A stretch of DNA of 64,000 nucleotides from Acidaminococcus timonensis (GTDB taxonomy: Bacteria > Bacillota > Negativicutes > Acidaminococcales > Acidaminococcaceae), in the NCBI RefSeq assembly GCF_900106585.1, contig NZ_FNWH01000006.1, positions 620,001 through 684,000 on the forward strand, written 5' to 3'. The notes under the pieces are model-generated. The model was not told where the DNA came from. It searched no databases and was given only the letters and a program-made list of their open reading frames with translations. Shown in pieces: positions 1-64,000 of this stretch; within the stretch, counting starts at the first letter, position 1, and each line of letters opens with the position of its first letter. Both the position numbers and the translations under genes were made by a program.

Positions 1-8
1 AATGATGA

Positions 9-1433
9 ATGGAACTAAGGCCGTATCAAAAAGATCTGGTGAATAAGATCCGCCAGGCAATCTGTGAAGGCTGCCACCGTGTGTGTGCCGTCCTGGGATG
101 TGGAGGCGGGAAATCCGTGATCATCGCTACCATTGCCAAGGCAGCCACCGATAAAGGCAACCGGGTGCTGTTCCTGGTCCACCGCAAGGAGCTGGTTAAC
201 CAGATCAAACGGACCATGGATCGGCAGGGCGTAAATCCGTTTCTGTGCTCTGTGTCCATGGTACAGACCGTAAGCCGGATGAAGACCCTTGCCCGGACTA
301 CGCCGCCTTCTCTCATCATTGTGGACGAAGCCCATCATGCACTGGCAGCCGGCTACCTCCGGATTTTCGATTATTTTCCCCAGGCAACGGTTGTTGGCTT
401 TACCGCCACCCCACAGCGGATGGGAACCGGCGGGCTGGGCAAAGTGTTCCAGCAGCTGGCAGAATCGGTATCTACGAAGTGGCTGATCCAGAATCACTAC
501 CTGGCTCCCTATCACCTGTACAGCGTTCCGCTGACGGATGTGAAAGGGATCCGGACCAGTCATGGTGATTATGATCAGAAAGAGATTGCCAAGCTGATGG
601 ACAAGGGGACGATTTTTGGCGACACGGTAGCTTCCTGGCTGCAGCAGGCAAAGGGCAAGAAGACCATTGTCTACTGTGCCAGTATCAAGACCAGCCGTGC
701 TACTGCTGAAGCGTTCCAGTCTCATGGAATCCCCGCAGCACACCTGGACGGAGAAACGCCAAAGGCAGAGCGGGACAGGATCGTACAGGAATTCCGGGAG
801 GGAAAAATCCTGGTACTGTGCAATGTGGACCTGTTCGGTGAAGGCTTCGACGTGCCGGACTGCGAGGCTGTGCAGCTGCTCCGGCCTACAAAATCCCTGA
901 CACTGTTCATCCAGCAGGCCATGCGGCCTATGAGAATCAATCCGGCGGATCCAAACAAAGAGGCCATCATCCTGGATCACGTGGGGAACTACACCCGTCA
1001 TGGTTTTCCAGACGATGATCACGACTGGAGCCTGGCAGAAAAGAAGAAAAAGAAGAAGGCAGAAACCACTACACGGCAATGCCCGATCTGTTATCACGTA
1101 TTCATTCCAGCACCTGGCCTAGGGCAGATTAAATGTCCATTTTGTGGTCATTTGTTCGAAGATGAGCGAGCCCCCAGGGCGGAACAGGAAGAACTGGATG
1201 GCGTGACTCTGGAAGAAATCAAAGAATCCCCGTACAGTGATTATCGCAAGGCAACGACCTGGCAGCAGCTTGAATTTTTCCGCAAGGGGAAACACTACAA
1301 GCTGGGGTGGAGCCTGCATAAAGCGCTTGAGCTGCATATTCCGATACCGTCGAAATATCAGTATGCGGCCAGTAAGATGGGTATCCATACAGGGAACTGG
1401 TTCAATAATGCGAGAGGGAGGCAACAAGGATGA
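9..1433 (+). CDS. Phage SF2 DEAD/DEAH-box helicase
   Basis: 474-residue superfamily 2 helicase, probably acting in phage DNA replication or recombination. Visible motifs in order: Walker A GCGGGKS at residues 30-36, DEAH at 106-109, TATP at 132-135, and a motif VI-like QQAMRPMR near residue 305. The C-terminal part carries a zinc ribbon with CPIC at 358-361 and CPFC at 376-379, preceded by a lysine-rich linker. The start at 9 is the first Met giving the expected N-terminal Q-motif-like ELRPYQ. The stop overlaps the next gene as ATGA, so the two are translationally coupled. It is the first gene in the window and its operon begins further left. Confidence 0.88.
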   Translation: MELRPYQKDLVNKIRQAICEGCHRVCAVLGCGGGKSVIIATIAKAATDKGNRVLFLVHRKELVNQIKRTMDRQGVNPFLCSVSMVQTVSRMKTLARTTPPSLIIVDEAHHALAAGYLRIFDYFPQATVVGFTATPQRMGTGGLGKVFQQLAESVSTKWLIQNHYLAPYHLYSVPLTDVKGIRTSHGDYDQKEIAKLMDKGTIFGDTVASWLQQAKGKKTIVYCASIKTSRATAEAFQSHGIPAAHLDGETPKAERDRIVQEFREGKILVLCNVDLFGEGFDVPDCEAVQLLRPTKSLTLFIQQAMRPMRINPADPNKEAIILDHVGNYTRHGFPDDDHDWSLAEKKKKKKAETTTRQCPICYHVFIPAPGLGQIKCPFCGHLFEDERAPRAEQEELDGVTLEEIKESPYSDYRKATTWQQLEFFRKGKHYKLGWSLHKALELHIPIPSKYQYAASKMGIHTGNWFNNARGRQQG

Positions 1434-1669
1434 AGGTTAAGGAAGTGCTGGATTTATTATCTATTAATGGAAACGGGTTTGTTGGTTTTGAAAGTGCAGA
1501 AACTTTAAGTGAAAATCCAAAACTGCAAACAGCAATGTTAGAAGTGGATACGTTAAAGTATTGGCAGGTAAACGACTTCCTCGATAAAGACGTTCTGGAG
1601 TTAAAACTGGTTCCAGGCGGGATAATTATCGTTATCAACGAAGGGGGTTACTATGAACAACGAAACTGA
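1430..1669 (+). CDS. Small hypothetical phage protein
   Basis: 79-residue protein of unknown function with no motif I recognise. It starts inside the stop of the helicase gene and its end overlaps the next gene by 17 bases, so it belongs to the early operon. Its DNA is visibly more AT-rich than both neighbours, with TTA, AAA and GAA codons in runs, which suggests a recent insertion by exchange between phages. The C-terminal half is a run of hydrophobic beta-type residues (LELKLVPGGIIIVI) ending in an acidic and tyrosine-rich tail. Confidence 0.6.
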   Translation: MKVKEVLDLLSINGNGFVGFESAETLSENPKLQTAMLEVDTLKYWQVNDFLDKDVLELKLVPGGIIIVINEGGYYEQRN

Positions 1670-2252
1670 CCTGATGCACCGGATCGAAGAGGCCGTCAGC
1701 AAGCGTGGCTGCCTGGTGTTCCGGGCAAACGTGGGCAAGATAAAAATGGCGGATGGCCGGTGGTTTGACACCGGCCTCCCCAAAGGATTTTCGGATCTCT
1801 TTGGATTCATCCCCCGTTCCGGAAAATTCTTTGCTATTGAATGCAAGGTGAAGCCCAACAAACCAACACCGGAGCAAATTCAATTCCTGCATGTAATCCG
1901 CCGGCTGGGGGCTATCGGCATGGTAGTCTACAGCGTGGAAGAAGTCGAGGCCGCCCTTGACAATGCGGCCTGGTCTGATTTTGGCCTGGTGATTGAAGAT
2001 CCTTGCAAAGATAAACCGGATACAGCATGGTGGATGGACCTATTTTGCTGGGCCAGCACAGAGCCGCAGGAGCTGTATGAGGCTCTGCAGCGTGTTCGCC
2101 GGAATGGGGCAACGCTGGTAAAGGATGAGAAATTCGGCATGAGAATCCTTTCTGGGCCGGACAAGGCAGCATACAAGAATGACAGCCAGATGCTGCATAA
2201 ATATGGCAGAACCCTCATGAATGAGCTGGCCTGGCTGGGAGGCATGTACTAA
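1653..2252 (+). CDS. VRR-NUC domain nuclease
   Basis: 199-residue protein. Residues 1-105 match the VRR-NUC branch of the PD-(D/E)xK nuclease fold: a GFSD motif at 45-48, the catalytic-type ExK at 63-65 (AIECKVK) and a conserved Gln near 75 (TPEQ). Such stand-alone phage VRR-NUC proteins sit in replication modules and probably resolve or trim branched DNA. Residues 110-199 form an additional domain I do not recognise, rich in Trp and Lys. It overlaps its upstream neighbour by 17 bases and shares one base (TAATG) with the next small ORF. The family call is fairly sure; the exact substrate is not known. Confidence 0.82.
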   Translation: MNNETDLMHRIEEAVSKRGCLVFRANVGKIKMADGRWFDTGLPKGFSDLFGFIPRSGKFFAIECKVKPNKPTPEQIQFLHVIRRLGAIGMVVYSVEEVEAALDNAAWSDFGLVIEDPCKDKPDTAWWMDLFCWASTEPQELYEALQRVRRNGATLVKDEKFGMRILSGPDKAAYKNDSQMLHKYGRTLMNELAWLGGMY

Positions 2253-2356
2253 TGAAATGGTTTCCAATTTTGGCCCTTGTCACGCTGATATTGCTGGCCA
2301 TGTGGCTGATTCTGCTTGATGTTACGGTATTGTATATGCTACTCGTAGGAGTATAA
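2252..2356 (+). CDS. Very small membrane protein
   Basis: 34-residue ORF, nearly all hydrophobic: a Lys-Trp start, then a single long membrane segment (LALVTLILLAMWLILLDVTVLYMLLVGV). It starts at TAATG, sharing a base with the VRR-NUC stop, and is followed 13 bases later by a good Shine-Dalgarno sequence and the next gene. Tight coupling and uninterrupted hydrophobicity support a real gene, but no homology is recognised. Confidence 0.45.
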   Translation: MKWFPILALVTLILLAMWLILLDVTVLYMLLVGV

Positions 2357-2369
2357 AGGAGGAACTATC

Positions 2370-2585
2370 ATGAATCTGCAGGTAAAAGGAATTTTGCAAA
2401 ACCTGGGAGACAAGACCGGGTGTGCTGAAACGGAATTTTCCTATCTGGCGGCTAAAATCCGACCAGATACCAATGACGAAGACATCAGACAGATTCTGCT
2501 GCAGGCCATCCAGCGGCTGAGCAGCACCCGGGAAGAGTTCAAAAGCACTGAAGACGTGCTGAAAGGTGTGCTTGTGAAACTATGA
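2370..2585 (+). CDS. Small hypothetical phage protein
   Basis: 71-residue protein, mostly helical by composition, with no motif recognised. It has a strong ribosome-binding site (AAAGGAGG) about seven bases before its ATG and lies in the same operon as the VRR-NUC gene and the late regulator. The acidic, glutamine-rich sequence without hydrophobic stretches suggests a small soluble early protein. Confidence 0.6.
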   Translation: MNLQVKGILQNLGDKTGCAETEFSYLAAKIRPDTNDEDIRQILLQAIQRLSSTREEFKSTEDVLKGVLVKL

Positions 2586-2600
2586 CAGGAGGTGGGGACC

Positions 2601-3101
2601 ATGTACTACAACGAGTGGGAGAACATCATCCGGGACAGGCTTCGAAACTACAACATCTGGACCGCCAGGGTGAATACGCTGGAAGCCCAGATCAGGGAAA
2701 TCGCCGGCCAGCTTCGGCTGGAAGCGGCACCCAAGACTACCCGGTTTGGCTATGACAGCTTTGGCGGCGGGTGGGACAAGCCTTCACCGGAAGAAGTGGC
2801 CTACCAGCAGAAAGAAATCCTGGAAAGCCGGCTGCAACGGCTGAAAGCGGAATACCAGAAGAAGAAAGCCGTACTGAAAGCCCTGGATGATCATATGGAC
2901 GCCCTGGAAGGGGCTGAACGTCAGATGATCCGGCTGCGGGGCATCAATCACCAGCAATGGAAACAGATCGCCCTGGATACCTGCCATGACGAAAGCTGGT
3001 GCCGGCGGAAATTCCGGGACGGGTTGCGGAAGATGACCGGCATGGAGTACGGGCCGAAAGCAGCGCCCACACAGACACGGCTGAACCTGGTGGAACTGTG
3101 A
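2601..3101 (+). CDS. RinA/ArpU-like phage late transcription regulator
   Basis: 166-residue protein from the ATG at 2601, chosen over a GTG nine bases upstream because a GACAGGAGGTGG ribosome-binding site fits it. The N-terminal half is coiled coil. The C-terminal part (about 115-160) reads like the sigma-region-4-type helix-turn-helix of the RinA/ArpU family: an acidic-hydrophobic helix, then ALDTCHDESWCRRKFRDGLRK as the recognition region. Members of this family turn on terminase and structural genes, and this gene is the last before the packaging operon. The candidate target promoter, with four 11-bp repeats, begins seven bases after its stop. The family call rests on shape and position. 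Confidence 0.65.
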   Translation: MYYNEWENIIRDRLRNYNIWTARVNTLEAQIREIAGQLRLEAAPKTTRFGYDSFGGGWDKPSPEEVAYQQKEILESRLQRLKAEYQKKKAVLKALDDHMDALEGAERQMIRLRGINHQQWKQIALDTCHDESWCRRKFRDGLRKMTGMEYGPKAAPTQTRLNLVEL

Positions 3102-3107
3102 GAACCA

Positions 3108-3173
3108 ATCCCGTTTTTATCCCGCTTTTGTCCCGTTTTTATCCCACTTTTTCTTAGGAAATCGTGCTATACT
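3108..3173 (+). promoter_or_regulatory. Candidate late promoter with four tandem 11-bp repeats
   Basis: Four head-to-tail copies of an 11-base unit of the form (A/G)TCCC(G/A)(C/T)TTTT run from 3108 to 3152, one per helical turn. They are followed at 3165-3173 by TGCTATACT, an extended -10 element. The -35 position falls inside the last copy. The site lies directly between the RinA/ArpU-like gene and the packaging genes. A regulator stacking along one face of the repeats would explain activation; that role is inference. Confidence 0.6.
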
Positions 3174-3243
3174 GATATCATGGATTTGCGGAAAGCAGTC
3201 CAGTTCATTAACACCTCCTTTTAAGATATGTAGAACCGGAGGA

Positions 3244-3268
3244 AGCGCCCCGCCAAGGGCGCTTTTTT
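3244..3268 (+). terminator. Intrinsic terminator in late leader
   Basis: Perfect 7-bp stem AGCGCCC / GGGCGCT with a six-base loop, followed by six T. It sits between the candidate late promoter and terS, so it would stop unmodified transcripts after roughly 90 bases. Confidence 0.75.
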
Positions 3269-3297
3269 CGTGGGAGGAACCATATAGCTTATGACCG

Positions 3298-3319
3298 GCA
3301 CCTGAAAAGGTGCTTTTTT
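3298..3319 (+). terminator. Second intrinsic terminator in late leader
   Basis: Stem GCACCT / AGGTGC with a GAAA loop and six T, 30 bases after the first terminator and 33 bases before terS. Confidence 0.7.
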
Positions 3320-3351
3320 AATCCATTTTGAGGACGGTGGTGAAGATGTAG

Positions 3352-3804
3352 ATGGCCCGAGAAGATTTGATTCCTTTGAACCGGCGAACAAAAGACGAAC
3401 AAAAGGAAATTGCCAAAAAAGGTGGCATCAAGAGCGGTGCGGCACGGCGCCGCCGGAAGGCCATCAAGGAAATCCTGGCAGGAGCCTGGAACATCCGGCT
3501 GTGCGATATCGAGGACCCGGGAGTCCGCAAGGCTTTCATGACGGCAGCCAAATCCCAGGATGGAAAGATCACCATCGGGGAGGCCATGACAAACGGCATG
3601 GTGCTGGCCATGATCCGGGGCAATGCCCTTATGAGCCAGCTGGTGCTGGAGTTGATGAAAGAGAGCCCGGCGGTGAAGCTGAAGGAAAAAGAGCTGCGAC
3701 TGCGTGAACGGGAAATCGAGATCAAAGAGAAGCTGGCCGAAAAAGACCTGCAGGAGGACGAACCTTCTGAACAGGTGGAATTCACGTTCGAAAGGGAGAA
3801 ATGA
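3352..3804 (+). CDS. terS: Terminase small subunit
   Basis: 150-residue DNA-recognition subunit of the packaging motor. The N-terminus is typical: a basic stretch with NRRTKDEQKEIAKKGG then SGAARRRRKAIKE, followed by helical regions and a highly charged coiled-coil C-terminus (KEKELRLREREIEIKEK) that would oligomerise. It precedes the large subunit and overlaps it by four bases (ATGA), the usual arrangement. It is the first gene after the two leader terminators, so its expression depends on read-through or antitermination. Confidence 0.85.
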   Translation: MAREDLIPLNRRTKDEQKEIAKKGGIKSGAARRRRKAIKEILAGAWNIRLCDIEDPGVRKAFMTAAKSQDGKITIGEAMTNGMVLAMIRGNALMSQLVLELMKESPAVKLKEKELRLREREIEIKEKLAEKDLQEDEPSEQVEFTFEREK

Positions 3805-5063
3805 CCATGAAGGTGAATGTGGCAGACAGCATGGGGCCGGCTTTCGACCCTGTATTCTGGGATGCCCAGCAGCACGGCCATACCTACTACTGGCTGGCCG
3901 GCGGGCGGGGCTCCACCAAATCGTCCTTCGTGGGCATGGAAATCCCCCTGCTGATGCTGCAGCATCCGGAGTGTCATGCTGTGGTCCTGCGGAAAGTGGG
4001 CGGGACCATTAAGAACAGCGTGTACCCGCAGATCCAGTGGGGCATCGAACAGCTGCAGATCATCGACCGATTCAAGTACAAGATGACGCCGCCGGAAATC
4101 ACCCTGAAGGGGACTGGCCAGAAAATCCTTTTCCTGGGCTGCGATGACCCCATGAAGGTTAAATCCATCAAGCTGCCTTTCGGTTATGTGGGCATCGTCT
4201 GGCTGGAAGAGCTGGACCAGTTCAGCGGCATGGAGGAAATCCGCAACCTGTGCCAGTCCCTACTGCGTGGAGGGCCCCGTTACTGGGTGTTCTGCACGTA
4301 CAACCCGCCCAAAAGTCGGAGTAACTGGGTGAATGAGGAGATCCTGGTGGATGATCCTGACCGGCTGGTGCACCGCTCCACCTATCTTCAGGTGCCACCA
4401 GAATGGCTGGGGGAACAGTTCCTCCAGGAAGCTGGAAAGCTCAAGGAGCGGAATGAAACAGCCTACCGTCATGAGTACCTGGGAGAAGTGACCGGCACCG
4501 GCGGGGCAGTCTTCGAGAACGTGGAGGACTTGCCTTTGACTGATGAAGCTCTAGGCCAGTTTGATCATCGTCTGTTCGGCCTGGACTTCGGGTTTGCTGT
4601 GGACCCCCTGGCCTTTGTGGCCATGCATTTCGACGCCAAACACGAAGATTTGTATATCTGGGGAGAGATCTATGAACAGAAGCTGACCAATCCCCAGGCT
4701 GTGGCCAGGATCAGCAAGATCATCCTGCCCCAGGAGCTGGTCCGCTGTGATTCGGCGGAACCCAAGTCCATCAAGGAAATGCGCTCCCTGGGCATGAACA
4801 TCATCGGGGCGGCCAAAGGACCCGACAGTGTGGAATATGGCATCAAATGGCTGCAGGGCCTGCGGCACATCTACATTGACAAGCGCCGGTGCCCCAACAC
4901 CTACCGGGAATTCATGACCTACGAATACGAACGGAACCGGCTGGGGCAGTACATCAGCGCCTACCCGGACAAAGACAACCATGCCATCGACGCTGTGCGC
5001 TATGGCTGCAGCGGCGTGATGCCGGTACGGACAACCATCCGTTCGGCCAGATTTGATTACTGA
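3801..5063 (+). CDS. terL: Terminase large subunit
   Basis: 420-residue ATPase-nuclease that pumps DNA into the prohead (PBSX/Terminase_3-like). The ATPase part shows a Walker A-type GGRGSTKS at 34-41, Walker B region GIVWLEELDQF near 131-141, and a coupling-type CTYNPP. The nuclease part begins near 258 with GLDFGF, then CDSAEPKS near 313 and a final acidic cluster in PDKDNHAIDAVRY. A second ATG at 3807 is also possible; the first overlaps the terS stop. Length and motif order fit an intact enzyme. Confidence 0.93.
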   Translation: MTMKVNVADSMGPAFDPVFWDAQQHGHTYYWLAGGRGSTKSSFVGMEIPLLMLQHPECHAVVLRKVGGTIKNSVYPQIQWGIEQLQIIDRFKYKMTPPEITLKGTGQKILFLGCDDPMKVKSIKLPFGYVGIVWLEELDQFSGMEEIRNLCQSLLRGGPRYWVFCTYNPPKSRSNWVNEEILVDDPDRLVHRSTYLQVPPEWLGEQFLQEAGKLKERNETAYRHEYLGEVTGTGGAVFENVEDLPLTDEALGQFDHRLFGLDFGFAVDPLAFVAMHFDAKHEDLYIWGEIYEQKLTNPQAVARISKIILPQELVRCDSAEPKSIKEMRSLGMNIIGAAKGPDSVEYGIKWLQGLRHIYIDKRRCPNTYREFMTYEYERNRLGQYISAYPDKDNHAIDAVRYGCSGVMPVRTTIRSARFDY

Positions 5064-5071
5064 GGGAGATT

Positions 5072-6475
5072 ATGAGCGAACGAGATTTTTATTTGAGCCC
5101 CACCGGCAACATGTACCGGCTGATGCGGGACTCCTACTATGGGGACGGAGGCTACCGGGGTGCGTACCTGATCCCACACAAGAGGGAAACCGAACAGAAC
5201 TACCGGGACCGTCAGCAGACGGCGTATTACCTGAACCATTTTTCCTTGATCGTGAACGCCCTGGTGAATCCCATCTTCAAGCGGCGGCCGCTGCGGGATT
5301 GGACCGGAACGGCCAGCCCGGTGGCAGAGGCGTTCCTGGAAGATGTGGACGGAGCCGGGAATGACATGGACAGCTTTATGCAGGCTGCGGCCCTGTCGGC
5401 CAAACTGTACGGAGCTGTTTTCATCGTGGTGGAGAACTTTCAGGCCATGGACCTGCCGGCTTCCATGGGTGAAGCCCTGGCCCAGCGGAAATTTCCTTAT
5501 GCGTACACCCTGGACCCGGACCGGGTGGAAGGCGTGAGTATCGACAAGAACGGCCGGGTGCTGTCCATCAAGTTCCGGGATACGGCGGTGAGCAGCACCA
5601 TGGGCGACGACAAGGAACGGACGGTGTACTTTGACACCCGGCGCTGGGCGGTCTACGAGAATGGCCAGATGGTTTCTTCCGGTGATCACAATCTGGGAGA
5701 GGTCCCGGTAGTGTGGTTCCCCAGCCAGCACGTGAAGAACGGCGAGCTGAATCCCACACCGGAGCTGTACCCTATCGCCGGGATCGCCTGCAGCCTGTAC
5801 AATCACTGCTCCTGGCTGACGGAAATCCTGCGGAACCAGACATTCCCGCTTTTGACTTTTCCCAGCAAGGAAGCTTCTGACCTGATTATCGGGAACAACA
5901 ACGCTCTTTGCTACGACGGGGACACGGTGCGGTTCCAGCCCGGGTTCATTTCCCCGCCCAGCGATCCGGCTGCGCTGATTCAGAGCCAGATCAAGAACAT
6001 GGTGGAAGAGATGTACCGGATTTCCGGGCTGACGTTCTCCACCACGACCAAACAGGAGGCCAGCGGCATCAGCCGGCAGTGGGAGTTCGAACGGACAAAC
6101 CAGCGCCTTTCTGCTTTTGCCAAGCGATGTGCGGCGGCGGAAAAGAAGATTCTGGCCCTGGTGGCCAAATGGATGGGCCTGGACCTGGAATACACGGCGA
6201 CCTACTCCAATGACTTCGGCATCACGGACGTGGCCACGGAGCTGAAGAACGCCCAGGCCGTCCTGGATATGCAGCTGACCAACAAAATCAAGGTGGAGGT
6301 GGCCAAACAGGTACTGACAGCTTATGTGCCGGAGCTGCCTGCTGACCGGTTTGATGCCATCATTACCGACATTGAAAAGCAGGAGACAGAGCCGGCTTAT
6401 AACGAGCCACCCCAGCCGGCTGAACCCCCGGAGCCGCCTGAACCAGAGGACGAAGAGGAACCACCGGAAGAGTAG
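5072..6475 (+). CDS. Phage portal protein
   Basis: 467-residue portal, the dodecameric ring at the packaging vertex. It follows terL by nine bases. The N-terminal part has the YRDRQQTAYYLNHFSLIVNA-type helix and a FKRRP stem common to portal families; the centre has an RISGLTF-containing segment and long helices of the stem and wing. The last 35 residues are a disordered Pro/Glu-rich tail (PPEPPEPEDEEEPPEE), which is unusual but seen in some phages. Position between terminase and MuF-like protein makes the call firm even though sequence identity cannot be checked here. Confidence 0.85.
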   Translation: MSERDFYLSPTGNMYRLMRDSYYGDGGYRGAYLIPHKRETEQNYRDRQQTAYYLNHFSLIVNALVNPIFKRRPLRDWTGTASPVAEAFLEDVDGAGNDMDSFMQAAALSAKLYGAVFIVVENFQAMDLPASMGEALAQRKFPYAYTLDPDRVEGVSIDKNGRVLSIKFRDTAVSSTMGDDKERTVYFDTRRWAVYENGQMVSSGDHNLGEVPVVWFPSQHVKNGELNPTPELYPIAGIACSLYNHCSWLTEILRNQTFPLLTFPSKEASDLIIGNNNALCYDGDTVRFQPGFISPPSDPAALIQSQIKNMVEEMYRISGLTFSTTTKQEASGISRQWEFERTNQRLSAFAKRCAAAEKKILALVAKWMGLDLEYTATYSNDFGITDVATELKNAQAVLDMQLTNKIKVEVAKQVLTAYVPELPADRFDAIITDIEKQETEPAYNEPPQPAEPPEPPEPEDEEEPPEE

Positions 6476-6482
6476 GTGAACC

Positions 6483-8039
6483 ATGGACGAACTGCAGCGG
6501 CAGCTGAAAGCCTTTTCCAAACGATATGGATTCCAGGGCCAGATGATGAAGGCCCGCATTGAGATTCTCATGAAACAGGGCAAGAGCCCGGAGGAAGCCA
6601 TCCGCCAGGTATTCAAGGAATACGGCGTGGAGGAATGGCTGCAGGCCAATGTGTCCAGCGTGATCGTTGGCACGGCCCAGGATGCCCTGGGGCAGGAACT
6701 GGCCAAAGACCTTCCTGCGGCTGCCCTGCTGGAAGCCCTGTCCAATCCCTGGGACGGCAGCGGGCTGACCCTGTCGGAGAAGATCCACGGTGCCAGCAAC
6801 ACCATGCTAAACGACGTGATCACCACGGTGCGGAAACAGATCCACCTGAACAAGACGGTGAAGGACACCGCCCAGGCCCTCTACGATGGCTACAAAAGTG
6901 GCCATGTAGTCAGGGAACAGCAGCTGCCCCAGTACCTGGATGAACTGACCCGGTGGACCCGGAGAAGCCGGGAGAACCTTTCCCAGGAAGAGCTGAAAGA
7001 CCTACAGCGGGCCATCCGTAAGGTGAAATACCAGGCGGATGATCTGGTGGATGACAGAGCCACCTACAATCACTTCAGAACGGCTTTAAACAACCTGTTC
7101 GATAAGTTAGACCAGGGGAGTGAAAAAGCCGCTGAGAAAGCCCTCCAGGTGGCCATAGAGGAAAAGAGCCGGTACGTTGCAGAACGGATTGCCCGGACAG
7201 AAGCCGCCAGAGCCCGTTATGATGCTTTCCTTGCCCGCTACGGGGAGGATGACAGCGTTGTGGCCTACCAGTGGAAGCTGGGAAGCCGGCATCCGGCAGA
7301 GGACATCTGCGACATGTACGCCCATGCGGATCTGTATGGCCTGGGGGCAGGAGTTTTCCCTAAAGACCAGGCTCCGGTGAATCCAGCCCATCCCCATTGC
7401 CTGTGCCATTACGCACCGGTGTACGCCAGCGAGCTGAAGGGAAAAAAGCGGTCTGACAACGTGGAGGGCCGGGGCAATGCCTGGCTGAAACGGCAGCCGC
7501 TGCACATCCGCCAGGCCATTCTGGGGATGAAAGGCGAACAGGAGTGGAAAGCCGGAAGAGCCGGGTGGATGGAGAAGGCAAGAAATATTGGGGTTACATC
7601 CTCTTATTCTCGCTTTAAAGAATTGGTTCATACTCTTAAAAGTAGTATAATAAGTGTAGATAAACTAAGAGCTGGAAAATTCCCAACAACACAGGACGAA
7701 ATTGATAATATTTTATCTAAAGAATTATCAGGAATTAGATTTTCTAGCAAGCCCACTTACAATTCAAGAATAAAAAGCCCAGGCAAAACCACAATTTCAA
7801 TATCACCACTTGGATTTCGAAAAATAAAGTCAATGGAAATAGGGAAACAATTCAAAGAGGGGAAGAATGAATTAATTGATACATTGATTCATGAGGAGTT
7901 AGAAGCCAGAATTGGCTTGAAAGCGGATAAAGCAGTTAAATTTTCTCGACTTGAAAATGCTAGTGAGGCAAGACGGCATAAATATATCAATGCCGTGATT
8001 GAAAGGTTCTTTGCTTTTAAGGGGTGGGAATATGAATGA
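6483..8039 (+). CDS. MuF-like minor head protein with toxin-like C-terminal domain
   Basis: 518 residues. The first 360 are a phage Mu gpF-type minor head protein: helical N-terminus, then RIARTEAARARYDAF, a Cys/His pair in EDICDMYAHAD and the ending NPAHPHCLCHYAPV. From about residue 363 (base 7575) the DNA turns sharply AT-rich and the sequence becomes a separate domain of about 155 residues with a HEELE motif at 470-474 (DTLIHEELEARIG). MuF proteins often carry swappable C-terminal effector domains delivered with phage DNA; this reads as one. The effector type is not recognised, and the HEELE motif might bind a metal. The next gene, also AT-rich, overlaps by eight bases and is the candidate immunity gene. 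Confidence 0.82.
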   Translation: MDELQRQLKAFSKRYGFQGQMMKARIEILMKQGKSPEEAIRQVFKEYGVEEWLQANVSSVIVGTAQDALGQELAKDLPAAALLEALSNPWDGSGLTLSEKIHGASNTMLNDVITTVRKQIHLNKTVKDTAQALYDGYKSGHVVREQQLPQYLDELTRWTRRSRENLSQEELKDLQRAIRKVKYQADDLVDDRATYNHFRTALNNLFDKLDQGSEKAAEKALQVAIEEKSRYVAERIARTEAARARYDAFLARYGEDDSVVAYQWKLGSRHPAEDICDMYAHADLYGLGAGVFPKDQAPVNPAHPHCLCHYAPVYASELKGKKRSDNVEGRGNAWLKRQPLHIRQAILGMKGEQEWKAGRAGWMEKARNIGVTSSYSRFKELVHTLKSSIISVDKLRAGKFPTTQDEIDNILSKELSGIRFSSKPTYNSRIKSPGKTTISISPLGFRKIKSMEIGKQFKEGKNELIDTLIHEELEARIGLKADKAVKFSRLENASEARRHKYINAVIERFFAFKGWEYE

Positions 8040-8244
8040 TTGGGATAAGGTTGAGGATGTCGTTTTTGAGGGAAGCAGAGATGAAATCGAGCAACTTAAA
8101 TGTCCAGAATGTGGAGGACATATAAGGGTTTTATTTGATGAAACATTGATGAGCTTAAAAGTTCAATGTGAAAAATGTAAATCTTACTTTCGTGAAAGTA
8201 ATTGTTTTGAAATTCCAAAGTTTCTACAAAACAAGAATAGATAG
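8032..8244 (+). CDS. Candidate immunity protein with zinc ribbon
   Basis: 70-residue acidic protein from the ATG at 8032, supported by an AAGGGGTGGG ribosome-binding site. It contains two Cys pairs, CPECG near residues 24-28 and CEKC near 48-51, spaced like a zinc ribbon. It overlaps the end of the MuF toxin-like domain, shares its AT-rich base composition, and is closed by a terminator where normal phage composition resumes. That layout (effector tail, then small overlapping gene, both foreign in composition) is typical of toxin-immunity pairs. The immunity role is inference. Confidence 0.65.
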   Translation: MNDWDKVEDVVFEGSRDEIEQLKCPECGGHIRVLFDETLMSLKVQCEKCKSYFRESNCFEIPKFLQNKNR

Positions 8245-8245
8245 A

Positions 8246-8272
8246 AGCCCCCTGCTCCGGCAGCGGGCTTTT
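8246..8272 (+). terminator. Intrinsic terminator after toxin-immunity pair
   Basis: Ten-base stem AGCCCCCTGC / GCAGCGGGCT (one mismatch) with a four-base loop and a T run, two bases after the stop of the candidate immunity gene. Confidence 0.7.
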
Positions 8273-8300
8273 CTTATACCTAAAATCAGATAGTTTTTCA

Positions 8301-8325
8301 GCAGACCATCCGGCCTGCTATTTTT
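8301..8325 (+). terminator. Stem-loop upstream of moron gene (copy 1)
   Basis: GCAGACC, four-base loop, GGCCTGC, then TATTTTTA. Almost identical to the stem-loop at 8649-8673 on the other side of the small secreted gene. Confidence 0.6.
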
Positions 8326-8352
8326 ATGCATTGAAAAGAGAGGAGAACAAAA

Positions 8353-8631
8353 ATGAAGAACCTGAAAGCGATTGCGATGACGATGGCCCTGGTGGCCGGT
8401 ATTACGGGGACGGCCTTTGCCGCCGACATTCGGGAAATCGTAGGAGACCCTGGCACCGAGATCACGGACCGGAACCCCACCTGCTACCAGACCCGGGTAT
8501 TTAATGGCCACACCCTGGAATCCTACGTGGAAAATGATGTGGCCATCACGAAGGAGGATGGGGAAGTGGTGCTGGAATATGAAATCCAGCGGAGCGACTT
8601 TGTCCCCTTCGACTTCGATTCCAACCAATAA
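8353..8631 (+). CDS. Small secreted protein (moron)
   Basis: 92 residues with a clear signal peptide: MKNLK, hydrophobic core IAMTMALVAGITG, cleavage site AFA-AD near residue 24. The mature part is about 69 acidic residues with a single Cys and no recognised domain. It sits within the head genes yet has no structural role that I can see, and is bounded by two nearly identical stem-loops with T runs, the classical structure of a moron, an independently acquired gene. It would be exported to the periplasm or outside. A lysogenic-conversion or superinfection role is possible but not shown. Confidence 0.7.
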   Translation: MKNLKAIAMTMALVAGITGTAFAADIREIVGDPGTEITDRNPTCYQTRVFNGHTLESYVENDVAITKEDGEVVLEYEIQRSDFVPFDFDSNQ

Positions 8632-8648
8632 CCCATACATTACCCTGT

Positions 8649-8673
8649 GCAGACCTTATGGGCCTGCTTTTTT
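8649..8673 (+). terminator. Terminator after moron gene (copy 2)
   Basis: GCAGACC, loop TTATG, GGCCTGC, then six T. Near-duplicate of the element at 8301-8325. Confidence 0.7.
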
Positions 8674-8745
8674 ATTACCCTGATAGCATCGGCCAGGCGC
8701 CGGTCTATATAAATCAATTGCCCCAGGCGGGCAGGAGGAAACGAT

Positions 8746-9420
8746 ATGTATACCCTTGATCAAATCTTTGCCGCCCTTGGCGGGGTGGAAAACGGTGGTG
8801 CCATGGTGGCGGATCTGCAGGCCATCATCACCGGTGCCCGGAACGAAGCAGCCGCCAACCGGGTGGAACGGAACAAGGTGCTGGACGCCCTTGGCCTCCG
8901 TGGCAGCGAGAACCCCGAAGCGGCCCTGAACAACCTGCGAACGACTCTGGAAGCCCTGAAAAAGACAGGTAACCCGGAAACCCTGGGCAGTCAGATCACC
9001 GCCCTGCAGGACCAAGTGAAGGAGCTGACGGATAAGTATGCTGCATCCGAAGAAAAAGCCAAAGCTGAACACACGAAGCGCATCAACACGGCAATGCATT
9101 CTGCACTGCAGGCCGCCCTGGCCAAAGGGAATGCACTAAATCCGGAAGCTTTCATCAAGCTCCTGGAGGACAAGGTGGAAGTAGGCAATGATGATTCCCT
9201 GAGCATGAAGGTAGGGGACAAGGCCGTGTCTATCGACGAAGGTGTGAAGGACTGGCTGACGACCAACCCCTGGGCTGTGAAGAACACGGCAGCAGGCGGC
9301 GCCGGAAGCGGCAGCGCTGGCAATCCGAAAAAGGTGTATACCCCTGATGATCTGAAAGGCATGACGCCGGCTGAGATCAACGCACACTGGAATGAAATCA
9401 AAGATTCTATGAAAGGATGA
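8746..9420 (+). CDS. Phage scaffolding protein
   Basis: 224-residue, highly charged and mainly helical protein directly before the capsid gene, as expected for scaffold. The centre (about 65-125) is a coiled coil (LTTLEALKK, ITALQDQVKELTDKY). A Gly/Ala/Ser-rich linker near 187-197 precedes a small C-terminal helix pair (TPDDLKGMTPAEINAHWNEI), typical of the coat-binding end of scaffolds. It has a GCAGGAGG ribosome-binding site and overlaps a weak upstream start of the capsid gene. Confidence 0.78.
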   Translation: MYTLDQIFAALGGVENGGAMVADLQAIITGARNEAAANRVERNKVLDALGLRGSENPEAALNNLRTTLEALKKTGNPETLGSQITALQDQVKELTDKYAASEEKAKAEHTKRINTAMHSALQAALAKGNALNPEAFIKLLEDKVEVGNDDSLSMKVGDKAVSIDEGVKDWLTTNPWAVKNTAAGGAGSGSAGNPKKVYTPDDLKGMTPAEINAHWNEIKDSMKG

Positions 9421-9425
9421 TTGAA

Positions 9426-10274
9426 ATGGCAATTTCTACTTTTATCCCTGCCCTGTGGTCCGCACGTCTGCTGGCCCACCTGGACAAGAACCTGGTCCTG
9501 GGCAACCTGGTGAACCGGGACTATGAAGGCGAAATCAAGAACCTGGGCGACCGGGTGAAGATCAACCAGATCGCTGACGTAACCATCAAGGATTATAAGA
9601 AAGGCACTGATTTGGTGTATGACGACACCGACGGCACCCCCACTGAACTGGTCATCGACCAGCAGAAATACTTCGCCCTGAAGGTGAACGACGTGGACGC
9701 TGCCCAGGCCAACATCGACCTGATGGACCGGAGCCTGGAACGGGCCTCCTACGCCCTGCGTGATGTAATCGACCAGCGGGTAGCCGGCCACGCCAAGGAA
9801 GCCGGCACCATCCTGACCCTGAAGGACATGGAAGCCCCGGAACAGGCTTACGAAACCATCGTGAAGATGGGCACCAAGCTGGACGAAAACAACGTGCCCC
9901 GGATCGGCCGCTGGCTGGTGATCCCGCCCTGGCTGTATGGACTGCTGCAGAAGGACCAGCGTTTCGTTGGTACCGGCAGCGCAGCGGCGGAAAGCCGTCT
10001 GACCACCGGCAACGTGGGTTCTGCAGCTGGCTTCCAGATCTATGAATCCAACAACCTGGCCTATGTGAAATCCACTGATACCACGTCCGTTATGGCCGGT
10101 ACCAATGCAGCGATTTCCATGGCCACCCAGATCATCAAGACGGAATCCCTGCGGCTGGAAAAAGACTTCAGCGATGCAGTCCGTGGCCTTCTGGTCTATG
10201 GGTCCCTGGTGGTGCAACCGAAAGCTCTGGTGACCCTGAACACCAACCCCAAGGCTGAAATCGTTACGCCCTGA
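9426..10274 (+). CDS. Major capsid protein
   Basis: 282 residues from the ATG at 9426; the AAAGGATGATTGAA ribosome-binding site fits this start. The sequence begins MAISTFIPALWSARL and continues with VLGNLVNRDYEGEI and GDRVKINQ, as in P22-like or HK97-fold coat proteins that use a separate scaffold. The central DRSLERASYALRDVIDQRV stretch would be the spine helix. It follows the scaffold gene and precedes the connector genes. Codon use is strongly biased to C- and G-ending codons, consistent with high expression. Confidence 0.88.
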   Translation: MAISTFIPALWSARLLAHLDKNLVLGNLVNRDYEGEIKNLGDRVKINQIADVTIKDYKKGTDLVYDDTDGTPTELVIDQQKYFALKVNDVDAAQANIDLMDRSLERASYALRDVIDQRVAGHAKEAGTILTLKDMEAPEQAYETIVKMGTKLDENNVPRIGRWLVIPPWLYGLLQKDQRFVGTGSAAAESRLTTGNVGSAAGFQIYESNNLAYVKSTDTTSVMAGTNAAISMATQIIKTESLRLEKDFSDAVRGLLVYGSLVVQPKALVTLNTNPKAEIVTP

Positions 10275-10276
10275 TC

Positions 10277-10729
10277 ATGGTCAGGGTATCGTTCCGGGCT
10301 GATGCCTTAAGCAAGAAGCTGAGGCAGGCGCCGGGAGAAGTCCAGAAGCAGCTGCGGGAAGCCATGGACATTTCGGTACGGGATGTGCAGGAACGAGCCC
10401 GGGAGGAACATAAGTTCATCTCCCGGACCGGCCAGGCCGAAGGCTCCATCCATACAACTGTGGAAGGGAGCGGCGACCACCTGGCGGGAACGGTCTACAC
10501 GGCTCTGCCCCATGCCGTTTACCAGCACCAGGGCACCCGTTCTCATACCATCGTGCCACGGAGCAAGACGGTGCTGCGATGGTCCGAGGGCGGTCAGTTC
10601 GTGTTCGCCAAACGCTCCCAGGTGAAAGGCATCCAGGCAGATCCGTTCATCTTCAATGCCTTCGACAAGGAAAAGCCGGCTATCATCAGCCGGTTCAAGA
10701 AGGCAGCCGAGAAACTGGGGATGGGGTGA
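10277..10729 (+). CDS. HK97 gp10-like head-tail joining protein
   Basis: 150 residues starting two bases after the capsid stop. The sequence shows the usual gp10/Bacteriophage HK97-gp10 features: a helical amphipathic start (LSKKLRQAPGEVQKQLREAM), FISRTGQAEGSI, and YQHQGTRSHTIVPR with the PFIFNAF ending. These proteins help terminate the tail tube at the head-tail interface. It overlaps nothing and is followed five bases later by the connector gene. Confidence 0.82.
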   Translation: MVRVSFRADALSKKLRQAPGEVQKQLREAMDISVRDVQERAREEHKFISRTGQAEGSIHTTVEGSGDHLAGTVYTALPHAVYQHQGTRSHTIVPRSKTVLRWSEGGQFVFAKRSQVKGIQADPFIFNAFDKEKPAIISRFKKAAEKLGMG

Positions 10730-10733
10730 TTTT

Positions 10734-11129
10734 ATGGATCTGATCAAAGCAGAAGACATTACGGACGCCATCCTGAAAGGACGGGTCACGGCCGGGAACC
10801 TGGCACTGGCTAATGAAACAATTGTGCGGCTGGCAGCTACCTACGGGGTGGACGAGGCTGCCATCGTACCCAGCAACCTGCTGAAGCGGTACGGGATTGT
10901 GGAAGCCTGCCGGGCCTGCTGCCTGGAACTGGTGGGGACTGATCCCACGGTACAGATTGGCAGCTATTCCGGCAGCCGGCAGGATGACATTTATGAACGG
11001 AAGTACAAGCTGTATGACGATCAGGCGAAGAGCCTCTTGAAAGATCTTACAGCATCGGACTTTAACGGTGGAGAAACGGAAAGAGGAGGAAGCCCATGGA
11101 CGAAAACGGTGAATATTTACCGGGGATAG
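10734..11129 (+). CDS. Head-tail connector-like protein
   Basis: 131 residues from the ATG at 10734, the first good start after the gp10-like gene. Predicted helical, containing IVEACRACCLELVGT and an acidic-basic alternation (DDIYERKYKLYDDQAK), as in small adaptor proteins of the DUF3199/connector type. No decisive motif. Position between capsid and tail genes supports a neck role. Its last 34 bases overlap the next gene in another frame. Confidence 0.6.
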   Translation: MDLIKAEDITDAILKGRVTAGNLALANETIVRLAATYGVDEAAIVPSNLLKRYGIVEACRACCLELVGTDPTVQIGSYSGSRQDDIYERKYKLYDDQAKSLLKDLTASDFNGGETERGGSPWTKTVNIYRG

Positions 11130-11497
11130 ACGATTATTCGGCTGCCATCTGTGAGCTCCTGGAGGAAGCGGTCCCGGAAATCCCCTGGAATGAGGAAGTG
11201 AAGGGGCCGGCTCTTTCCAATGAGACAGAGGGAACCATTGCGGCGGACAAAGTAACCTTTTCCGGCCAGGATAAAGAGGACGAGGAAGGCGTGATCACCT
11301 TCATGATCTATATCGTTGTGCCTGATCAGACGGAAAGACGGCTGGAAACCCTCTCCCGAAAGGTCCGTAAGGTACTGAACGAGGCAGATTTCATGGACGG
11401 GCATGTTGCGTCCATCACTTTCGGGATTGCCCAGGGCCAAAGGGGGCGAAACCCGGGCACAGCAGTCCTGGAATACCTTGTGAAAGCATGTATGTAA
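11096..11497 (+). CDS. Tail terminator-like protein
   Basis: 133 residues, acidic, beginning within the previous gene with a GAGGAGGAAGCCC ribosome-binding site. The sequence ITFMIYIVVPDQTERRLETLSRKVRKVL and the C-terminal GTAVLEYLVKACM resemble small alpha-beta tail-completion proteins that cap the tube. Its place immediately before the major tail protein supports this. Assignment is mainly positional. Confidence 0.6.
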   Translation: MDENGEYLPGIDDYSAAICELLEEAVPEIPWNEEVKGPALSNETEGTIAADKVTFSGQDKEDEEGVITFMIYIVVPDQTERRLETLSRKVRKVLNEADFMDGHVASITFGIAQGQRGRNPGTAVLEYLVKACM

Positions 11498-11509
11498 GGA
11501 GGAATAAGA

Positions 11510-12037
11510 ATGGCAGATAAAGTTCGTGCCAAACTGGCGGCGGTACACACCAAGCTGGAAGGCAAATATGTACTGGTATACCTGAATTTCGGGGAAAGCG
11601 CTACGGAAGCTGCTCCCAAATGGGCCATGATCGGTGGCCAGAAATCCGGCGACCTGGATCTGAGCGCTGACTCCATCGACGCCAGCGACAAGACCAGCGG
11701 CGGCTGGGGTGAGAAGTATCCTGGCATCAAGACTTCTGAACTGAGCGTGGAAGGGAACATCGTAGGCGGGGACGAAGCCTACCAGGCCCTGCGGGATGCC
11801 TTCAACGCCGGTGAACCGGTTGATATCTGCCGGTACGACAGCAAGAACAAGACGGCAGACCGGAACTGGTACTCCATTACCGAACTGAGCGACGAAACGC
11901 CCCATGACGATGTGGCTACCTTCTCCATGAAGCTGGAAGGCATCGGGGCGCCGAAATACTACAAGAATCTGACCAGCGTGGATTCCGTAGGGACCACGGC
12001 GGCTTCTTCCAGTTCTACTACCACTACCGGGAAATGA
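11510..12037 (+). CDS. Major tail tube protein
   Basis: 175 residues, TP901-1-like tail tube family by features: WAMIGGQKSGDLDLSADSID near the N-terminus, then KTSELSVEGNIV and PVDICRYDSKNK with an all-beta pattern, and a flexible Ser/Thr-rich C-terminal end. It has a strong AAGGAGGAATAAG ribosome-binding site and G/C-ending codons, fitting an abundant structural protein. It precedes the tail-assembly chaperones, the normal position. Confidence 0.85.
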   Translation: MADKVRAKLAAVHTKLEGKYVLVYLNFGESATEAAPKWAMIGGQKSGDLDLSADSIDASDKTSGGWGEKYPGIKTSELSVEGNIVGGDEAYQALRDAFNAGEPVDICRYDSKNKTADRNWYSITELSDETPHDDVATFSMKLEGIGAPKYYKNLTSVDSVGTTAASSSSTTTTGK

Positions 12038-12048
12038 GGGATTGAGTA

Positions 12049-12465
12049 ATGGATATTTCCTATAACAAAGTGACCCGGATCGTCTGGGTCAAGAGCGGTG
12101 ACAAGCTGTATCACTTCCGTCTGACCATCAACGGGCTGCAGGAGCTGGAGGCGGTGGCCTTCGGCGGGCAGTCCTATTTCGATTTCCAGAAGGAACACCA
12201 GACCATGCCCTTGGGGGCACTGTTGGAAGCCTTCCGGATTATGCTCTTTGCGGCCGGCGACAAGAACGAAGCCAAGAATGCAGGCCAGGTGGTGGAAACC
12301 CTGTCCATGGATGCGGGGATCCAGCAGGTGGAAGCCATCTTCTACGTGACGCTGGCTGTCTCCGGGATCTTCGGCGCCAAACAGTCCAATGAGATGCTGA
12401 AAGCCCTGAAGGTCAAGAGCAAGGACGTGAAAGAAGAAACGGCGGAAGACGGAAAAAACGCTTAG
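12049..12465 (+). CDS. Tail assembly chaperone, short form (gpG-like)
   Basis: 138 residues. In long-tailed phages the gene between tube and tape measure makes a chaperone that coats the tape measure; a minor fraction is extended by frameshift. Here the short form ends KNA-stop, and the heptamer A AAA AAC lies four bases before the stop, in the correct phase. The protein is helical with VVETLSMDAGIQQVEAIFYV in the centre and an acidic C-terminus. Confidence 0.8.
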   Translation: MDISYNKVTRIVWVKSGDKLYHFRLTINGLQELEAVAFGGQSYFDFQKEHQTMPLGALLEAFRIMLFAAGDKNEAKNAGQVVETLSMDAGIQQVEAIFYVTLAVSGIFGAKQSNEMLKALKVKSKDVKEETAEDGKNA

Positions 12466-12830
12466 AAGGGGAATCGGAAACCTGGGGCTCTTTCACGGAG
12501 TACATCGGGCTGATTCTCCCTGTTTGTTATGGGGAATTGGGCATGACGGGGGAAGAAATCGGTACAGCGACGCCCTGGGAGATCCAGCGGCGCATTGAGG
12601 GCTATGGGGCCAGGATGAAGGCCAAGCGGATGTTCACCGCTTCCTACATCACGGCTCCGGTCATCAATGCCGGGTACCGGTCCCCCAAACGGCCCGTAAC
12701 CCCTGAAAAAATCCTCCCGGATGACTTCCGGACGCCAGAGGCCCAGGATGAAAGGGACGAATGGCTGGCGATTGCCAAAGCGGAAGAAGAAAGGAGGGAA
12801 AAGTTGAAACATGAGCAGCAACACGATTAA
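12049..12830 (+). CDS. Tail assembly chaperone, frameshifted long form (gpGT-like)
   Basis: A -1 shift at 12453-12459 joins the short chaperone to the downstream frame without a break: after the slip the reading continues RLEGESETWGSFTEYIGL and runs into the open frame that ends at 12830, giving about 260 residues. The frame downstream (from about 12459) has no ribosome-binding site at its first Met (12543) but is open right up to the slip site, and its protein (EIGTATPWEIQRRIEGY) resembles T-domain sequences. This is the classical G/GT arrangement of lambda-like tails. The 3-prime end overlaps the tape measure start by 20 bases. Confidence 0.85.
12453..12459 (+). promoter_or_regulatory. Programmed -1 frameshift site A AAA AAC
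   Basis: Canonical X XXY YYZ slippery heptamer in the zero frame of the chaperone gene (codons GGA AAA AAC GCT TAG). The stop follows within two codons, so only shifted ribosomes make the long form. Confidence 0.85.
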
Positions 12831-15800
12831 CATCACCCTGGAAGCGGATGCCAGCGGGGCCATACGGGTCATCAAGCAGGTGAGCACGTCCGTGGACCAG
12901 CTGGCCGGGAAAAAGGTTGGCAATGCCGGGATGCCGGAGCTGGCCAGCGGAGCCCAGCGGGCTTCTCAAAGCCTGAAACAGACAAAGGCTGATACAGATG
13001 CCCTGGCCAGTGCCATTGGGAAAATCAAGGGCATGATTGCCGGGGCTTTTACCGTTGGCGCCATCACCAGCCTGGGCAAAAAAGCCCTGGAAGCATCGGC
13101 GAATATGGAAGTGCTGCGGCAGGGCCTGGACTTTGTACTGGGTTCCTCCGAAGAAACGGACAAACTGATCAATGGGATGCGTGATCTGGGCGAACAGTCT
13201 GCCTATGACACCAACGAATTGATTCCCCTGGCCCGGCAATGGGTCAACATGGGGGACGATGCAGAAACGGCTGTCGGAAAGATGACAAAAATTGTGGACC
13301 TGGGGTCTGCTTTTGGTCTGACGTCCGAGCAGATTGGATCCGCTACTCTGGCATTGAGCCAGATGGCAGCAGCGGGGAAAATCAACGGGCAGGATATGCT
13401 GCAGCTGACCAACGCCAACATTCCGGCCTGGAAACTGCTGGCAGATCATATGGGCCTTTCCGTTGCAGAACTGCGGAAAATGTCCGAAGCTGGTGAACTG
13501 GGCGAGGATGCCATTAACGAACTGTGGGACGCCATTGAAGAACGGACCCAGGGCGCTACGTCCCGGATGAATGGGACCCTGATGGCCAGCTTCTCCAACT
13601 TTGAAGAAGAAATCCAGAACAGTATGGCCAGTATCGGCGATATTATCAGCCAGGCCTTCAATCTGAAGGGAATCCTCCAGGGCGGCAGTGATATGGTATC
13701 CAGCTTCCGGGAAGCCCTGGAACAGATCAAACAGGATGCTGAATCTGTTGGAATCGGCCAGGCTATCATGAACCAGATTTCCAACGTGAGCCCGGAGTTG
13801 GCAACCCTTCTGGGGACCATCGGGAACATCGTCGGGGAATTCATCAACATTGTGATAGCCGGCTGGAATGAAATCTATGCGACGCTTTCCAATCTGGATA
13901 TTGCGGCCATTCTGACAGTCATCAACGATGTGGTAAGCAGAGCTGGCCCGGTTGTCCTGGCTGTGGTTTCCCTGATCATTGGGGCCATTAACCTGATTCT
14001 GCCGGTTGTGGTTGGCCTGGTCAATGCTTTTGCCAATGCCTACAATACGGTGTCCCCCTACATCACCAGTATGGCGAACCTGTTCCAGCAGATCCCGGTG
14101 GCGGTTTCCGGCGCTATCACGACCATTTCTACTGCGTTCAGCAGCTTTGTGAGCTGGCTGGAAAGCAGCGTATGGCAGCCTATCCGGAACGCTGCAGTGA
14201 CAGTCATCAACTTCATCGTGGGTTCGTGGGTTGCTTTTGGCGGCTTTGTGATGGCTGCTGTCCAGCCGCTGGTGGATTGGTTCCAGAGTTCTGTATGGCA
14301 GCCAATCAGTGAATTTGCTACGGCGGCCTGGAATACCATCACGGCTCTGTGGGGACAGTTCGTTGAATGGTTCGCTCAGGTCATGAGCCCGGTGACGGAT
14401 GTGGCTTCCGAATGTTGGAATGCTATCTGCGACTTTGCCAGTGAAGCCTGGGACACCATCAGCGGTGTCTGGGGTGCAGTAGCCGGCTGGTTTGATTCTA
14501 CTGTGGTGCAGCCGATCCGGTCTGCTTTTAACAACGGTACCAGCTACATTTCTCAATGCTTCCAGAATGCCTATTCCGAGATTACTGGACTTTTCAGCAA
14601 GCTGGCGGGTTGGTTCGACAGCAATGTGGTCCAGCCCATCAAGGAGAAATTCAGCAAAATCCTTTCTCTCGGTTCTTCTGTAACCGGGATGACCGTTACG
14701 GCTTCCGGCGGTGGGGACGCACCTGCTGCGGCCCAGGGCGGTGTATTCGGCCGGTTTGCTTCCGGTGGTGTTGTAGGTGGCCGTATCCCGGCTCTGGCCA
14801 ATGGCGGCCAGTCGAACCGTGGGACTATGGCCCTTATCGGGGAAGCGGGCCCGGAAACGGTGCTGCCTTTGAAGAAGATCATTTTGGGGAAAGTTGGGCA
14901 GGCGATTGCTGAAGCCTCCGGGATGGATGCCAACAAGAAGAATCCGGTGTACAACACCCGGAAATCCTTCTCTGACACGACCAAACCCAAAGACGTGGAC
15001 GCTTATACCAAGATCCTGGACGAAACCAAGCAGAAGATCCTGAAAATCAACGAGGCCCAGGCCAAATTCCATGAGGAATGGCAAAAGGCCCAGGAGGATG
15101 CGGCCAAGTACACGGAAGGCGGGGAAAAGACCCTGGCCTTCCAGAAACAGATGGCCAGCAATCAGGAAAAGATTGCCAAACTCCAGGAGAAGATCAGTTC
15201 TGGAAATGGGGATGCCAAAGACGCCGAAGCGTTGAAAACGCTTCAATTGCAGACCCAGAATCGGATCGCTGAATACGAAAAGGAAAAAGCCGCTGCCATT
15301 GCTGCAGCCCAGGAAACCCAGGATGCCATCACCAACATTGATGCTGAGGCAGAAGCGGCCCGGCAGAAGGTCAAGCAGCAGGCCATTGATCAGATGGGCT
15401 CTTACGAAACCCAGCTGGCCCAGGCCCAGTATGCCCAGAAAAAGGCCATGATGGCCACCGAACTGGACGATTTCCTTGCCCAGATGACGGCCAAGGACGA
15501 AATTACCGGCCAAAGCTATGCGACGACTCTGGCCAACGAACAGTACCTGGCAGAACAGCGCCGGGTGTGGATGGAGGAACTGATGCTGGCTTCCGTCAGC
15601 TGGGGTGAGTACATGCAGACCATGCTGACCAACATGGCGGTGCAGGTCCAGGACGGGATTGCCTCCGGAATTGCCCAGTGCGTGGTGGAGGGCAAGAAGT
15701 TCAGCCAAGTCATGAGTAACCTGGCCAAGACCCTGCTGAAGCAGCTGATCCAGGGCGTCATCCAGAAAGTGATTTCCGGCTGGCTCATGGCCATCGGGCT

Positions 15801-16371
15801 GGGGACCAGCCGACACAAGCAGGAAATGAAGAACACGGCAGCAGAAACGGAAGCTGCCGCTGCCAAAGCAACTGTTATGGCCAGCGTGGCCACAGCAGCC
15901 GTCATTGCGGCCAACCCGCATATGGCGGCTGGAGCTGCAGCTCTGGTTTCCGGGCAAATGGGCGAAGCTGCTGCAGCTGCAGGATTGATTTCCAAAGCTG
16001 CGCAGAAAGTGTTCCAGGACAAGGATTCTGATTCCGGCGGCGATAAGGACAAGAAGAAGGACAATCTGGTGATTAATATCGGGGCTGATCCCGATAGCCT
16101 TACAAAAGCCTGGAACCTACCACACTTTGCCAAAGGCGGTGTGGTCACCGGCCCTACGGCTGCCCTGATCGGGGAAGGGCGCTATGACGAAGCGGTATTG
16201 CCGTTAAAGCCCAGCCTGCTGGAGAAACTGTTCGGCGGTGGGGACGACAACCGGCAGAATACCGTGGTGGCCACCCAGAACATCTACGGGAACATCAATT
16301 CCCGGGATGATGAAGACGACCTGTTCGGCGGCTTCAATGACATGGTCCTGGCCGGACTGCGAGGTGCGTAA
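12811..16371 (+). CDS. Tail tape measure protein
   Basis: 1186 residues, the longest phage gene, setting tail length. The N-terminus has the usual ASANMEVLRQGLDFVLG and AYDTNELIPLARQWVNMG segments. Hydrophobic segments follow at about 360-410 and after. Around residues 445-620 a four-fold repeat is visible, each with W(L/F)-x-S-(S/T/N)-V-(W/V)-Q-P-I. Two GGV-rich hinges (FASGGVVGGRIPALANGG near 650 and FAKGGVVTGPTAALIGEG near 1108) flank a long helical stretch. A phage of this size would have a tail of ordinary siphovirus length. No lytic domain was recognised. Confidence 0.93.
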   Translation: MSSNTINITLEADASGAIRVIKQVSTSVDQLAGKKVGNAGMPELASGAQRASQSLKQTKADTDALASAIGKIKGMIAGAFTVGAITSLGKKALEASANMEVLRQGLDFVLGSSEETDKLINGMRDLGEQSAYDTNELIPLARQWVNMGDDAETAVGKMTKIVDLGSAFGLTSEQIGSATLALSQMAAAGKINGQDMLQLTNANIPAWKLLADHMGLSVAELRKMSEAGELGEDAINELWDAIEERTQGATSRMNGTLMASFSNFEEEIQNSMASIGDIISQAFNLKGILQGGSDMVSSFREALEQIKQDAESVGIGQAIMNQISNVSPELATLLGTIGNIVGEFINIVIAGWNEIYATLSNLDIAAILTVINDVVSRAGPVVLAVVSLIIGAINLILPVVVGLVNAFANAYNTVSPYITSMANLFQQIPVAVSGAITTISTAFSSFVSWLESSVWQPIRNAAVTVINFIVGSWVAFGGFVMAAVQPLVDWFQSSVWQPISEFATAAWNTITALWGQFVEWFAQVMSPVTDVASECWNAICDFASEAWDTISGVWGAVAGWFDSTVVQPIRSAFNNGTSYISQCFQNAYSEITGLFSKLAGWFDSNVVQPIKEKFSKILSLGSSVTGMTVTASGGGDAPAAAQGGVFGRFASGGVVGGRIPALANGGQSNRGTMALIGEAGPETVLPLKKIILGKVGQAIAEASGMDANKKNPVYNTRKSFSDTTKPKDVDAYTKILDETKQKILKINEAQAKFHEEWQKAQEDAAKYTEGGEKTLAFQKQMASNQEKIAKLQEKISSGNGDAKDAEALKTLQLQTQNRIAEYEKEKAAAIAAAQETQDAITNIDAEAEAARQKVKQQAIDQMGSYETQLAQAQYAQKKAMMATELDDFLAQMTAKDEITGQSYATTLANEQYLAEQRRVWMEELMLASVSWGEYMQTMLTNMAVQVQDGIASGIAQCVVEGKKFSQVMSNLAKTLLKQLIQGVIQKVISGWLMAIGLGTSRHKQEMKNTAAETEAAAAKATVMASVATAAVIAANPHMAAGAAALVSGQMGEAAAAAGLISKAAQKVFQDKDSDSGGDKDKKKDNLVINIGADPDSLTKAWNLPHFAKGGVVTGPTAALIGEGRYDEAVLPLKPSLLEKLFGGGDDNRQNTVVATQNIYGNINSRDDEDDLFGGFNDMVLAGLRGA

Positions 16372-16372
16372 C

Positions 16373-17167
16373 GTGAAGCAGTTAGCAAGAAAAATCCTGA
16401 AAGACAGCAAACTGAAGATCGTGACCCAGGCCGGCACGGAGTATTCCCTGCCGGCTTTGTGGTCCATTTCCGATGCAGGAGCGTACACCTTCCGGAACAA
16501 GCTGGAGGACAAGGCATTCTCCCACGGCGGCAACGTGGTGGGGGATGGCCGGATCTCTGGCCGTACCATCAAGGTGGAATTCTTCATGCACGGCGCTACG
16601 GAGCAGGATCATGACTATGCCCTGAACACGGCCTACACCTACTTCTGCCAGACCAACTATGACCTGTATGTGGGCCGGTCCGACCGGAAATTCCGGGTAG
16701 CCGGCGTTTCCAAGATCACCCACAAATACCAGAAGGGCTTCCAACAGCGGTGGAGCGAGATTACGGTTTCCCTGCTGCTGGCGGACCCGTTCCGCTATGA
16801 AGGGCACACCACGAAAATCACCAAGGTGTTTCCCAGAGCGGTGGAAAATGCGGAGATCTACGTGGACAACCTGGGAAGTGTGGACACGCCATTGACGTTC
16901 CGGTTCATCCCGGTGAAGTCCATGGCCAAGATCCACATCTACCACAAGCAGGCCAAGGAGGAATTCAGCCTGTCGGATGCCCTGCTGATTGCCCCGGCCA
17001 CCGTAACGGTGAACGGGGATGCAGGGACCGTCTGGCGGGACAAGGCCAACAGCATCAATACCTTCTCCGGGCAGTTCCTGCACGTGAAGCCTGGCAAGAA
17101 CCTGTTCTATTACACAGGGGACGCCGGGACCATTGAAATCAGCTTTACCAACAGGTGGTTCGTATGA
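16373..17167 (+). CDS. Distal tail protein (Dit-like)
   Basis: 264 residues from the GTG at 16373, two bases after the tape measure stop; there is no better start. The N-terminal part forms the hub-ring domain (ALWSISDAGAYTFRNKL, HGGNVVGDGRISGRTIKVEFFMHG, FFQTNYDLYVG-like segment), and the C-terminal part is beta-rich. Dit normally lies between tape measure and tail-associated lysin or hub protein, as here. The stop overlaps the next start by four bases. Confidence 0.82.
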   Translation: MKQLARKILKDSKLKIVTQAGTEYSLPALWSISDAGAYTFRNKLEDKAFSHGGNVVGDGRISGRTIKVEFFMHGATEQDHDYALNTAYTYFCQTNYDLYVGRSDRKFRVAGVSKITHKYQKGFQQRWSEITVSLLLADPFRYEGHTTKITKVFPRAVENAEIYVDNLGSVDTPLTFRFIPVKSMAKIHIYHKQAKEEFSLSDALLIAPATVTVNGDAGTVWRDKANSINTFSGQFLHVKPGKNLFYYTGDAGTIEISFTNRWFV

Positions 17168-18393
17168 GTACGATGTTCGGGAGAAGCCTTTTCGGCCATC
17201 TGATCTATGCGGGACCGGACCAGGGCGGGGCAGGAAGCATTGATACTTCCGTCCCTGACTTTTACCCTGGCCAGTTCACCGTGATCGCCTATAACAAGAG
17301 CGGCACCAAGACGGCCTATTTCGGGTCCGGGGCAGAGCACAACGCCCTGTCCAAAGTGACGTTCGAAATCGGGGAAACCGGCTGCGGAAATGTGGAACTG
17401 ACCTTCCATGAACTGCCCAGCAATGCGGAACTGGATTACATGCAGCGCATCGACATCCACCTGTTCGGGGACCGTTCTCCCTGGTACTCCGGCTACATCA
17501 TCAACCGGCCGGTGAAAGGGACCACGGACACCACCTACACCTTCAAGGGCTACGGCTACTATAACCAGCTGTCCAGCTACCTGATCTTCAAGACCTACGA
17601 GAACATGGACCCGGGCGACATCGTCCGGGACATTGCGGTGGAAGCGGAAAAGCATCTGGATATTGTGTTCAACGATATCAAGATTGAAAAAGCCGGCTAT
17701 ACCTGCACTAAGATCGTGTTCGACGGGGTGACCATCAAGGATGCTTTGAAGACCCTTTCGGAGTTCGCCACGGATTTTGTCTACGGGGTGGATGAACGCC
17801 GGAACATCTACTTCAAGCCCCGGGTGAAGGAAATCAACGAACAGGCCCGGCTGACCGTAGGCAAACACATCACCAGCTACAGCCCCACCTGGAACGTGGA
17901 TAAAGTCGTGAACTGGGTGCGGACCAAGGGCGGGAATGTGGACGACCAGGGCGAGCAATGGCTCTGTGTGGCCAAGGATGATGCCAGTATCCAGAAATAC
18001 GGGTATCGCATGAAGGTGCTTTCCCTGCCGTCTGCTTATGCGGTAGCCGATGCCCAGCGCTACAGTGACAACTACATTGCCCAGTATAAGGATCCCATCA
18101 AGTCGGCCACGGTGAAAGGCGTCAGCCTGGAATACCCGCTGGTGGATGGGTCCTTCAACGTGCGGCACATGACCACCGAGGGCATGGCGGAAATCCGGAC
18201 CCTGTCCGGAGATGTCCATGACTACCCCATCACCAAACTGAAATATACCGTTTCCCCGGATAAGGGAATCAGTTGTGACATGACCCTGGGCGAGCCGCCC
18301 TTTACCGTGGACCAGTACCTGGCCGGAGTGGAGCGGAACGCCAAGAACCTGGAACAGGCCCAGGCCACGGCTATCAAACAGCTACACAAGTAA
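17164..18393 (+). CDS. Tail hub / tail-associated protein (Tal-like, gp27 fold)
   Basis: 409 residues, starting inside the distal-tail stop. Sequences such as VTFEIGETGCGNVELTFHELP, FGDRSPWYSGYIINRPVKG and TYTFKGYGYYNQL are typical of the baseplate hub domain that forms the trimeric plug at the tail tip. A helical C-terminus (VERNAKNLEQAQATAIKQL) ends it. No peptidase or lysozyme domain is attached, so cell-wall digestion at infection would have to come from elsewhere. Confidence 0.8.
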   Translation: MSTMFGRSLFGHLIYAGPDQGGAGSIDTSVPDFYPGQFTVIAYNKSGTKTAYFGSGAEHNALSKVTFEIGETGCGNVELTFHELPSNAELDYMQRIDIHLFGDRSPWYSGYIINRPVKGTTDTTYTFKGYGYYNQLSSYLIFKTYENMDPGDIVRDIAVEAEKHLDIVFNDIKIEKAGYTCTKIVFDGVTIKDALKTLSEFATDFVYGVDERRNIYFKPRVKEINEQARLTVGKHITSYSPTWNVDKVVNWVRTKGGNVDDQGEQWLCVAKDDASIQKYGYRMKVLSLPSAYAVADAQRYSDNYIAQYKDPIKSATVKGVSLEYPLVDGSFNVRHMTTEGMAEIRTLSGDVHDYPITKLKYTVSPDKGISCDMTLGEPPFTVDQYLAGVERNAKNLEQAQATAIKQLHK

Positions 18394-18405
18394 GAAGGTG
18401 AGAGC

Positions 18406-19035
18406 ATGATATACGATTATCGTCTGGATCCCTGGAACAATGTGCTGGACATCCACAACATCAGCGGAGAACGGCACCAGATCCCGACTACAAGCCCGTT
18501 CACGGTGCGGCTTTTGGAGGTCCCCCAGAAAACGGAACCAACGTCCCTTTCTGTGACCTGCAACGGCGCGGCCATGACGGAAGTGGCGGCCACCCCGGAG
18601 CAGGGGCAGTTCTTTCCCGACTACCGGGCCAGTGTGACCGGGGACCCGAACTGGAACCGGGGCGAGCTGCTGTTCAATGCGGCGGATGCCGGGAAATGGA
18701 TTACGGTGAACTACCGGGGCATGGGTACCTTGATTGACAGCCGGCTGCCTGATATGCTGCAGCTGCCATTTTCCGGAAGCCAGCAGGCTGACCGGGAAAC
18801 CAATCTCAGCACGGCACCCAACAGCTGGGACTCCCAGGAGGGGAGCTCGCCCAAGGGGAAACCGATTTACGGCGGAAAGTTCCGGAGACACCGGGGCATT
18901 CCGGCGGGAACCTATTCCCTGCGGGAAATCCTGCAGAAGCTGATCAATCTTTCCAGCTCCACGGAGTTTGTGAGGACGGTAAGGGACTGTGACTGCAATT
19001 GCAGCGATGGCTGCAGCGATGACAGCGGACCTTGA
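18406..19035 (+). CDS. Tail-tip protein with Cys-rich C-terminal tag
   Basis: 209 residues, not matched to a known family. The body is beta-rich (SLSVTCNGAAMTEVAA, WITVNYRGMGTLIDSR) followed by a basic helix (SLREILQKLINL). The last 15 residues are RDCDCNCSDGCSDDSGP-like: four closely spaced cysteines and an acidic SDD-GP end. The same kind of end (C-x-C, then SDD) appears on the Cys-repeat protein at 21997-22311 and, past a stop codon, after 22323-22712. This links the gene to the radical-SAM cassette downstream, as another possible substrate or a partner. Position supports a structural tail-tip role. Confidence 0.6.
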   Translation: MIYDYRLDPWNNVLDIHNISGERHQIPTTSPFTVRLLEVPQKTEPTSLSVTCNGAAMTEVAATPEQGQFFPDYRASVTGDPNWNRGELLFNAADAGKWITVNYRGMGTLIDSRLPDMLQLPFSGSQQADRETNLSTAPNSWDSQEGSSPKGKPIYGGKFRRHRGIPAGTYSLREILQKLINLSSSTEFVRTVRDCDCNCSDGCSDDSGP

Positions 19036-19051
19036 TGGATAAGGAGGCAGC

Positions 19052-19387
19052 ATGATCACCATAGATGATGCGCTGAATATCGAGGTATCTCAATATGATA
19101 CCTTTGCGCTGAAATTCATTTTTAAAAATTACAAGCTGGATGCGGATGACAAGGTGGTGTTCTCCATCAAGGCCACCACCAACAGCAATGAAGTGGTTTA
19201 TTCGGCCGAGTTTTACAATTCCGGGCAGAACTATGTGAACGTGGAAGTGCCCAAAGGGGCGCTGAACGACCTGCAGCCCGGGACGTATGTTTATGATCTG
19301 GTGATCATGAACAGCCGGACGAACAAAATCGTGACCTGCTTCTTCCCAGCCAGCTTCATCATCAGAGGGGTGGCCCACAATGTCTGA
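19052..19387 (+). CDS. Small baseplate/fibre-associated protein
   Basis: 111 residues, beta-sandwich-like, starting after a good AAGGAGGCAGC ribosome-binding site. The sequence ISQYDTFALKFIFKNYKLD-like start, VVFSIKATTNSNEVVY and GTYVYDLVIMNSRTNKI resembles the N-terminal domain of BppU-type baseplate proteins. It overlaps the fibre gene by eight bases, so probably holds or attaches the fibre. Confidence 0.6.
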   Translation: MITIDDALNIEVSQYDTFALKFIFKNYKLDADDKVVFSIKATTNSNEVVYSAEFYNSGQNYVNVEVPKGALNDLQPGTYVYDLVIMNSRTNKIVTCFFPASFIIRGVAHNV

Positions 19388-20891
19388 TAACGAAAAGACC
19401 CTGGAGATCCAGGTGGTCTCGGGGGCAGAAGGGCAGATTGATACGGGGGATACCTACGGAGCCGAACAGGCCAGGGAATATGCTGACGAAGCCGCCCAAT
19501 CTGCGGAAAAGGCCAAAGAATCCCAGAACCTGGCGGAAGCCTGGGCCCACAGTGACCAGGCCCCCGCCGGTGAAGGTACTCGGAGTGCCAAGACCTGGAG
19601 TAACGTCTCCAAAGAATGGGCAGAAAGCACTACGGCCCCGGATAATACCACCGGCTCCCGGAGTGCCAAGACCTGGGCTGACGTGGCCCGACAGTGGGCG
19701 GAGAGCGACAAGGAACCGGACGGGGTGAAGAACTCCAAGAGCGCCAAGACCTGGGCCGGGGTGGCCAATGACCACGCCAATACCGCCAGCCTGAAAGCCA
19801 ATGCGGCGGCTGCCAGTGCCAACACGGCAAGCCTGCAGGCCCAGGCGGCGGCAACCAGTGCCCAGACGGCAACTACGAAAGCAGGAGAAGCCAGCACCAG
19901 TGCCAGCAATGCGGCGGTGAGTGCGAAGGCTGCAGCGGATAAATACACAGCTCTGGTGAATGAGGATCTGACCAAGAAAGCAGATCTGGCTGGAGCGGAC
20001 TTCACTGGAAAGGTGACTGTTCCCACTGCGCCTGCCGGCACTAATGACGCCCAGGCGGCTACAACGGCCTTTGTTATGGCGGCGATTGCGGCCATGGTGG
20101 ATGGATCTCCTGAAGCCTTAGATACACTGAAAGAACTGGCTACGGCCCTGGGCAATGACCCGAACTTCGCCACCACAATCACGAACCTAATTGCCACGAA
20201 GCTCGACAAGACGGGGACGGCAGTGAAGGCAACCGGGGATGCGGCCGGAAATGATATCCAGAAAACCTATGCTACCAAAGAAGAACTGAATAAGCAGGGC
20301 GGGAGCCTGGCTACCGTAGCCACCACAGGAAGCTACACGGACCTGCTGAACCTTCCGGCCATTCCTTCTAAAACATCGGAACTGACCAACGACAGCCGGT
20401 ATGTTTCTACTGACGAAAGCGGCAATGTGGTACTGACCGGCACCCTGACCGCTACCCAGGTGTTCAACGCTGTTTATAACGACTACGCAGAGTTCTTCCC
20501 CAGGGGCGGAGATACGGAGCGAGGAGACATCATCGCCTGTGATGAAACAAGCAGCCGGGAACAGTACGTGAAGGCCACCGACAAGAGCCAGTGCGTGGTG
20601 GGGGTTCATTCGGAAGAATTTGCCCAGATTATTGGCGGCCTGCAGGTGGAAGAAGGCAAGGGTGTCATGGAAACCAACATCCGGCAATTCATCCCGGTGG
20701 CCATGGCCGGCCGTGTCCACGTGAAGTATTTCGGCAAGGCAATCGTGGGGACAAAGGTAGTCCCCTCTGAAATCCCCGGCGTGGGGAGAGCCTGGCAGGA
20801 AGGAGACAGCCTGGACCACGTGGTGGGCAGGATCGTGGAACCGGATACACGCCAGGATGTCCGGCTGGTGAAAATCCTGGTAGGGAGGTAA
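19380..20891 (+). CDS. Tail fibre with C-terminal G2/intramolecular-chaperone-like domain
   Basis: 503 residues. The N-terminal half is alanine-rich with three imperfect repeats of SAKTW-x(2)-V-x(4)-AES (about 65-135), then a long coiled coil of Ala/Ser/Thr (135-195). The middle has ATTAFVMAAIAA and SPEALDTLKELATALG, motifs common in tail-fibre shafts. The C-terminal part from about 360 (YNDYAEFFPRGG, then VVGVHSEEFAQIIGG and VAMAGRVHVK) matches the peptidase G2-type domain found at the ends of fibres, which can cut itself off after trimerisation. It lies directly before the first radical-SAM gene. Confidence 0.8.
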   Translation: MSDNEKTLEIQVVSGAEGQIDTGDTYGAEQAREYADEAAQSAEKAKESQNLAEAWAHSDQAPAGEGTRSAKTWSNVSKEWAESTTAPDNTTGSRSAKTWADVARQWAESDKEPDGVKNSKSAKTWAGVANDHANTASLKANAAAASANTASLQAQAAATSAQTATTKAGEASTSASNAAVSAKAAADKYTALVNEDLTKKADLAGADFTGKVTVPTAPAGTNDAQAATTAFVMAAIAAMVDGSPEALDTLKELATALGNDPNFATTITNLIATKLDKTGTAVKATGDAAGNDIQKTYATKEELNKQGGSLATVATTGSYTDLLNLPAIPSKTSELTNDSRYVSTDESGNVVLTGTLTATQVFNAVYNDYAEFFPRGGDTERGDIIACDETSSREQYVKATDKSQCVVGVHSEEFAQIIGGLQVEEGKGVMETNIRQFIPVAMAGRVHVKYFGKAIVGTKVVPSEIPGVGRAWQEGDSLDHVVGRIVEPDTRQDVRLVKILVGR

Positions 20892-20894
20892 TGT

Positions 20895-22004
20895 ATGGGA
20901 GACTTTTTGAAGAGAAACATCAACACCATCTTCCTGATGCTGGGGAACGGCTGCAACATGAACTGCCGGTACTGCCTGCAGCATCCCCTGGTGGAAAAGA
21001 GCCTGTCCGGCCATGTGAATCCGGACGTGTACCGGTTCATCCGGCAGGTGGTGGAGGAAAACGACGAAAAGACGGAACTGGGGCTGCACTTCTATGGAGG
21101 TGAGCCCCTTATCTATTTCCCGCTGATGAAAGAGATCATCGGGAAGCTGAAAGGCGTGAAGGGCATCCGGTTCAGCACCATCAGCAACGGCAAGGCCATC
21201 ACAGACGAAATGGTGGAGCTGTTCAACAGCCTGCCCCTCTACGTGTGCATCAGCTGGGACGGCCACAACGTGCTGCAGACCCGGGGCTATGATGTTTTCG
21301 CCAAGGGAAGCAAGACCAGGGAACGGCTGCTGAAGCTGGACCACCTGGGAGTAAGCGCTGTGCTTTCTGCGTACAACTACCCCCAGGAAGCTTGTGATGC
21401 CTTCCAGGAGCTCAGCAAGGATTATTTCGATATCCACGGGTATCCTCTGTCCTTTAACTACGACACCATCATGGACACCGGCCTGGGGGACAAGTCCCTG
21501 CTGGACATGGACTATGACAGGGTGGAACGGGAAGTGGGGACCATGATGGACCGGTACATGAAGTACCGGCTGGGCCAGGGAGAAATGAAATTCGCCGAGC
21601 TGGCCTTCATCGAAAGCCGGTTCAATGCTCTGTACAGCTATCTGCGCAAGGATGGGGACTTCTGGAGCCGCCAGTGGTGCACCTGCAACAACGGCTACAG
21701 CGTGCTGAACCTGGACCTGGCCGGGAACCTGTATCCCTGCCACAATACCAGCCAAAAGGCTGGGAGCATCTATGATTCCTATTTCAAGTATCTAAACGAG
21801 ATCCTGAAAACAGACCGGACGTTCGAGCGGCGGGAAAAGTGCCTGGATTGCCCGGCGGTGGCTTCCTGCAAAGGTGGCTGCAAGCTGGTGGCACCGGAGA
21901 ACATGGAAAAGGGGCTGTGCCGGCTGCGGCGGGCCATCTTTCTGCCCATCCTAAAAGGCACCATGGCCTATGGGCGGGAAATCATGGAGGCAGGAAATGG
22001 CTAA
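20895..22004 (+). CDS. Radical SAM/SPASM enzyme 1 (phage-encoded peptide modification)
   Basis: 369 residues. The radical-SAM cluster is C20-x3-C24-x2-C27 (NGCNMNCRYC), and the SAM-binding GGE is in FYGGEPLI near 69. The C-terminal part is a complete SPASM domain binding two further 4Fe-4S clusters: a first Cys, then G-x4-C (GNLYPC), then C-x2-C-x5-C-x3-C (CLDCPAVASCKGGC), then a last Cys. SPASM radical-SAM proteins cross-link or modify ribosomal peptides or act as sulfatase maturases. Here the next two genes encode small Cys-repeat proteins, and the first overlaps this stop by eight bases, so those are the likely substrates. Found in the tail region of a prophage, which is unusual. The start at 20895 follows GGGAGGTAAT. 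Confidence 0.88.
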   Translation: MGDFLKRNINTIFLMLGNGCNMNCRYCLQHPLVEKSLSGHVNPDVYRFIRQVVEENDEKTELGLHFYGGEPLIYFPLMKEIIGKLKGVKGIRFSTISNGKAITDEMVELFNSLPLYVCISWDGHNVLQTRGYDVFAKGSKTRERLLKLDHLGVSAVLSAYNYPQEACDAFQELSKDYFDIHGYPLSFNYDTIMDTGLGDKSLLDMDYDRVEREVGTMMDRYMKYRLGQGEMKFAELAFIESRFNALYSYLRKDGDFWSRQWCTCNNGYSVLNLDLAGNLYPCHNTSQKAGSIYDSYFKYLNEILKTDRTFERREKCLDCPAVASCKGGCKLVAPENMEKGLCRLRRAIFLPILKGTMAYGREIMEAGNG

Positions 22005-22311
22005 GAACGGTACCATCACCAAGACTACCTGGACGGCTATGGCTGCCGGGGATAAGGTGACGGCGGCCAATATCACAGAGCTCCAGACGGCCATTGCGGC
22101 CCTGGAGGGCTACGCCAAGAACGTGGACAACTGCGGGTTCACCAACTTCTGTCAGAAATGCCAGGCCTGCCAGGGATGCCAGACCTGTCAGAGTCAGACC
22201 TGTCAGAGCAGATCTTGCCAAGGGTGCCAGACGTGTCAGAAGTGCCAGAAGTGTCAGTTAATAAAAGTTTATGAGTGCAACTGCGACTGCGGCGGCTCCG
22301 ATGACAGCTGA
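21997..22311 (+). CDS. Cys-repeat protein 1 (candidate radical-SAM substrate)
   Basis: 104 residues, 15 cysteines. Residues 1-45 are a small helical domain with GDKVTAANITELQTAI, a motif found in tail proteins. Residues 46-87 are a tract of C-Q-x repeats, mostly Cys every three residues, interrupted by a C-Q-S-Q-T-C-Q-S spacing of five. The last 11 residues are ECNCDCGGSDDS. The gene overlaps the radical-SAM stop by eight bases and is followed at a strong AAGGAGG by a paralogous gene. It could be a precursor peptide whose repeats are thioether-linked, or a structural tail piece with bound metal. Both are inference; the composition is seen directly. Confidence 0.82.
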   Translation: MAKNGTITKTTWTAMAAGDKVTAANITELQTAIAALEGYAKNVDNCGFTNFCQKCQACQGCQTCQSQTCQSRSCQGCQTCQKCQKCQLIKVYECNCDCGGSDDS

Positions 22312-22322
22312 AGGAGGTGGCC

Positions 22323-22712
22323 ATGGATAAGGGAAATATAATTCTAACCACAGATATGACCGCCCTGCAATCCGACCTGGTGACCATCGCCACAGGAATG
22401 AAGCGGAGTACGGTGCTTGAGAACGCTGGCCATGTGGAAAAGGCTACGTATACGGGAAAGGTGCTGGCCACGGACATCCAGAACATCCGGGCAGCCATCA
22501 ATGGGCTGGAAGCAGAAAGCAGCGGGAATTGCTGTGAATCCAACTGCTGCCAAACATGCCAGGGGTGCCAGAGCCAGACTTGCCAAAGCAGTACCTGCCA
22601 GAGCTGTCAGGGATGCCAGACGTGTCAAAGGTGCCAGACCTGCCAAAGTGCAAGCCAATGTGTAAAGGAAGGACAGGGTGGCTCTAACGTCTACTATAAA
22701 GAATGTCGTTAA
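22323..22712 (+). CDS. Cys-repeat protein 2 (candidate radical-SAM substrate)
   Basis: 129 residues from the ATG at 22323, which has AAGGAGG six bases upstream; a GTG six bases earlier would put the Shine-Dalgarno inside the gene. It has the same build as the preceding protein: helical start (residues 1-65, with GKVLATDIQNIRAAINGLE matching the corresponding motif), then C-Q-x repeats from 70 to 108 with the same CQSQTCQS spacing, 15 cysteines in total. It stops at TAA at 22710-22712 after KECR. Directly after the stop, in the same frame, 16 further codons encode SINCGCGGGGSDDGGP and then TGA, closely resembling the end of the sibling protein. Either the gene has a nonsense mutation or the stop is read through. 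Confidence 0.8.
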   Translation: MDKGNIILTTDMTALQSDLVTIATGMKRSTVLENAGHVEKATYTGKVLATDIQNIRAAINGLEAESSGNCCESNCCQTCQGCQSQTCQSSTCQSCQGCQTCQRCQTCQSASQCVKEGQGGSNVYYKECR

Positions 22713-22763
22713 TCAATCAATTGTGGATGCGGTGGCGGTGGCAGCGACGACGGTGGGCCCTGA
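22713..22763 (+). other. In-frame extension after TAA resembling the shared Cys/SDD tail
   Basis: Sixteen codons in the frame of the preceding gene, beginning right after its TAA and ending in TGA at 22761-22763. The encoded SINCGCGGGGSDDGGP matches the tail type of the sibling (CNCDCGGSDDS) and of the tail-tip protein ending at 19035 (ending SDDSGP). This conservation of style argues that it was, or still is, translated. Confidence 0.6.
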
Positions 22764-22777
22764 GAAAGGAGAAAACC

Positions 22778-23182
22778 ATGATTGTGCAAGGAGACGTATT
22801 GACCAACGAAGGCCCGAAGGCCATCGAGGAAATCAAGGAAGGGGATATTGTCATCAACCTGGGGAACCGCCCCTGCCGGGTGGTGAAAGTGGAGAAAGCG
22901 GACGTGACGGAGGTCATCCGCTTTGCCAGCAACCCCCATCTGGTGATTGCCCGGGATACGGATATTGCCACCCGCTATGGCCGGGTGCAGGGCCGCAGCA
23001 TTACAGGCAGCACGGTGGAAGAAATGCTCTACCAGTGCGAGGCTCCCTGCTTTTACGATACCCTGGAACCGGGTACGCTGGACAGCCCGCAGCCGGGCTA
23101 TGAGCTGACGGTAGACAGCGGGGACGGGGTGTTCGTGGACGGCTACGGCATCTATGTGAAGAAGGAGGGCGAACGTGCTTAG
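22778..23182 (+). CDS. Hint-fold protein lacking self-splicing residues
   Basis: 134 residues from the ATG at 22778 after GAAAGGAGAAAACC. The sequence follows the Hedgehog/intein (Hint) fold: block A VQGDVLTNEGPKAIEEIKEGD at 3-23, a block B-like NPHLVIARDTDI near 53, and the last beta hairpin YELTVDSGDGVFVDGYGIYV near 108-127. The nucleophilic Cys or Ser that normally begins block A is replaced (MIVQG), and there is no terminal His-Asn. It is thus a stand-alone, probably inactive or repurposed Hint domain. It lies between the Cys-repeat genes and an unknown gene it overlaps by eight bases. A binding or structural role at the tail tip is possible. Confidence 0.68.
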   Translation: MIVQGDVLTNEGPKAIEEIKEGDIVINLGNRPCRVVKVEKADVTEVIRFASNPHLVIARDTDIATRYGRVQGRSITGSTVEEMLYQCEAPCFYDTLEPGTLDSPQPGYELTVDSGDGVFVDGYGIYVKKEGERA

Positions 23183-24017
23183 CGTACTGTATAACTCTGA
23201 TTCGGTGGCCACCCGGGATGACGGGGCGGTCAAGATCACTATCAAAGGGATGTATCTCAAGGCCGAAGTGATGGACAAGAACGGGACGGTGGATGGCTTC
23301 GACGTAATCAAGGCCCTGCGTTCCTACAGCTCTTATACTCTGGTCCATCGTTCCGGCTTTGTGAAGGTTTTCCGGAAGATTTCCAAATCTGATTACAAAT
23401 TCCTGGACCTGAACCGGCTGGGCGTGGGGATCCGCATGGACTTCCAGAACATCTGCCAGCTGTACGGGGATTATGACGTTCTGCAGGTGGATACGGGCCT
23501 TATCACACCCACAAGCCGGGATATCATCATCCGGGTGTTCGAAATCCACAAGGACAACATCCTGGTGGATGCGGACAGTGACTATACTTTTTCTGATTTC
23601 AGCACTGCGGCCCTGGAATTCGGGGATCATCCCCGGTTCAACCTGTGGGACAGCTATGCCCTGGTTGTGAATGGCCGGGAGCTGAAGGCCAACCGGAAGG
23701 GGACCGTGTACGAAGGAGATTTTTCTACGCCCATCGTCTGCCCGGAAGGCCAGGAATACATGGAACTGGAAATCCGGAAGTATAAAGGGAACTTCGACAC
23801 TACAGCCGGCCCGCTGACCCGGGCGGAGGACTGTGAAGGCGTGATGATCCACGCTAGTGCCGGGCTGCTCAATGCCACCCGGGTGCGGCTGGACCATGGC
23901 GTGGCCAAGGTGCGATTCTACCCGCTGGGGTACACGGGTGAAATCAAGATCAAGCTGGGCCGGAAATGGTACGAAGTTTGGAACGAGTACAACCTGATTG
24001 TAGGTGAGACGAAATGA
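23175..24017 (+). CDS. Unknown protein of the radical-SAM cassette (280 aa)
   Basis: 280 residues from a GTG within the end of the Hint gene. No family recognised. The protein is beta-rich and aromatic throughout, with only a few Cys. The C-terminal 90 residues (VVNGRELKANRKGTVYEGDF, VRLDHGVAKVRFYPLGYTG, IKLGRKWYEVWNEYNL) look like an immunoglobulin-like or jelly-roll domain, consistent with a surface-exposed tail protein. It overlaps the second radical-SAM gene by four bases, so the two are co-translated. It could be the acceptor protein modified by that enzyme. Confidence 0.6.
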   Translation: MLSVLYNSDSVATRDDGAVKITIKGMYLKAEVMDKNGTVDGFDVIKALRSYSSYTLVHRSGFVKVFRKISKSDYKFLDLNRLGVGIRMDFQNICQLYGDYDVLQVDTGLITPTSRDIIIRVFEIHKDNILVDADSDYTFSDFSTAALEFGDHPRFNLWDSYALVVNGRELKANRKGTVYEGDFSTPIVCPEGQEYMELEIRKYKGNFDTTAGPLTRAEDCEGVMIHASAGLLNATRVRLDHGVAKVRFYPLGYTGEIKIKLGRKWYEVWNEYNLIVGETK

Positions 24018-24991
24018 AGAGCGTGACCATCTATCTGGGCAGCAAGTGCAATATGGATTGTGCCTACTGTCACCGGGAACCGGACCCGGAAGAAGATAAA
24101 GGACTGCCTCCGGAGTTTTACAGCCGGCTGCAGCAGATGGCGAAGGAAGGCCCCCTGACCGTGAAGTTTATGGGCGGGGAGCCTACCTTGTATATGGACA
24201 CCATTAAAAAGGTGGTAGAGTCCGTCCCTGATGCCTCTTTTGCCATCGCCACCAACGGGAAGAACCTGGAATGGTTTCTTCCATCCTTCCGGGCCAACCA
24301 TTTCAAGATTGCTCTCAGCTATGATGGCGGGGATGTTGACCTGCGGGGATTCAACCCGCTGGAGAAGCTGGTGGATTATCCCTACCTGAGCATCAGCACT
24401 ACGATCTTCCACGGAAACACCGATTTCCGGAAGATCCTGGCCCAGTTCCGGGAGAAGCGGGAAAAGGGGATGCGGATTTCTTTCTTTCCTCATTTGGTTC
24501 ATCACACCAGCCCGGCCAACGCCGCCTATGCCCTGACCAAAGAAGATTACGCCAGTGTGCTGCGGCAATGGAAGGAACTGGTCTTGGAGCTGGTGGATGG
24601 ATACAAGAAAACCGGGAAAATCAACTGGGAACTGACAGCGCTATTCTATGGTCTGTTCCGCCGGCTAGAAGCCAACTACCAGTATGGCGAAACGTACTGT
24701 TTCAACCGGAACCTGTGGAAGGTGGGGCCTACGGGTAAGTTATTCAGCTGCTTCTATATCCGGGACGTTCCCCTGGATCCGAAAAACTGGCAGGATCAGC
24801 AGGCTGCCCTCCTGGATTACCTTTTCCCCAAATGCAAGGGGTGCAAGGTGTACGGGATGTGCGGAGGTGGCTGTCACAAGAGCCTGGACCATGAGCAGGA
24901 ATGTGAATTCTACTATGCCCTGTATTCCTGGTTCCAGGAGTTGGCCGATAAGGAGCCGGCAGTCTGGAGGCTGGGCAATGCTTTACAGTAA
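24014..24991 (+). CDS. Radical SAM/SPASM enzyme 2 (phage-encoded)
   Basis: 325 residues. Radical-SAM cluster C12-x3-C16-x2-C19 (SKCNMDCAYC), GGE in FMGGEPTLY near 53. The C-terminal SPASM signature is complete: C-x(n)-G-x4-C (GKLFSC), C-x2-C-x5-C-x3-C (CKGCKVYGMCGGGC) and a last Cys in EQECEFY. It is only distantly similar to the first enzyme of the cassette, so they probably act on different substrates or different residues. It starts inside the stop of the unknown 280-residue gene and its end overlaps the next unknown gene by 14 bases, an operon arrangement that suggests these three work together. Confidence 0.88.
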   Translation: MKSVTIYLGSKCNMDCAYCHREPDPEEDKGLPPEFYSRLQQMAKEGPLTVKFMGGEPTLYMDTIKKVVESVPDASFAIATNGKNLEWFLPSFRANHFKIALSYDGGDVDLRGFNPLEKLVDYPYLSISTTIFHGNTDFRKILAQFREKREKGMRISFFPHLVHHTSPANAAYALTKEDYASVLRQWKELVLELVDGYKKTGKINWELTALFYGLFRRLEANYQYGETYCFNRNLWKVGPTGKLFSCFYIRDVPLDPKNWQDQQAALLDYLFPKCKGCKVYGMCGGGCHKSLDHEQECEFYYALYSWFQELADKEPAVWRLGNALQ

Positions 24992-25649
24992 GGACAGTGT
25001 GTTCGTTGTGTTCCCGGACTGTATCCAGAGCAGCCAGGAGGAAGAACTGTGGGTGGATCTGGTGGGGAGCCGGCTGGAAATCGTCCATAATGGCAATCCC
25101 ATGACTATCGACCTGGACGCCCTGGCACCCTGTTCTTCTACCCAGGTGGTGACGGGCAGGGCCGGGGATATGGTCCTGTACAACTACCGGGAACTGCTGA
25201 TGATCTACGGGCTGAAGCCCCTGGAATTCCTGCAGGTGTTCCGGCTGCATGGCTGGGTGCAGGTGGATAAGACCCATCGGGGCGTATTCGTGAAGATCTT
25301 TTGCCCCTGTGGGCAGACGGATCCACGAAGCAGCCGGACGGATTGGAGCAAGTGCCAGCATGCCGACCCGGGTGAACTGCATCCAGTTGACCGGAAAAAC
25401 TCCTGGGCCTTTACCCTGGAAGATTACCAAATTACCGGCCGGGTGCTGCACGTAACCGGGACACTGTGGAAATCCCCTTTGTGGCAGGATGAAATCCTGT
25501 ATTTCAACCACGGGGGCCAGGCGATTCCTCTGCAGGAAGGGGAGAACAGTTTCAATCTGCTCTATGTGCCTGGAGAAGATGTTTATATGGGGACGAAGTA
25601 CAGCCGGTATCCTGGCCGGTGTATCAAGCTGACGGAGGGGAGAAAGTGA
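24978..25649 (+). CDS. Unknown protein of the radical-SAM cassette (223 aa)
   Basis: 223 residues from the ATG at 24978, overlapping the second radical-SAM stop. Not recognised. The first half has a Leu/Val-rich region around VLYNYRELLMIYGLKPLEFLQVF; the second half holds three cysteines in KIFCPCGQTD and WSKCQHAD, then a beta-rich end (ILYFNHGGQAIPLQEGENSFNLLYVPG). The end resembles the style of the 280-residue protein (aromatic beta strands). Likely the last gene of the tail-tip cassette, since a membrane protein of the lysis module starts in its stop codon. Confidence 0.55.
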   Translation: MLYSKDSVFVVFPDCIQSSQEEELWVDLVGSRLEIVHNGNPMTIDLDALAPCSSTQVVTGRAGDMVLYNYRELLMIYGLKPLEFLQVFRLHGWVQVDKTHRGVFVKIFCPCGQTDPRSSRTDWSKCQHADPGELHPVDRKNSWAFTLEDYQITGRVLHVTGTLWKSPLWQDEILYFNHGGQAIPLQEGENSFNLLYVPGEDVYMGTKYSRYPGRCIKLTEGRK

Positions 25650-25942
25650 AAGATATTGTGATTGAAGGACTGAGTACGCTGGTGAGCCTGCTGCTGGGCG
25701 GCCTGGCCGGCTATGTGATTGCTTATGTGACTGGATTGCAGGCCGTGAGGAAAGGGATGCAGCTGATTCTGCGGGCCTCTCTCAATGACATGTACGTCCG
25801 GTTCCAGCAGAATGCTCCCACGGCTGAAGAAAAGCAGGTGTGGCAGGAAATGTATGGCGTATATGAGCACCTGGCAGATAACGGGATCATGAACGCCAAA
25901 CATGAAGAGGTGCTCCACATGGCGGAACAGGTACGAGAATGA
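25646..25942 (+). CDS. Small membrane protein of lysis module
   Basis: 98 residues from a GTG that overlaps the preceding TGA. One N-terminal membrane segment (STLVSLLLGGLAGYVIAYVTGL), then a charged amphipathic helix region to the end. It matches the first of two small membrane genes typically found before the endolysin and may be a holin accessory, antiholin or regulatory protein (phage XkdX/DUF1353-like is not indicated). Its end overlaps the holin-like gene by four bases. Confidence 0.6.
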   Translation: MKDIVIEGLSTLVSLLLGGLAGYVIAYVTGLQAVRKGMQLILRASLNDMYVRFQQNAPTAEEKQVWQEMYGVYEHLADNGIMNAKHEEVLHMAEQVRE

Positions 25943-26289
25943 ATAAAATCCAAAAGACCCTGCTGGATTTGCTGGGGTCCATGGGCCGCATGCACGTCCG
26001 TGGACTGCCCCGGGCTCTGGTCATTACGATTATGCTCCTGATTATCGGGAGCATTTTTCTGTACTTGGCAGCCTGGATGTGGCTGTGGTGGGTGAAAAAC
26101 CATGTGGACCTGCCGGCCCTGAATATGCTGATTCAGACCATCACCAGCATGGCCTTCGTGGCTGCCATCGGTTTTATCGGAAAAAGCCTGATTGATGCCG
26201 ATGGCGACGGAGTGCCGGACCCATGGCAGAAGGAGGTAAAAGAGGAAAATGAAAAGAGTGACACTGAAAGACATCCGGACAATGGCTGA
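25939..26289 (+). CDS. Holin-like protein
   Basis: 116 residues with two membrane segments: about 26-48 (LVITIMLLIIGSIFLYLAAWMW) and 62-84 (MLIQTITSMAFVAAIGFIGKSL). A DADGDGVPDPWQ loop of EF-hand style follows at 86-97, and the tail is charged. Size, topology and location just before the amidase fit a class II holin that opens the inner membrane for the endolysin. The calcium-loop-like segment is seen in several phage holins of this group. Confidence 0.7.
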   Translation: MNKIQKTLLDLLGSMGRMHVRGLPRALVITIMLLIIGSIFLYLAAWMWLWWVKNHVDLPALNMLIQTITSMAFVAAIGFIGKSLIDADGDGVPDPWQKEVKEENEKSDTERHPDNG

Positions 26290-26866
26290 GGCCGCCAGGC
26301 CCACGCTGATGGCCCAGGCCCAGGAGTTCGGCCGTGACGTCAAGGTATACCTGCATTGGACAGCCGGCCGATATGGCCAGATGTACAATGACTATCACAT
26401 CAACATTGACCGGGACGGGAGCCTGTGGGCCAGCACCGACGACTTTGCCGAAACTTTGTCCCATACGTGGCATCGGAATACGGGCAGCATCGGGGTGACG
26501 CTCTGCTGCTGCTACCAGGCTGCCAGCAACGCCCTGGGCCCCTACCCACCGACTGCAGCCCAGATTGAAGCCATGGCCCAGGTGGTGGCCGTCCTGGCCA
26601 AAGCCCTGTGGCTGACCATCGACCGGGATCGGATTATGACCCATGCGGAGGCGGCTGATAATGTAGATGGCCTCTTGCCGGAAGGGGACGAATATGGCCC
26701 CTGTAACGGTTGCGAGCGGTGGGATCTGCAGTACCTGGGCACGAAGGAGAGTCCCTCCTGGACCACCGACTACGACAGCCCCAAAACTGGGGGCAACGTG
26801 CTGCGGGGGAAGGCTATCTGGTATCAGAATCAAATGCAGGAGATGCAGGATAATGGGGAGGGCTAA
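26249..26866 (+). CDS. Endolysin, N-acetylmuramoyl-L-alanine amidase
   Basis: 205 residues, amidase_2/PGRP fold, cutting the bond between muramic acid and peptide in peptidoglycan. The zinc-binding residues are visible: His in YLHWTAGRYGQ near 34 and the MTHAEAADNVDG stretch near 130-141. Between them are the fold segments HINIDRDG and GSIGVTLCCCY. It has no signal peptide, so needs the holin. No separate cell-wall-binding domain is present. It overlaps the holin-like gene by 41 bases and the first spanin gene by 14 bases. Confidence 0.85.
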   Translation: MKRVTLKDIRTMAEAARPTLMAQAQEFGRDVKVYLHWTAGRYGQMYNDYHINIDRDGSLWASTDDFAETLSHTWHRNTGSIGVTLCCCYQAASNALGPYPPTAAQIEAMAQVVAVLAKALWLTIDRDRIMTHAEAADNVDGLLPEGDEYGPCNGCERWDLQYLGTKESPSWTTDYDSPKTGGNVLRGKAIWYQNQMQEMQDNGEG

Positions 26867-27266
26867 AGATGTGTGGAATCAAGTGCAGGCACAGGCTGGC
26901 CGCTGCCCTCGTTGGGCTGTGTACCTTGCTGCTGCTCTGGTGCTGTTCGGGGCAGGCTTCTGCTGCGGCTATTACCGGAGAAGCCACCTATATGATCACA
27001 CAGAGCGAGCTGAATCAATTGAGCAGCAACTTGACCAGGCTGCAGACTATCAACAGCGAGCTGCTCAAAAACTCCAGGAAGCAGAGCAAGCAAATCGCCA
27101 CCTTACAGAGTCGATTAGCGACAGCCGAACAGCAGTCGAGGGACTTGGAAACACGGTTACTGCAGGCAGAGAGCGACTCACTGAGAGCCAGCAACTCCTT
27201 GACCAAAGCCAATCAATCCTTGATGCAGTACGCCGCCGAGGAGAAGCGGACACGGCTGCGCATTAA
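26853..27266 (+). CDS. Inner-membrane spanin-like protein (i-spanin)
   Basis: 137 residues from the ATG at 26853, inside the amidase stop region. One membrane segment near 22-41 (AVYLAAALVLFGAGFCCGYY), followed by basic residues, then a continuous coiled coil (RAESIEQQLDQAADYQQRAAQ ... LTESQQLLDQSQSILDAVRR). That is the architecture of Rz-type i-spanins, which link to an outer membrane partner to fuse the membranes at lysis. Nearly the whole gene (26869-27266) is also coding in another frame for the next gene. Confidence 0.68.
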   Translation: MGRAKDVWNQVQAQAGRCPRWAVYLAAALVLFGAGFCCGYYRRSHLYDHTERAESIEQQLDQAADYQQRAAQKLQEAEQANRHLTESISDSRTAVEGLGNTVTAGRERLTESQQLLDQSQSILDAVRRRGEADTAAH

Positions 27267-27330
27267 GGCCCAGCGGAATACATGGGAAGCCATTGCGGCA
27301 GGGCTTTTTGTAGCCTGGGCCGCAAAATGA
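26869..27330 (+). CDS. Second spanin-like protein, overlapping gene
   Basis: 153 residues, read in a frame shifted by one from the i-spanin-like gene for almost its whole length. Signal peptide MCGIKCRHRLAAALVGLCTLLLLWCC, with a possible cleavage at ASA-A near residue 32; two Cys lie at the end of the hydrophobic core but the region before them is not a clean lipobox. A long coiled coil follows (STLQSRLATAEQQSRDLE-like), then a basic stretch and a hydrophobic end (AIAAGLFVAWAAK). The C-terminal ERTRLRIKAQRNTWE style is known from phage spanin proteins. With the partner gene it forms an embedded spanin pair as in lambda Rz/Rz1. Confidence 0.65.
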   Translation: MCGIKCRHRLAAALVGLCTLLLLWCCSGQASAAAITGEATYMITQSELNQLSSNLTRLQTINSELLKNSRKQSKQIATLQSRLATAEQQSRDLETRLLQAESDSLRASNSLTKANQSLMQYAAEEKRTRLRIKAQRNTWEAIAAGLFVAWAAK

Positions 27331-27336
27331 AGAAAA

Positions 27337-27376
27337 CCCGTAGAGTCAGGAAATACCTGGCTTTACGGGGTATTTT
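27337..27376 (+). terminator. Intrinsic terminator ending late operon
   Basis: Stem CCCGTAGAGTCAGG / CCTGGCTTTACGGG, 14 bp with few mismatches and a five-base loop, followed by a T-rich run. It comes right after the last lysis gene. Confidence 0.85.
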
Positions 27377-27401
27377 TATTACAAAAACTTGATTAAAAGT
27401 A

Positions 27402-27430
27402 TTGACAAAAAAGTAAAAATATAGTATAAT
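27402..27430 (+). promoter_or_regulatory. Consensus sigma-70-type promoter
   Basis: TTGACA at 27402-27407, 17-base spacer, TATAAT at 27425-27430: both hexamers are exact consensus, lying in AT-rich DNA behind the late terminator. It would be active in the lysogen and drives the small genes at the prophage right end. Confidence 0.85.
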
Positions 27431-27463
27431 TAAATCATCAAAAGGAAAGGAGGTGTGAAAGAT

Positions 27464-27607
27464 GTGATAGAAAAATTAAAGGCAGCCGCCGAAAACTTTG
27501 TTTTCTGGATTTCATTTATCCAAGCGATGATATGGATATGGAAAACGACGAAATCGGCAAAGAAAAAGCTCCGGAAACTTCTCAAGCAGTCCAAAGCAAA
27601 GAAGTAA
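27464..27607 (+). CDS. Small basic membrane peptide
   Basis: 47 residues from the GTG at 27464 after AAAGGAGGTGTGAAA. One hydrophobic segment (NFVFWISFIQAMIWIW), then a strongly basic tail (KTTKSAKKKLRKLLKQSKAKK). The single-span, Lys-rich-tail structure is like that of type I toxin peptides and of small phage exclusion proteins. It is the first gene behind a consensus promoter, so would be expressed during lysogeny. No antisense RNA was identified. Function is unknown. Confidence 0.55.
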   Translation: MIEKLKAAAENFVFWISFIQAMIWIWKTTKSAKKKLRKLLKQSKAKK

Positions 27608-27667
27608 CCAGAGCCACCGGGGAGCCGAAAGGTTCCCCACCTGCCTTGATTTTATCACATGAGTACC

Positions 27668-27832
27668 ATGAAAACAATTATTTTTATTACGTCGGTAGTT
27701 GTTGTCGGCATGTTGCTCAGTCTTTCATCTATAGACTGGAGCAGCTGGGTAAAAGGTCTGGCATGCGGTGGTGTAATCAGCGCATGGGTAGTCTATTTTG
27801 GCCTGGGGAGGGATTTTCATGGTAGAAACTAA
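27668..27832 (+). CDS. Small membrane protein, 54 aa
   Basis: 54 residues with two hydrophobic segments: IIFITSVVVVGMLLSL and LACGGVISAWVVYFGL, joined by DWSSWVK. It lies in the same short transcript as the preceding small peptide; a GGGGAGCC/GGTTCCCC hairpin lies between the two genes (about 27620-27639). Its end overlaps the next gene by 14 bases in another frame. No family is recognised. Confidence 0.5.
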   Translation: MKTIIFITSVVVVGMLLSLSSIDWSSWVKGLACGGVISAWVVYFGLGRDFHGRN

Positions 27833-28037
27833 AAACGGTTGGGGTGGACGCCGCCCCAACCAAACCGGAAGACCAAAAGGCACTACAAAACCGGAAGGGG
27901 TACGGGCTCAGCATCAGCTCCGTGCCTATGATGATGAATGGGATCTGATTCGGCGCTTTGCCCATCTGGTGAAGCATGGAAAGATGGAATCCTGTAAAGC
28001 TGCCTTAGGCCAATTAGAGGCGGCAGACGGCAAATAA
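27819..28037 (+). CDS. Small basic protein at prophage right end
   Basis: 72 residues from the ATG at 27819, with GGGGAGGGATTTTC as ribosome-binding site. N-terminal half is a Gly/Arg/Pro-rich stretch with RPNQTGRPKGTTKPEGV, an AT-hook-like RPK; the C-terminal half is helical (DDEWDLIRRFAHLVKHGKME). Such proteins recur at the edges of prophages; it may bind nucleic acid. Third gene behind the consensus promoter. Function unknown. Confidence 0.55.
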   Translation: MVETKNGWGGRRPNQTGRPKGTTKPEGVRAQHQLRAYDDEWDLIRRFAHLVKHGKMESCKAALGQLEAADGK

Positions 28038-28081
28038 ACGGCAAAAATTTGGCGGGAAACATGGTATATATTGGAAGAAAA

Positions 28082-28108
28082 CACGGTGGCCGTTGAGTGG
28101 CCACCGTG
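28082..28108. repeat. Perfect inverted repeat at prophage-host junction
   Basis: CACGGTGGCC and GGCCACCGTG separated by seven bases, a 10-bp perfect stem. No strong T run follows, so it may act as a terminator for the small-gene operon or mark the junction near the attachment site. Confidence 0.5.
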
Positions 28109-28132
28109 AATTATACTATGTTTCGGAAACTA

Positions 28133-28162
28133 TGGACAAAACGCCCTTCTATGGTCTATAAT
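28133..28162 (+). promoter_or_regulatory. Promoter of secG
   Basis: TGGACA at 28133-28138, 18-base spacer, TATAAT at 28157-28162; the secG start lies 30 bases further. Confidence 0.7.
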
Positions 28163-28192
28163 GATAGAATCTGATATGTGGAGGGAATACCT

Positions 28193-28417
28193 GTGGCGTT
28201 AGATATATTGATGGTCCTTGATGTGATCGTGAGCATCCTGATGAGCCTTTCCATCCTGCTGCAGTCCGGTAAAAGCTCCGGCTTTGCAGGTATGGGCGGT
28301 GGCGAGACCTTGTTCGGTGGCAAACCCACCGACATGGACGAAGCCCTGTCCCGGTTCACCGTGGTGCTGGGCCTGGCTTTTGCTGTAATCAACGTGGTCA
28401 TTGCCCGGTTGCAGTAA
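28193..28417 (+). CDS. secG: Preprotein translocase subunit SecG
   Basis: 74 residues from the GTG at 28193, with GTGGAGGGAAT as ribosome-binding site; an in-frame GTG at 28178 would include that site. SecG is a two-span membrane subunit that assists SecYEG. First span IVSILMSLSILLQ at about 10-22, then the typical loop SGKSSGFAGMGGGETLFG, second span VVLGLAFAVINVVIA. In related bacteria secG is commonly followed by an esterase, rnr and smpB, as here. It is the first host gene after the prophage, with its own promoter. Confidence 0.92.
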   Translation: MALDILMVLDVIVSILMSLSILLQSGKSSGFAGMGGGETLFGGKPTDMDEALSRFTVVLGLAFAVINVVIARLQ

Positions 28418-28446
28418 TCAACTGAAGAACGTTCACACATGCACAG

Positions 28447-28477
28447 TGGCATTGCCTTGGAGGGTAATGCCATTTTT
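28447..28477 (+). terminator. Terminator or attenuator between secG and esterase gene
   Basis: TGGCATT and AATGCCA paired across a 12-base loop, followed by TTTTT. Confidence 0.6.
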
Positions 28478-28540
28478 GCTATAACCGGAGGGGCGGTAGA
28501 CAATACCTGCCATCGCTTTTACAATGAGGGAGGGACGCTG

Positions 28541-29287
28541 ATGAGCACGAACATTATGCCCGGGGCAGAACCCTATGCCTGGCAGGGGACGACGGGAAAA
28601 GGTGTGCTGCTGATCCACGGATTCACCGGCAGTCCCTCGGAACTGCGGGAACTGGGGGAACAGTTCCACGAGAAAGGCTATACGGTGGAGGGAATCCTGC
28701 TGGCCGGGCACGGCACCGATCCCCGGAACCTGCTTTGTGTCAAAGCCGAACAGTGGCTGGAACAGGTACGGCAGGCGGTGCTGGGGCTGCGGAGACGGTG
28801 CCACACGGTTGTCGTGATCGGCATGTCCATGGGAGGCCTTTTGGCCCTGTATGCCGCAGCGGAGCTGCCTGTGGACAGGGTGGTGACCCTGAGTACGCCC
28901 ATCTACCTGTACGACTGGCGGGTGCACTTTTTGTGGCTGGCAGACCGTCTGCCCTACTGGGCCATTCCCAAATCTCCCCGGTCCATCGATGCTCCCGAGC
29001 GCTACAATGTGGCCTATCGGTGCATGCCCATTGCCGGTGTGCATCAGCTGGTGAAATTGCTGCGCCTGGTCAAGCGCCGGGAGATCCCGAAAGTGCAGCA
29101 GCCCATCCTGATCATCCAGAGCCGCACGGACCATACGGTACGGCCGGAAAGTGCCCAGTATATTGCGGACCATGTGGCCTCGGCCCACAAGAAGCTGCTG
29201 TGGGTGCCGGAGGCCCGCCACGTGATGACATTATTTACAGGCCGGCAGGCTGTTTATGCTGCCATTGAAGCCTTTTTGGAGGAATAG
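28541..29287 (+). CDS. Carboxylesterase/monoacylglycerol lipase-type alpha/beta hydrolase
   Basis: 248 residues from the ATG at 28541 (GGGAGGGACGCTG before it). Alpha/beta hydrolase fold: oxyanion HGFTGSP near 25-31, nucleophile elbow GMSMGG near 93-98, acid in RTDHTVRPE near 192 and catalytic His in EARHVM near 221. The motif set and length match the small carboxylesterases (Est family) found next to secG and rnr in Firmicutes, which act on short-chain esters. Cytosolic, no signal peptide. It precedes a thioesterase gene by five bases, forming an operon with rnr and smpB. Confidence 0.85.
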   Translation: MSTNIMPGAEPYAWQGTTGKGVLLIHGFTGSPSELRELGEQFHEKGYTVEGILLAGHGTDPRNLLCVKAEQWLEQVRQAVLGLRRRCHTVVVIGMSMGGLLALYAAAELPVDRVVTLSTPIYLYDWRVHFLWLADRLPYWAIPKSPRSIDAPERYNVAYRCMPIAGVHQLVKLLRLVKRREIPKVQQPILIIQSRTDHTVRPESAQYIADHVASAHKKLLWVPEARHVMTLFTGRQAVYAAIEAFLEE

Positions 29288-29292
29288 ATAGA

Positions 29293-29694
29293 ATGGAAAG
29301 AGAAAGAGATACCATGTGCTTCGGCTGTGGCAGGGACAATCCCATGGGACTGCACCTGCATTTCCGCACCGACGAGAACGGCTGTTATACCAGTTTCGTG
29401 CCCCAGCCGGTGCACCAGAGCTATGATGGCCGGATGCACGGAGGCCTGATCTCCACCCTGCTGGACGAGACCATGGGCAATTATCCCTATATGTACGAAC
29501 ACAAGGTGGCCTATACGGCCCGGCTGGAAGTACGCTTCCGGCAGCCGGTGCGCATCGGGGAGCGCATCCGGGTGATCACAAAAGTGAAACGGAGAAAGGG
29601 ACAGCTGCTGGAGATGACGGGCCAGGTGGTCCGGGAAGACGGCACAGTGGCCGCGGAAGCAGACGGGAAGCTGATGTATGAGGAGAGATCATGA
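29293..29694 (+). CDS. Hotdog-fold thioesterase (PaaI/YigI-like)
   Basis: 133 residues. Hotdog fold with the N-terminal CFGCGRDNPMGLHLHF and the active-site type HGGLISTLLDETMG near 52-65, where the Gly-Gly and the acidic residue form the CoA thioester site of the PaaI group. The remaining strands (ARLEVRFRQPVRIGERI) complete the fold. It hydrolyses acyl-CoA thioesters; the physiological substrate is not known. It overlaps rnr by four bases. Confidence 0.85.
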   Translation: MERERDTMCFGCGRDNPMGLHLHFRTDENGCYTSFVPQPVHQSYDGRMHGGLISTLLDETMGNYPYMYEHKVAYTARLEVRFRQPVRIGERIRVITKVKRRKGQLLEMTGQVVREDGTVAAEADGKLMYEERS

Positions 29695-32165
29695 CAAATA
29701 ATGAAATGCAGGAACGGATCCTGGGATATGTGAAGGAGCACGCAGCGGCTCCCCTGGAGGCAGAGGCCATTTTAAAGGCCCTGCAGCTGGAAGGAGCGGA
29801 CCTGAAGCTGTTCTGGCTGGAACTGAAGGAACTGGAGGACAACGGGACCCTGATCAAGACCCGGTACAGCACCTATGGGCTGCCGGCAGCCATGGGTCTG
29901 GTGGTGGGCCGCATCCAGATCACCAGCAAGGGCTTCGGCTTCGTGATCCCGGCAGAAAAGACGGAAGAGGGCGACCTGTTCATCCCGGCCAGCGGCCTGA
30001 CCGGTTCCATGGACGGGGATACGGTCATCGCCCGGGTCATGGAAAAGGGCTATGACGACCGGCGGGAAGGCAAGGTCATCCGGATCCTGAAACGGGCCCA
30101 TACGAAACTGGTGGGCACCTTCAGCAAGGCCGGGGAGTTTGCCTTTGTGATCCCGGACAACAAACGGGTGGGCCGGGATATCTACGTGCGCCGGAAAGAT
30201 TTTGGCGGTGCCAAAGACAAGGAAAAGGTTGTGGTGGAAATCACCACCTGGCCGGATGAACGGCGCAATGCCGAAGGCCGGATCGTGGAGATTCTGGGCA
30301 AGCCCGGGGATATCGGCCTGGAAATCCTGTCCATCATCAAGGACAATGACCTGCCCACCAAATTTCCGGACGCCGTACAGGCGGCTGCGGAAAAAGTGGA
30401 ACAGAAGATCAAAAAGAAGGAACTGCAGTCCCGTCTGGACCGGCGGAAATGGAACATCATCACCATCGACGGGGTGGATTCCAAGGATCTGGACGATGCG
30501 GTGTATGTGGAAAAACAGGGAGATAACTACTTCCTGGGGGTCTATATCGCCGACGTGAGCTACTATGTGCAGCCCCATTCCGCCCTGGACCAGGAAGCCT
30601 ACGAACGGGGCACCAGTGTGTACCTGGTGGACCGGGTCCTGCCCATGCTGCCGGTGGAACTGAGTAACGGCATCTGCAGCCTGAATGAAGGGGAAGACCG
30701 TCTGACCATGGCCTGTGAAATGCTCATCGACGGCAAGACCGGGCGGACCATTTCCTTTACCATTGCCCCCAGTGTGATTAACAACCACCATCGGATGAAC
30801 TATCCGGACGTGCGGAGCATCCTGGTGGACCAGGACGAGGCCCTGCGGGAGAAATATGCGGACATCGTACCCATGCTGGAGAACATGGCCGACCTGCAGA
30901 AGGTGCTGAACAAGAAACGGCAGCGCCGGGGGGCCATCAACTTTGAGCTGCCGGAACAGAAGGTGCTGCTGGATGAACAGAAGCACCCGGTGGCCATCGT
31001 AAAGCGGGAACGGTCCGTGGCCGAGATGATGATTGAGGAATTCATGCTGGCGGCCAACGAGACCGTGGCCGGCTTCATGGCCAAACACAAGCGTCCCTTC
31101 ATCTACCGGGTCCATGACCTGCCGGACCCGGACAAGATTTCCAACCTGGCGAAACTCATGAGCCTGTTCGGGGTCACCCTGAAAGTGGAAGAAAAAATGC
31201 GCCCCAAGGATCTCCAGCGGGCTCTGGATAAAGTAGCCGGCAAACCGGAGGAGAAGCTGATCTCCACGGTGGCCCTGCGCAGCATGCGCCAGGCAGTGTA
31301 CCAGACGGAGAACATCGGTCACTTCGGGCTGGCAGCTCACTTCTATACCCATTTTACGTCCCCCATCCGCCGGTATCCGGACCTGATGGTCCACCGGCTG
31401 CTGCGGCGCCAGCTGGACGGTGAGCGCCTGTCCAGACAGCAGGCGGAGGAACGGACCCAGCGGTTGAGCCTGATTGCCTCCCACTGCTCCATCCGGGAAC
31501 GGGCAGCCATCGACGCCGAACGGCAGACGGTGGATCTGAAGATGGCAGAATACATGCTCCAGTTTGTGGGCCAGGAATTCACCGGCACCATTTCCGGGGT
31601 TTCTTCCTTCGGATTTTTCGTGGAACTGGATAACGGGGTGGAAGGGCTGGTACACGTATCCAGCCTGACGGACGACTATTATGATTACATCGAGGGGCAG
31701 TATGCCCTGATCGGTCAGCATCTGGGCCACCGGTACCGTCTGGGCGACCAGGTGAAGATCCAGGTGCTGTCGGTGGATGTGGAAGAACGAAAGATCGACT
31801 TTGTGCTGGCTGGGCTTTCCAAAGAGGCTGCCGACGCCATGCGCCGGGAACTGGGACGCCAGAAGAAGACCAAGAGCGGGATTGCCACCGGCAAGCTGCG
31901 CAACGATACCACCGGCCGCCGGGAAAAGGGAAGCGCCGCAAAGAGCCGGAACCGGCATCGCAGCAAAAGTAAAAAGAAAAGCGGCCCGAAAGCCGATGCG
32001 CCGAAAAAGCAGGAAAGCGGCCTGAGCCAGCTGGTACCGGAAGGCACCGGGACCCAGAGCGGCAGCACGAAAAAGAAGAATCACCGCCGCCGGCGGAGAA
32101 GAAGGGATCGGAAACATGGAAAAACCAGTGAAAATCGTAGCAGAGAATCGCAAAGCAAGGCATGA
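29691..32165 (+). CDS. rnr: Ribonuclease R
   Basis: 824-residue 3-prime-to-5-prime exoribonuclease that degrades structured RNA and acts with SmpB in trans-translation. Domains in order: a winged helix (1-65), cold-shock domains with GFGFVIPAE near 82 and [10 protein letters not shown] near 147, the RNB catalytic domain (about 255-590) with DDAV ([10 protein letters not shown]) and ADVSYYV, then [12 protein letters not shown] near 548, an S1 domain near 620-700, and a long Lys/Arg-rich tail (720-824). The tail is used in other bacteria to contact SmpB. The last 50 bases overlap smpB. Confidence 0.95.
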
Positions 32166-32580
32166 CTATAACATCCACGAAACCTACGAAACCGGCCTGG
32201 TACTCACCGGTACGGAAGTGAAATCTCTGCGGGCGGGCAAGGCCAACCTGAAGGATTCCTATGCGGCGGTGACCAAGAGCGGGGAAGTGTACATCTACAA
32301 CCTGCACATCAGCCCCTATGAACACGGCAACCGGTTCAACGTGGATCCCCTGCGGGACCGGAAGCTGCTGATGCACAAACGGGAAATCCAGAAACTCATC
32401 GGCAAGACCAAAGAAAAGGGGTATACCCTGGTGCCCCTGCAGCTCTATTTCAGCCACGGGCTGGTGAAATGTAAGCTGGCCCTGGCCACCGGTAAGAAAC
32501 TCTACGACAAACGGCAGGACATGGCTGCCAGAGCGGCCAAGCGGGACATTGACCGGGCCATGAAGGAAAGGAACAGATAA
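32116..32580 (+). CDS. smpB: SsrA-binding protein SmpB
   Basis: 154 residues. SmpB delivers tmRNA to stalled ribosomes. Signature segments: [50 protein letters not shown], and the C-terminal tail [21 protein letters not shown] that enters the mRNA channel. The gene begins inside the last 50 bases of rnr in another frame, so both are co-translated. The ssrA gene for tmRNA is not visible in this window. Confidence 0.96.
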
Positions 32581-32583
32581 GGC

Positions 32584-32646
32584 AGTCACAAGTCTCTGGT
32601 CACTAGTCCACAGCCGATGGTGAAAAATCGCCATCGGCGATTTTTT
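32584..32646. repeat. Dispersed intergenic repeat, copy A (with terminator)
   Basis: 63 bases nearly identical (two mismatches) to 34549-34611. It has a left part of CACTAGTC-type short palindromes and a right part GCCGATGG, ten bases, CCATCGGC then T run, which makes a terminator stem at 32613-32646 after smpB. Confidence 0.8.
32613..32646 (+). terminator. Terminator after smpB
   Basis: GCCGATGG / CCATCGGC stem with loop TGAAAAATCG and T run; also an alternative stem AATCGCC / GGCGATT. Part of the dispersed repeat. Confidence 0.8.
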
Positions 32647-32648
32647 AC

Positions 32649-32677
32649 TTGCCAAACGTCAAAAAGTCAAATATAAT
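32649..32677 (+). promoter_or_regulatory. Promoter of ctsR with overlapping CtsR-like operator
   Basis: TTGCCA at 32649-32654, 17-base spacer, TATAAT at 32672-32677. Within the spacer lie two direct copies of GTCAAA (32658-32663 and 32666-32671), the core of the CtsR heptad. Their period is 8 bases against 10 in the classical box, so it is a variant. Position predicts autorepression. Confidence 0.65.
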
Positions 32678-32720
32678 AGTATGCGGGAAATCCTGCCTTT
32701 CCCAGGGGAGGTGTTTCATC

Positions 32721-33167
32721 ATGCGAAATATCGCAGATGCAATCGAAGAATTCATCATCAGCGAACTGTTTGCCAACGAACAGGACGCAGTCAGTGTGAA
32801 ACGGAGTCAGCTGGCGGAGAAGCTTTCCTGTGCGCCCAGCCAGATCACCTATACTCTGACCACCCGGTTCACCCCGGAACGGGGATATGAAGTGGAATCG
32901 AAACGGGGGAACGGGGGCTTTATCCGGATCATCCGGCTGCACCCGCACCAAAGCAGTACCGCTGCGGCCCATCCGGCACTGCCGGCTGCCCGGGAGGGCA
33001 AATCTTCTGACCAGCTGGTCCATGCGCTGCTGACCCATAAAATGGTCACCCTGCGGGAGGCCCGGCTCATGGAGTACTTCCTCCAGGTGCTGGGTGACCA
33101 TGTAAGCGAAAAAGACAAGGAGCAGCTGATCCGCAACGCATTCCAATTGCTTCAGGAGGACGAATAA
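32721..33167 (+). CDS. ctsR: CtsR family stress-gene repressor
   Basis: 148 residues from the ATG at 32721 after GGGGAGGTGTTT. CtsR represses clp and other heat-shock genes. The N-terminal winged helix is clear: MRNIADAIEEFIISEL, then RSQLAEKLSCAPSQITYTLTTRFTPERGY and RGNGGFIRI, the beta wing. The C-terminal helical part contacts McsB in other bacteria. Here the usual mcsA-mcsB-clpC genes are absent and radA follows directly. The promoter overlaps a GTCAAA repeat, so autoregulation is likely. Confidence 0.9.
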   Translation: MRNIADAIEEFIISELFANEQDAVSVKRSQLAEKLSCAPSQITYTLTTRFTPERGYEVESKRGNGGFIRIIRLHPHQSSTAAAHPALPAAREGKSSDQLVHALLTHKMVTLREARLMEYFLQVLGDHVSEKDKEQLIRNAFQLLQEDE

Positions 33168-34544
33168 GTGGCGAAACGAACCCAGACCCGTTACGTATGC
33201 CAGAACTGTGGATATTCCACGGCCAAATGGCTGGGCAAGTGCCCGGAATGCGGGCAGTGGGACACCCTGGTGGAGGAGGTGGCTGCGCCCACCACACCCA
33301 CCCGGCAGCGGCCCAGTTATCTGACGGTGACAGAAGCGCCCACGCCCAAGACCCTGCGCCAGGTGAACAAGGTGCAGGTGCACCGGCTGTCCACCGGCAT
33401 CCACGAATTCGACCGGGTGCTGGGGGGCGGCATCGTACCGGGCTCCCTGATCCTTTTGGGCGGGGCACCGGGCATCGGCAAAAGCACCATCACCCTGGAC
33501 GTTTCCATGAAGGCGGCGGCCCGGGGCGCGAAAGTGCTGTATGTTTCCGGCGAAGAAAGTGAAGCCCAGACGGCCATGCGGGCGGAACGGCTGGGGGAGG
33601 CCACGGACGCCCTCCAGATCATGACCGCGACGGAACTGGGCACCATCCTGGTCCAGGCACGCCAGGTGATGCCCAGGCTGCTGGTGATCGACTCCATCCA
33701 GACCATGTACAACCAGGAACTGGAGACGGCGGCGGGCAGCGTGGGCCAGGTGCGGGAATGTACCGCCAAGCTGCTGACCTTTGCCAAGGAAACGGGCATT
33801 GCGGTGATCATCATCGGCCACGTGACCAAGGAAGGGAATATTGCCGGACCCCGGCTGCTGGAACACATGGTGGATGTGGTGCTGCAGTTCGAAGGGGACC
33901 GGTCCTACACCTACCGGGTGCTTCGGGCCCTGAAGAACCGGTTCGGCTCCACCAGTGAATGCGGCATCTTTTCCATGGAGGAGGCGGGCCTGAAAGAAGT
34001 GGCCAATCCCTCCGGGCTGTTCTTGGAGGCCAAGGAGTCTCCGGTGCCCGGGTCGGTGATCACCGCTGTCATGGAAGGGAATCGGCCCATCCTGACAGAA
34101 ATCCAGGCCCTGGTGGCCCATACCCCCTTTGGCCTGCCCCGCAGGACCGTGGTGGGGGTGGATTTCAACCGGGTGAATATGCTGCTGGCCGTGCTGGAAA
34201 AGCGCTGCGGCATGAATTTCGGAGACCAGGATGCCTATGTGGCTGCAGTAGGCGGTATGAAGGTGAAGGAGCCGGCTGCCGATCTGGCCATTTTGGGGGC
34301 TCTGGTGTCCAGCTACCGGAACCGGGCTGTACCCATGGGGGTGCTGGCCATCGGTGAAGTGGGGCTTACCGGCGAACTGCGGAGAGTGGGCCTGGTGGAC
34401 CGTCGGATCAAAGAGGCCATCCAGCTGGGCTTTCATCGGTTCGTGGTGCCCCGGGGCAGTTTCCCCGCCGGTAAGGAACCAAAAGAAGTGGCCATTGCCC
34501 AGGTACGGACGGTGGAAGAGGCCGTGGCGGAGTTGTACAAGTGA
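33168..34544 (+). CDS. radA: DNA repair protein RadA
   Basis: 458-residue branch-migration ATPase related to RecA. N-terminal zinc finger CQNCGYSTAKWLGKCPEC at 10-27, Walker A GGAPGIGKST near 98-107, Walker B LLVIDSIQTM near 170-179, the RadA-specific KNRFGSTSECGIF near 252, and a C-terminal Lon-like domain with VGGMKVKEPAADL. Start is a GTG directly abutting the ctsR stop. It usually follows clpC in Firmicutes; here it follows ctsR without intervening genes. The terminator after it is in a dispersed repeat. Confidence 0.95.
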   Translation: MAKRTQTRYVCQNCGYSTAKWLGKCPECGQWDTLVEEVAAPTTPTRQRPSYLTVTEAPTPKTLRQVNKVQVHRLSTGIHEFDRVLGGGIVPGSLILLGGAPGIGKSTITLDVSMKAAARGAKVLYVSGEESEAQTAMRAERLGEATDALQIMTATELGTILVQARQVMPRLLVIDSIQTMYNQELETAAGSVGQVRECTAKLLTFAKETGIAVIIIGHVTKEGNIAGPRLLEHMVDVVLQFEGDRSYTYRVLRALKNRFGSTSECGIFSMEEAGLKEVANPSGLFLEAKESPVPGSVITAVMEGNRPILTEIQALVAHTPFGLPRRTVVGVDFNRVNMLLAVLEKRCGMNFGDQDAYVAAVGGMKVKEPAADLAILGALVSSYRNRAVPMGVLAIGEVGLTGELRRVGLVDRRIKEAIQLGFHRFVVPRGSFPAGKEPKEVAIAQVRTVEEAVAELYK

Positions 34545-34548
34545 ACAC

Positions 34549-34611
34549 AGTCACTAGTCTCTAGTCACTAGTCCACAGCCGATGGTGAAAAATCGCCATC
34601 GGCGATTTTTT
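34549..34611. repeat. Dispersed intergenic repeat, copy B (with terminator)
   Basis: Near-identical to copy A at 32584-32646. It starts five bases after the radA stop and contains the terminator stem. Confidence 0.8.
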
Positions 34612-34612
34612 T
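34578..34612 (+). terminator. Terminator after radA
   Basis: GCCGATGG / CCATCGGC stem with a T run of seven, identical in stem to the terminator after smpB. Confidence 0.8.
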
Positions 34613-34626
34613 ACCTTCCTTTTCAT

Positions 34627-34655
34627 TTGACAGTCCCCCTTACTTTTTATATAAT
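34627..34655 (+). promoter_or_regulatory. Promoter of alaS
   Basis: TTGACA at 34627-34632, 17-base spacer, TATAAT at 34650-34655, both consensus. About 75 bases of leader precede alaS, too short for a T-box. Confidence 0.85.
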
Positions 34656-34734
34656 TTATGGGATACGAAAGACGATACTTTTCTGGCTGATGGAACTTTC
34701 CGTTCTGCTGGAACGAAATTTGGGAGAGTTGGTA

Positions 34735-37362
34735 ATGAAATATTTAAGTGGTAATGAGATTCGACAAAAATATCTGGATTTCTTCAAGGAACGGGGCCAT
34801 CTGGTACTGCCCAGTGCATCCCTGATCCCGCATGATGATCCGACGCTGCTTCTGATCGGCGCCGGTATGGCGCCCTTCAAGCCGTATTTCACCGGTAAGG
34901 TCAAACCGCCGGCGACCCGCATCACCACCTGCCAGAAATGTGTACGTACCGGGGATATCGAGAACGTGGGCCGTACTGCCCGCCATCATACGTATTTTGA
35001 AATGCTGGGGAACTTCTCTTTCGGCGATTACTTCAAAAAGGAAGTGATCCCCTGGGCCTGGGAATTCCTGACGAAAGTCCTGGAACTGCCGGCCGACAAA
35101 CTGTGGATCACGGTATATCCCAAGGACCAGGAAGCTTATGACCTGTGGCATGATGTGTGCGGCGTACCGGCCGAACGGATCGTGAAACTGGAAGATAACT
35201 GGTGGGAAATCGCCAGTGGCGGCCCCTGCGGTCCTGACTCCGAAATCCATATCGATCTGGGCGAAGACCGGGGCTGCGGCCGTCCGGAATGTGGCCCGGG
35301 CTGCGACTGCGGCCGGTTCCTGGAACTGTGGAACCTGGTATTCACCCAGTACAACAAAGAGCCGGACGGCAGCTATACGCCGCTGCAGCATAAGAACATC
35401 GATACCGGTCTGGGTCTGGAACGGGTGGCTTCCGTACTGCAGGAAAAGCCCTCCAACTTTGAAACCGACCTGATTTTCCCGATCATCGAATACGCCTGCA
35501 AGGTTTCCGGCAAGAAATACAATGCGGATCCCAAAGACGACGTTTCCCTGAAGGTCATTGCGGACCATGCCCGTTCTGTCACCTTCATGATCGGCGACGG
35601 CATCCTGCCTTCCAACGAAGGCCGGGGCTACATCCTGCGCCGGGTATTGCGCCGGGCCATCCGCCACGGGCGTCTGCTGGGCATCCGCAAGGAATTCCTG
35701 GTGGGGGCTGCGGATCTGGTCATCGACATGTACGGGGAGCACTACACCGATCTGAAGGAAAAACGTTCCTACATTGAAAAGGTCATCGCCATGGAAGAAA
35801 ACAGCTTCCTGCAGACCCTGGAACAGGGCACTGACCTGCTGAACCAGAAGATCGATGCCATGCGCAAGGAGGGAAGCACCGTCCTGAAGGGCGAAGATGC
35901 CTTCCAGCTGTACGATACCTTTGGGTTCCCCTGGGAACTGACGGAAGAGATCCTGGAAGAACAGGGCTTCACCATGGACAAGAAGGGCTTCGAGGCCGCC
36001 ATGGAAGTCCAGCGGGAAAGAGCCCGGGCTGCCCGGAACGATAAGGAAGGCAAGCCCGTATTCTACGAAACCCGTCATCTGGGCCTGGGCAAGCTGACCG
36101 TGGACGAAAACAGCAAGAACGGCAAAGTGGCTGCCATTTTCCCGATCCACGAAACCCAGCCCATCGAAAAGGCCAAGGCCGGCGATGAACTGGCCGTGAT
36201 CCTGACCAATACCGCCTTCCACGCTGAAGGGGGCGGACAGTTGGGTGATACCGGTCGTCTGGTGTCCGAAAAGGGCATCTTCGACGTGACCGACACCAAG
36301 AAACTGGCCGATGGCTACACCATCCAGCTGGGGACCCTGGAACAGGGCACTCTGGCTGTGGGCGACGACATGGAATTCGAAGTGAACCTGAAACGCCGTG
36401 CCGACATCGCCCGGAACCATACGGCCACCCACCTGCTGCATGCAGCCCTGAAACAGGTGCTGGGCAGCCATGTGAACCAGGCCGGCAGCTATGTAGGTCC
36501 GGACCGTCTGCGCTTCGACTTCTCCCATTTCTCTCCGCTGACGGAAGAAGAACTGCAGAAAGTGGAAGACATCGTCAACGAAAAGATCCTGGATGCGGTG
36601 GATGTGGAAATCTCCCAGCAGGAACTGGAAAAAGCCAAGGAAATGGGCGCCATGGCCCTGTTTGGTGAAAAATACGGCAAGATCGTCCGGGTGGTGAATG
36701 TACCGGGTTACAGCATGGAACTGTGCGGCGGCGTCCATGTTTCCAACACCAGCCACATCGGCCTGTTCAAGATCCTGTCCGAATCCAGCGTAGGGGCTGG
36801 TGTCCGCCGGATCGAAGCCGTGACCGGCCGGGGCGCACTGGCCTACACCCGGGAACTGGAAAGCCTGATCGAAGAGGCCTCTGCTGCGGTGAAGGGACGT
36901 CCCACCACGCTGGTGAGCCGGATCAATGCTCTGCAGGAAGACCTGAAGAGCGAAAAGCATCGGGCTGACGATCTGGAGAAGAAGATGGTAGCTGCCCAGG
37001 CCGCCAGTGTCACGGCGGATGCCAAAGACGTAAAGGGCGTGCCTGTACTGGTCCAGGAAGTGAAGGTCCAGGATGTGGAAAGCCTGCGGAATATGGGCGA
37101 TACGCTGCGTGACAAGACCGGCGGCGTAGTGGTGCTGGCAGCACCCATGGCGGCCGACAAGGTGAACATCCTGGTCATGGCTACGAAGGACGCTGTGAAG
37201 AAGGGCGTCCATGCCGGCAAGCTGGCCAAAGGTGTGGCCCAGGTCATGGGCGGCAACGGCGGCGGCCGGCCGGATATGGCCCAGGCAGGCGGCAAGGATG
37301 CCTCCAAGCTGCAGGCTGGGCTGGACGAAGCCTGGAAACTGGTGGAAGCACAGATCCACTAA
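34735..37362 (+). CDS. alaS: Alanine-tRNA ligase
   Basis: 875-residue class II synthetase charging tRNA-Ala. The start at 34735 gives MKYLSGNEIRQKYLDFFKERGH, the standard N-terminus; longer in-frame starts lie upstream in the promoter. Catalytic core with HHTYFEMLGNFSFGDYFK (motif 2) and motif 3 TGLGLERV; editing domain HTATHLLHAALKQVLGSHV near 560-580, with the second zinc-binding CGGVHVSNT near 665; C-terminal oligomerisation region and DHHA1-type glycine-rich end (GGNGGGRPDMAQAGG). All parts seem intact. It has its own consensus promoter. Confidence 0.96.
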   Translation: MKYLSGNEIRQKYLDFFKERGHLVLPSASLIPHDDPTLLLIGAGMAPFKPYFTGKVKPPATRITTCQKCVRTGDIENVGRTARHHTYFEMLGNFSFGDYFKKEVIPWAWEFLTKVLELPADKLWITVYPKDQEAYDLWHDVCGVPAERIVKLEDNWWEIASGGPCGPDSEIHIDLGEDRGCGRPECGPGCDCGRFLELWNLVFTQYNKEPDGSYTPLQHKNIDTGLGLERVASVLQEKPSNFETDLIFPIIEYACKVSGKKYNADPKDDVSLKVIADHARSVTFMIGDGILPSNEGRGYILRRVLRRAIRHGRLLGIRKEFLVGAADLVIDMYGEHYTDLKEKRSYIEKVIAMEENSFLQTLEQGTDLLNQKIDAMRKEGSTVLKGEDAFQLYDTFGFPWELTEEILEEQGFTMDKKGFEAAMEVQRERARAARNDKEGKPVFYETRHLGLGKLTVDENSKNGKVAAIFPIHETQPIEKAKAGDELAVILTNTAFHAEGGGQLGDTGRLVSEKGIFDVTDTKKLADGYTIQLGTLEQGTLAVGDDMEFEVNLKRRADIARNHTATHLLHAALKQVLGSHVNQAGSYVGPDRLRFDFSHFSPLTEEELQKVEDIVNEKILDAVDVEISQQELEKAKEMGAMALFGEKYGKIVRVVNVPGYSMELCGGVHVSNTSHIGLFKILSESSVGAGVRRIEAVTGRGALAYTRELESLIEEASAAVKGRPTTLVSRINALQEDLKSEKHRADDLEKKMVAAQAASVTADAKDVKGVPVLVQEVKVQDVESLRNMGDTLRDKTGGVVVLAAPMAADKVNILVMATKDAVKKGVHAGKLAKGVAQVMGGNGGGRPDMAQAGGKDASKLQAGLDEAWKLVEAQIH

Positions 37363-37394
37363 GCATGATTGCTTGAATGAAGAAGGTGCAGAGT

Positions 37395-37925
37395 ATGGAT
37401 CCAAAGGAAAAACTGGGGAAGTCTCTTTATCATCTGCTGGAAAAGAAACATCTGTATGACATCTCCATCGAGGAGATTGCCCGGGATGCCAATCTGAAGG
37501 TGGAGGATTTCAACCGGGAGTTCAAATCCAAACGGGCAGCGGCCCACTGGGTGTATCTGCACATCCTGTCCCGACATGGCAGGGACATCCTGAAAAGCCG
37601 GTGCTGGTCGGAAGCACTGTACAAGAAGTTCCTGCTGTATCAGGCCAACCTGAAATTTCTGCAGAACCTGTATGTCAGCTGCGATCTGGAGGAAATCCGT
37701 CAGACCAACCGTCGGTTCGTCCGGGATGCCTACCATCTGATGCTGAAGAAGGCGGGCGCGGATCTGAACAATCCGCACATCCAGTTTGCCACGGAAATGG
37801 TTGTTTATGGGGGAGAAGAAATGACCATGCGCTGGATCCTGGATGGGATGAAAGTGCCCATCGAAGTGATGCTGGTGCTGTTCCAGGAGTCCATACCGTT
37901 GATCATCAGTCAATATTTCTATTAA
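37395..37925 (+). CDS. TetR-family-like regulator
   Basis: 176 residues; start at 37395 chosen because AAGGTG precedes it, while an ATG at 37377 has none. The N-terminal 50 residues form a TetR-type helix-turn-helix ([27 protein letters not shown]), and the rest is a helical ligand-binding part typical of the family, with [19 protein letters not shown] near the end. No ligand or target is suggested by context; it lies between alaS and UPF0297. An inverted repeat (TAGGGGTTG / CAACCCCTA) follows at 37935-37960 without T run. Confidence 0.7.
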
Positions 37926-37989
37926 GGAACAGGCTAGGGGTTGTCGGAAGGCAACCCCTATTGCCGGTTCCAGGCAGAGGAGGAATACT

Positions 37990-38250
37990 ATGTCTCGTAC
38001 AACACAGGAAACGACCATGTTCAAACCGGTCCCGGAAAACCAGAGCGTAGCCGAGACCATCCGGGAAGTGGCGGATGCCCTGAAGGAAAAGGGCTATAAC
38101 CCCATTGACCAGCTGGCAGGGTATCTGCTCAGCGGGGATCCGGCCTATGTAACCAGCTACAAGGATGCCCGGCTGAAGATCCGCCGCTTTGAACGGTATG
38201 AGCTGATTGAAGCCCTGCTCCAGAACTATCTGGGGGAAATGGATCGCTGA
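37990..38250 (+). CDS. ireB: UPF0297 / IreB-like regulatory protein
   Basis: 86 residues. UPF0297 proteins such as IreB are phosphorylated by the PASTA kinase and help control cell-wall stress responses. The sequence [46 protein letters not shown] is highly typical. It opens the conserved UPF0297-ruvX-DUF1292 cluster of Firmicutes, and its stop overlaps ruvX by one base. Confidence 0.92.
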
Positions 38251-38669
38251 TGAGGATCATGGGACTCGATCTGGGCACCCGCACCATCGGGGTGGCTGTC
38301 AGTGATGAAACCGGCTTCATCGCCCGAGGCGTGGAGACCATCCACCGGCGGAGCCTGGAAAAGGACCTGGCCCGGCTGGAAGAGCTGGTACAGGCGGAAG
38401 AGGTGGGACAGTTCGTCCTGGGCTATCCCAAGAACATGAATGGCACCATTGGCGACAGAGCCAGGGCCAGCGAAGAATTTAAAACCATCCTGGAGGAACG
38501 CTTCCCGTCCATCCCGGTTGTGCTGTGGGATGAACGGCTGTCCACGGTTGCTGCGGAAAAAGTGCTGATCGAGGCGGATCTCCAGAGGAAAAAACGGAAG
38601 AAAATCATCGACATGATGGCCGCTGTGGTCATCCTGCAAAATTATCTGGACAGCCCGAGGAGGCAATGA
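38250..38669 (+). CDS. ruvX: Putative Holliday junction resolvase/pre-16S rRNA nuclease YqgF
   Basis: 139 residues, RNase H-like fold: [17 protein letters not shown] with its first Asp, [15 protein letters not shown] near 55 (second catalytic Glu/Asp region) and [13 protein letters not shown] near 93. It cleaves pre-16S rRNA 5-prime ends in several bacteria; a resolvase role has also been proposed. It sits in its usual cluster and overlaps the DUF1292 gene by a few bases. Confidence 0.92.
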
Positions 38670-38671
38670 CA

Positions 38672-38986
38672 ATGGCAAAGGAAGAAAAGGACCTGCTGCA
38701 GACTGAAGACCAGGAAGCAGTGGTGGTGATCACGGACGAGGAAGGCAACGAAAGCTACTATCTGGAAGAAATGGTCATTCCCATGGACAACAAGAACTTC
38801 GCCCTGCTGACCCAGATCCCTGAAGAGGACGATACGGATCCTGACGAGGCAGAAGACAATGTGATCATTGCCCGGATGGATTTCGACGAGAACGGGGAAC
38901 CGGTATACCTGGATCCTACGGATGAGGAATTCGATGCAGTGCGCAGGGCCTACGAAGAAATCATGGACGAAATGGACGCCCAGTAA
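38672..38986 (+). CDS. DUF1292 family protein
   Basis: 104 residues, strongly acidic. The start at 38672 is preferred to the ATG at 38666 because AGGAGG ends eight bases before it. The domain reads VVVITDEEGNESYYLEEM and later DENVIIARMDFDENGEPVYLDPTDEEFDAV, as in YrzB. Function of the family is unknown; its place after UPF0297 and ruvX is conserved. Followed 15 bases later by mltG. Confidence 0.88.
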   Translation: MAKEEKDLLQTEDQEAVVVITDEEGNESYYLEEMVIPMDNKNFALLTQIPEEDDTDPDEAEDNVIIARMDFDENGEPVYLDPTDEEFDAVRRAYEEIMDEMDAQ

Positions 38987-39001
38987 GAGAGACAGAATAC
39001 C

Positions 39002-40051
39002 ATGCGGAAAAAATTCTTACCCATCGGCCTGGCGCTGGCACTGGCCATCAGCTTTGGCGGCTACTGGTATCTGGATTATTTCAATACCAACACCAGCCTG
39101 GCCACAGGCCAAAAGGTCCAGTTTACGGTGACGGAGGGTATGACCACCTCGGATATCGCCAAATTGCTCCATGACAAGAAACTGATCCAGACGCCGGAAT
39201 CCTTCCGGCTGGCGGCCAAACTGAAGGGGCTGGACAGCAGGCTCCAGGCCGGCAAATACGAAATCGTGGCAGGGATGAGCGACAGGGAAATCATCGACAT
39301 CCTCTCCAAGGGCAAGGTGCACACCCAGGCCTTCGCCGTACCGGAAGGGGCCACCATCAACGAAATCGCCCTGAAGCTGGAAAAGAATCATCTGGGCAGT
39401 GCCCAGGCCTTCAAGGATGCCTGTAAAAACTATACGCCCTATACCTACATGGAAACCCAGAATCCCAATGTGATGTACAAGGCGGAAGGGTTCCTGGCCC
39501 CGGCTACGTATAACATTCCGGAAAATGCCACGGAAAAGGATATCGTGGCCATGATGGTGCAGCAGTTCAACAAAAAGCTGACACCGGAAGTGCGGTCCGA
39601 CCTGCAGGGCAGCTACATGAACCTGCGGGATATCGTGACCCTGGCCTCCATGGTGGAGCGGGAAGCCACCCACAAGGAGGAGATGCCCCTGATCGCCGGT
39701 GTATTCGAGAAACGGCTGCAGAAGGGCATGCCCATCCAGTCGGATACCACCATCCAATACATCCTGGGGGCCCAGAAAAAAGTGGTCACCTATGACGATC
39801 TGGAACTGGAATCTCCTTATAACACGTACCTGAACAAGGGACTGCCTCCGGGACCGGTGGGCAACCCCAGTATGGATGCCATCCGGGCGGTGATCCACCC
39901 GGTGATGACCGACTACCTGTATTTTGTGGCCGATGACCAGGGCTACCACCACTTTACCAAAACCTACGAAGAACATGTAAAAATGATCCAGAAACTGAAC
40001 CCCGGTGAAGTCATCGGAGAAGCGGAAAGGATGGGAGAACAACAAGAGTGA
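39002..40051 (+). CDS. mltG: Endolytic murein transglycosylase MltG
   Basis: 349 residues, inner-membrane protein that cuts new glycan strands. A membrane anchor at about 6-25 (LPIGLALALAISFGGYWYL), a LysM-like part (VTEGMTTSDIAKLLHDKKL), then the YceG catalytic domain with the motif ASMVEREA near 215-222 holding the active-site Glu, followed by DTTIQYILG and PGPVGNPSMDAI. Its stop overlaps the next gene as TGATG. Cluster position is the usual one. Confidence 0.93.
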   Translation: MRKKFLPIGLALALAISFGGYWYLDYFNTNTSLATGQKVQFTVTEGMTTSDIAKLLHDKKLIQTPESFRLAAKLKGLDSRLQAGKYEIVAGMSDREIIDILSKGKVHTQAFAVPEGATINEIALKLEKNHLGSAQAFKDACKNYTPYTYMETQNPNVMYKAEGFLAPATYNIPENATEKDIVAMMVQQFNKKLTPEVRSDLQGSYMNLRDIVTLASMVEREATHKEEMPLIAGVFEKRLQKGMPIQSDTTIQYILGAQKKVVTYDDLELESPYNTYLNKGLPPGPVGNPSMDAIRAVIHPVMTDYLYFVADDQGYHHFTKTYEEHVKMIQKLNPGEVIGEAERMGEQQE

Positions 40052-41283
40052 TGAAACCGGAACTGCTGGCTCCTGCCGGGAGCCTGGAAAAAGGTAAACT
40101 GGCCCTGCTGTACGGGGCCGATGCCATCTATTTGGGCGGCAAGACCTTTGGCCTGCGGGCCTTTGCGGCCAACTTTTCCCTGGAGGAGATCCGGGAAATC
40201 TGCGATTTTGCCCACGCCCGGGGGAAACGGGTCTACGTGACCGTGAACATCTTTCCCCACAACAGCGATCTGCCGGCTCTGCCGGATTACCTGCGCAGCC
40301 TGGAAGCGGCCGGGGTGGATGCCCTGCTGATCTCCGACCTGGGGGTCTGGGCCACGGCCCGGGAAGTGATCCCTCATATGCACCTGCATGTGAGCACCCA
40401 GGCCAACGCCACGAACTACGCCACGGTGCAGGCTTGGGAACAACTGGGCGCCAGCCGGGTGGTGCTGGCCCGGGAGCTGTCTCTGGAAGAAATCCGCCAG
40501 ATCCGCCGGAAAACGGAAGTGGAACTGGAGGTGTTCGTCCACGGGGCCATGTGCATCAGCTACAGCGGACGCTGCCTGCTGAGCAATTACTTTACAGGCA
40601 GGGACAGCAATCGGGGTGCCTGTGCCCAGGTGTGCCGCTGGGAATTCTCCCTGACGGAGAAAAACAGGCCCGGCCAGCTGTTCGATGTGGCCGAGGATGA
40701 ACGGGGTACGTACATCCTGAACTCCAAAGATCTGTGCCTCATGGACTATCTGCCCCAGCTGATGGAGGCGGGGGTCAGCAGCCTGAAGATCGAGGGCCGC
40801 ATGAAGAGCATCCATTATGTGTGCTCCGTGGTGGCGGCCTATCGGCAGGCCATCGACGCCTGCTTTGCGGACCCGGCTCATTACACCACACCCAAGGTTC
40901 TGAAGAACGAGCTGGACAAGGTGTCCCACCGGCCCTATACCACCGGTTTCGCGGTGCACAAGACGGGGCCGGAGGACCAGGTGTACACCACCAGCAGTTA
41001 TGAGCAGACGGCGGATTTTGTTGCCCTGGTGAAAGGCTACGATCCGGTTACGGACCGGGTGACCCTGGAGCAGCGGAACAACCTGAAACAGGGCCAGGAA
41101 CTGGAAGTGCTCACCCCCAGCGGAGAGCGGTTCTCCTGGGTGCTGGAGGATATGCAGGACGCTGAGGGGCAGCCCATTACGGTGGCTCCCCATGCCCAGA
41201 TGGTGTTCACGGCTAAGGGAGATCCCCGGATGGAAGCCTGGGCTCTGGTCCGGCGGCTGCATCCGAAAGAAAAGAAATTGTAA
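40051..41283 (+). CDS. Peptidase U32 family protein
   Basis: 410 residues. U32 family: start MKPELLAPAGSLEKGKLALLYGADAIYLGG, then the signature EVFVHGAMCISYSGRCLLSNYFTGRDSNRGACAQVCRW with the Cys cluster. Members such as TrhP and RlhA modify tRNA or rRNA by prephenate-dependent hydroxylation rather than act as peptidases, and this one is like the YrrO/TrhP group by motif and gene order after mltG. Four Cys probably hold an Fe-S cluster. The exact RNA target cannot be settled here. Confidence 0.85.
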   Translation: MKPELLAPAGSLEKGKLALLYGADAIYLGGKTFGLRAFAANFSLEEIREICDFAHARGKRVYVTVNIFPHNSDLPALPDYLRSLEAAGVDALLISDLGVWATAREVIPHMHLHVSTQANATNYATVQAWEQLGASRVVLARELSLEEIRQIRRKTEVELEVFVHGAMCISYSGRCLLSNYFTGRDSNRGACAQVCRWEFSLTEKNRPGQLFDVAEDERGTYILNSKDLCLMDYLPQLMEAGVSSLKIEGRMKSIHYVCSVVAAYRQAIDACFADPAHYTTPKVLKNELDKVSHRPYTTGFAVHKTGPEDQVYTTSSYEQTADFVALVKGYDPVTDRVTLEQRNNLKQGQELEVLTPSGERFSWVLEDMQDAEGQPITVAPHAQMVFTAKGDPRMEAWALVRRLHPKEKKL

Positions 41284-41302
41284 CAAAGTATATAAGAAAC
41301 CC

Positions 41303-41332
41303 TTGCTTTTTGGGGCAATTTAAGAGTAAAAT
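41303..41332 (+). promoter_or_regulatory. Probable promoter of M24 peptidase gene
   Basis: TTGCTT at 41303-41308, 18-base spacer, TAAAAT at 41327-41332. Confidence 0.5.
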
Positions 41333-41380
41333 AGACTAGTCGAATTCTTTCTGACTGAATCATGCAGAGGAGACGATCGA

Positions 41381-42430
41381 ATGAGCGCATTGGACAGATT
41401 GCGAGCTTACCTGGAACAGGAAAAAGTGGATGGGATCTTCATCAAGGGAGATTCTTCCATCCGGTATTTCACCGGGTTCACCGGCGGCGAAAGCCTGCTG
41501 TATGTGGATAAGGAACGGGCGGTGATCATCACCGATTCCCGGTATACCCTGCAGGTGAAGCAGCAGGCCCCGGAATGCGAACTGGTGGAACACCAGCACG
41601 GCTTCTGGCCGGAAGCTGCCAAACTGCCCGGGAGCTGCAATCTGGCCCTGGACGGGGATTACTTCTCCTATACGGAAGAATGTGCCCTGGCGGGCGCTCT
41701 GCCCCAAGCCACCTGGAAGAACCTGAACCTGGTTGGCCTGCGGGCCGTGAAGACGGACGAGGAAATGAAATCCATCCGCAAGGCGGTGGCCATTTCTGAT
41801 GAAGCCTTTCTACAGCTCTTGCCCCACATCCGGGCGGGCCGCAAGGAAAGTGACCTGGCCGCAGAGCTGGAGTACAACATGCGGAAACTGGGTTCCACGA
41901 AACCTTCCTTTGAAACCATCTGTGCTTCCGGCAAGCGGAGTGCCCTGCCTCACGGCGTGGCTTCTGAAAAGGTGGTGGAGGACGGCGATTTCGTCACCTT
42001 CGATTTCGGTGCCACCTACAACGGATACTGCTCCGATATCACCCGTACGGTGGTAATCGGTAAAGCCGCTCCCTGGCAGAAAGAAATCTATGACATCGTC
42101 CTGAATGCCAACCTGCTGGGCGAAAAAACGCTGAAGGCCGGGCTTACCGGCATCCAGGTGGACAAGGCCGTACGGGATTACATCACCGGCAAGGGCTATG
42201 GCCCCAACTTCGGCCATGGGCTGGGCCACGGCGTTGGGCTGGACATCCACGAAAAACCCGTGCTGAACAGGGCCAATGACCAGCCGCTGCCGGCCGGTGC
42301 GGTGGTCACCATCGAACCGGGGATCTACCTGCCCGATCAGGGCGGTCTCCGGATCGAAGATACCTGCCTGGTCACCGAGACCGGGTGTGAACGGCTTACG
42401 TCCGTTCCCAAGGAACTGGTAGAATTATAA
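41381..42430 (+). CDS. Xaa-Pro aminopeptidase (M24)
   Basis: 349 residues, removes N-terminal residues next to proline. N-terminal creatinase-like domain (SIRYFTGFTGGESLLYVD), C-terminal pita-bread fold with metal ligands: Asp in FDFGATYNGYCSDITRT (about 207-218), His in GHGLGHGVGLDIHE near 278-287, Glu in TIEPGIYLP near 309, Glu in RIEDTCL near 324. All five ligands are present. Immediately upstream of efp, as in many Firmicutes. Confidence 0.92.
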   Translation: MSALDRLRAYLEQEKVDGIFIKGDSSIRYFTGFTGGESLLYVDKERAVIITDSRYTLQVKQQAPECELVEHQHGFWPEAAKLPGSCNLALDGDYFSYTEECALAGALPQATWKNLNLVGLRAVKTDEEMKSIRKAVAISDEAFLQLLPHIRAGRKESDLAAELEYNMRKLGSTKPSFETICASGKRSALPHGVASEKVVEDGDFVTFDFGATYNGYCSDITRTVVIGKAAPWQKEIYDIVLNANLLGEKTLKAGLTGIQVDKAVRDYITGKGYGPNFGHGLGHGVGLDIHEKPVLNRANDQPLPAGAVVTIEPGIYLPDQGGLRIEDTCLVTETGCERLTSVPKELVEL

Positions 42431-42474
42431 AATTCAAATAGATTGTTTAGAAACTATTTTTGGAGGTTGTTTTC

Positions 42475-43032
42475 ATGATTTCTACGAACGATTTTAAAAC
42501 TGGCGTAACGGTTGAAATTGACGGCGATGCTTGGCAGGTCGTTGAATTCCAGCATGTAAAACCGGGCAAAGGCGCTGCTTTCGTACGGGCTAAAATGCGC
42601 AATCTGTGCACTGGCGCAGTGGTTGAACGGACCTTCAACGCTGCTGAACGTCTGCCCAAAGCCGTTGTTGAAAGAAAGAACATGCAGTATCTGTATGAAT
42701 CTGACGGCACCTATGTATTCATGGACAACGAAACCTACGATCAGATCGAACTGAACAAGGAACAACTGGGCAACGCCATCAACTTCCTGAAGGAAAACAT
42801 GGACGTGAAAGTAATTTCCTTCAACGAACGGATCCTGGGGATTGAACTGCCCAACACGGTGGAACTGACTGTGGTTGAAACCGAACCGGGCATCAAAGGC
42901 GATACCGCTACCGGCGGCAGCAAGAACGCCAAGATGGAAACCGGCTATGTGGTGAAGGTGCCCCTGTTCATCAACGAAGGGGACGTTCTGCAAATCGACA
43001 CCCGCAGCGGCGACTATATTGCAAGAGCATAA
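42475..43032 (+). CDS. efp: Elongation factor P
   Basis: 185 residues from the ATG at 42475 after TGGAGGTTGTTTTC. EF-P relieves ribosome stalling at proline runs. KOW-like N-terminal domain with [14 protein letters not shown], where Lys near 32 is the modification-type residue at the tip, then two OB domains; the C-terminal part [25 protein letters not shown] is standard. It follows the M24 peptidase. Confidence 0.95.
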
Positions 43033-43047
43033 TCAGAATTTCCATAA

Positions 43048-43080
43048 GGAGCTGTTGTCACCTGGCGACAGCTCCTTTTT
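43048..43080 (+). terminator. Terminator after efp
   Basis: GGAGCTGT / ACAGCTCC stem, loop of 12 with partial pairing, five T. Confidence 0.8.
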
Positions 43081-43122
43081 CTCAATCAGGAAACCAGGTA
43101 TGGAAAGTAAGGAAAACGCATC

Positions 43123-43731
43123 ATGAAAACAATCTTTCTGGTCCGCCACGGCGAGACCTTGGCCAACCGGGAGGGAATCCTCCAGGGCTGGAGCAACAAT
43201 CCCCTGGATGACACCGGGGAAAAACAAGCCTCGGCCCTGGTGACACGGGCCAGCCGGGTGCCCCTGGCGGCCATTTACACCTCGGATCTCATCCGGACCC
43301 AGCAGACGGCGGCGCCCCTGGCGGAAGCCAGAGGCATCAAACCCGTTGTGCTGCCCGGGCTGCGGGAAGTGTCCTTCGGCAAATGGGACGGCCACCCTAT
43401 GAGGGAAATCCAGGAAAAAGACCCGGAGACCCTGCGGGACCTGTTCCTGAAACCGGCCCGTGTACAGCTGGACGCGGAGGAGGACCTGTTCGCCAGTCAG
43501 AAAAGGGGCTGGGAGACCTTCACAAAGCTGGTGGAGGACATGGAGCCGGATACGAACATCCTATGCGTCAGCCATGGCGGCCTGATCCGCCTTCTGGTGT
43601 GCAGCCTGCTGGATATCCCCATCGACAACATGTGGAAACTGAGCCTGTACAACACGGCGTTCGTACAGGTGGTAGAGACAAAAAAATTCGGTTACCGCGT
43701 AGACAAGGTGAATGATATGGGGCTGTTATAA
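43123..43731 (+). CDS. Histidine phosphatase (phosphoglycerate mutase-like)
   Basis: 202 residues. RHG-type phosphatase with LVRHGETLANREG near 6-18, LREVSFGKWDG near 79, and the second His in VSHGGLIR near 146. The family includes cofactor-dependent phosphoglycerate mutase, CobC-type phosphatases and broad phosphatases; the length and insertion suggest a general phosphatase rather than glycolytic GpmA. Context gives no substrate. Confidence 0.82.
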   Translation: MKTIFLVRHGETLANREGILQGWSNNPLDDTGEKQASALVTRASRVPLAAIYTSDLIRTQQTAAPLAEARGIKPVVLPGLREVSFGKWDGHPMREIQEKDPETLRDLFLKPARVQLDAEEDLFASQKRGWETFTKLVEDMEPDTNILCVSHGGLIRLLVCSLLDIPIDNMWKLSLYNTAFVQVVETKKFGYRVDKVNDMGLL

Positions 43732-43797
43732 AGCTTCCATCCCTTGACTTCATCTGTTATAATATAAGTTACAAATACAAATGAGGGAGCGATTCTT

Positions 43798-44685
43798 ATT
43801 TTAGAATTCAAGCATATTACCATCGATGATAAACCCATCTTCGATGATTATTTTACAGAAGAAGACTATCATGCGTCCGAATGCTGCTTCGGTTCCATCT
43901 TTATCTGGCGAAAGCAGTATGACAGCTACTGGGCCATCTGCCACGGCTGCCTGATCATCAAGGTCACCGTGAACGGTACCACGTTCGTGCTGCCCCCTTT
44001 TGGCGGCGTCAACGAAGATCTGCCCAAGGTCCTGAGTGCCCTGAAGCAGTATTTCAGGGGAGAGCCCTTCGAAATGCACGGCATCTACGAGCACACCATC
44101 GAACGGTTCCAGAAATACCTGCCCCAGGTGAACAAGTTTACCCCGGACCGGGACAACTGGGATTATGTGTACCAGCGTGCCAGCCTGGCCAGCCTGAGCG
44201 GGCGCAAGCTGCATGGCAAGAAGAACCATTACAATCAGTTCATCAAGGACCATCCGGATTTCGTCTATGAACCCATCACCCTGGCCAACAAGGACGAATG
44301 CATTGAATATGGCCGCCAGTGGGTGGAAGAACGGGAACTGACAGACCCTTCCATCGTGGCGGAATATGACGCGATCAAGGAAGGGCTGAACAACCTGGAC
44401 AAACTCCAGATGCGGGGCGGGCTCATCCGCCTGGACGGCCAGGTGAAGGCCTTTACCTTCGGGGAACGGGCCGGAAAGAATACGGCGGTGGTCCATGTGG
44501 AAAAGGCCGATCCCGACATCCGGGGCCTGTTCACCGCCATCAACAAGGAATACATCGACCATACCTGGCCCGATGTGACCTACATCAACCGGGAAGAGGA
44601 CATGGGCAAGGAAGGGCTCCGGGAAGCCAAGGAATCCTACAAGCCCGTGTTCATGGTGAAAAAGTACAATACCATCATCAAATAA
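43798..44685 (+). CDS. DUF2156 family protein, apparently starting at AUU
   Basis: 295 residues if read from the ATT at 43798. DUF2156 proteins include the lysyltransferase-type C-terminal domain of MprF. No ATG, GTG or TTG exists in frame before 43969, yet the frame upstream codes clearly for the family N-terminus (EFKHITIDDKPIFDDYF, ASECCFGSIFIWRKQY). The first in-frame possibility near GAGGGAG is ATT at 43798 (or CTT/ATT just before). AUU starts are known from infC. The rest includes YNQFIKDHPDFVYEP and VKAFTFGERAGKNTAVVHVEKAD, GNAT-like. It is followed by a GNAT gene 12 bases later. Confidence 0.78.
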   Translation: MLEFKHITIDDKPIFDDYFTEEDYHASECCFGSIFIWRKQYDSYWAICHGCLIIKVTVNGTTFVLPPFGGVNEDLPKVLSALKQYFRGEPFEMHGIYEHTIERFQKYLPQVNKFTPDRDNWDYVYQRASLASLSGRKLHGKKNHYNQFIKDHPDFVYEPITLANKDECIEYGRQWVEERELTDPSIVAEYDAIKEGLNNLDKLQMRGGLIRLDGQVKAFTFGERAGKNTAVVHVEKADPDIRGLFTAINKEYIDHTWPDVTYINREEDMGKEGLREAKESYKPVFMVKKYNTIIK

Positions 44686-44697
44686 GGAGAGACAGCC

Positions 44698-45882
44698 ATG
44701 GATTTCCGTTTGCTGCAGCCCCAGGCCCTGCCTCAGGCAGCGGACCTGTGGGACTATTGTTTCGAGAAGAAGGGGACCCCGTTCTATGAATGGTACTTCA
44801 GGGAGTATGCCCTGAAGCAGAACCGGATCCTGGGCGGTTTCCGGGAGGACGGAAAACTGGTGACCATGCTCCATCTGAACCCCTATGTGCTCCGGCTGCG
44901 GGGCCGGGACTGGAAGGTCCCCTACATCGTGGGGGTGGCTACGGACCCGGTGGCACGGGGACAGCATGTGATGGGGGAACTGATGGAAACGGCCTTCACC
45001 ACCCTCCGTGCCCTGAAGGTACCCTTTGTGATCCTGATGCCCATCTACGCCGGCATCTACCAGCCCTACGGCTTTGCCTGGACCCATCTGCGCAAGAGCT
45101 ACAGCCTGCCTCTGGCCCGGCTGGATCTGGCGGGCCGCATCCTGGACGGATTCGAAGTGGACCGGATCGATACCCGCACGGCGGAAAAAGCCGTGGCACC
45201 GGTGTACGAACGGGTCATGGAGCGGTACCATGCCACGGTGGTCCGCGACCATCGGGTGTGGGAAAACACCCTGACCACGGCCGCTCAGGAAAATTTCGAA
45301 ACGGTGATTGTAAAAGTTGACGGTGCACCGCGGGCCTACGCGTTGTATAATAGGGAGGGAGAGACCGTCACCGTTCAGGAACTGCTGGCGGTGGACGCTC
45401 CGGCCAGGGTGCGGCTTCTGCAGTACTTCAAGGGGCTGGCTGGTATCTATAAGACCCTGAAATGGCTGGCCGCGGATGACGACCTGACCTGGCAGCAGCT
45501 GCCGGATCAGAGCCTGGCACCCCGGGAGGCTCCGTTCATGATGGGACGGGTGCTGAATGCGGCAACTTGCCTGAAGACCCTGCCCGTACCGGAAAGTCTG
45601 CTGGGAAAAGAACTGGTCCTGGCCCTGAAGGATGAACAGATCGCCCTGAACACCATGCTGGTAAAGGTGCAGTCCACCAAAGAAGGGACGAAGCTGCTGA
45701 ACACCCTGGACGACCCGAAAGTGCTGCTGGATGTGGCAAGTTTCACCCAGCTGTTCTTCGGTTTCCAGAGCAGCCGTGCCCTGGAACGGGCCGGTGCCAT
45801 CTATGTAGCCGACGAAGAAACGAGAGAAATCCTTGACAAATTGTTCCCGCGGGAGAATAATTTTATCAACGAGTATTTTTAA
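44698..45882 (+). CDS. GNAT acetyltransferase (Eis-like)
   Basis: 394 residues, larger than a single GNAT domain, with the N-terminal acetyltransferase part (VTMLHLNPYVLRLRGRDW, YIVGVATDPVARGQHVMGELM, PIYAGIYQPYGFAWTHL) and a C-terminal SCP2-like part. This size and order is that of the Eis type of acetyltransferase, which acts on amino groups of drugs or peptides. Pairing with the DUF2156 gene, also GNAT-related, is notable. Substrate unknown. Confidence 0.82.
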   Translation: MDFRLLQPQALPQAADLWDYCFEKKGTPFYEWYFREYALKQNRILGGFREDGKLVTMLHLNPYVLRLRGRDWKVPYIVGVATDPVARGQHVMGELMETAFTTLRALKVPFVILMPIYAGIYQPYGFAWTHLRKSYSLPLARLDLAGRILDGFEVDRIDTRTAEKAVAPVYERVMERYHATVVRDHRVWENTLTTAAQENFETVIVKVDGAPRAYALYNREGETVTVQELLAVDAPARVRLLQYFKGLAGIYKTLKWLAADDDLTWQQLPDQSLAPREAPFMMGRVLNAATCLKTLPVPESLLGKELVLALKDEQIALNTMLVKVQSTKEGTKLLNTLDDPKVLLDVASFTQLFFGFQSSRALERAGAIYVADEETREILDKLFPRENNFINEYF

Positions 45883-45893
45883 GGGAGGCTGTC

Positions 45894-48800
45894 ATGAGCG
45901 ACACGATTAGAAGAATCTTTGTGGAAAAGAAGAAAGCGTATGCTGTAGAAGCCGCGAACCTGTGTGCGGATCTTCAGCAGACCCTGGGGCTCACCAACCT
46001 GAAGAGCGTTCGGATTATCAATCGGTACGACCTGGAAGGCCTGGATGAAAAAGCGTATGAGGAAGCCAAGAGCCTGGTGCTCAGCGAAGCACCGGTGGAT
46101 ATGGTCCGGGACGAGGAACTGGAAATCCCTGCCGGCGTACGCAGCTTTGCTGTGGAACTGGTACCCGGCCAGTACGACCAGCGGGAAGATTTCGCAGCCC
46201 AGTGCATCCAGCTGATTACCCAGGGCAAGCGCCCCATCGTGGAAGCTGCCAAAGTGTTCCTGCTGGAAGGGGACCTTTCTGACGCCGACTTTGAAAAGAT
46301 TAAACATTATTGCATCAACCCGGTGGAAGCCCGGGAAGCAGCCATCGAGAAACCGGAAACTCTGGACATGACCTGGGATGTACCGAAACCGGTGGCCGTG
46401 CTGGATGGTTTCCGCAGCCTGGACCGGAAGGGCCTGGAAGACTTCCTGAACAAACAGGAACTGGCCATGAGCCTGGACGATCTGGCCTTCATCCAGGAAT
46501 ACTTCAAGAAAGAAGACCGTGACCCCTCTATCACGGAAATCAAGGTGCTGGATACGTACTGGTCCGACCATTGCCGTCACACCACGTTTGAAACCCGTCT
46601 GGAAAATGTGTCCATCGATGACGGCGTGTACACCGAACCGGTGGCCGAAGCCTTCGACCTGTACAAGAAGGATCGTGCCTTCGTGTACGGCGCCGACACC
46701 AAGCGCCCCATTACCCTGATGGATATGGCCTGCCTGGCTACGAAGAAACTGAAGAAGGAAGGCAAGATCCCTGATCTGGATGCTTCCGAAGAAATCAATG
46801 CCTGCAGCATCGTGGTGCCCATTACCGTGGACGGCAAAAAAGAAGACTGGCTGGTGATGTTCAAGAACGAAACCCATAACCATCCCACCGAAATCGAACC
46901 CTTCGGCGGCGCAGCCACCTGTCTGGGCGGCGCCATCCGTGACCCCCTGAGCGGCCGTTCCTATGTGTATCAGGCCATGCGTGTCACCGGCAGCGGCGAC
47001 CCCCGCACTCCCTATGAAAAGACCCTGAAAGGCAAACTGCCCCAGCGGAAGATCACCCTGGGCGCTGCCGCCGGGTACAGCTCCTACGGCAACCAGATCG
47101 GCCTGGCCACCGGTTCCGTGGAAGAATATTATCATCCGAAATTCGTGGCCAAGCGGATGGAAGTGGGCGCCGTAATCGGTGCAGCTCCCCGGGACGCTGT
47201 GGTCCGGGAACGTCCGGCTGCCGGCGACCTGATTGTCCTGCTGGGCGGTCGTACCGGCCGTGATGGCATGGGCGGCGCTACCGGTGCCTCCAAGGAACAC
47301 ACCACCAAATCCCTGAGCGAATGCGGGGCTGAAGTGCAGAAGGGGAATGCTCCCAACGAACGGAAGATTCAGCGCCTGTTCCGGGATCCGGAAGTGACCC
47401 GTCTCATCAAACGGTGCAATGACTTCGGTGCCGGCGGTGTGTCCGTCGCCATCGGCGAACTGGCTCCCGGCCTGGTGATCAACCTGGACAAGGTGCCCAA
47501 GAAATACGAAGGCCTGGATGGCACGGAACTGGCCATCAGTGAATCCCAGGAACGGATGGCTGTGTGCATCGCAGCCAGTGACCTGGACAAATTCATGGCC
47601 GCTGCGGATAAAGAAAACCTGGAAGCTACGGTGGTCGCTGAAGTGGCCGAAGATCCCCGTCTGGTGATGTACTGGAGAGGGGAAAAGATCGTGGATCTGT
47701 CCCGTGCTTTCCTGGATACCAACGGCATTCCGCAAAAATCCAACGTGGTTGTGGATGGCGTCACCGAAGAATCCGTCTTCAACAGCACCCCTGCTGAAGT
47801 GGAAGGTAAGAAGGATATCAAAGACGCCTGGCTGGCCAACCTGGACCGCCTGAACGTGTGCAGCGAAGAAGGGCTGGGCGAACGGTTCGATGGTTCCATC
47901 GGCCGGGGCAGTGTCCTGATGCCTTACGGCGGCCGCAACCAGCTGACCCGGACCGAAGGCATGGCAGCCCGTCTGCCGGTGCTGGGCGGCAAGACCAACG
48001 CCACCAGCATCATGGCCAGCGGCTACGATCCCAACGTGGCCTGCTGGAGCCCGTACCATGGCGCCATGTACGCTGTGGTGGAAGCCGTGTGCCGGGCTGC
48101 GGCCATGGGGGCGGATCCCAGAAAGCTGCGCCTGTCCATGCAGGAATACTTCCCGAAACTTCATACGGAACATACCTGGGGCCGTCCGTTCGCTGCCCTG
48201 ATGGGCGCCTACAAGGCCTGCTGCGAACTGGAACTGCCGGCCATCGGCGGCAAGGACTCCATGAGCGGTACGTTCATGGATCTGGAAGTCCCTCCTTCTC
48301 TGATCTGCTTCGCCGTGGGCGTCATGGATGGCCGCGACACCATCTCCAACGAATTCAAACAGGCCGGTCACAAAGTGGTGTTCATCCCTGTGCCCTGCGA
48401 CGAGCACGAAGTGGTGGATTACCCTGCTTTGAAGACCCTGCTGGCCAATGTGCATAAAGGTATCCTGGGCAAACGGATCGTGACAGCCGGTGTGGTGAAG
48501 GAAGGCGGCGTGGCCGCTGCTCTCAGCACCATGTGCCTGGGCAACGGGCTGGGCTTCAGCTTCGTGAAACCCTTCCTGCATGAGGAATGCCTGTTCACCC
48601 TGCAGCCCGGCGGGTTCCTGGTGGAACTGGCGGACGATGCGGATGCGGACAAGGTGTTCGCCGGCAACGACTTCCTGGAACTGGGCCATCTGACCGACGA
48701 TGCCACCATCACCGTGAATGACACCGCCATCAGCCTGGCGGATGTGAAGGCTGCCTACACCGGCACTCTGGAAAAGGTGTTCCCGTCCATCGTGAAGGAT

Positions 48801-49670
48801 TCCGGCAAGGAACTGTGCAAGATGCCGTACTTCAAGAACGACCTGCCTCTCACCGCTCCGTACAACGTGGCGAAACCCCGGGTGTTCATTCCTGTATTCC
48901 CGGGCCTGAACTGCGAATACGATACGGCTGCTGCCTTTGAAGACGCCGGTGCCAAAGCGGATATCTTCGTGATTCGCAACCTGACGCCGGAAGCCATCAA
49001 AGAAAGCGTGGAAGAAATGGCCAAACGGATCAAAGAAGCACAGATCCTGGCCATTCCCGGTGGGTTCTCCGCCAGTGACGAACCGGAAGGCTCTGGCAAG
49101 TTCATTGCCACCATGTTCCGGAACCCGTCCCTGAAGGAAGCTGTCCTGGATCTGCTGTACAACCGGGACGGCCTGGCCCTGGGTATCTGCAACGGCTTCC
49201 AGGCCCTGATCAAACTGGGGCTGGTCCCCTACGGCGATATCCGTCCGCTGACCGAAACTTCCCCGACCCTGACCTTCAACACCATCGGCCGCCACATCTC
49301 CCGGATGGTGGAAACGAAAGTGGTTTCCAACAAATCCCCGTGGCTGTCCCTGTGTGAACCGGGCGACATCCATACGGTCGCCATTTCCCACGGCGAAGGC
49401 CGGTTCGTGGCCACGGAAGAAGAAATCCAACAGCTCTTCAAGAACGGCCAGGTGGCAACCCAGTATGTGAACCAGGCAGGGGATCCCACCATGGAAAGCC
49501 CCTACAACCCCAACGGTTCCCTGTATGCCATCGAAAGCATCACCAGCCCGGACGGCCGTGTCCTGGGCAAGATGGGCCATACGGAACGGTTCACCGAGGG
49601 CCTGATGAAGAACATCCCCGGCAACAAACTGCAGCCTCTGTTCCTGGGCGGCGTGCAGTACTTCAAATAA
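45894..49670 (+). CDS. purL: Phosphoribosylformylglycinamidine synthase, single-chain
   Basis: 1258-residue enzyme converting FGAR to FGAM in purine synthesis. It combines the PurS-like, PurL and glutaminase parts in one chain: N-terminal domain (1-220), synthetase with VLDTYWSDHCRHTTFETRL near 220-240 and HNHPTEIEPFGGAATCLGG near 325-345, second half with TNATSIMASGYDPN near 697, and the C-terminal glutaminase with FPGLNCEYDTA and the nucleophile Cys in LGICNGFQALI near 1101, then SHGEGRF and its His. All catalytic parts are present. Strong GAGGCTGTC site at its start. Confidence 0.95.
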   Translation: MSDTIRRIFVEKKKAYAVEAANLCADLQQTLGLTNLKSVRIINRYDLEGLDEKAYEEAKSLVLSEAPVDMVRDEELEIPAGVRSFAVELVPGQYDQREDFAAQCIQLITQGKRPIVEAAKVFLLEGDLSDADFEKIKHYCINPVEAREAAIEKPETLDMTWDVPKPVAVLDGFRSLDRKGLEDFLNKQELAMSLDDLAFIQEYFKKEDRDPSITEIKVLDTYWSDHCRHTTFETRLENVSIDDGVYTEPVAEAFDLYKKDRAFVYGADTKRPITLMDMACLATKKLKKEGKIPDLDASEEINACSIVVPITVDGKKEDWLVMFKNETHNHPTEIEPFGGAATCLGGAIRDPLSGRSYVYQAMRVTGSGDPRTPYEKTLKGKLPQRKITLGAAAGYSSYGNQIGLATGSVEEYYHPKFVAKRMEVGAVIGAAPRDAVVRERPAAGDLIVLLGGRTGRDGMGGATGASKEHTTKSLSECGAEVQKGNAPNERKIQRLFRDPEVTRLIKRCNDFGAGGVSVAIGELAPGLVINLDKVPKKYEGLDGTELAISESQERMAVCIAASDLDKFMAAADKENLEATVVAEVAEDPRLVMYWRGEKIVDLSRAFLDTNGIPQKSNVVVDGVTEESVFNSTPAEVEGKKDIKDAWLANLDRLNVCSEEGLGERFDGSIGRGSVLMPYGGRNQLTRTEGMAARLPVLGGKTNATSIMASGYDPNVACWSPYHGAMYAVVEAVCRAAAMGADPRKLRLSMQEYFPKLHTEHTWGRPFAALMGAYKACCELELPAIGGKDSMSGTFMDLEVPPSLICFAVGVMDGRDTISNEFKQAGHKVVFIPVPCDEHEVVDYPALKTLLANVHKGILGKRIVTAGVVKEGGVAAALSTMCLGNGLGFSFVKPFLHEECLFTLQPGGFLVELADDADADKVFAGNDFLELGHLTDDATITVNDTAISLADVKAAYTGTLEKVFPSIVKDSGKELCKMPYFKNDLPLTAPYNVAKPRVFIPVFPGLNCEYDTAAAFEDAGAKADIFVIRNLTPEAIKESVEEMAKRIKEAQILAIPGGFSASDEPEGSGKFIATMFRNPSLKEAVLDLLYNRDGLALGICNGFQALIKLGLVPYGDIRPLTETSPTLTFNTIGRHISRMVETKVVSNKSPWLSLCEPGDIHTVAISHGEGRFVATEEEIQQLFKNGQVATQYVNQAGDPTMESPYNPNGSLYAIESITSPDGRVLGKMGHTERFTEGLMKNIPGNKLQPLFLGGVQYFK

Positions 49671-49680
49671 TTCTACAACC

Positions 49681-49712
49681 AAGGGGCTGTCGCGATGCGG
49701 CGGCCCCTTCTT
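49681..49712 (+). terminator. Terminator after purL
   Basis: AAGGGGC / GCCCCTT stem with a partly paired 15-base loop and a short T run. Confidence 0.65.
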
Positions 49713-49741
49713 TGTGAACCTCAAAGGAGATCTGATACAAC

Positions 49742-52669
49742 ATGGAACTGACTGTCCATAGCCAACACCATGGATTCACCGTCGATCGGGTGACTGAGCT
49801 GCCCGATATCGGCGCTACTGCCTATGAAATGACCCACGACAAGAGCGGGGCCCATCTGTTCTACCTGGCCACGAAGGACGACAACAAAGTCTTTACCATC
49901 GGCTTCCGTACCCCCAGCCAGGATGATACCGGCGTGGCCCACATCACGGAACATTCCGTCCTGTGCGGCAGCCGCAAATACAAACTGAAGGAACCGTTCG
50001 TGGAACTGGTGAAAGGGTCCCTGAACACGTTCCTGAATGCCATGACCTACACGGACAAGACCGTATATCCGGTGGCCAGCCGCAACGACAAGGACTTCCG
50101 CAATCTGGTGGATGTGTACCTGGATGCGGTATTCTACCCCCTGATTGCCGAAAATCCCTTTACCCTGCGCCAGGAGGGCTGGCACTATGAACTGGGAGCC
50201 GGCGAGGACAAGCCCCTGGTGTACAACGGAGTGGTGTACAATGAAATGAAGGGGGTGTATTCCTCCCCGGATGCCATCGAAGAACACGAAATCTGCAAGG
50301 CCCTGTTCCCGGACAGCCCCTACCGATTTGAATCCGGTGGCCTGCCCAGTGCCATCCCCGGTCTGACCCAGGAAGGGTTCGTGGCCTTCCACAAAAAGTA
50401 CTACAGCCCGGAAAACAGCTATATCTACCTGTACGGTGACATGGATATCGATGACTACCTGGATTACTTCGACCGGGAATACCTGAGTGCCTTCCCGAAG
50501 ACCGGTACCCTGAAGGTGGATATCCCCCTGCAGGCTCCCTTCGACCAGACGAAGGAAGTGAAGGCCACGTATCCGGTGCCCGTGGGTTCTGACACGAAGC
50601 ATAAGACGTACCTGTCCATGAACATCGTAGTGGGCAGCGCCCTGGACCAGAAGCGGATCATGGCCCTGAAGCTCTTGACCCACGTGCTGCTGGACGGCAA
50701 CAACGCCCCCCTGCGGCTGGCCCTGCTGCGGGCCGGCATCGGGTCCGACGTGTCCGGCAGCCTGAACGGCTCCCAGCTGCAGCCCGTGTTCACCGTGGAA
50801 GTGAGCGGAGCTGACCCTGAAAAGGAAGACGAATTCGTAAAGGTGGTCTACCGCACCCTGCAGGATCTGTCCCGGAACAAGATTCCCCGCCGTCTTCTGG
50901 AAGCGGAACTGAATTCTGAAGAATTCAAGATGCGGGAAGCCGATTTCAACATCTATCCCAAAGGCCTGATCTATGGTCTGAACGTAATGGAGACCTGGCT
51001 GTATGGCGGCGATCCCACCACCTGCCTGCAATTCACCCAGTGCCTGGACTTTTTGCGGGACGCCATCGACAAGGGCTATTACGAACAGCTCATCGAGACA
51101 GTGCTGCTGGACAATACCCACAAGTGCCTGCTGACCCTGACTCCGGAACCGGGCAAGGAAGAAAAGGAGGCGGAAGCCGCCAAAGAGAAGATGGCGGCCC
51201 TGAAAGCCACCTTCAGCCAGGAGAAACTGGAGGAAGTGGGGAAAATCGCCGACGAGCTCCACGCCCGGCAGGCTGCTCCGGACAGTCCGGAAGCATTGGC
51301 GTCCATTCCCCTTCTGAAGCGCTCTGACATCACCCGGAAGAACGATTACGAACATCCCCAGGTGACGAAAGAGGGGAAGCATACGAACCTGTACCTGGAG
51401 CAGTTCACCAACAAGATCGCCTACTTCGACTGGTGCTTCGACATGACCGGTGTACCGGAGGATCTGCTGTGCTACGCCTACCTGCTCACCGACGTATTGG
51501 GCAAGGTGGATACGGATGACTATTCCTATGAGGAACTGACCACCCTGAGCGATCTGTACCTGGGCGGACTGAACTTCGAAGTGAAGCCCTATGCCCTGTA
51601 CAACGACACCAACACCTACCACAATGTGTTCAAGGTATCCGCCAAGGTACTGGAAAAGAACGAGGATAAACTGTTCCAGATCCTGGAAAGTATTGCCCTG
51701 CGCAGCCATGTAGGGGACAAAAAGCGGCTGAAGGAAATCGTCAGCGAAGTGAAGACGGACTGGGACAACAACTTCTTTGCCCGGGGCATGACCGTGGCCA
51801 CCATCCGGCTGACCAGCTACTTCTCCCGCAGTGGGCGCAGCCTGGAACACGACCAGCTGACCTACTACAAGTTCCTGCAGGATCTGTGGGCCCACTTTGA
51901 CGAGAAAGTCGATGCGGTGGCAGAGAAACTGCAGCTGCTGCTGCCGGCCTTCTTCCACCAGGATGAACAGATGGCTTCCCTGAGCTGTGAAAAGAACATG
52001 GAAGCTGCGGCCCGCAGCCGGATGGACGCTTTTGTGGCCCGGCTGCCCCACAGCCCCTATGCGGGCAAATCCATGCCGGAACTGCCGGCGGGAGACATCA
52101 ACGAAGGCATCACCACCAGCGGCAAGGTCCAGTACGTGCTGGCCGGGGGGAACTTCCGGGATCACGGATACGCATACACCGGGGCCATGAAGGTGCTGGA
52201 GACCATCCTGCGCTATGGCTACCTGTGGACGAAGATCCGGGTCCAGGGCGGTGCCTACGGGGCCGGTACCCGGTTCGATCCCAGCGGGGTGATGTATCTT
52301 TCCAGCTACCGGGATCCCAAACTGGCGGAAAGCCTGCAGGCCTACCGGGATCTGCCCGCCTATCTGGAGACCTTCAAAGCCTCTGACCGGGAAATGACCA
52401 AGTACGTGATTGGGACCATCAGCCTGGTGGACACGCCGCTGACTCCGGCCATGCACCTGGAAAAAGCCATCACCACCGTGCAGAAACAGCTGCCGGAAGC
52501 CCTGGCCCAGAAGAAACGGGATCAGATCATCGACTGCAGTGTGGAGGACATCCGGGCCCTGGCACCGCTGGTACGGGATGTGCTGGCAGATGGCTATTTG
52601 TGCGTGGTAGGCGGACAGACCAAGATCGAAGAGAACAGAGATCTGTTTCACAGGATCCTGAAGGCCTGA
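49742..52669 (+). CDS. M16C metallopeptidase (presequence protease-like)
   Basis: 975 residues, two-halved M16 peptidase. The zinc-binding inverted motif HxxEH appears as HITEHSVLCGSRKY near 62-66, with the distal Glu in NEMKGVY near 165-171. The long helical middle (about 450-520) joins two halves. This is the M16C branch (PreP, HypA, CYM1-like), which degrades short peptides; in bacteria its role is not settled. Cytosolic, without signal peptide. Full length compared with the family. Confidence 0.92.
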   Translation: MELTVHSQHHGFTVDRVTELPDIGATAYEMTHDKSGAHLFYLATKDDNKVFTIGFRTPSQDDTGVAHITEHSVLCGSRKYKLKEPFVELVKGSLNTFLNAMTYTDKTVYPVASRNDKDFRNLVDVYLDAVFYPLIAENPFTLRQEGWHYELGAGEDKPLVYNGVVYNEMKGVYSSPDAIEEHEICKALFPDSPYRFESGGLPSAIPGLTQEGFVAFHKKYYSPENSYIYLYGDMDIDDYLDYFDREYLSAFPKTGTLKVDIPLQAPFDQTKEVKATYPVPVGSDTKHKTYLSMNIVVGSALDQKRIMALKLLTHVLLDGNNAPLRLALLRAGIGSDVSGSLNGSQLQPVFTVEVSGADPEKEDEFVKVVYRTLQDLSRNKIPRRLLEAELNSEEFKMREADFNIYPKGLIYGLNVMETWLYGGDPTTCLQFTQCLDFLRDAIDKGYYEQLIETVLLDNTHKCLLTLTPEPGKEEKEAEAAKEKMAALKATFSQEKLEEVGKIADELHARQAAPDSPEALASIPLLKRSDITRKNDYEHPQVTKEGKHTNLYLEQFTNKIAYFDWCFDMTGVPEDLLCYAYLLTDVLGKVDTDDYSYEELTTLSDLYLGGLNFEVKPYALYNDTNTYHNVFKVSAKVLEKNEDKLFQILESIALRSHVGDKKRLKEIVSEVKTDWDNNFFARGMTVATIRLTSYFSRSGRSLEHDQLTYYKFLQDLWAHFDEKVDAVAEKLQLLLPAFFHQDEQMASLSCEKNMEAAARSRMDAFVARLPHSPYAGKSMPELPAGDINEGITTSGKVQYVLAGGNFRDHGYAYTGAMKVLETILRYGYLWTKIRVQGGAYGAGTRFDPSGVMYLSSYRDPKLAESLQAYRDLPAYLETFKASDREMTKYVIGTISLVDTPLTPAMHLEKAITTVQKQLPEALAQKKRDQIIDCSVEDIRALAPLVRDVLADGYLCVVGGQTKIEENRDLFHRILKA

Positions 52670-52670
52670 C

Positions 52671-52823
52671 ATGGACAGGGAAAAGCCCATCAAATTGACG
52701 AAAAAAGAGATCCAGCTGTTCAGCACTTACGGGTGCATGGTAGTCAATACCGTGGACAGCGACGAAAAGGATCAGGATACAAAGGAGGAAGAACATGGAT
52801 CTGGAGATGGAGTTCATCCGTAA
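52671..52823 (+). CDS. Small charged ORF before DAHP synthase
   Basis: 50 residues, starting two bases after the M16C stop, reading MDREKPIKLTKKEIQLF and an acidic tail. It overlaps the start of the DAHP synthase gene by 29 bases in another frame. It has no recognised family and only a weak ribosome-binding site. It might be a leader-like ORF affecting translation of the next gene. Confidence 0.35.
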   Translation: MDREKPIKLTKKEIQLFSTYGCMVVNTVDSDEKDQDTKEEEHGSGDGVHP

Positions 52824-53835
52824 AATGCCCTCTCCCCAGGAACTCAGGATGGAGCATCCTGTGGAACCGGCCATTTACGAAACCAAGCGGCGCCGGGATG
52901 CGGAAATCCGCGACATCCTGACCGGCAGGGACAACCGGTTCCTGCTGATCATCGGCCCCTGCTCCGCCGATAACGAAGAGGCTGTGGTGGATTACTGCCA
53001 CCGGCTGGCCAAAGTACAGGAACAGGTGAAGGACACCCTGTACATCATCCCCCGGGTATATACCAACAAACCCCGGACCATTGGGGTGGGGTACAAGGGG
53101 ATGCTGCATCAGCCCGACCCGGAAGGGAAGGAAGATATGCTGGCCGGCATCATCGCCTGCCGGGATATGCACGTGCGGGTGATCCGGGAAACCGGCTTCA
53201 CCTGTGCGGAAGAGATCCTGTATCCGGAAAACCACCGGTACCTGTCCGATCTGGTGAGCTATGCTGCCATCGGAGCCCGGTCCGTGGAAGACCAGCTGCA
53301 CCGGATGATCGCCAGCGGCGTGGGCATCCCTGTGGGCATGAAGAATCCCACCAGCGGCGACATTTCCGTCATGCTGAACTCCATTGCGGCAGCCCAGCAT
53401 GAACAGCAGTTCCTGTTCCGGGGCTGGGAAGTACGGACCCGGGGCAACCTCCTGGCCCATGCCATCCTGCGGGGGTATGTGGACAAGTTCGGCAAGAGCC
53501 TGCCCAACTACCATTACGAAGACCTGGTGCGGCTGAACGAAGAATACGCCAAACGGGACCTGCAGAATCCGGCTGTGGTCATCGACGCCAATCATGCCAA
53601 TTCCGGCAAGAAGTACCTGGAGCAGATCCGGATCGCCAACGACGTGCTGTACAGCCGCCACATGAACCCGGACCTGAAGAAGCTGGTGAAGGGCATCATG
53701 ATTGAAAGCTACATCGAAGACGGCAACCAGAAGATCGGGGAAGGGGTCTATGGCAAGTCCATCACCGACCCGTGCCTTGGCTGGGAAAAGACGGAAGCCC
53801 TGATTCTGGAGCTGGCCGGCCGCGTAGATTACTGA
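52795..53835 (+). CDS. aroF: 3-deoxy-7-phosphoheptulonate synthase (type I, AroG-like)
   Basis: 346 residues; catalyses condensation of PEP and erythrose 4-phosphate, first step of the shikimate pathway. Typical type I sequences: LLIIGPCSADNEEAVVDYC near 45, PRVYTNKPRTIGVGYKG, GARSVEDQLHRMIASG, PVGMKNPTSGD, VVIDANHANSGKK near 262 and the C-terminal GKSITDPCLGWEKTE. All PEP and metal-binding residues look present. The N-terminal extension is short. A separate ACT-domain gene follows 14 bases after and may supply feedback control. Confidence 0.93.
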   Translation: MDLEMEFIRKMPSPQELRMEHPVEPAIYETKRRRDAEIRDILTGRDNRFLLIIGPCSADNEEAVVDYCHRLAKVQEQVKDTLYIIPRVYTNKPRTIGVGYKGMLHQPDPEGKEDMLAGIIACRDMHVRVIRETGFTCAEEILYPENHRYLSDLVSYAAIGARSVEDQLHRMIASGVGIPVGMKNPTSGDISVMLNSIAAAQHEQQFLFRGWEVRTRGNLLAHAILRGYVDKFGKSLPNYHYEDLVRLNEEYAKRDLQNPAVVIDANHANSGKKYLEQIRIANDVLYSRHMNPDLKKLVKGIMIESYIEDGNQKIGEGVYGKSITDPCLGWEKTEALILELAGRVDY

Positions 53836-53849
53836 GGGAGGAACACACC

Positions 53850-54263
53850 ATGCTGAAACAGATTTCGCTTTTTGCTGCGAACCATAAAGGCGCCCTGGGC
53901 AAGATCACCAATGCCCTGGCCAAAGAGCACATCAACATCTATACCATGCTGGCCACCGACAGCGCCGAATTCGGAATCATCCGCCTGATCCTGGACAAAC
54001 CCGACAAGGGCCTGGAAGTGCTGAAGAACGCCGGCTATCAGTGCCGCATCGACTATGTGACCGCCGTGGATATGGGCAGCGACACCCCGGGCACCCTGGA
54101 CAAGATCCTGACCCATCTGAGCCAGGCCAACGTGTTCGTGCGGTACCTGTACATCTCCTTTGACCGGAAAACCAGCAGCCCCATCGTGGTGCTGAAAACC
54201 GACGAACCCGAGACAGAAACCTTCCTGAAGGGAAAGGGATATACCCTGCTGGACCGGTTCTGA
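53850..54263 (+). CDS. ACT-domain protein
   Basis: 137 residues with two ACT domains in tandem: the first at about 1-70 (ISLFAANHKGALGKITNALAKEHINI), the second at about 70-137. ACT domains bind amino acids. It starts after GGGAGGAACACACC and lies downstream of DAHP synthase with a common transcript, so it may be a stand-alone regulator of that enzyme or of its transcript. Terminated by a strong hairpin. Confidence 0.82.
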   Translation: MLKQISLFAANHKGALGKITNALAKEHINIYTMLATDSAEFGIIRLILDKPDKGLEVLKNAGYQCRIDYVTAVDMGSDTPGTLDKILTHLSQANVFVRYLYISFDRKTSSPIVVLKTDEPETETFLKGKGYTLLDRF

Positions 54264-54294
54264 GGAAAAGAGGGGACACAACGTAAAAAGAAAA

Positions 54295-54330
54295 GGCGCT
54301 GTGAAAAAATCATCCACAGCGCCTTTATTT
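54295..54330 (+). terminator. Terminator after ACT gene
   Basis: GGCGCTGTG / CACAGCGCC nine-bp stem, T-rich end; the A run on the 5-prime side suggests function in both directions. Confidence 0.82.
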
Positions 54331-54349
54331 CGTTAGCGTCAGCTGGCTT

Positions 54350-54378
54350 CCATCGGCTAGTCACTAGAGACTAGTGAC
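54350..54378. repeat. Dispersed intergenic repeat, partial inverted copy C
   Basis: Read on the minus strand it matches the GTCACTAGTCTCTAG and CCGATGG parts of copies A and B, with a six-base deletion between them. It contains a palindrome TCACTAG AGA CTAGTGA. Confidence 0.65.
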
Positions 54379-54416
54379 GGGGTGTGAAAAAGTATTTTTT
54401 CACACCCCCTTTTTTT
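54379..54416. terminator. Bidirectional terminator between convergent genes
   Basis: GGGGTGTGAAAAA / TTTTTTCACACCCC, 13-bp stem with A run before and T run after, eight bases from the end of the minus-strand gene. Confidence 0.85.
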
Positions 54417-54424
54417 GATGCCTT

Positions 54425-55468
54425 TTACAGGGTCAGGGCAAAGATCTTGATTTCCACCAGTTTGGTCTGGGCATTCCGTACATAGGCCAGGATCCCCAGG
54501 GTCTTTCCGTCCATGGGAGCCAGCCGGGCCACATTCAGGTTGTCGCCCAGCACTTTGGAACTGTTCAGGTTCCCCAGGTACTTCCCGTCCAGGGTCCAGA
54601 ACTTCAGGGTGAACCCGTCGGCCACCACCAGATAGTTGTCCAGTACGGCCATGTCGATCAGGTTGTAGATGGAATCCTTATCGGTCTGGATGGGGCTGCC
54701 GAAGCTTTTCAGCAGTTTCCCCTGGGGGGTGAACGCATCCACCATGAACAGCCCGTTGGGCTTGATCCGCCCACCGGCGTAGATGGTTCCCTTGCCGGTG
54801 ACCCGCACCTGGGTCAGCCCGCCGGTGAAAGGCTTTTTCCGGTTGTGCAGGAAGGAGGGCTTGTTCTGCTCGAAGGCCCCGTCCTTGTACACTGCCAGGG
54901 TGAAGTTGTCGTTGCCGTACAGATAGCCCTGGCTGTAGTCCGGCAGGAATTCCACCCTGGTGGCCGTGGTATTGCCCTTCAGGCTGATGATGTCGTTGCC
55001 GTCCCGCAGGGTGTGCATCCCTTTCTTCACATACACCACATCGTTGTTTTGGGCGATGTTCACGCTGAGCACCATCTTATCCCGGATGGTCTCCGTGCCC
55101 TTGTTCCCGAAGCTGCGCAACGGGTACAAACTGCCGTCCCGGTTGGTGAAGGCCTGGACCGCGGTGGTTTCCCCGTCCTGGCTGCGCAGGGCCAGGTAGA
55201 ACCTGCTGTGATCCCGGATGAGGAAGCCCAGGATCTTGTCCACGTCGTAGCTTGTCAGCTCCGGGGTGTTCAGCCGCTGCAGTTTCATGCTGGTCTTGCC
55301 CAGCTCCACAGTCTGCACAGGCTGGGGCTTCAGATGGATGATCCGCAGCTGGATCTCCGTCCGGTAATTATACGCCGCAATCCCCACCATCACCAGTACT
55401 GTCAGCAGCAGGAACAGTACCTTGTGGGAGAAGCGGTGTTTCTTTTTTTGTTTCTCTGTTTCTGGCAA
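54425..55468 (-). CDS. Membrane-anchored beta-propeller-like protein
   Basis: 347 residues if read from the TTG at 55468, which has AAAGGAGG nine bases upstream; a longer start (ATG at 55492) would place that site inside the gene. N-terminal cytosolic basic stretch, one membrane span (VLFLLLTVLVMVGIAAY), then a periplasmic domain with repeated strands such as GNDNFTLAVYKDGAFEQ, GLFMVDAFTPQGKLLKSFG and LVVADGFTLKFWTLDGKYLG, the style of a beta-propeller (WD/NHL-like). The only convincing minus-strand gene of the window. No assigned function. Confidence 0.75.
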   Translation of the reverse strand: MPETEKQKKKHRFSHKVLFLLLTVLVMVGIAAYNYRTEIQLRIIHLKPQPVQTVELGKTSMKLQRLNTPELTSYDVDKILGFLIRDHSRFYLALRSQDGETTAVQAFTNRDGSLYPLRSFGNKGTETIRDKMVLSVNIAQNNDVVYVKKGMHTLRDGNDIISLKGNTTATRVEFLPDYSQGYLYGNDNFTLAVYKDGAFEQNKPSFLHNRKKPFTGGLTQVRVTGKGTIYAGGRIKPNGLFMVDAFTPQGKLLKSFGSPIQTDKDSIYNLIDMAVLDNYLVVADGFTLKFWTLDGKYLGNLNSSKVLGDNLNVARLAPMDGKTLGILAYVRNAQTKLVEIKIFALTL

Positions 55469-55606
55469 AACAGCCGACCTCCTTTGGCTCATTGTTTCTA
55501 GTATACCATAAGCCACGGCCGGGAGGCCAGTGACTGGCGGCCAAATGCAAAATACGCTACAATAAAAGAAGTGTGAACGGAATTTTCAGAAGAAAGGATG
55601 GTTGCC

Positions 55607-58600
55607 ATGAGTGGTACGCTGTATTCCCTGCCCCTGGGAGGGTCCATGGAGGGACCCTTTCTGGAGGAGGCCCATAAGCGGCCGTATGGGGACACCCTGT
55701 TCCTGGTGCCCAATCGGTTCTATCTCCAGCGGATCCGGCAGAATCGGGCCAATGCCATCAGCATCGATAAACTGCCCCGGGAGATCCTGCGGGCCAACGA
55801 CCGGCTGGGCCAGGTCCGGAGCGTCACCCGTCCAGCCCAGAAAAAATTATTGGAACACGCCCTGCAGTATCTGGAAAAGAAGGGGAACCTGACCTATTTC
55901 GGGTCGCTGAAGGAACGGACCGGGTTCCGGGACAACCTGCTGGCCCTTTTCGATGAATTCACCCGGGCAGGACTGGACTGGAAGACGTTCCATGAAGCCC
56001 TGCAGGCCTGGGGGCGTACAGGGACTCCGAAAGAAAAGGACCTGGAACTGGATCAGCTCTATACCCTCTATACGTTCCAATTGCAGGAGCAGCACCTGCT
56101 GGACCTGAGCCAGCTGTACGCCCGGGCGGCGGAGGTGCTGGAGGAAGAGGGGGCCAGGGTGCCCTGGAAACAGTGCTTCTTCCTGGCGTTCTACCAGTTC
56201 GACCCAGTGCAGCTGCAGCTGGTGAAGGCCCTGGCCCGGAAATGCGACGTGGCCGTGGCGGTGTTCTACGACCCCCGGCGTCCCGAGCTGTCGGCGGCTA
56301 CGGAAAAGATCCACAGCGACCTGCAGGGAGCCGGCTTCACCGAAGTGAAAGGGGAGACCCGGCGCAACCTGCCGGAGGATCTGGCGGCCTTTGACGGAAG
56401 GTGGAACCCGGGGATCCGGTGGGGAAACCCGGCCTCCTCCATCCACCTGGGGGAAGGGGGCAGTCCCGAAACGGAGCTCCGCCTGGCCTTGACCTCCATG
56501 AAAGAAAAGCTCCAGAACGGGGCCAGCCCGGAGGATTTCGTGGTGATCGTGCGGAAAATGGCCGATTACCAGGGACTGGTGCGGTCCTTTGCCCAGTATG
56601 ACATCCCCTGTCGGCTGCCCCAGGTGACAGGCCTGGCGGGCCAGCCTCTGCCGGACTTTTTGACGAAGCTGCTGGCGGTGGTCACGGACCGGGAGAACCT
56701 GGCCAAATGGCAGGACCTGCTGCGCTGCACGCTGATGGCCGACCTGTTCGGCGTGGACCGGGACGCCCTGGAAGAGGAATATACCCGGACGTACTTCCCT
56801 TCGGCGGACGACTATCGTTTCTATTTGAAAAAAGGCGTTGTGGCGGAGGCATTCTGGACGCTGCTGGACTTTTTCCAGAAGGACCATACGCCGAAGGAGT
56901 GGCAGGCCGGCCTGCAGCAGCTGCTGGAAGACTGGCAGCTGCCCAAAGCCTGGGGCGAACGCTACCGGGCCGGGCAGTCGGACCTGCTGCAGGGCAAGGT
57001 GCTGGGGCAGACGGTGGACTTTGTGGTAAAGACCCTGCAGGAACTGGTGAAGAGCCTGGAGCAGTGCGGCGAAGCGGATCAACCCTTTTCCCCGAAAGAA
57101 TTCCAGACGTTCTGGCAGGAGTCCCTGCAGGGCAAGACCCTGCCCCTCAGCCAGGGCGATCCCCGGGGTGTACGGGTGCTGGAGGCCGGTTCCGTGGAAG
57201 GGGTGGATTTCCCCTATGTGTACATTTTGGGCCTGCGGGAGGGACTGTTCCCCCAGGTGAAGCGGGAAAGCTGGCTGTACAGCGACAAGGAGCGGGCCAT
57301 GCTGAATACCCTGGGGGTGGAACTGTCCCTGACGGCCCGGGCCCTGGAGACGGACCGGTACTTCTTTGGTTCCGCGGTGGCCCTGGCCACAAAGGAACTG
57401 TACCTGAGCTGGTATCGGGACGAGGAAGGGGGACCCAGCTCGTACATCCAGGAGCTGGAGAATTTCTATGCTCCGGACAGCCTGCCGGTGACCATATACC
57501 AGGACGGGCCGGACACCTGTGCCAGCAAGCCCCTGCTGGTGAACCTGCTGGCAGAGCAGCCCTGTCTGGGCCCTGAAGAGGAGGATTTTCTGCTGGACGC
57601 TGTGGGCCGGGATTTCCCGGACCGGTGCCGGACGGTGACGGCCCGCTGGGAGAAAACGTGCGGCCCCTGGAACGGACAGGTGGACCCCAAACCCATCCGC
57701 CAGCTGCAGCGGCCTCTGCACCTTTCAGCCAGCAGCCTGGACGAGTATCTGCAGTGCCCCTTTGCCATGCTGGTGGGCCGGTTGTGGAAACTGCAGCCCT
57801 GGCAGGACCGGACAGCCTGGCCCACCCCCGATGTGGTGGGGAATCTGCTGCACCAGACCCTGGCGGCGTTTCTGGGGAACCATCTGGACCAGTCCCTGGC
57901 AGACCTGCCGGAAAAGCAGCTGCAGCAGGAACTGAAAGACATCTACGAAGCCAGCTTCCAGAAACTGGTGGAAGACGGACTGATTCCCCAAAGCCCGCTG
58001 CTTTCCCACATCCGCAAGGTGTATGGGACCATGCTGTCCATCTGGCTGCATAAGGAAGCAGGCTACCAGCAGCAGGACGGGCTGGAACTGCGGCCCCACC
58101 ACCTGGAATGGGCCTTTGGACGCAAGGGCAGTCCCTGGCCGGCTCTCATCCGGGAGGTGGACGGGGAAAAGGTCTACTTCTCCGGCCAGATCGACCGGAT
58201 CGACAAGAACGGGGATGCGGTTGCGGTGCTGGACTACAAGAGCGGCCAGCCTCCCACAGGCGGCGACCTGACCCGGGGCCGGGTGGTGCAGCTGCCCCTG
58301 TATATGGACGCCCTGGAACAACTGGGGCATGTATCCCGGGAAAAGATCCTGGGCGGAGGCTACTGCGCCCTGAAGACGGGCGAGCGCACCGGAGGCCTGT
58401 GGAATCCGGTGGTGAAGGACAGGCAGCCCTGGATGAAGCGGAAACGGCCGGCGGATCTGGCCACGGTGGAGGCTGCCGCGGAAGTATCCATCACGAAGGT
58501 GGTGCAGGGGCTCCGGCAGGGAGAATTTCCCGCCAGCCCCAGCGGTACCTGTCCGGACTGGTGCCCGGCAAAGGATATCTGCCGCATTGCGGAAAACCCC

Positions 58601-58627
58601 AATCTGTTGAAACAGGAGGATGAGTAA
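55607..58627 (+). CDS. addB: ATP-dependent nuclease subunit B
   Basis: 1006 residues, subunit of AddAB, which processes DNA ends for RecA loading. C-terminal nuclease domain with VAVLDYKSGQPPTGG near 868 and the four-Cys Fe-S site: Cys in LQCPFAML near 716 and three in CPDWCPAKDIC near 982-992. The N-terminal P-loop GxxGxGKT of many AddB proteins is not present (LYSLPLGGSMEGPFLEEA instead), so helicase activity is likely only in AddA. Start at 55607 with AGAAAGGA at a good distance. Ends two bases before addA. Confidence 0.92.
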   Translation: MSGTLYSLPLGGSMEGPFLEEAHKRPYGDTLFLVPNRFYLQRIRQNRANAISIDKLPREILRANDRLGQVRSVTRPAQKKLLEHALQYLEKKGNLTYFGSLKERTGFRDNLLALFDEFTRAGLDWKTFHEALQAWGRTGTPKEKDLELDQLYTLYTFQLQEQHLLDLSQLYARAAEVLEEEGARVPWKQCFFLAFYQFDPVQLQLVKALARKCDVAVAVFYDPRRPELSAATEKIHSDLQGAGFTEVKGETRRNLPEDLAAFDGRWNPGIRWGNPASSIHLGEGGSPETELRLALTSMKEKLQNGASPEDFVVIVRKMADYQGLVRSFAQYDIPCRLPQVTGLAGQPLPDFLTKLLAVVTDRENLAKWQDLLRCTLMADLFGVDRDALEEEYTRTYFPSADDYRFYLKKGVVAEAFWTLLDFFQKDHTPKEWQAGLQQLLEDWQLPKAWGERYRAGQSDLLQGKVLGQTVDFVVKTLQELVKSLEQCGEADQPFSPKEFQTFWQESLQGKTLPLSQGDPRGVRVLEAGSVEGVDFPYVYILGLREGLFPQVKRESWLYSDKERAMLNTLGVELSLTARALETDRYFFGSAVALATKELYLSWYRDEEGGPSSYIQELENFYAPDSLPVTIYQDGPDTCASKPLLVNLLAEQPCLGPEEEDFLLDAVGRDFPDRCRTVTARWEKTCGPWNGQVDPKPIRQLQRPLHLSASSLDEYLQCPFAMLVGRLWKLQPWQDRTAWPTPDVVGNLLHQTLAAFLGNHLDQSLADLPEKQLQQELKDIYEASFQKLVEDGLIPQSPLLSHIRKVYGTMLSIWLHKEAGYQQQDGLELRPHHLEWAFGRKGSPWPALIREVDGEKVYFSGQIDRIDKNGDAVAVLDYKSGQPPTGGDLTRGRVVQLPLYMDALEQLGHVSREKILGGGYCALKTGERTGGLWNPVVKDRQPWMKRKRPADLATVEAAAEVSITKVVQGLRQGEFPASPSGTCPDWCPAKDICRIAENPNLLKQEDE

Positions 58628-61600
58628 ATGGCCAATTTTACCCCACAGCAGCAGCAGGCCATCGAGACCCTGGACCGGAACGTATCCGTGTCTGCCGGGG
58701 CCGGCTCGGGCAAGACCCGGGTGCTGGTGGAACGGTTCCTGAAGATCCTGGAAGACCGGAAACAGAAGGTGCTGGCGGCCAAACAGCTGAACCAGACCCT
58801 GACGGCTCCGGTGCTGGAGATCCTGGCCATCACCTTCACCCGCAAAGCTGCCCGGGAAATGCGGGAACGGGTGCAGAAGGGCATCCGGGAGCGGCTGGAC
58901 GAAGCAACGGACCCGGAGAGCAAGGCCTACTGGCAGCAGCAGCTCCAACTGGCCGACCGGGCACCCATCACCACCATCGACAGCTTCTGTTCCCAGGTGT
59001 TGCGGGAGAACCCGGTGGAGGCCGGACTGGATCCCAATTTCCAGGTGCAGGAGGAATTCCAGATCAGGGCGTTCCAGCAGCAGGCCACGGAGACGTTCGT
59101 GGCCCGGGAGGTGCAGCAGGGTTCAGAGGAAATCCGGGGCCTGCTGGAGCTGTATCCGGCCTGGCAGCTCAGCAGCAAACTGCTGGGGCTGCTGGATGCC
59201 CTGCCGGATATTTTAAAGGAAGGGGACCTGGGTGCCCCCTATGAAAAGAGCCTGCAGGGAGAAACGGATCTGCAAATTGCGGCAGAAAGCGCCCTGGATG
59301 CCCTGCTGCAGAACCGGGACCAGGCCGGAGCCCGGACCCGGCAGACGCTGGACGCCCTGAACGACGACCGGGAGGCGCTCCACCACCTGATCGTCCACAA
59401 AGACTATGGCACGTTCCGGGACCGCCTGGGCGGCCTGGCGGCCAGGGGCAAGATCGCAGACCTGGTGAAAGAACTGAAAAACGCCGTGGTCAGCCTGCTC
59501 ACCCTGGCCCTGGACGAAGCGGGAGCACAGCAGGCCCGGTGGTGGCAGGCCCTGCTTACCCGGTATCGGGAATTTTTGCAGACCCAGCAGGAACAGCAGG
59601 AAATGTACAGCTTCGGCTATCTTTCGGCCAAAGCCGTGGACCTGCTGGAACGGGATCCGGTGGTGCGTCGGCGCTACCAGGAGCAGTTCCGGTACCTGAT
59701 GGTGGATGAGTTCCAGGATACCAACGATGAGCAGAAACGGCTGGTATACCTGCTCTGCGGCGGTGACAGCAAAGAACTCAAAGGGAAGAACCTGTTCGTG
59801 GTGGGGGACGCCAAGCAGAGCATCTACCGGTTCCGGGGCGCCGATGTGAGCGTATTCCATCAGGTGCGGGAAGACATTGCAAAGACCGGTGGGGTGAACA
59901 TCGTCATGGACGACAACTTCCGGTCTGCCCCGGAGATCATCACGGCCTGCAACACCCTGTTCGACGACCTGCTGGGGCACAGCGACCAGTCCGACGTGAC
60001 GGCCCAGCCTCTGAAGGCCCACCAGCCTGCCAGCGCCAAGCCGGAATTCCTGGTGCTGAAGAAGGGAGACTGCAGCCAGCCCCAGTGCCAGCAAGGGGAA
60101 GGCCGGGTGGTGGCCGAAAAGATCCGGCAGCTGGTGGCTGACCACCCGGAACTGCACTACGGGGACGTGGCCATCCTGGTGCCCGCCATCCATCTGTCCC
60201 GGCAGTACGAGGAGGCCCTGACGGCCCTGGGCATCAAGAGCCAGGTCAGCGACGGCAAGGGCTTCTACGACAGGCCGGAGGTGGTGGATCTGATCAATCT
60301 GCTCACATTTCTGCTGAATCCCCGCAAGGAATGGGCTCTGGCCGGGTTCCTGCGCAGCCCCTTCGTGGGGCTGACGGATGCCCGGATCTCGGACCTTATG
60401 ATGGAACACTGGCCGGAGCTGAAACTGCGGATGAGCCTCCACGAACGGCTGGAATACAGCGCTCTCGACGAAAAACTGGACCATCTGCAGCGGCTGGCGG
60501 ATGGGCTGGGCCTGCCGGAACTGCTGGACGCCATCCAGGAGGCCTTCGCCCTTGAACCCACGTTGCTGCGTCAGAAAGGTGGCCGGGAAAAACTGGCCAA
60601 CGTGCGCAAGCTGCGGGCCATGGCTGTGAACGATGCCATGGAAAAGGGCTCTACGGCCCGGGATTTCCTGGCCCGGCTGAACCTGATGCGCACCCTGTCG
60701 GCCCGGGAAAGCGCCGCCAACCAGGAGGACGACCGGGATGCGGTGAAGATCATGACCATCCACAAATCCAAGGGGCTGGAATTCCCGGCGGTCTTCCTGC
60801 CCGACCTGTCCAGGAAAGACCCTTCCGATACCCTGGGCCTGCAGTTTCTGCCCAAGGTGGGATTTGGCGTGAAGGTGCCCGACGGCCAGGGTGGCATGGT
60901 GGCCACATCGGTGTATGCCCAGGCCCGGGAGGAAAGGCGGAAGCTGGAGCTGGCGGAAAAGCACCGGCAGCTGTACGTGGCCATGACCCGTGCGGAAAAG
61001 TACCTTTGCCTGGTGAATGTGGACGAGACGAAGGAGGATGGCAAAAAGTCCGGCTCTTCGGGCCAGGAAAAGTGGGGTCAGTCCATCCAGCGGGTGTTCG
61101 CCCCGGACGGGCCCAACGGGGACCAGATGGAAAGCGAGGAGCTGGACGTGGCGGAAGTGCTGGCGGCGGACCTGGCGGCCGGGAGCGGGGAACAGGCGAA
61201 GGCCTTTACCCTGGACCCGGCGGTGTACGACAGGGTGCAGCCTGTTGTTGTGCACCGGGAGCTGCGGCTTTCGGCCAGTGCCCTGCTGGAATACGACAAC
61301 TGCCCCCGGAGTTTCTTCTATCATTATAGGTTGCAGATGCCGGGCATCGAGCCCGAGATTGCCGGTACCGGTACGGGCCGCATCTCTGCCATCCGGCTGG
61401 GCACCTATGTACACCGGGTGCTGGAGCTGCAGCTGAAGGGGTGCCCGTTGGAAGAGGCACTGGACGAGGCCCTGGCTGTGCTGGGGGACGACAACCGGAA
61501 GGAACTGAGAGAGGACGAAGAAGGGGAGGATACCCTGACCCAGGCCATGAAAACCACCTTCCGGCGGGAAGGAAAGAAGCTGGTGGACCAGTACTGCGCC

Positions 61601-62047
61601 AGCCCTCTGTACCAGGGTATGGCCGAAGAGCAGGCCCAGGCGGAAGTGGGATTCGAACTGCCCCTCTATACGTTCGAGGACGGCACCGTGGTGTTTCAGG
61701 GCAGCATCGACCGGCTGGTGGATCTGGGCGGGGATCAGTTGGGCATCGTGGACTACAAGACGGGACATCCGCCCACAGGGGGAGAAGAGCGCCAGGGTTA
61801 TACCCGGCAGCTGACCATCTACGCCAAAGCGGCGGAAACCCTGTATCCGGGCAGGAACGTGGCCTGGGCCCGGCTGCACTTCCTGCAGGACTGCAGCTCC
61901 TGGGAACTGCAGGACCGGCCCCGGGAAGAGAAAAAACTGGAACAGCTTCTGGAAAAGCTGGTACAATATAAAGAAGAACGGGACTTTCCGGTGCATGCCG
62001 ATGGCTGCGCGTTCTGTCCGTACAGTTATTTTTGCAAAAAAGAATAG
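58628..62047 (+). CDS. addA: ATP-dependent helicase/nuclease subunit A
   Basis: 1139-residue UvrD-type helicase with C-terminal nuclease. Walker A VSAGAGSGKTRVLVERF near 18-34, motif II DEFQDTND near 361, ADVSVFHQ and FRSAPEIITAC near 430, motif V-VI THKSKGLEFPAVFLPD and YVAMTRAEKYL. The nuclease has Glu and Lys in LGIVDYKTGHPPTGG near 1042. Adjacent to addB, whose stop it almost overlaps. Intact length. Confidence 0.95.
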   Translation: MANFTPQQQQAIETLDRNVSVSAGAGSGKTRVLVERFLKILEDRKQKVLAAKQLNQTLTAPVLEILAITFTRKAAREMRERVQKGIRERLDEATDPESKAYWQQQLQLADRAPITTIDSFCSQVLRENPVEAGLDPNFQVQEEFQIRAFQQQATETFVAREVQQGSEEIRGLLELYPAWQLSSKLLGLLDALPDILKEGDLGAPYEKSLQGETDLQIAAESALDALLQNRDQAGARTRQTLDALNDDREALHHLIVHKDYGTFRDRLGGLAARGKIADLVKELKNAVVSLLTLALDEAGAQQARWWQALLTRYREFLQTQQEQQEMYSFGYLSAKAVDLLERDPVVRRRYQEQFRYLMVDEFQDTNDEQKRLVYLLCGGDSKELKGKNLFVVGDAKQSIYRFRGADVSVFHQVREDIAKTGGVNIVMDDNFRSAPEIITACNTLFDDLLGHSDQSDVTAQPLKAHQPASAKPEFLVLKKGDCSQPQCQQGEGRVVAEKIRQLVADHPELHYGDVAILVPAIHLSRQYEEALTALGIKSQVSDGKGFYDRPEVVDLINLLTFLLNPRKEWALAGFLRSPFVGLTDARISDLMMEHWPELKLRMSLHERLEYSALDEKLDHLQRLADGLGLPELLDAIQEAFALEPTLLRQKGGREKLANVRKLRAMAVNDAMEKGSTARDFLARLNLMRTLSARESAANQEDDRDAVKIMTIHKSKGLEFPAVFLPDLSRKDPSDTLGLQFLPKVGFGVKVPDGQGGMVATSVYAQAREERRKLELAEKHRQLYVAMTRAEKYLCLVNVDETKEDGKKSGSSGQEKWGQSIQRVFAPDGPNGDQMESEELDVAEVLAADLAAGSGEQAKAFTLDPAVYDRVQPVVVHRELRLSASALLEYDNCPRSFFYHYRLQMPGIEPEIAGTGTGRISAIRLGTYVHRVLELQLKGCPLEEALDEALAVLGDDNRKELREDEEGEDTLTQAMKTTFRREGKKLVDQYCASPLYQGMAEEQAQAEVGFELPLYTFEDGTVVFQGSIDRLVDLGGDQLGIVDYKTGHPPTGGEERQGYTRQLTIYAKAAETLYPGRNVAWARLHFLQDCSSWELQDRPREEKKLEQLLEKLVQYKEERDFPVHADGCAFCPYSYFCKKE

Positions 62048-62164
62048 AAGTCAGATGTCAGATGTCAGCCTGGACCAGCAGGCCGTTTGTCCGATTTGCT
62101 TGTCCCGGTTTTTTCTGACATCTGGAGCTCCCGCAGGGAGCGAGTCTGACTTCTGACATCTCAA
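62047..62164. repeat. Intergenic cluster of GTCAGATGTCAGA repeats
   Basis: Direct copies of GTCAGAT and GATGTCAG at 62050-62068 and inverted copies (TCTGACATCT) at 62114-62123 and 62154-62163, with a hairpin GCTCCC GCA GGGAGC between. It fills the space between addA and the UPF0173 gene. Confidence 0.65.
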
Positions 62165-62176
62165 GGAGGGATTTCC

Positions 62177-62842
62177 ATGTTACAATTCCACTATATCCAT
62201 CATTCTGCCTTTACCCTGAGTGACGGCAGGACCACCCTGCTGTTCGATCCCTATCTGGAGGGCAATCCGGAGGGGCTGGAACCTTCCGACATCAAAGCGG
62301 ATGCCATCCTGGTGTCCCATTACCATGGGGACCATCTGGGCGCTGCCTATGAAATCGCCAAAGCCAATGACGCCCTGATCATCTCCACGGCGGAAATCGC
62401 CAATGATGCAGCATCCCATGGCCTGCGCTCCCACGCCATGCACCTGGGCGGCACCCATACCTTCCCCTTCGGAAGGGTACGCCTGACCCCGGCCTTCCAC
62501 GGCAGCGGCATTGCCGGCGGCCATGCCTGCGGCTTCATCGTGGAATTCGGCGGCAAGACCGTCTACTTCGCCGGCGACACCAGCGTGTTCGGTGACATGG
62601 CCCTGCTGCCCCGGCTGGAAAAGATCGACTATGCCCTGCTGCCCATCGGGGACAACTTCACCATGGGACCCAAAGACGCCCGCCTGGCGGCTGAACTGCT
62701 GCAGGCGCCCGTGGTGATTCCCATCCACTACAGCACCTGGCCTGTGATCGCCCAGGATCCGGAAGCCTTTAAGGCCGATGTGGAAGCCACCACCACCAGT
62801 AAAGTATGGGTGGTGAAACCGGGCAGCACCGTGGAATTGTAG
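62177..62842 (+). CDS. UPF0173 metal-dependent hydrolase
   Basis: 221 residues, metallo-beta-lactamase fold: VSHYHGDHLGAA near 47-58 (HxHxDH), His near 86-96 (HAMHLGGTHTF), Asp in YFAGDTSVFG near 133, His in IPIHYSTWPV near 183. UPF0173/YtkL proteins belong to this set; the reaction is not known. It begins after TCAAGGAGGGATTTCC, so it has its own site and may have an independent transcript. Confidence 0.85.
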   Translation: MLQFHYIHHSAFTLSDGRTTLLFDPYLEGNPEGLEPSDIKADAILVSHYHGDHLGAAYEIAKANDALIISTAEIANDAASHGLRSHAMHLGGTHTFPFGRVRLTPAFHGSGIAGGHACGFIVEFGGKTVYFAGDTSVFGDMALLPRLEKIDYALLPIGDNFTMGPKDARLAAELLQAPVVIPIHYSTWPVIAQDPEAFKADVEATTTSKVWVVKPGSTVEL

Positions 62843-62891
62843 AAAAAGTGTAAGAAAAACCCCCGATTTGTTACACAACCGGTATCCTTCC

Positions 62892-62920
62892 TTTACAACA
62901 GCCCGCAAGTACAGTACAAT
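62892..62920 (+). promoter_or_regulatory. Promoter of symporter gene
   Basis: TTTACA at 62892-62897, 17-base spacer, TACAAT at 62915-62920, 47 bases before the start codon. Confidence 0.6.
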
Positions 62921-62967
62921 GGAATCTGTTGAATTCCCGTAGGACTTTTACTACTATTTTTGGGGTG

Positions 62968-64000
62968 ATGTTGTTGAATTGGTATTTGGCGGTTATTATC
63001 GGGTATGCGTTTTTACTGATCCTGCTGGGACATCTGGTGGGGAAACATGTGAAAGGAGCCTCTGACTTCTTTGTAGGCGGACGGTCTTTTGGGGCAGGGC
63101 TCCTTTTTACGACTCTGATTGCAGCCAACATCGGGGCCGGGTCAACGGTTGGGGTCACCGGGCTGGCCTATAAGTTCGGGGTCTCCAGCTGGTGGTGGAT
63201 CGGCTGCAGCGGCCTGGGGTCTCTGATCCTGGCCTACATTGTGGGGCCTGCCGTGTGGCGGGTGGCCAAGAAGCACAGTCTGTATACCATGGGGGATTAC
63301 CTGGACCTGCGGTACGGCCGTCCCTTCCGGGGTGTGACGTCCACCATGATGGCCATCGGGACCCTGGCCCTGTTTTCCGGTCAGCTGCTGGGCATTGCCT
63401 GGATCCTGAATGTGGTGGCCGGCGTGGAGAAACTGTACGGCATCATCATTGCGGCCGTGGTGGTGACGCTGTACTTCTCCGCCGGAGGCATCAAGAGTGC
63501 GGCCATTGTGAACATCATCGAACTGATCGTGATCCTCCTGGGGTTCTGTGTGGCCACTCCCTTCGCCCTGCAGTACGTAGGGGGCTGGGAAGGACTCCAC
63601 ACCGCGGTGGCAGCCCATATGGACACGGCCGCTACCGCCCGGTATTTTTCCTGGGACGGCATGGGGAGTACGGCCATCCTGGGGTATTTCCTGATGCTGA
63701 CTCCAGCTTTCTGCATTTCTCCGGGCCTGATCGGCAAGGTGTATGCAGCCAGGGATGAAAAAGCCGTGCGCCGGGGAACCCTGTGGAACGGCATCGTGCA
63801 GCTGCTGTTCGCCTTCCTGCCCACCATCATCGGCATGTGCGCCTTTGCGGCGTTCCCTGAGCTGGGCAACCAGGAACTGGCCCTGCCCAAGGCCATGAAG
63901 GAAATGATGCCCTTCGGTATTTCAGCCCTGGCTCTGGCGGCCATTTTCGCTGCAGAAGTAAGTACCTGCGATACGGTACTGTACATGCTGGCCACCAGCC
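62968..64000 (+). CDS. Sodium:solute symporter (SSS family), 3-prime end outside window
   Basis: 344 codons are visible and the frame remains open to the window end. Starts MLLNWYLAVIIGYAFLLILLG, first membrane span. Core motif DFFVGGRSFGAGLLFTTLIAAN and the GAGSTVGVTG stretch, VGPAVWRVAKKHSLYTMGDYL near 95-115, and repeated membrane segments identify the SSS family (sodium-coupled uptake of solutes such as proline, pantothenate or organic acids). The substrate cannot be set. The gene has its own promoter. Confidence 0.9.
   Translation, partial: MLLNWYLAVIIGYAFLLILLGHLVGKHVKGASDFFVGGRSFGAGLLFTTLIAANIGAGSTVGVTGLAYKFGVSSWWWIGCSGLGSLILAYIVGPAVWRVAKKHSLYTMGDYLDLRYGRPFRGVTSTMMAIGTLALFSGQLLGIAWILNVVAGVEKLYGIIIAAVVVTLYFSAGGIKSAAIVNIIELIVILLGFCVATPFALQYVGGWEGLHTAVAAHMDTAATARYFSWDGMGSTAILGYFLMLTPAFCISPGLIGKVYAARDEKAVRRGTLWNGIVQLLFAFLPTIIGMCAFAAFPELGNQELALPKAMKEMMPFGISALALAAIFAAEVSTCDTVLYMLATS

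Follow-up and report, generated by a model that had tools for sequence, protein, structure and literature searches.

Why would a prophage carry two radical-SAM/SPASM enzymes and a set of cysteine-repeat proteins inside its tail operon? We addressed this for a cassette in Acidaminococcus timonensis, analyzing a window of 64,000 nucleotides (contig NZ_FNWH01000006.1, positions 620,001 to 684,000, of assembly GCF_900106585.1). An earlier note, made from the sequence alone, had described two intact radical-SAM proteins with full SPASM signatures, two Cys-Gln-x repeat proteins, a Hint-fold protein, and two beta-rich proteins, all overlapping in one operon between tail fibre and holin, and had inferred that the phage modifies its tail-tip proteins during assembly, perhaps to harden or functionalise receptor-binding parts for gut conditions, giving a modified virion rather than a secreted peptide. 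The observation was confirmed, with small corrections; the interpretation was partly supported. Our results extend the case to many tailed phages, in which radical-SAM (rSAM) genes lie next to tail proteins that end in an unusual run of alternating cysteines, suggesting that phages chemically remodel the tips of their tails during assembly. We found no description of this link in the open-access library searched, as judged mostly from search listings.

Gene content of the cassette

Coordinates and reading frames were confirmed, and both rSAM genes are intact. Matches to the radical-SAM domain were above the cut-off for both enzymes (Pfam PF04055, 1.8e-10 and 9.1e-10). The CxxxCxxC motif and seven SPASM cysteines (C264, C282, C316, C319, C325, C329, and C342 of rSAM1) were invariant in an alignment of 20 sequences that includes rSAM2, although the SPASM model TIGR04085 passed its cut-off for rSAM1 (37.5 versus 27 bits) but not for rSAM2 (24.1 bits). 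The surroundings are a siphovirus structural operon (terminase, portal, capsid, tail tube, tape measure, Dit, a YQBQ-like protein in the Tal position, and, further on, an amidase), and the cassette lies between tail fibre and lysis genes. The genes are tightly packed, but CQ1/CQ2 and CQ2/Hint do not overlap, so that "all overlapping" was only nearly right.

TABLE 1 Features of the tail cassette, in coordinates of the 64,000-nucleotide window
Coordinates	Strand	Feature	Description and support
18406..19035	+	t209	Tail protein just downstream of the Tal-position gene; C-terminal tail CDCNCSDGCSDDSGP; proposed substrate; absent from the earlier note's account
19380..20891	+	Tail fibre protein	No Cys tail in this prophage; PHROG tail fibre, E 4.9e-30
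20895..22004	+	rSAM1	Radical-SAM/SPASM enzyme; proposed tract-modifying enzyme
21997..22311	+	CQ1	Cys-Gln-x repeat protein ending ECNCDCGGSDDS; 15 Cys; proposed substrate
22323..22712	+	CQ2	Second Cys-Gln repeat protein; 15 Cys; proposed substrate; the same frame continues after its TAA, to 22765, with a CGCGGGGSDD-type stretch
22778..23182	+	Hint-like	Small, weakly Hint-like protein without N-terminal Cys
23175..24017	+	b280	Beta-rich protein (280 aa) with Ig-like C-terminal domain; family is a widespread neighbour of tract/rSAM genes
24014..24991	+	rSAM2	Second radical-SAM protein with the SPASM cysteines
24978..25649	+	b223	Beta-rich protein (model pLDDT 92), no confident fold match; found in 11 of 11 Acidaminococcus-type loci

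CQ1 and CQ2 are real genes, as homologs keep the same place in nine related loci, some of which are copies of one prophage. Against the A. fermentans copy, dN/dS was 0.14 for CQ1, 0.14 for rSAM1, 0.08 for rSAM2, 0.06 for b280, and 0.09 for b223, while CQ2 was too diverged for a value. The beta-rich character held for the predicted models of both b280 and b223. In contrast, the Hint fold proposed for the small protein was only weakly supported: the Pfam Hint_2 match (E 0.0035) was below its cut-off, hhalign gave a probability of 12%, and neither this protein nor the seven homologs aligned with it has an N-terminal Cys.

One further possibility is that CQ1 and CQ2 are precursors of a prophage-encoded RiPP (a bacteriocin, signal, or superinfection-exclusion peptide), with the tail-region position being incidental. 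Small Cys-repeat proteins next to two rSAM/SPASM enzymes do look like RiPP clusters, and Salmonella phage SPN3US also has Cys-repeat ORFs beside two rSAM genes. However, no exporter and no processing or leader peptidase was found among the cassette proteins when scanned against Pfam and NCBIfam, a scan that did not extend to genes further away in the host. The same kind of tract also ends larger tail proteins. Moreover, in two relatives (loci L043 and L045) both rSAMs, b280, and b223 are kept and no CQ homolog was found, while tail proteins still carry tracts. We therefore rejected the CQ proteins as the only substrates, they are not the most conserved likely substrate, and we consider the RiPP reading unlikely.

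Cysteine tracts and their association with rSAM genes

The tail of t209 is of the same kind as that of CQ1, and a (C[ND])2C DNA pattern had exactly two matches in the window, that tail and CQ1, against a chance expectation of 0.02. Within this tail family, 8 of 8 t209 copies in prophages with an rSAM1 homolog had a CxC tail, whereas 7 of 7 more distant homologs without a nearby rSAM did not; these seven match only part of t209, mostly its N-terminal half, and two lie on contigs of 8.7 and 5.3 kb.

To examine whether the association holds more broadly, viral contigs were scanned for (C[ND])4C tracts, without regard to IMG/VR habitat or host. Among the first 120 loci (the scan and its control each having at least 120), 68 of 83 C-terminal tracts had an rSAM ORF in the locus, against 4 of 37 other matches of the same scan (Fisher 9e-14, copies not removed) and 0 of 120 loci of a (S[ND])4S control. 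Of those four, three are tracts followed by an S74-like domain and one (locus L063), counted here as non-terminal, is a terminal tract in an ORF cut by the contig end. Many loci are near copies, and the Fisher and binomial tests treat related loci as independent, so that p-values overstate the evidence. By cluster, 14 of 18 tract-protein clusters at 40% identity had an rSAM, and the rSAMs of the 51 rSAM-bearing loci among the first 80 formed 12 clusters at 50% identity. Of the 15 C-terminal tracts that lacked an rSAM in the available DNA, 8 had under 1 kb of sequence downstream, 3 were in ORFs of 49-53 aa that look spurious, and 4 remain.

In the reverse direction, 29 of 79 loci found by rSAM1-type homology had a strict C-terminal tract, against 0 of 120 control loci. 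The other 50 had none; on re-examination by eye of 36 loci (35 of these 50, plus locus L313, which already had a strict tract), 14 of the 35 showed shorter or differently spaced Cys tracts or CQ-like repeats, and others none. A cruder "dense Cys" measure did not separate well (34 of 79 rSAM loci, 26 of 120 controls), and a looser pattern was uninformative, as it matched 19 of 120 control loci, mostly runs of Cys in spurious frames, and missed Campylobacter phage CP220 and Achromobacter phage JWF. Two gut-phage contigs had an rSAM and no tract in the region examined.

The b280 family follows the same association. In a profile search, 33 of 33 distant matches adjoined a tract or rSAM gene, against a background of 273 of 977 that includes ORFs on any frame. 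b280-like or LEAQVDLL-type partners were present in 56 of 67 and 26 of 29 tract+rSAM loci, and in 0 of 120 controls. Residues between tract cysteines (n = 209) were Asn (54%), Asp (22%), and Ala (20%).

Alternatively, the tracts might bind metal or an iron-sulphur cluster, or form disulphides, at the tail tip, with the rSAM genes modifying something else or being linked to the tracts only because both belong to one exchangeable tail cassette. Alternating Cys tracts could ligate metals, several tract ends carry Asp-rich SDD/GDD, and phage tail regions exchange as blocks. The breadth of the association across tail-protein clusters and the missing tail in the seven t209 homologs without a nearby rSAM argue against this. 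In addition, SPASM-type enzymes act on peptides or proteins, and no other conserved candidate substrate was seen beside them. We regard this explanation as unlikely, though the likeliest of the alternatives.

Related arrangements in other phages

Achromobacter phages JWF (KP202971, from sewage) and 2-1 (OQ974181, from waste water) have the same arrangement, such that the gut conditions invoked in the earlier note are not supported as its purpose. In a tail-to-lysis interval, both encode a tail fibre with an NCNCDCNCNCS / NCNCDCNCS tract, one partner gene, and then an rSAM/SPASM gene (PHROG 1802 in the 2-1 record). The tract is followed directly by a Hint domain starting with Cys (Hom_end_hint, PF05203; 3e-12 and 5e-12, 47.5 and 46.6 bits, cut-off 32.1, starting at residue 308 / 306). 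These phages differ from the Acidaminococcus prophage in this Hint domain within the tract protein, in a different partner family, and in having one rSAM; the record annotations seen do not remark on the link. In another locus (L075), the tract is followed by Peptidase_S74 (1.4e-4). Both domain types normally cut themselves off.

Salmonella jumbo phage SPN3US has two rSAM genes downstream of Cys-repeat ORFs and of tail gene 168 (gp168 as tail protein, PMC5105663), but no CxC tract, and its Cys-repeat ORFs are not annotated in the record. The terms gp163, gp165, gp166, and gp167 do not occur in PMC5105663. In CP220, a 534-aa protein (35 Cys) with six CxCNYCT-type repeats lies 2.2 kb upstream of the rSAM gene; this nearest Cys tract is internal, about 190 residues from the C terminus. 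For Campylobacter phage IBB_35, for which 38 virion proteins were identified by MS (PMC3322345), the passages found do not say whether a Cys-repeat protein is among them.

Relation to described rSAM maturases

The nearest NCBIfam model of both enzymes was PapB, a ranthipeptide maturase (NF047865; related ranthipeptide/SCIFF maturases, TIGR03974), with E values of 2.2e-27 for rSAM1 and 2.1e-15 for rSAM2. PapB cross-links Cys-Xn-Asp with n = 0-6 (PMC9413430); it shares the SPASM cysteines with the enzymes here and, with their proposed substrates, Cys-rich sequence with Asp near Cys. However, scores were far below the equivalog cut-off (96.2 and 56.8 versus 340 bits), and CQ1, CQ2, and t209 show Cys-Gln-x or CxC spacing rather than an array of Cys-X3-Asp/Glu motifs, CQ1 having one CGGSD. 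The proposed substrates also differ in being tail proteins with C-terminal tracts, in a phage structural gene set. rSAM1 matched the model of RumMC, the sactipeptide maturase of ruminococcin C, at 2.1e-12, below cut-off; in that system an rSAM enzyme links Cys to Asn, Ala, and other acceptors (PMC8172795), but through an alpha-carbon bond, in an antimicrobial peptide, and with no tail protein. rSAM1 also matched the quinohemoprotein amine dehydrogenase maturase (TIGR03906) at 5.1e-17, below cut-off. This rSAM matures a protein subunit rather than a secreted peptide, although of a redox enzyme and not of a virion.

The enzymes could instead epimerise or otherwise modify the tract backbone (for example, to D-residues). 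The regular alternation of Cys with small residues would fit, and nothing here separates bond types, but several of the nearest curated models, PapB first, are thioether-forming maturases, and the described rSAM epimerases differ in architecture; we consider this very unlikely. A defence function was rejected, as PADLOC gave only core-region viperin matches (6e-13), the NCBIfam viperin model was below its cut-off, and SPASM cysteines are present, where a prokaryotic viperin (pVip) would be expected to give a full-length match without a SPASM region.

A putative tail-maturation module

With moderate confidence, we propose that the cassette is a phage-encoded tail-maturation module. In this view, rSAM1 would act on cysteine-rich C-terminal tracts of tail proteins, here the tail of t209 and the Cys-repeat proteins CQ1/CQ2, and install covalent changes, most likely Cys-thioether cross-links to neighbouring Asn, Asp, or Ala residues, before or during tail assembly. 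b280 would be a partner or co-assembling component, and rSAM2 and b223 a second enzyme and partner of this branch. The gene content, the tracts on tail proteins, their association with rSAM and b280-like genes, and their placement at a C terminus or directly before Hint/S74 domains were demonstrated by our analyses. By contrast, action of the enzymes on the tracts, the thioether nature of the bond, presence of the products in virions, and the purpose (a stiff, protease- and redox-proof end of a tail part) are inferred, in the absence of biochemistry and virion proteomes. The central idea of the earlier note, a modified virion rather than a secreted peptide, is better supported than that note could know: tracts sit at the C terminus of tail and fibre proteins in unrelated phages and co-occur with the enzymes.

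It is possible, although somewhat less likely than not, that tailed phages of very different hosts share a dedicated post-translational system that turns C-terminal cysteine tracts of tail-fibre and tail-tip proteins into a covalently cross-linked cap, with release by Hint or S74 self-cleavage in some lineages, a general chemistry for phage tail tips that has gone unnoticed. If our explanation is right, radical-SAM chemistry shapes infectious virus particles and not only secreted peptides or enzymes. It would give a testable function to phage genes now called only "radical SAM domain-containing protein" (for example, PHROG 1802), predict which virion proteins carry the modification, and offer enzymes that may cross-link genetically encoded Cys tails on large proteins, of use for protein engineering. 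Virion proteomics as usually done could miss such peptides, since cross-linked Cys tracts would change mass and may fragment poorly.

Fold and motif comparisons

Sequence searches of the PDB with t209 and with the tract protein of locus L065 gave only marginal matches (best E 0.011 and 0.028), which we treat as chance. b223 had no confident PDB match (best Z 6.5), and its nearest BFVD models are uncharacterised Caudovirales proteins (E 3.9e-6). In a fold search that barely tested the N-terminal half of b280, residues 156-280 resembled Ig-like domains (best VIA Z 9.5, rmsd 2.7, 94 aligned, 5euv_A). A universal recognition helix before the tract was not retained, as a strict L..LL[N..]...H.H-type pattern occurred in 4 of 119 distinct tails, although the t209 family shows, by eye, a similar GTYTLRxxLQxLVNxS stretch.

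Genomic context of the radical-SAM cassette

The Acidaminococcus chromosome carrying the cassette has A. fermentans and A. provencensis as the named close relatives found in our searches. The cassette lies in a siphovirus prophage whose late genes run terminase, portal, head morphogenesis, capsid, tail tube, tape measure, Dit, a YQBQ-like protein in the Tal position, t209, t111, tail fibre, the cassette itself, two small genes in the holin position, and amidase. The cassette consists of two radical-SAM genes (rSAM1 and rSAM2), two Cys-Gln repeat genes (CQ1 and CQ2), a small Hint-like gene, and two further genes, b280 and b223, in the order rSAM1, CQ1, CQ2, Hint-like, b280, rSAM2, b223. The observation made in the earlier note is confirmed.

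The arrangement is syntenic in nine loci recovered from IMG/VR and from the genomes of five relatives (L001-L003, L024, L025, L039-L042), at 47-99% identity in rSAM1, although some of these loci are copies of one prophage (for example, L002 and L025). Two further relatives (L043 and L045) keep rSAM1, b280, rSAM2, and b223, with no CQ homolog found. Genes that could be compared with A. fermentans showed dN/dS values of 0.05-0.37; CQ2 was too diverged to score, and t412 showed no amino acid change. The CQ2 frame continues after its TAA with SINCGCGGGGSDDGGP before the next stop; the IMG/VR relative L001 carries a comparable CDC...SDDGGP tail inside the gene, while some other relatives have no tail. 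A third, partial rSAM1 match was observed in the host genome (G000), inside a 481-aa open frame outside the window.

A cysteine tail on the tail protein t209

The earlier note did not report that t209, encoded just after the Tal-position gene, ends in ...RDCDCNCSDGCSDDSGP, while CQ1 ends in ...ECNCDCGGSDDS. These are the only two matches to a (C[ND])2C DNA pattern in 64 kb, where 0.02 would be expected by chance. In the t209 family, the presence of the tail tracks that of the enzyme. Of 300 genomes of the class, 15 had a match to t209. Eight of eight copies from prophages with an rSAM1 homolog have a CxC tail (genomes G000, G006 twice, G002, G003, G014, G019, and G024; in G002, the tail and the rSAM lie at opposite ends of one contig, taken as circular). 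In contrast, seven of seven homologs with no rSAM in the DNA examined have none (L394-L400), although these are more distant, match only part of t209, and in two cases sit on contigs of 8.7 and 5.3 kb. In the remaining genome, G040, an rSAM is present and the t209 homolog has no tail, but the next gene, encoding a fibre-like protein, ends in VNCNCTCSGTCG.

Distribution of cysteine tracts and radical-SAM genes in viral DNA

A scan of IMG/VR for DNA coding (C[ND])4C returned at least 120 loci, all 120 of which were analyzed. The tract lies within 15 residues of a stop in 83 of these, and 68 of the 83 loci also contain an rSAM ORF with CxxxCxxC, compared with 4 of the 37 other loci. In three of those four (L075, L105, and L123, which encode identical proteins) the tract is followed by an S74 domain, identified with Pfam on L075, and in the fourth (L063) the tract is terminal but its ORF is cut by the contig end. 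L143 has, by eye, a similar S74-like continuation at a contig end, and no rSAM was found in the DNA examined. A Ser-for-Cys scan of the same form gave 0 rSAM loci of 120. The tract proteins form 18 clusters at 40% identity, 14 with an rSAM. Of the 15 C-terminal tracts without an rSAM, 8 have under 1 kb of sequence downstream, 3 are ORFs of 49-53 aa that look spurious, and 4 have 1.1-2.4 kb; two of the 15 (L074 and L086) lie on contigs that were recovered with an rSAM in the search by rSAM homology (as L326 and L355).

Starting instead from rSAM1-type homology, 29 of 79 loci have a strict C-terminal tract (0 of 120 controls). Of the 50 others, 35 were re-examined by eye, and 14 have shorter tracts or CQ-like repeats (L309, L310, L312, L315, L317, L325, L352, L356, L358, L359, L362, L364, L368, and L372), while many, such as L314, L316, L318, and L332-L335, showed none. 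Thus, not every phage rSAM belongs to this system. Residues between the cysteines are Asn (54%), Asp (22%), Ala (20%), and all others (4%), based on 209 positions in 45 tails, near copies included. Small tract proteins (57-79 aa, HTH[IV]F[YF]DDY[STG]TAC[ND]C) were also observed in loci with several rSAM genes (L055, L057, L094, L101, and L129), up to four in L057. In locus L044 (genome G052), a 161-aa protein with NCDCNCDCDC and repeated SSDCDC lies upstream of an rSAM1 homolog, in a locus where the only other window-tail match is a weak fibre match.

Among named phages, two gut contigs with an rSAM showed no tract; the gene after the rSAM looks like a bacterial SecD, so these may not be phage genes. 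Campylobacter phage CP220 encodes a 534-aa protein, with 35 Cys and six CxCNYCT-type repeats, 2.2 kb upstream of its rSAM gene; the protein is annotated as hypothetical with repeat regions. This is a Cys tract near the enzyme, but an internal one. The CP220 and L063 observations both point towards the tract reading.

Positions of additional features in the window, related loci, and named phages
Sequence	Position	Feature
Window	22713-22765	Continuation of the CQ2 frame after its TAA
G000 (host genome), C6	169684-170046	Partial rSAM1 match
L044 (genome G052)	8522-9007	161-aa tract protein
L049	5108-5830	LEAQVDLL-motif partner beside the rSAM gene, in place of b280
L291	4285-5007	LEAQVDLL-motif partner beside the rSAM gene, in place of b280
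L065	4459-5157	LEAQVDLL-motif partner beside the rSAM gene, in place of b280
L117	7111-7899	LEAQVDLL-motif partner beside the rSAM gene, in place of b280
L046	9058-9822	LEAQVDLL-motif partner beside the rSAM gene, in place of b280
L294 (Campylobacter phage CP220, NC_027997)	4140-5744	534-aa Cys-repeat protein
L290 (Salmonella phage SPN3US, JN641803)	6103-6495, 6506-6910, 6926-7132	Three tandem ORFs, two with 20-21 cysteines
L290 (Salmonella phage SPN3US, JN641803)	6579-6914	Different frame annotated in the record

Tracts preceding Hint and S74 domains

In Achromobacter phages JWF and 2-1 the tail fibre reads ...NCNCDCNCNCS-CFPAGT... and ...NCNCDCNCS-CFPAGT..., respectively, with the tract meeting a Hom_end_hint domain (Pfam 3e-12 and 5e-12), followed by a partner gene and the rSAM. 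A homologous fibre in L065 (32% identity over 285 columns with JWF, E 8e-30), which matches a PHROG tail-fibre family (7.4e-7), has no Hint domain and stops at ...NCNCNCNCDCYC. In L075 the tract is followed by an S74 intramolecular chaperone (22.5 bits, cut-off 22). Hint domains cut before their first Cys and S74 domains cut themselves off, so in all three forms the mature protein would end in or near the tract, with cleavage in these proteins being inferred.

A conserved partner family

A profile of the b280 family alone gave 33 distant matches (E 5e-6 to 0.9) among 8,039 ORFs, and all 33 lie within 150 bp of, or overlap, a tract or rSAM gene, against a background of 273 of 977 ORFs of similar size. 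Iterating from one environmental member (L079) converged on 88 ORFs that include members of the type found in the window (best E 1e-54 in the final round, whose profile contains them). Of loci with both tract and rSAM, 44 of 67 from the tract scan and 24 of 29 from the rSAM scan have a b280-like gene, and 12 and 2, respectively, have an alternative partner family with a LEAQVDLL motif, also present in JWF and 2-1; 11 and 3 have neither, and the controls gave 0 of 120. Four tract loci without an rSAM in the DNA examined also have a b280-like gene. The predicted structure of b280 (mean pLDDT 77) has an Ig-like C-terminal domain (residues 156-280), while b223 is confidently modelled (pLDDT 92) without a confident PDB fold match.

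Proposed role in tail-protein modification

Both enzymes have the cluster motif and the seven SPASM cysteines. The nearest curated model is PapB, with other maturases behind it, all below cut-off. PapB joins Cys to Asp at spacings of 0 to 6, least well at 0 and 6 (PMC9413430), and sactipeptide enzymes use Asn and Ala among other acceptors (ruminococcin C1: Cys3-Asn16, Cys5-Ala12; PMC8172795). A tract of Cys with Asn, Asp, and Ala is a plausible substrate for either bond type. We propose that rSAM1 modifies the tails of t209 and CQ1 while these proteins are made or assembled, that rSAM2 handles further sites, and that b280 helps present the tail or co-assembles with it, the likely gain being a compact, redox-independent end to a tail part. 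While the gene arrangement and the associations described here were observed directly, the action of the enzymes, the bond, and the gain are inferred.

The interpretation in the earlier note is supported in part. Its reading of a modified virion is strengthened, but moves from the Cys-Gln proteins to the C-terminal tracts of tail proteins, and the arrangement proved to be widespread in phage DNA rather than a gut peculiarity. Enzyme and substrate type are familiar from radical-SAM/SPASM protein maturation, whereas the setting on tail proteins appears new. A search of the open-access literature on radical-SAM enzymes in connection with phage tails, virions, prophages, and RiPPs showed no description of this link, as judged mostly from listings and without subscription papers or bioRxiv. 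Related remarks are that radical-SAM cassettes vary between pelagimyophages (PMC7029224), that radical SAM is named as unusual in a Campylobacter phage (PMC3322345), and that a freshwater phage is reported as related to JWF (PMC9959647). In addition, gp168 of Salmonella phage SPN3US, encoded just upstream of that phage's Cys-repeat ORFs, is a tail protein (PMC5105663). Three tandem ORFs, two of them with 20-21 cysteines, lie upstream of the two rSAM genes of SPN3US, with one 295-aa gene between, and the record annotates a different frame in their place.
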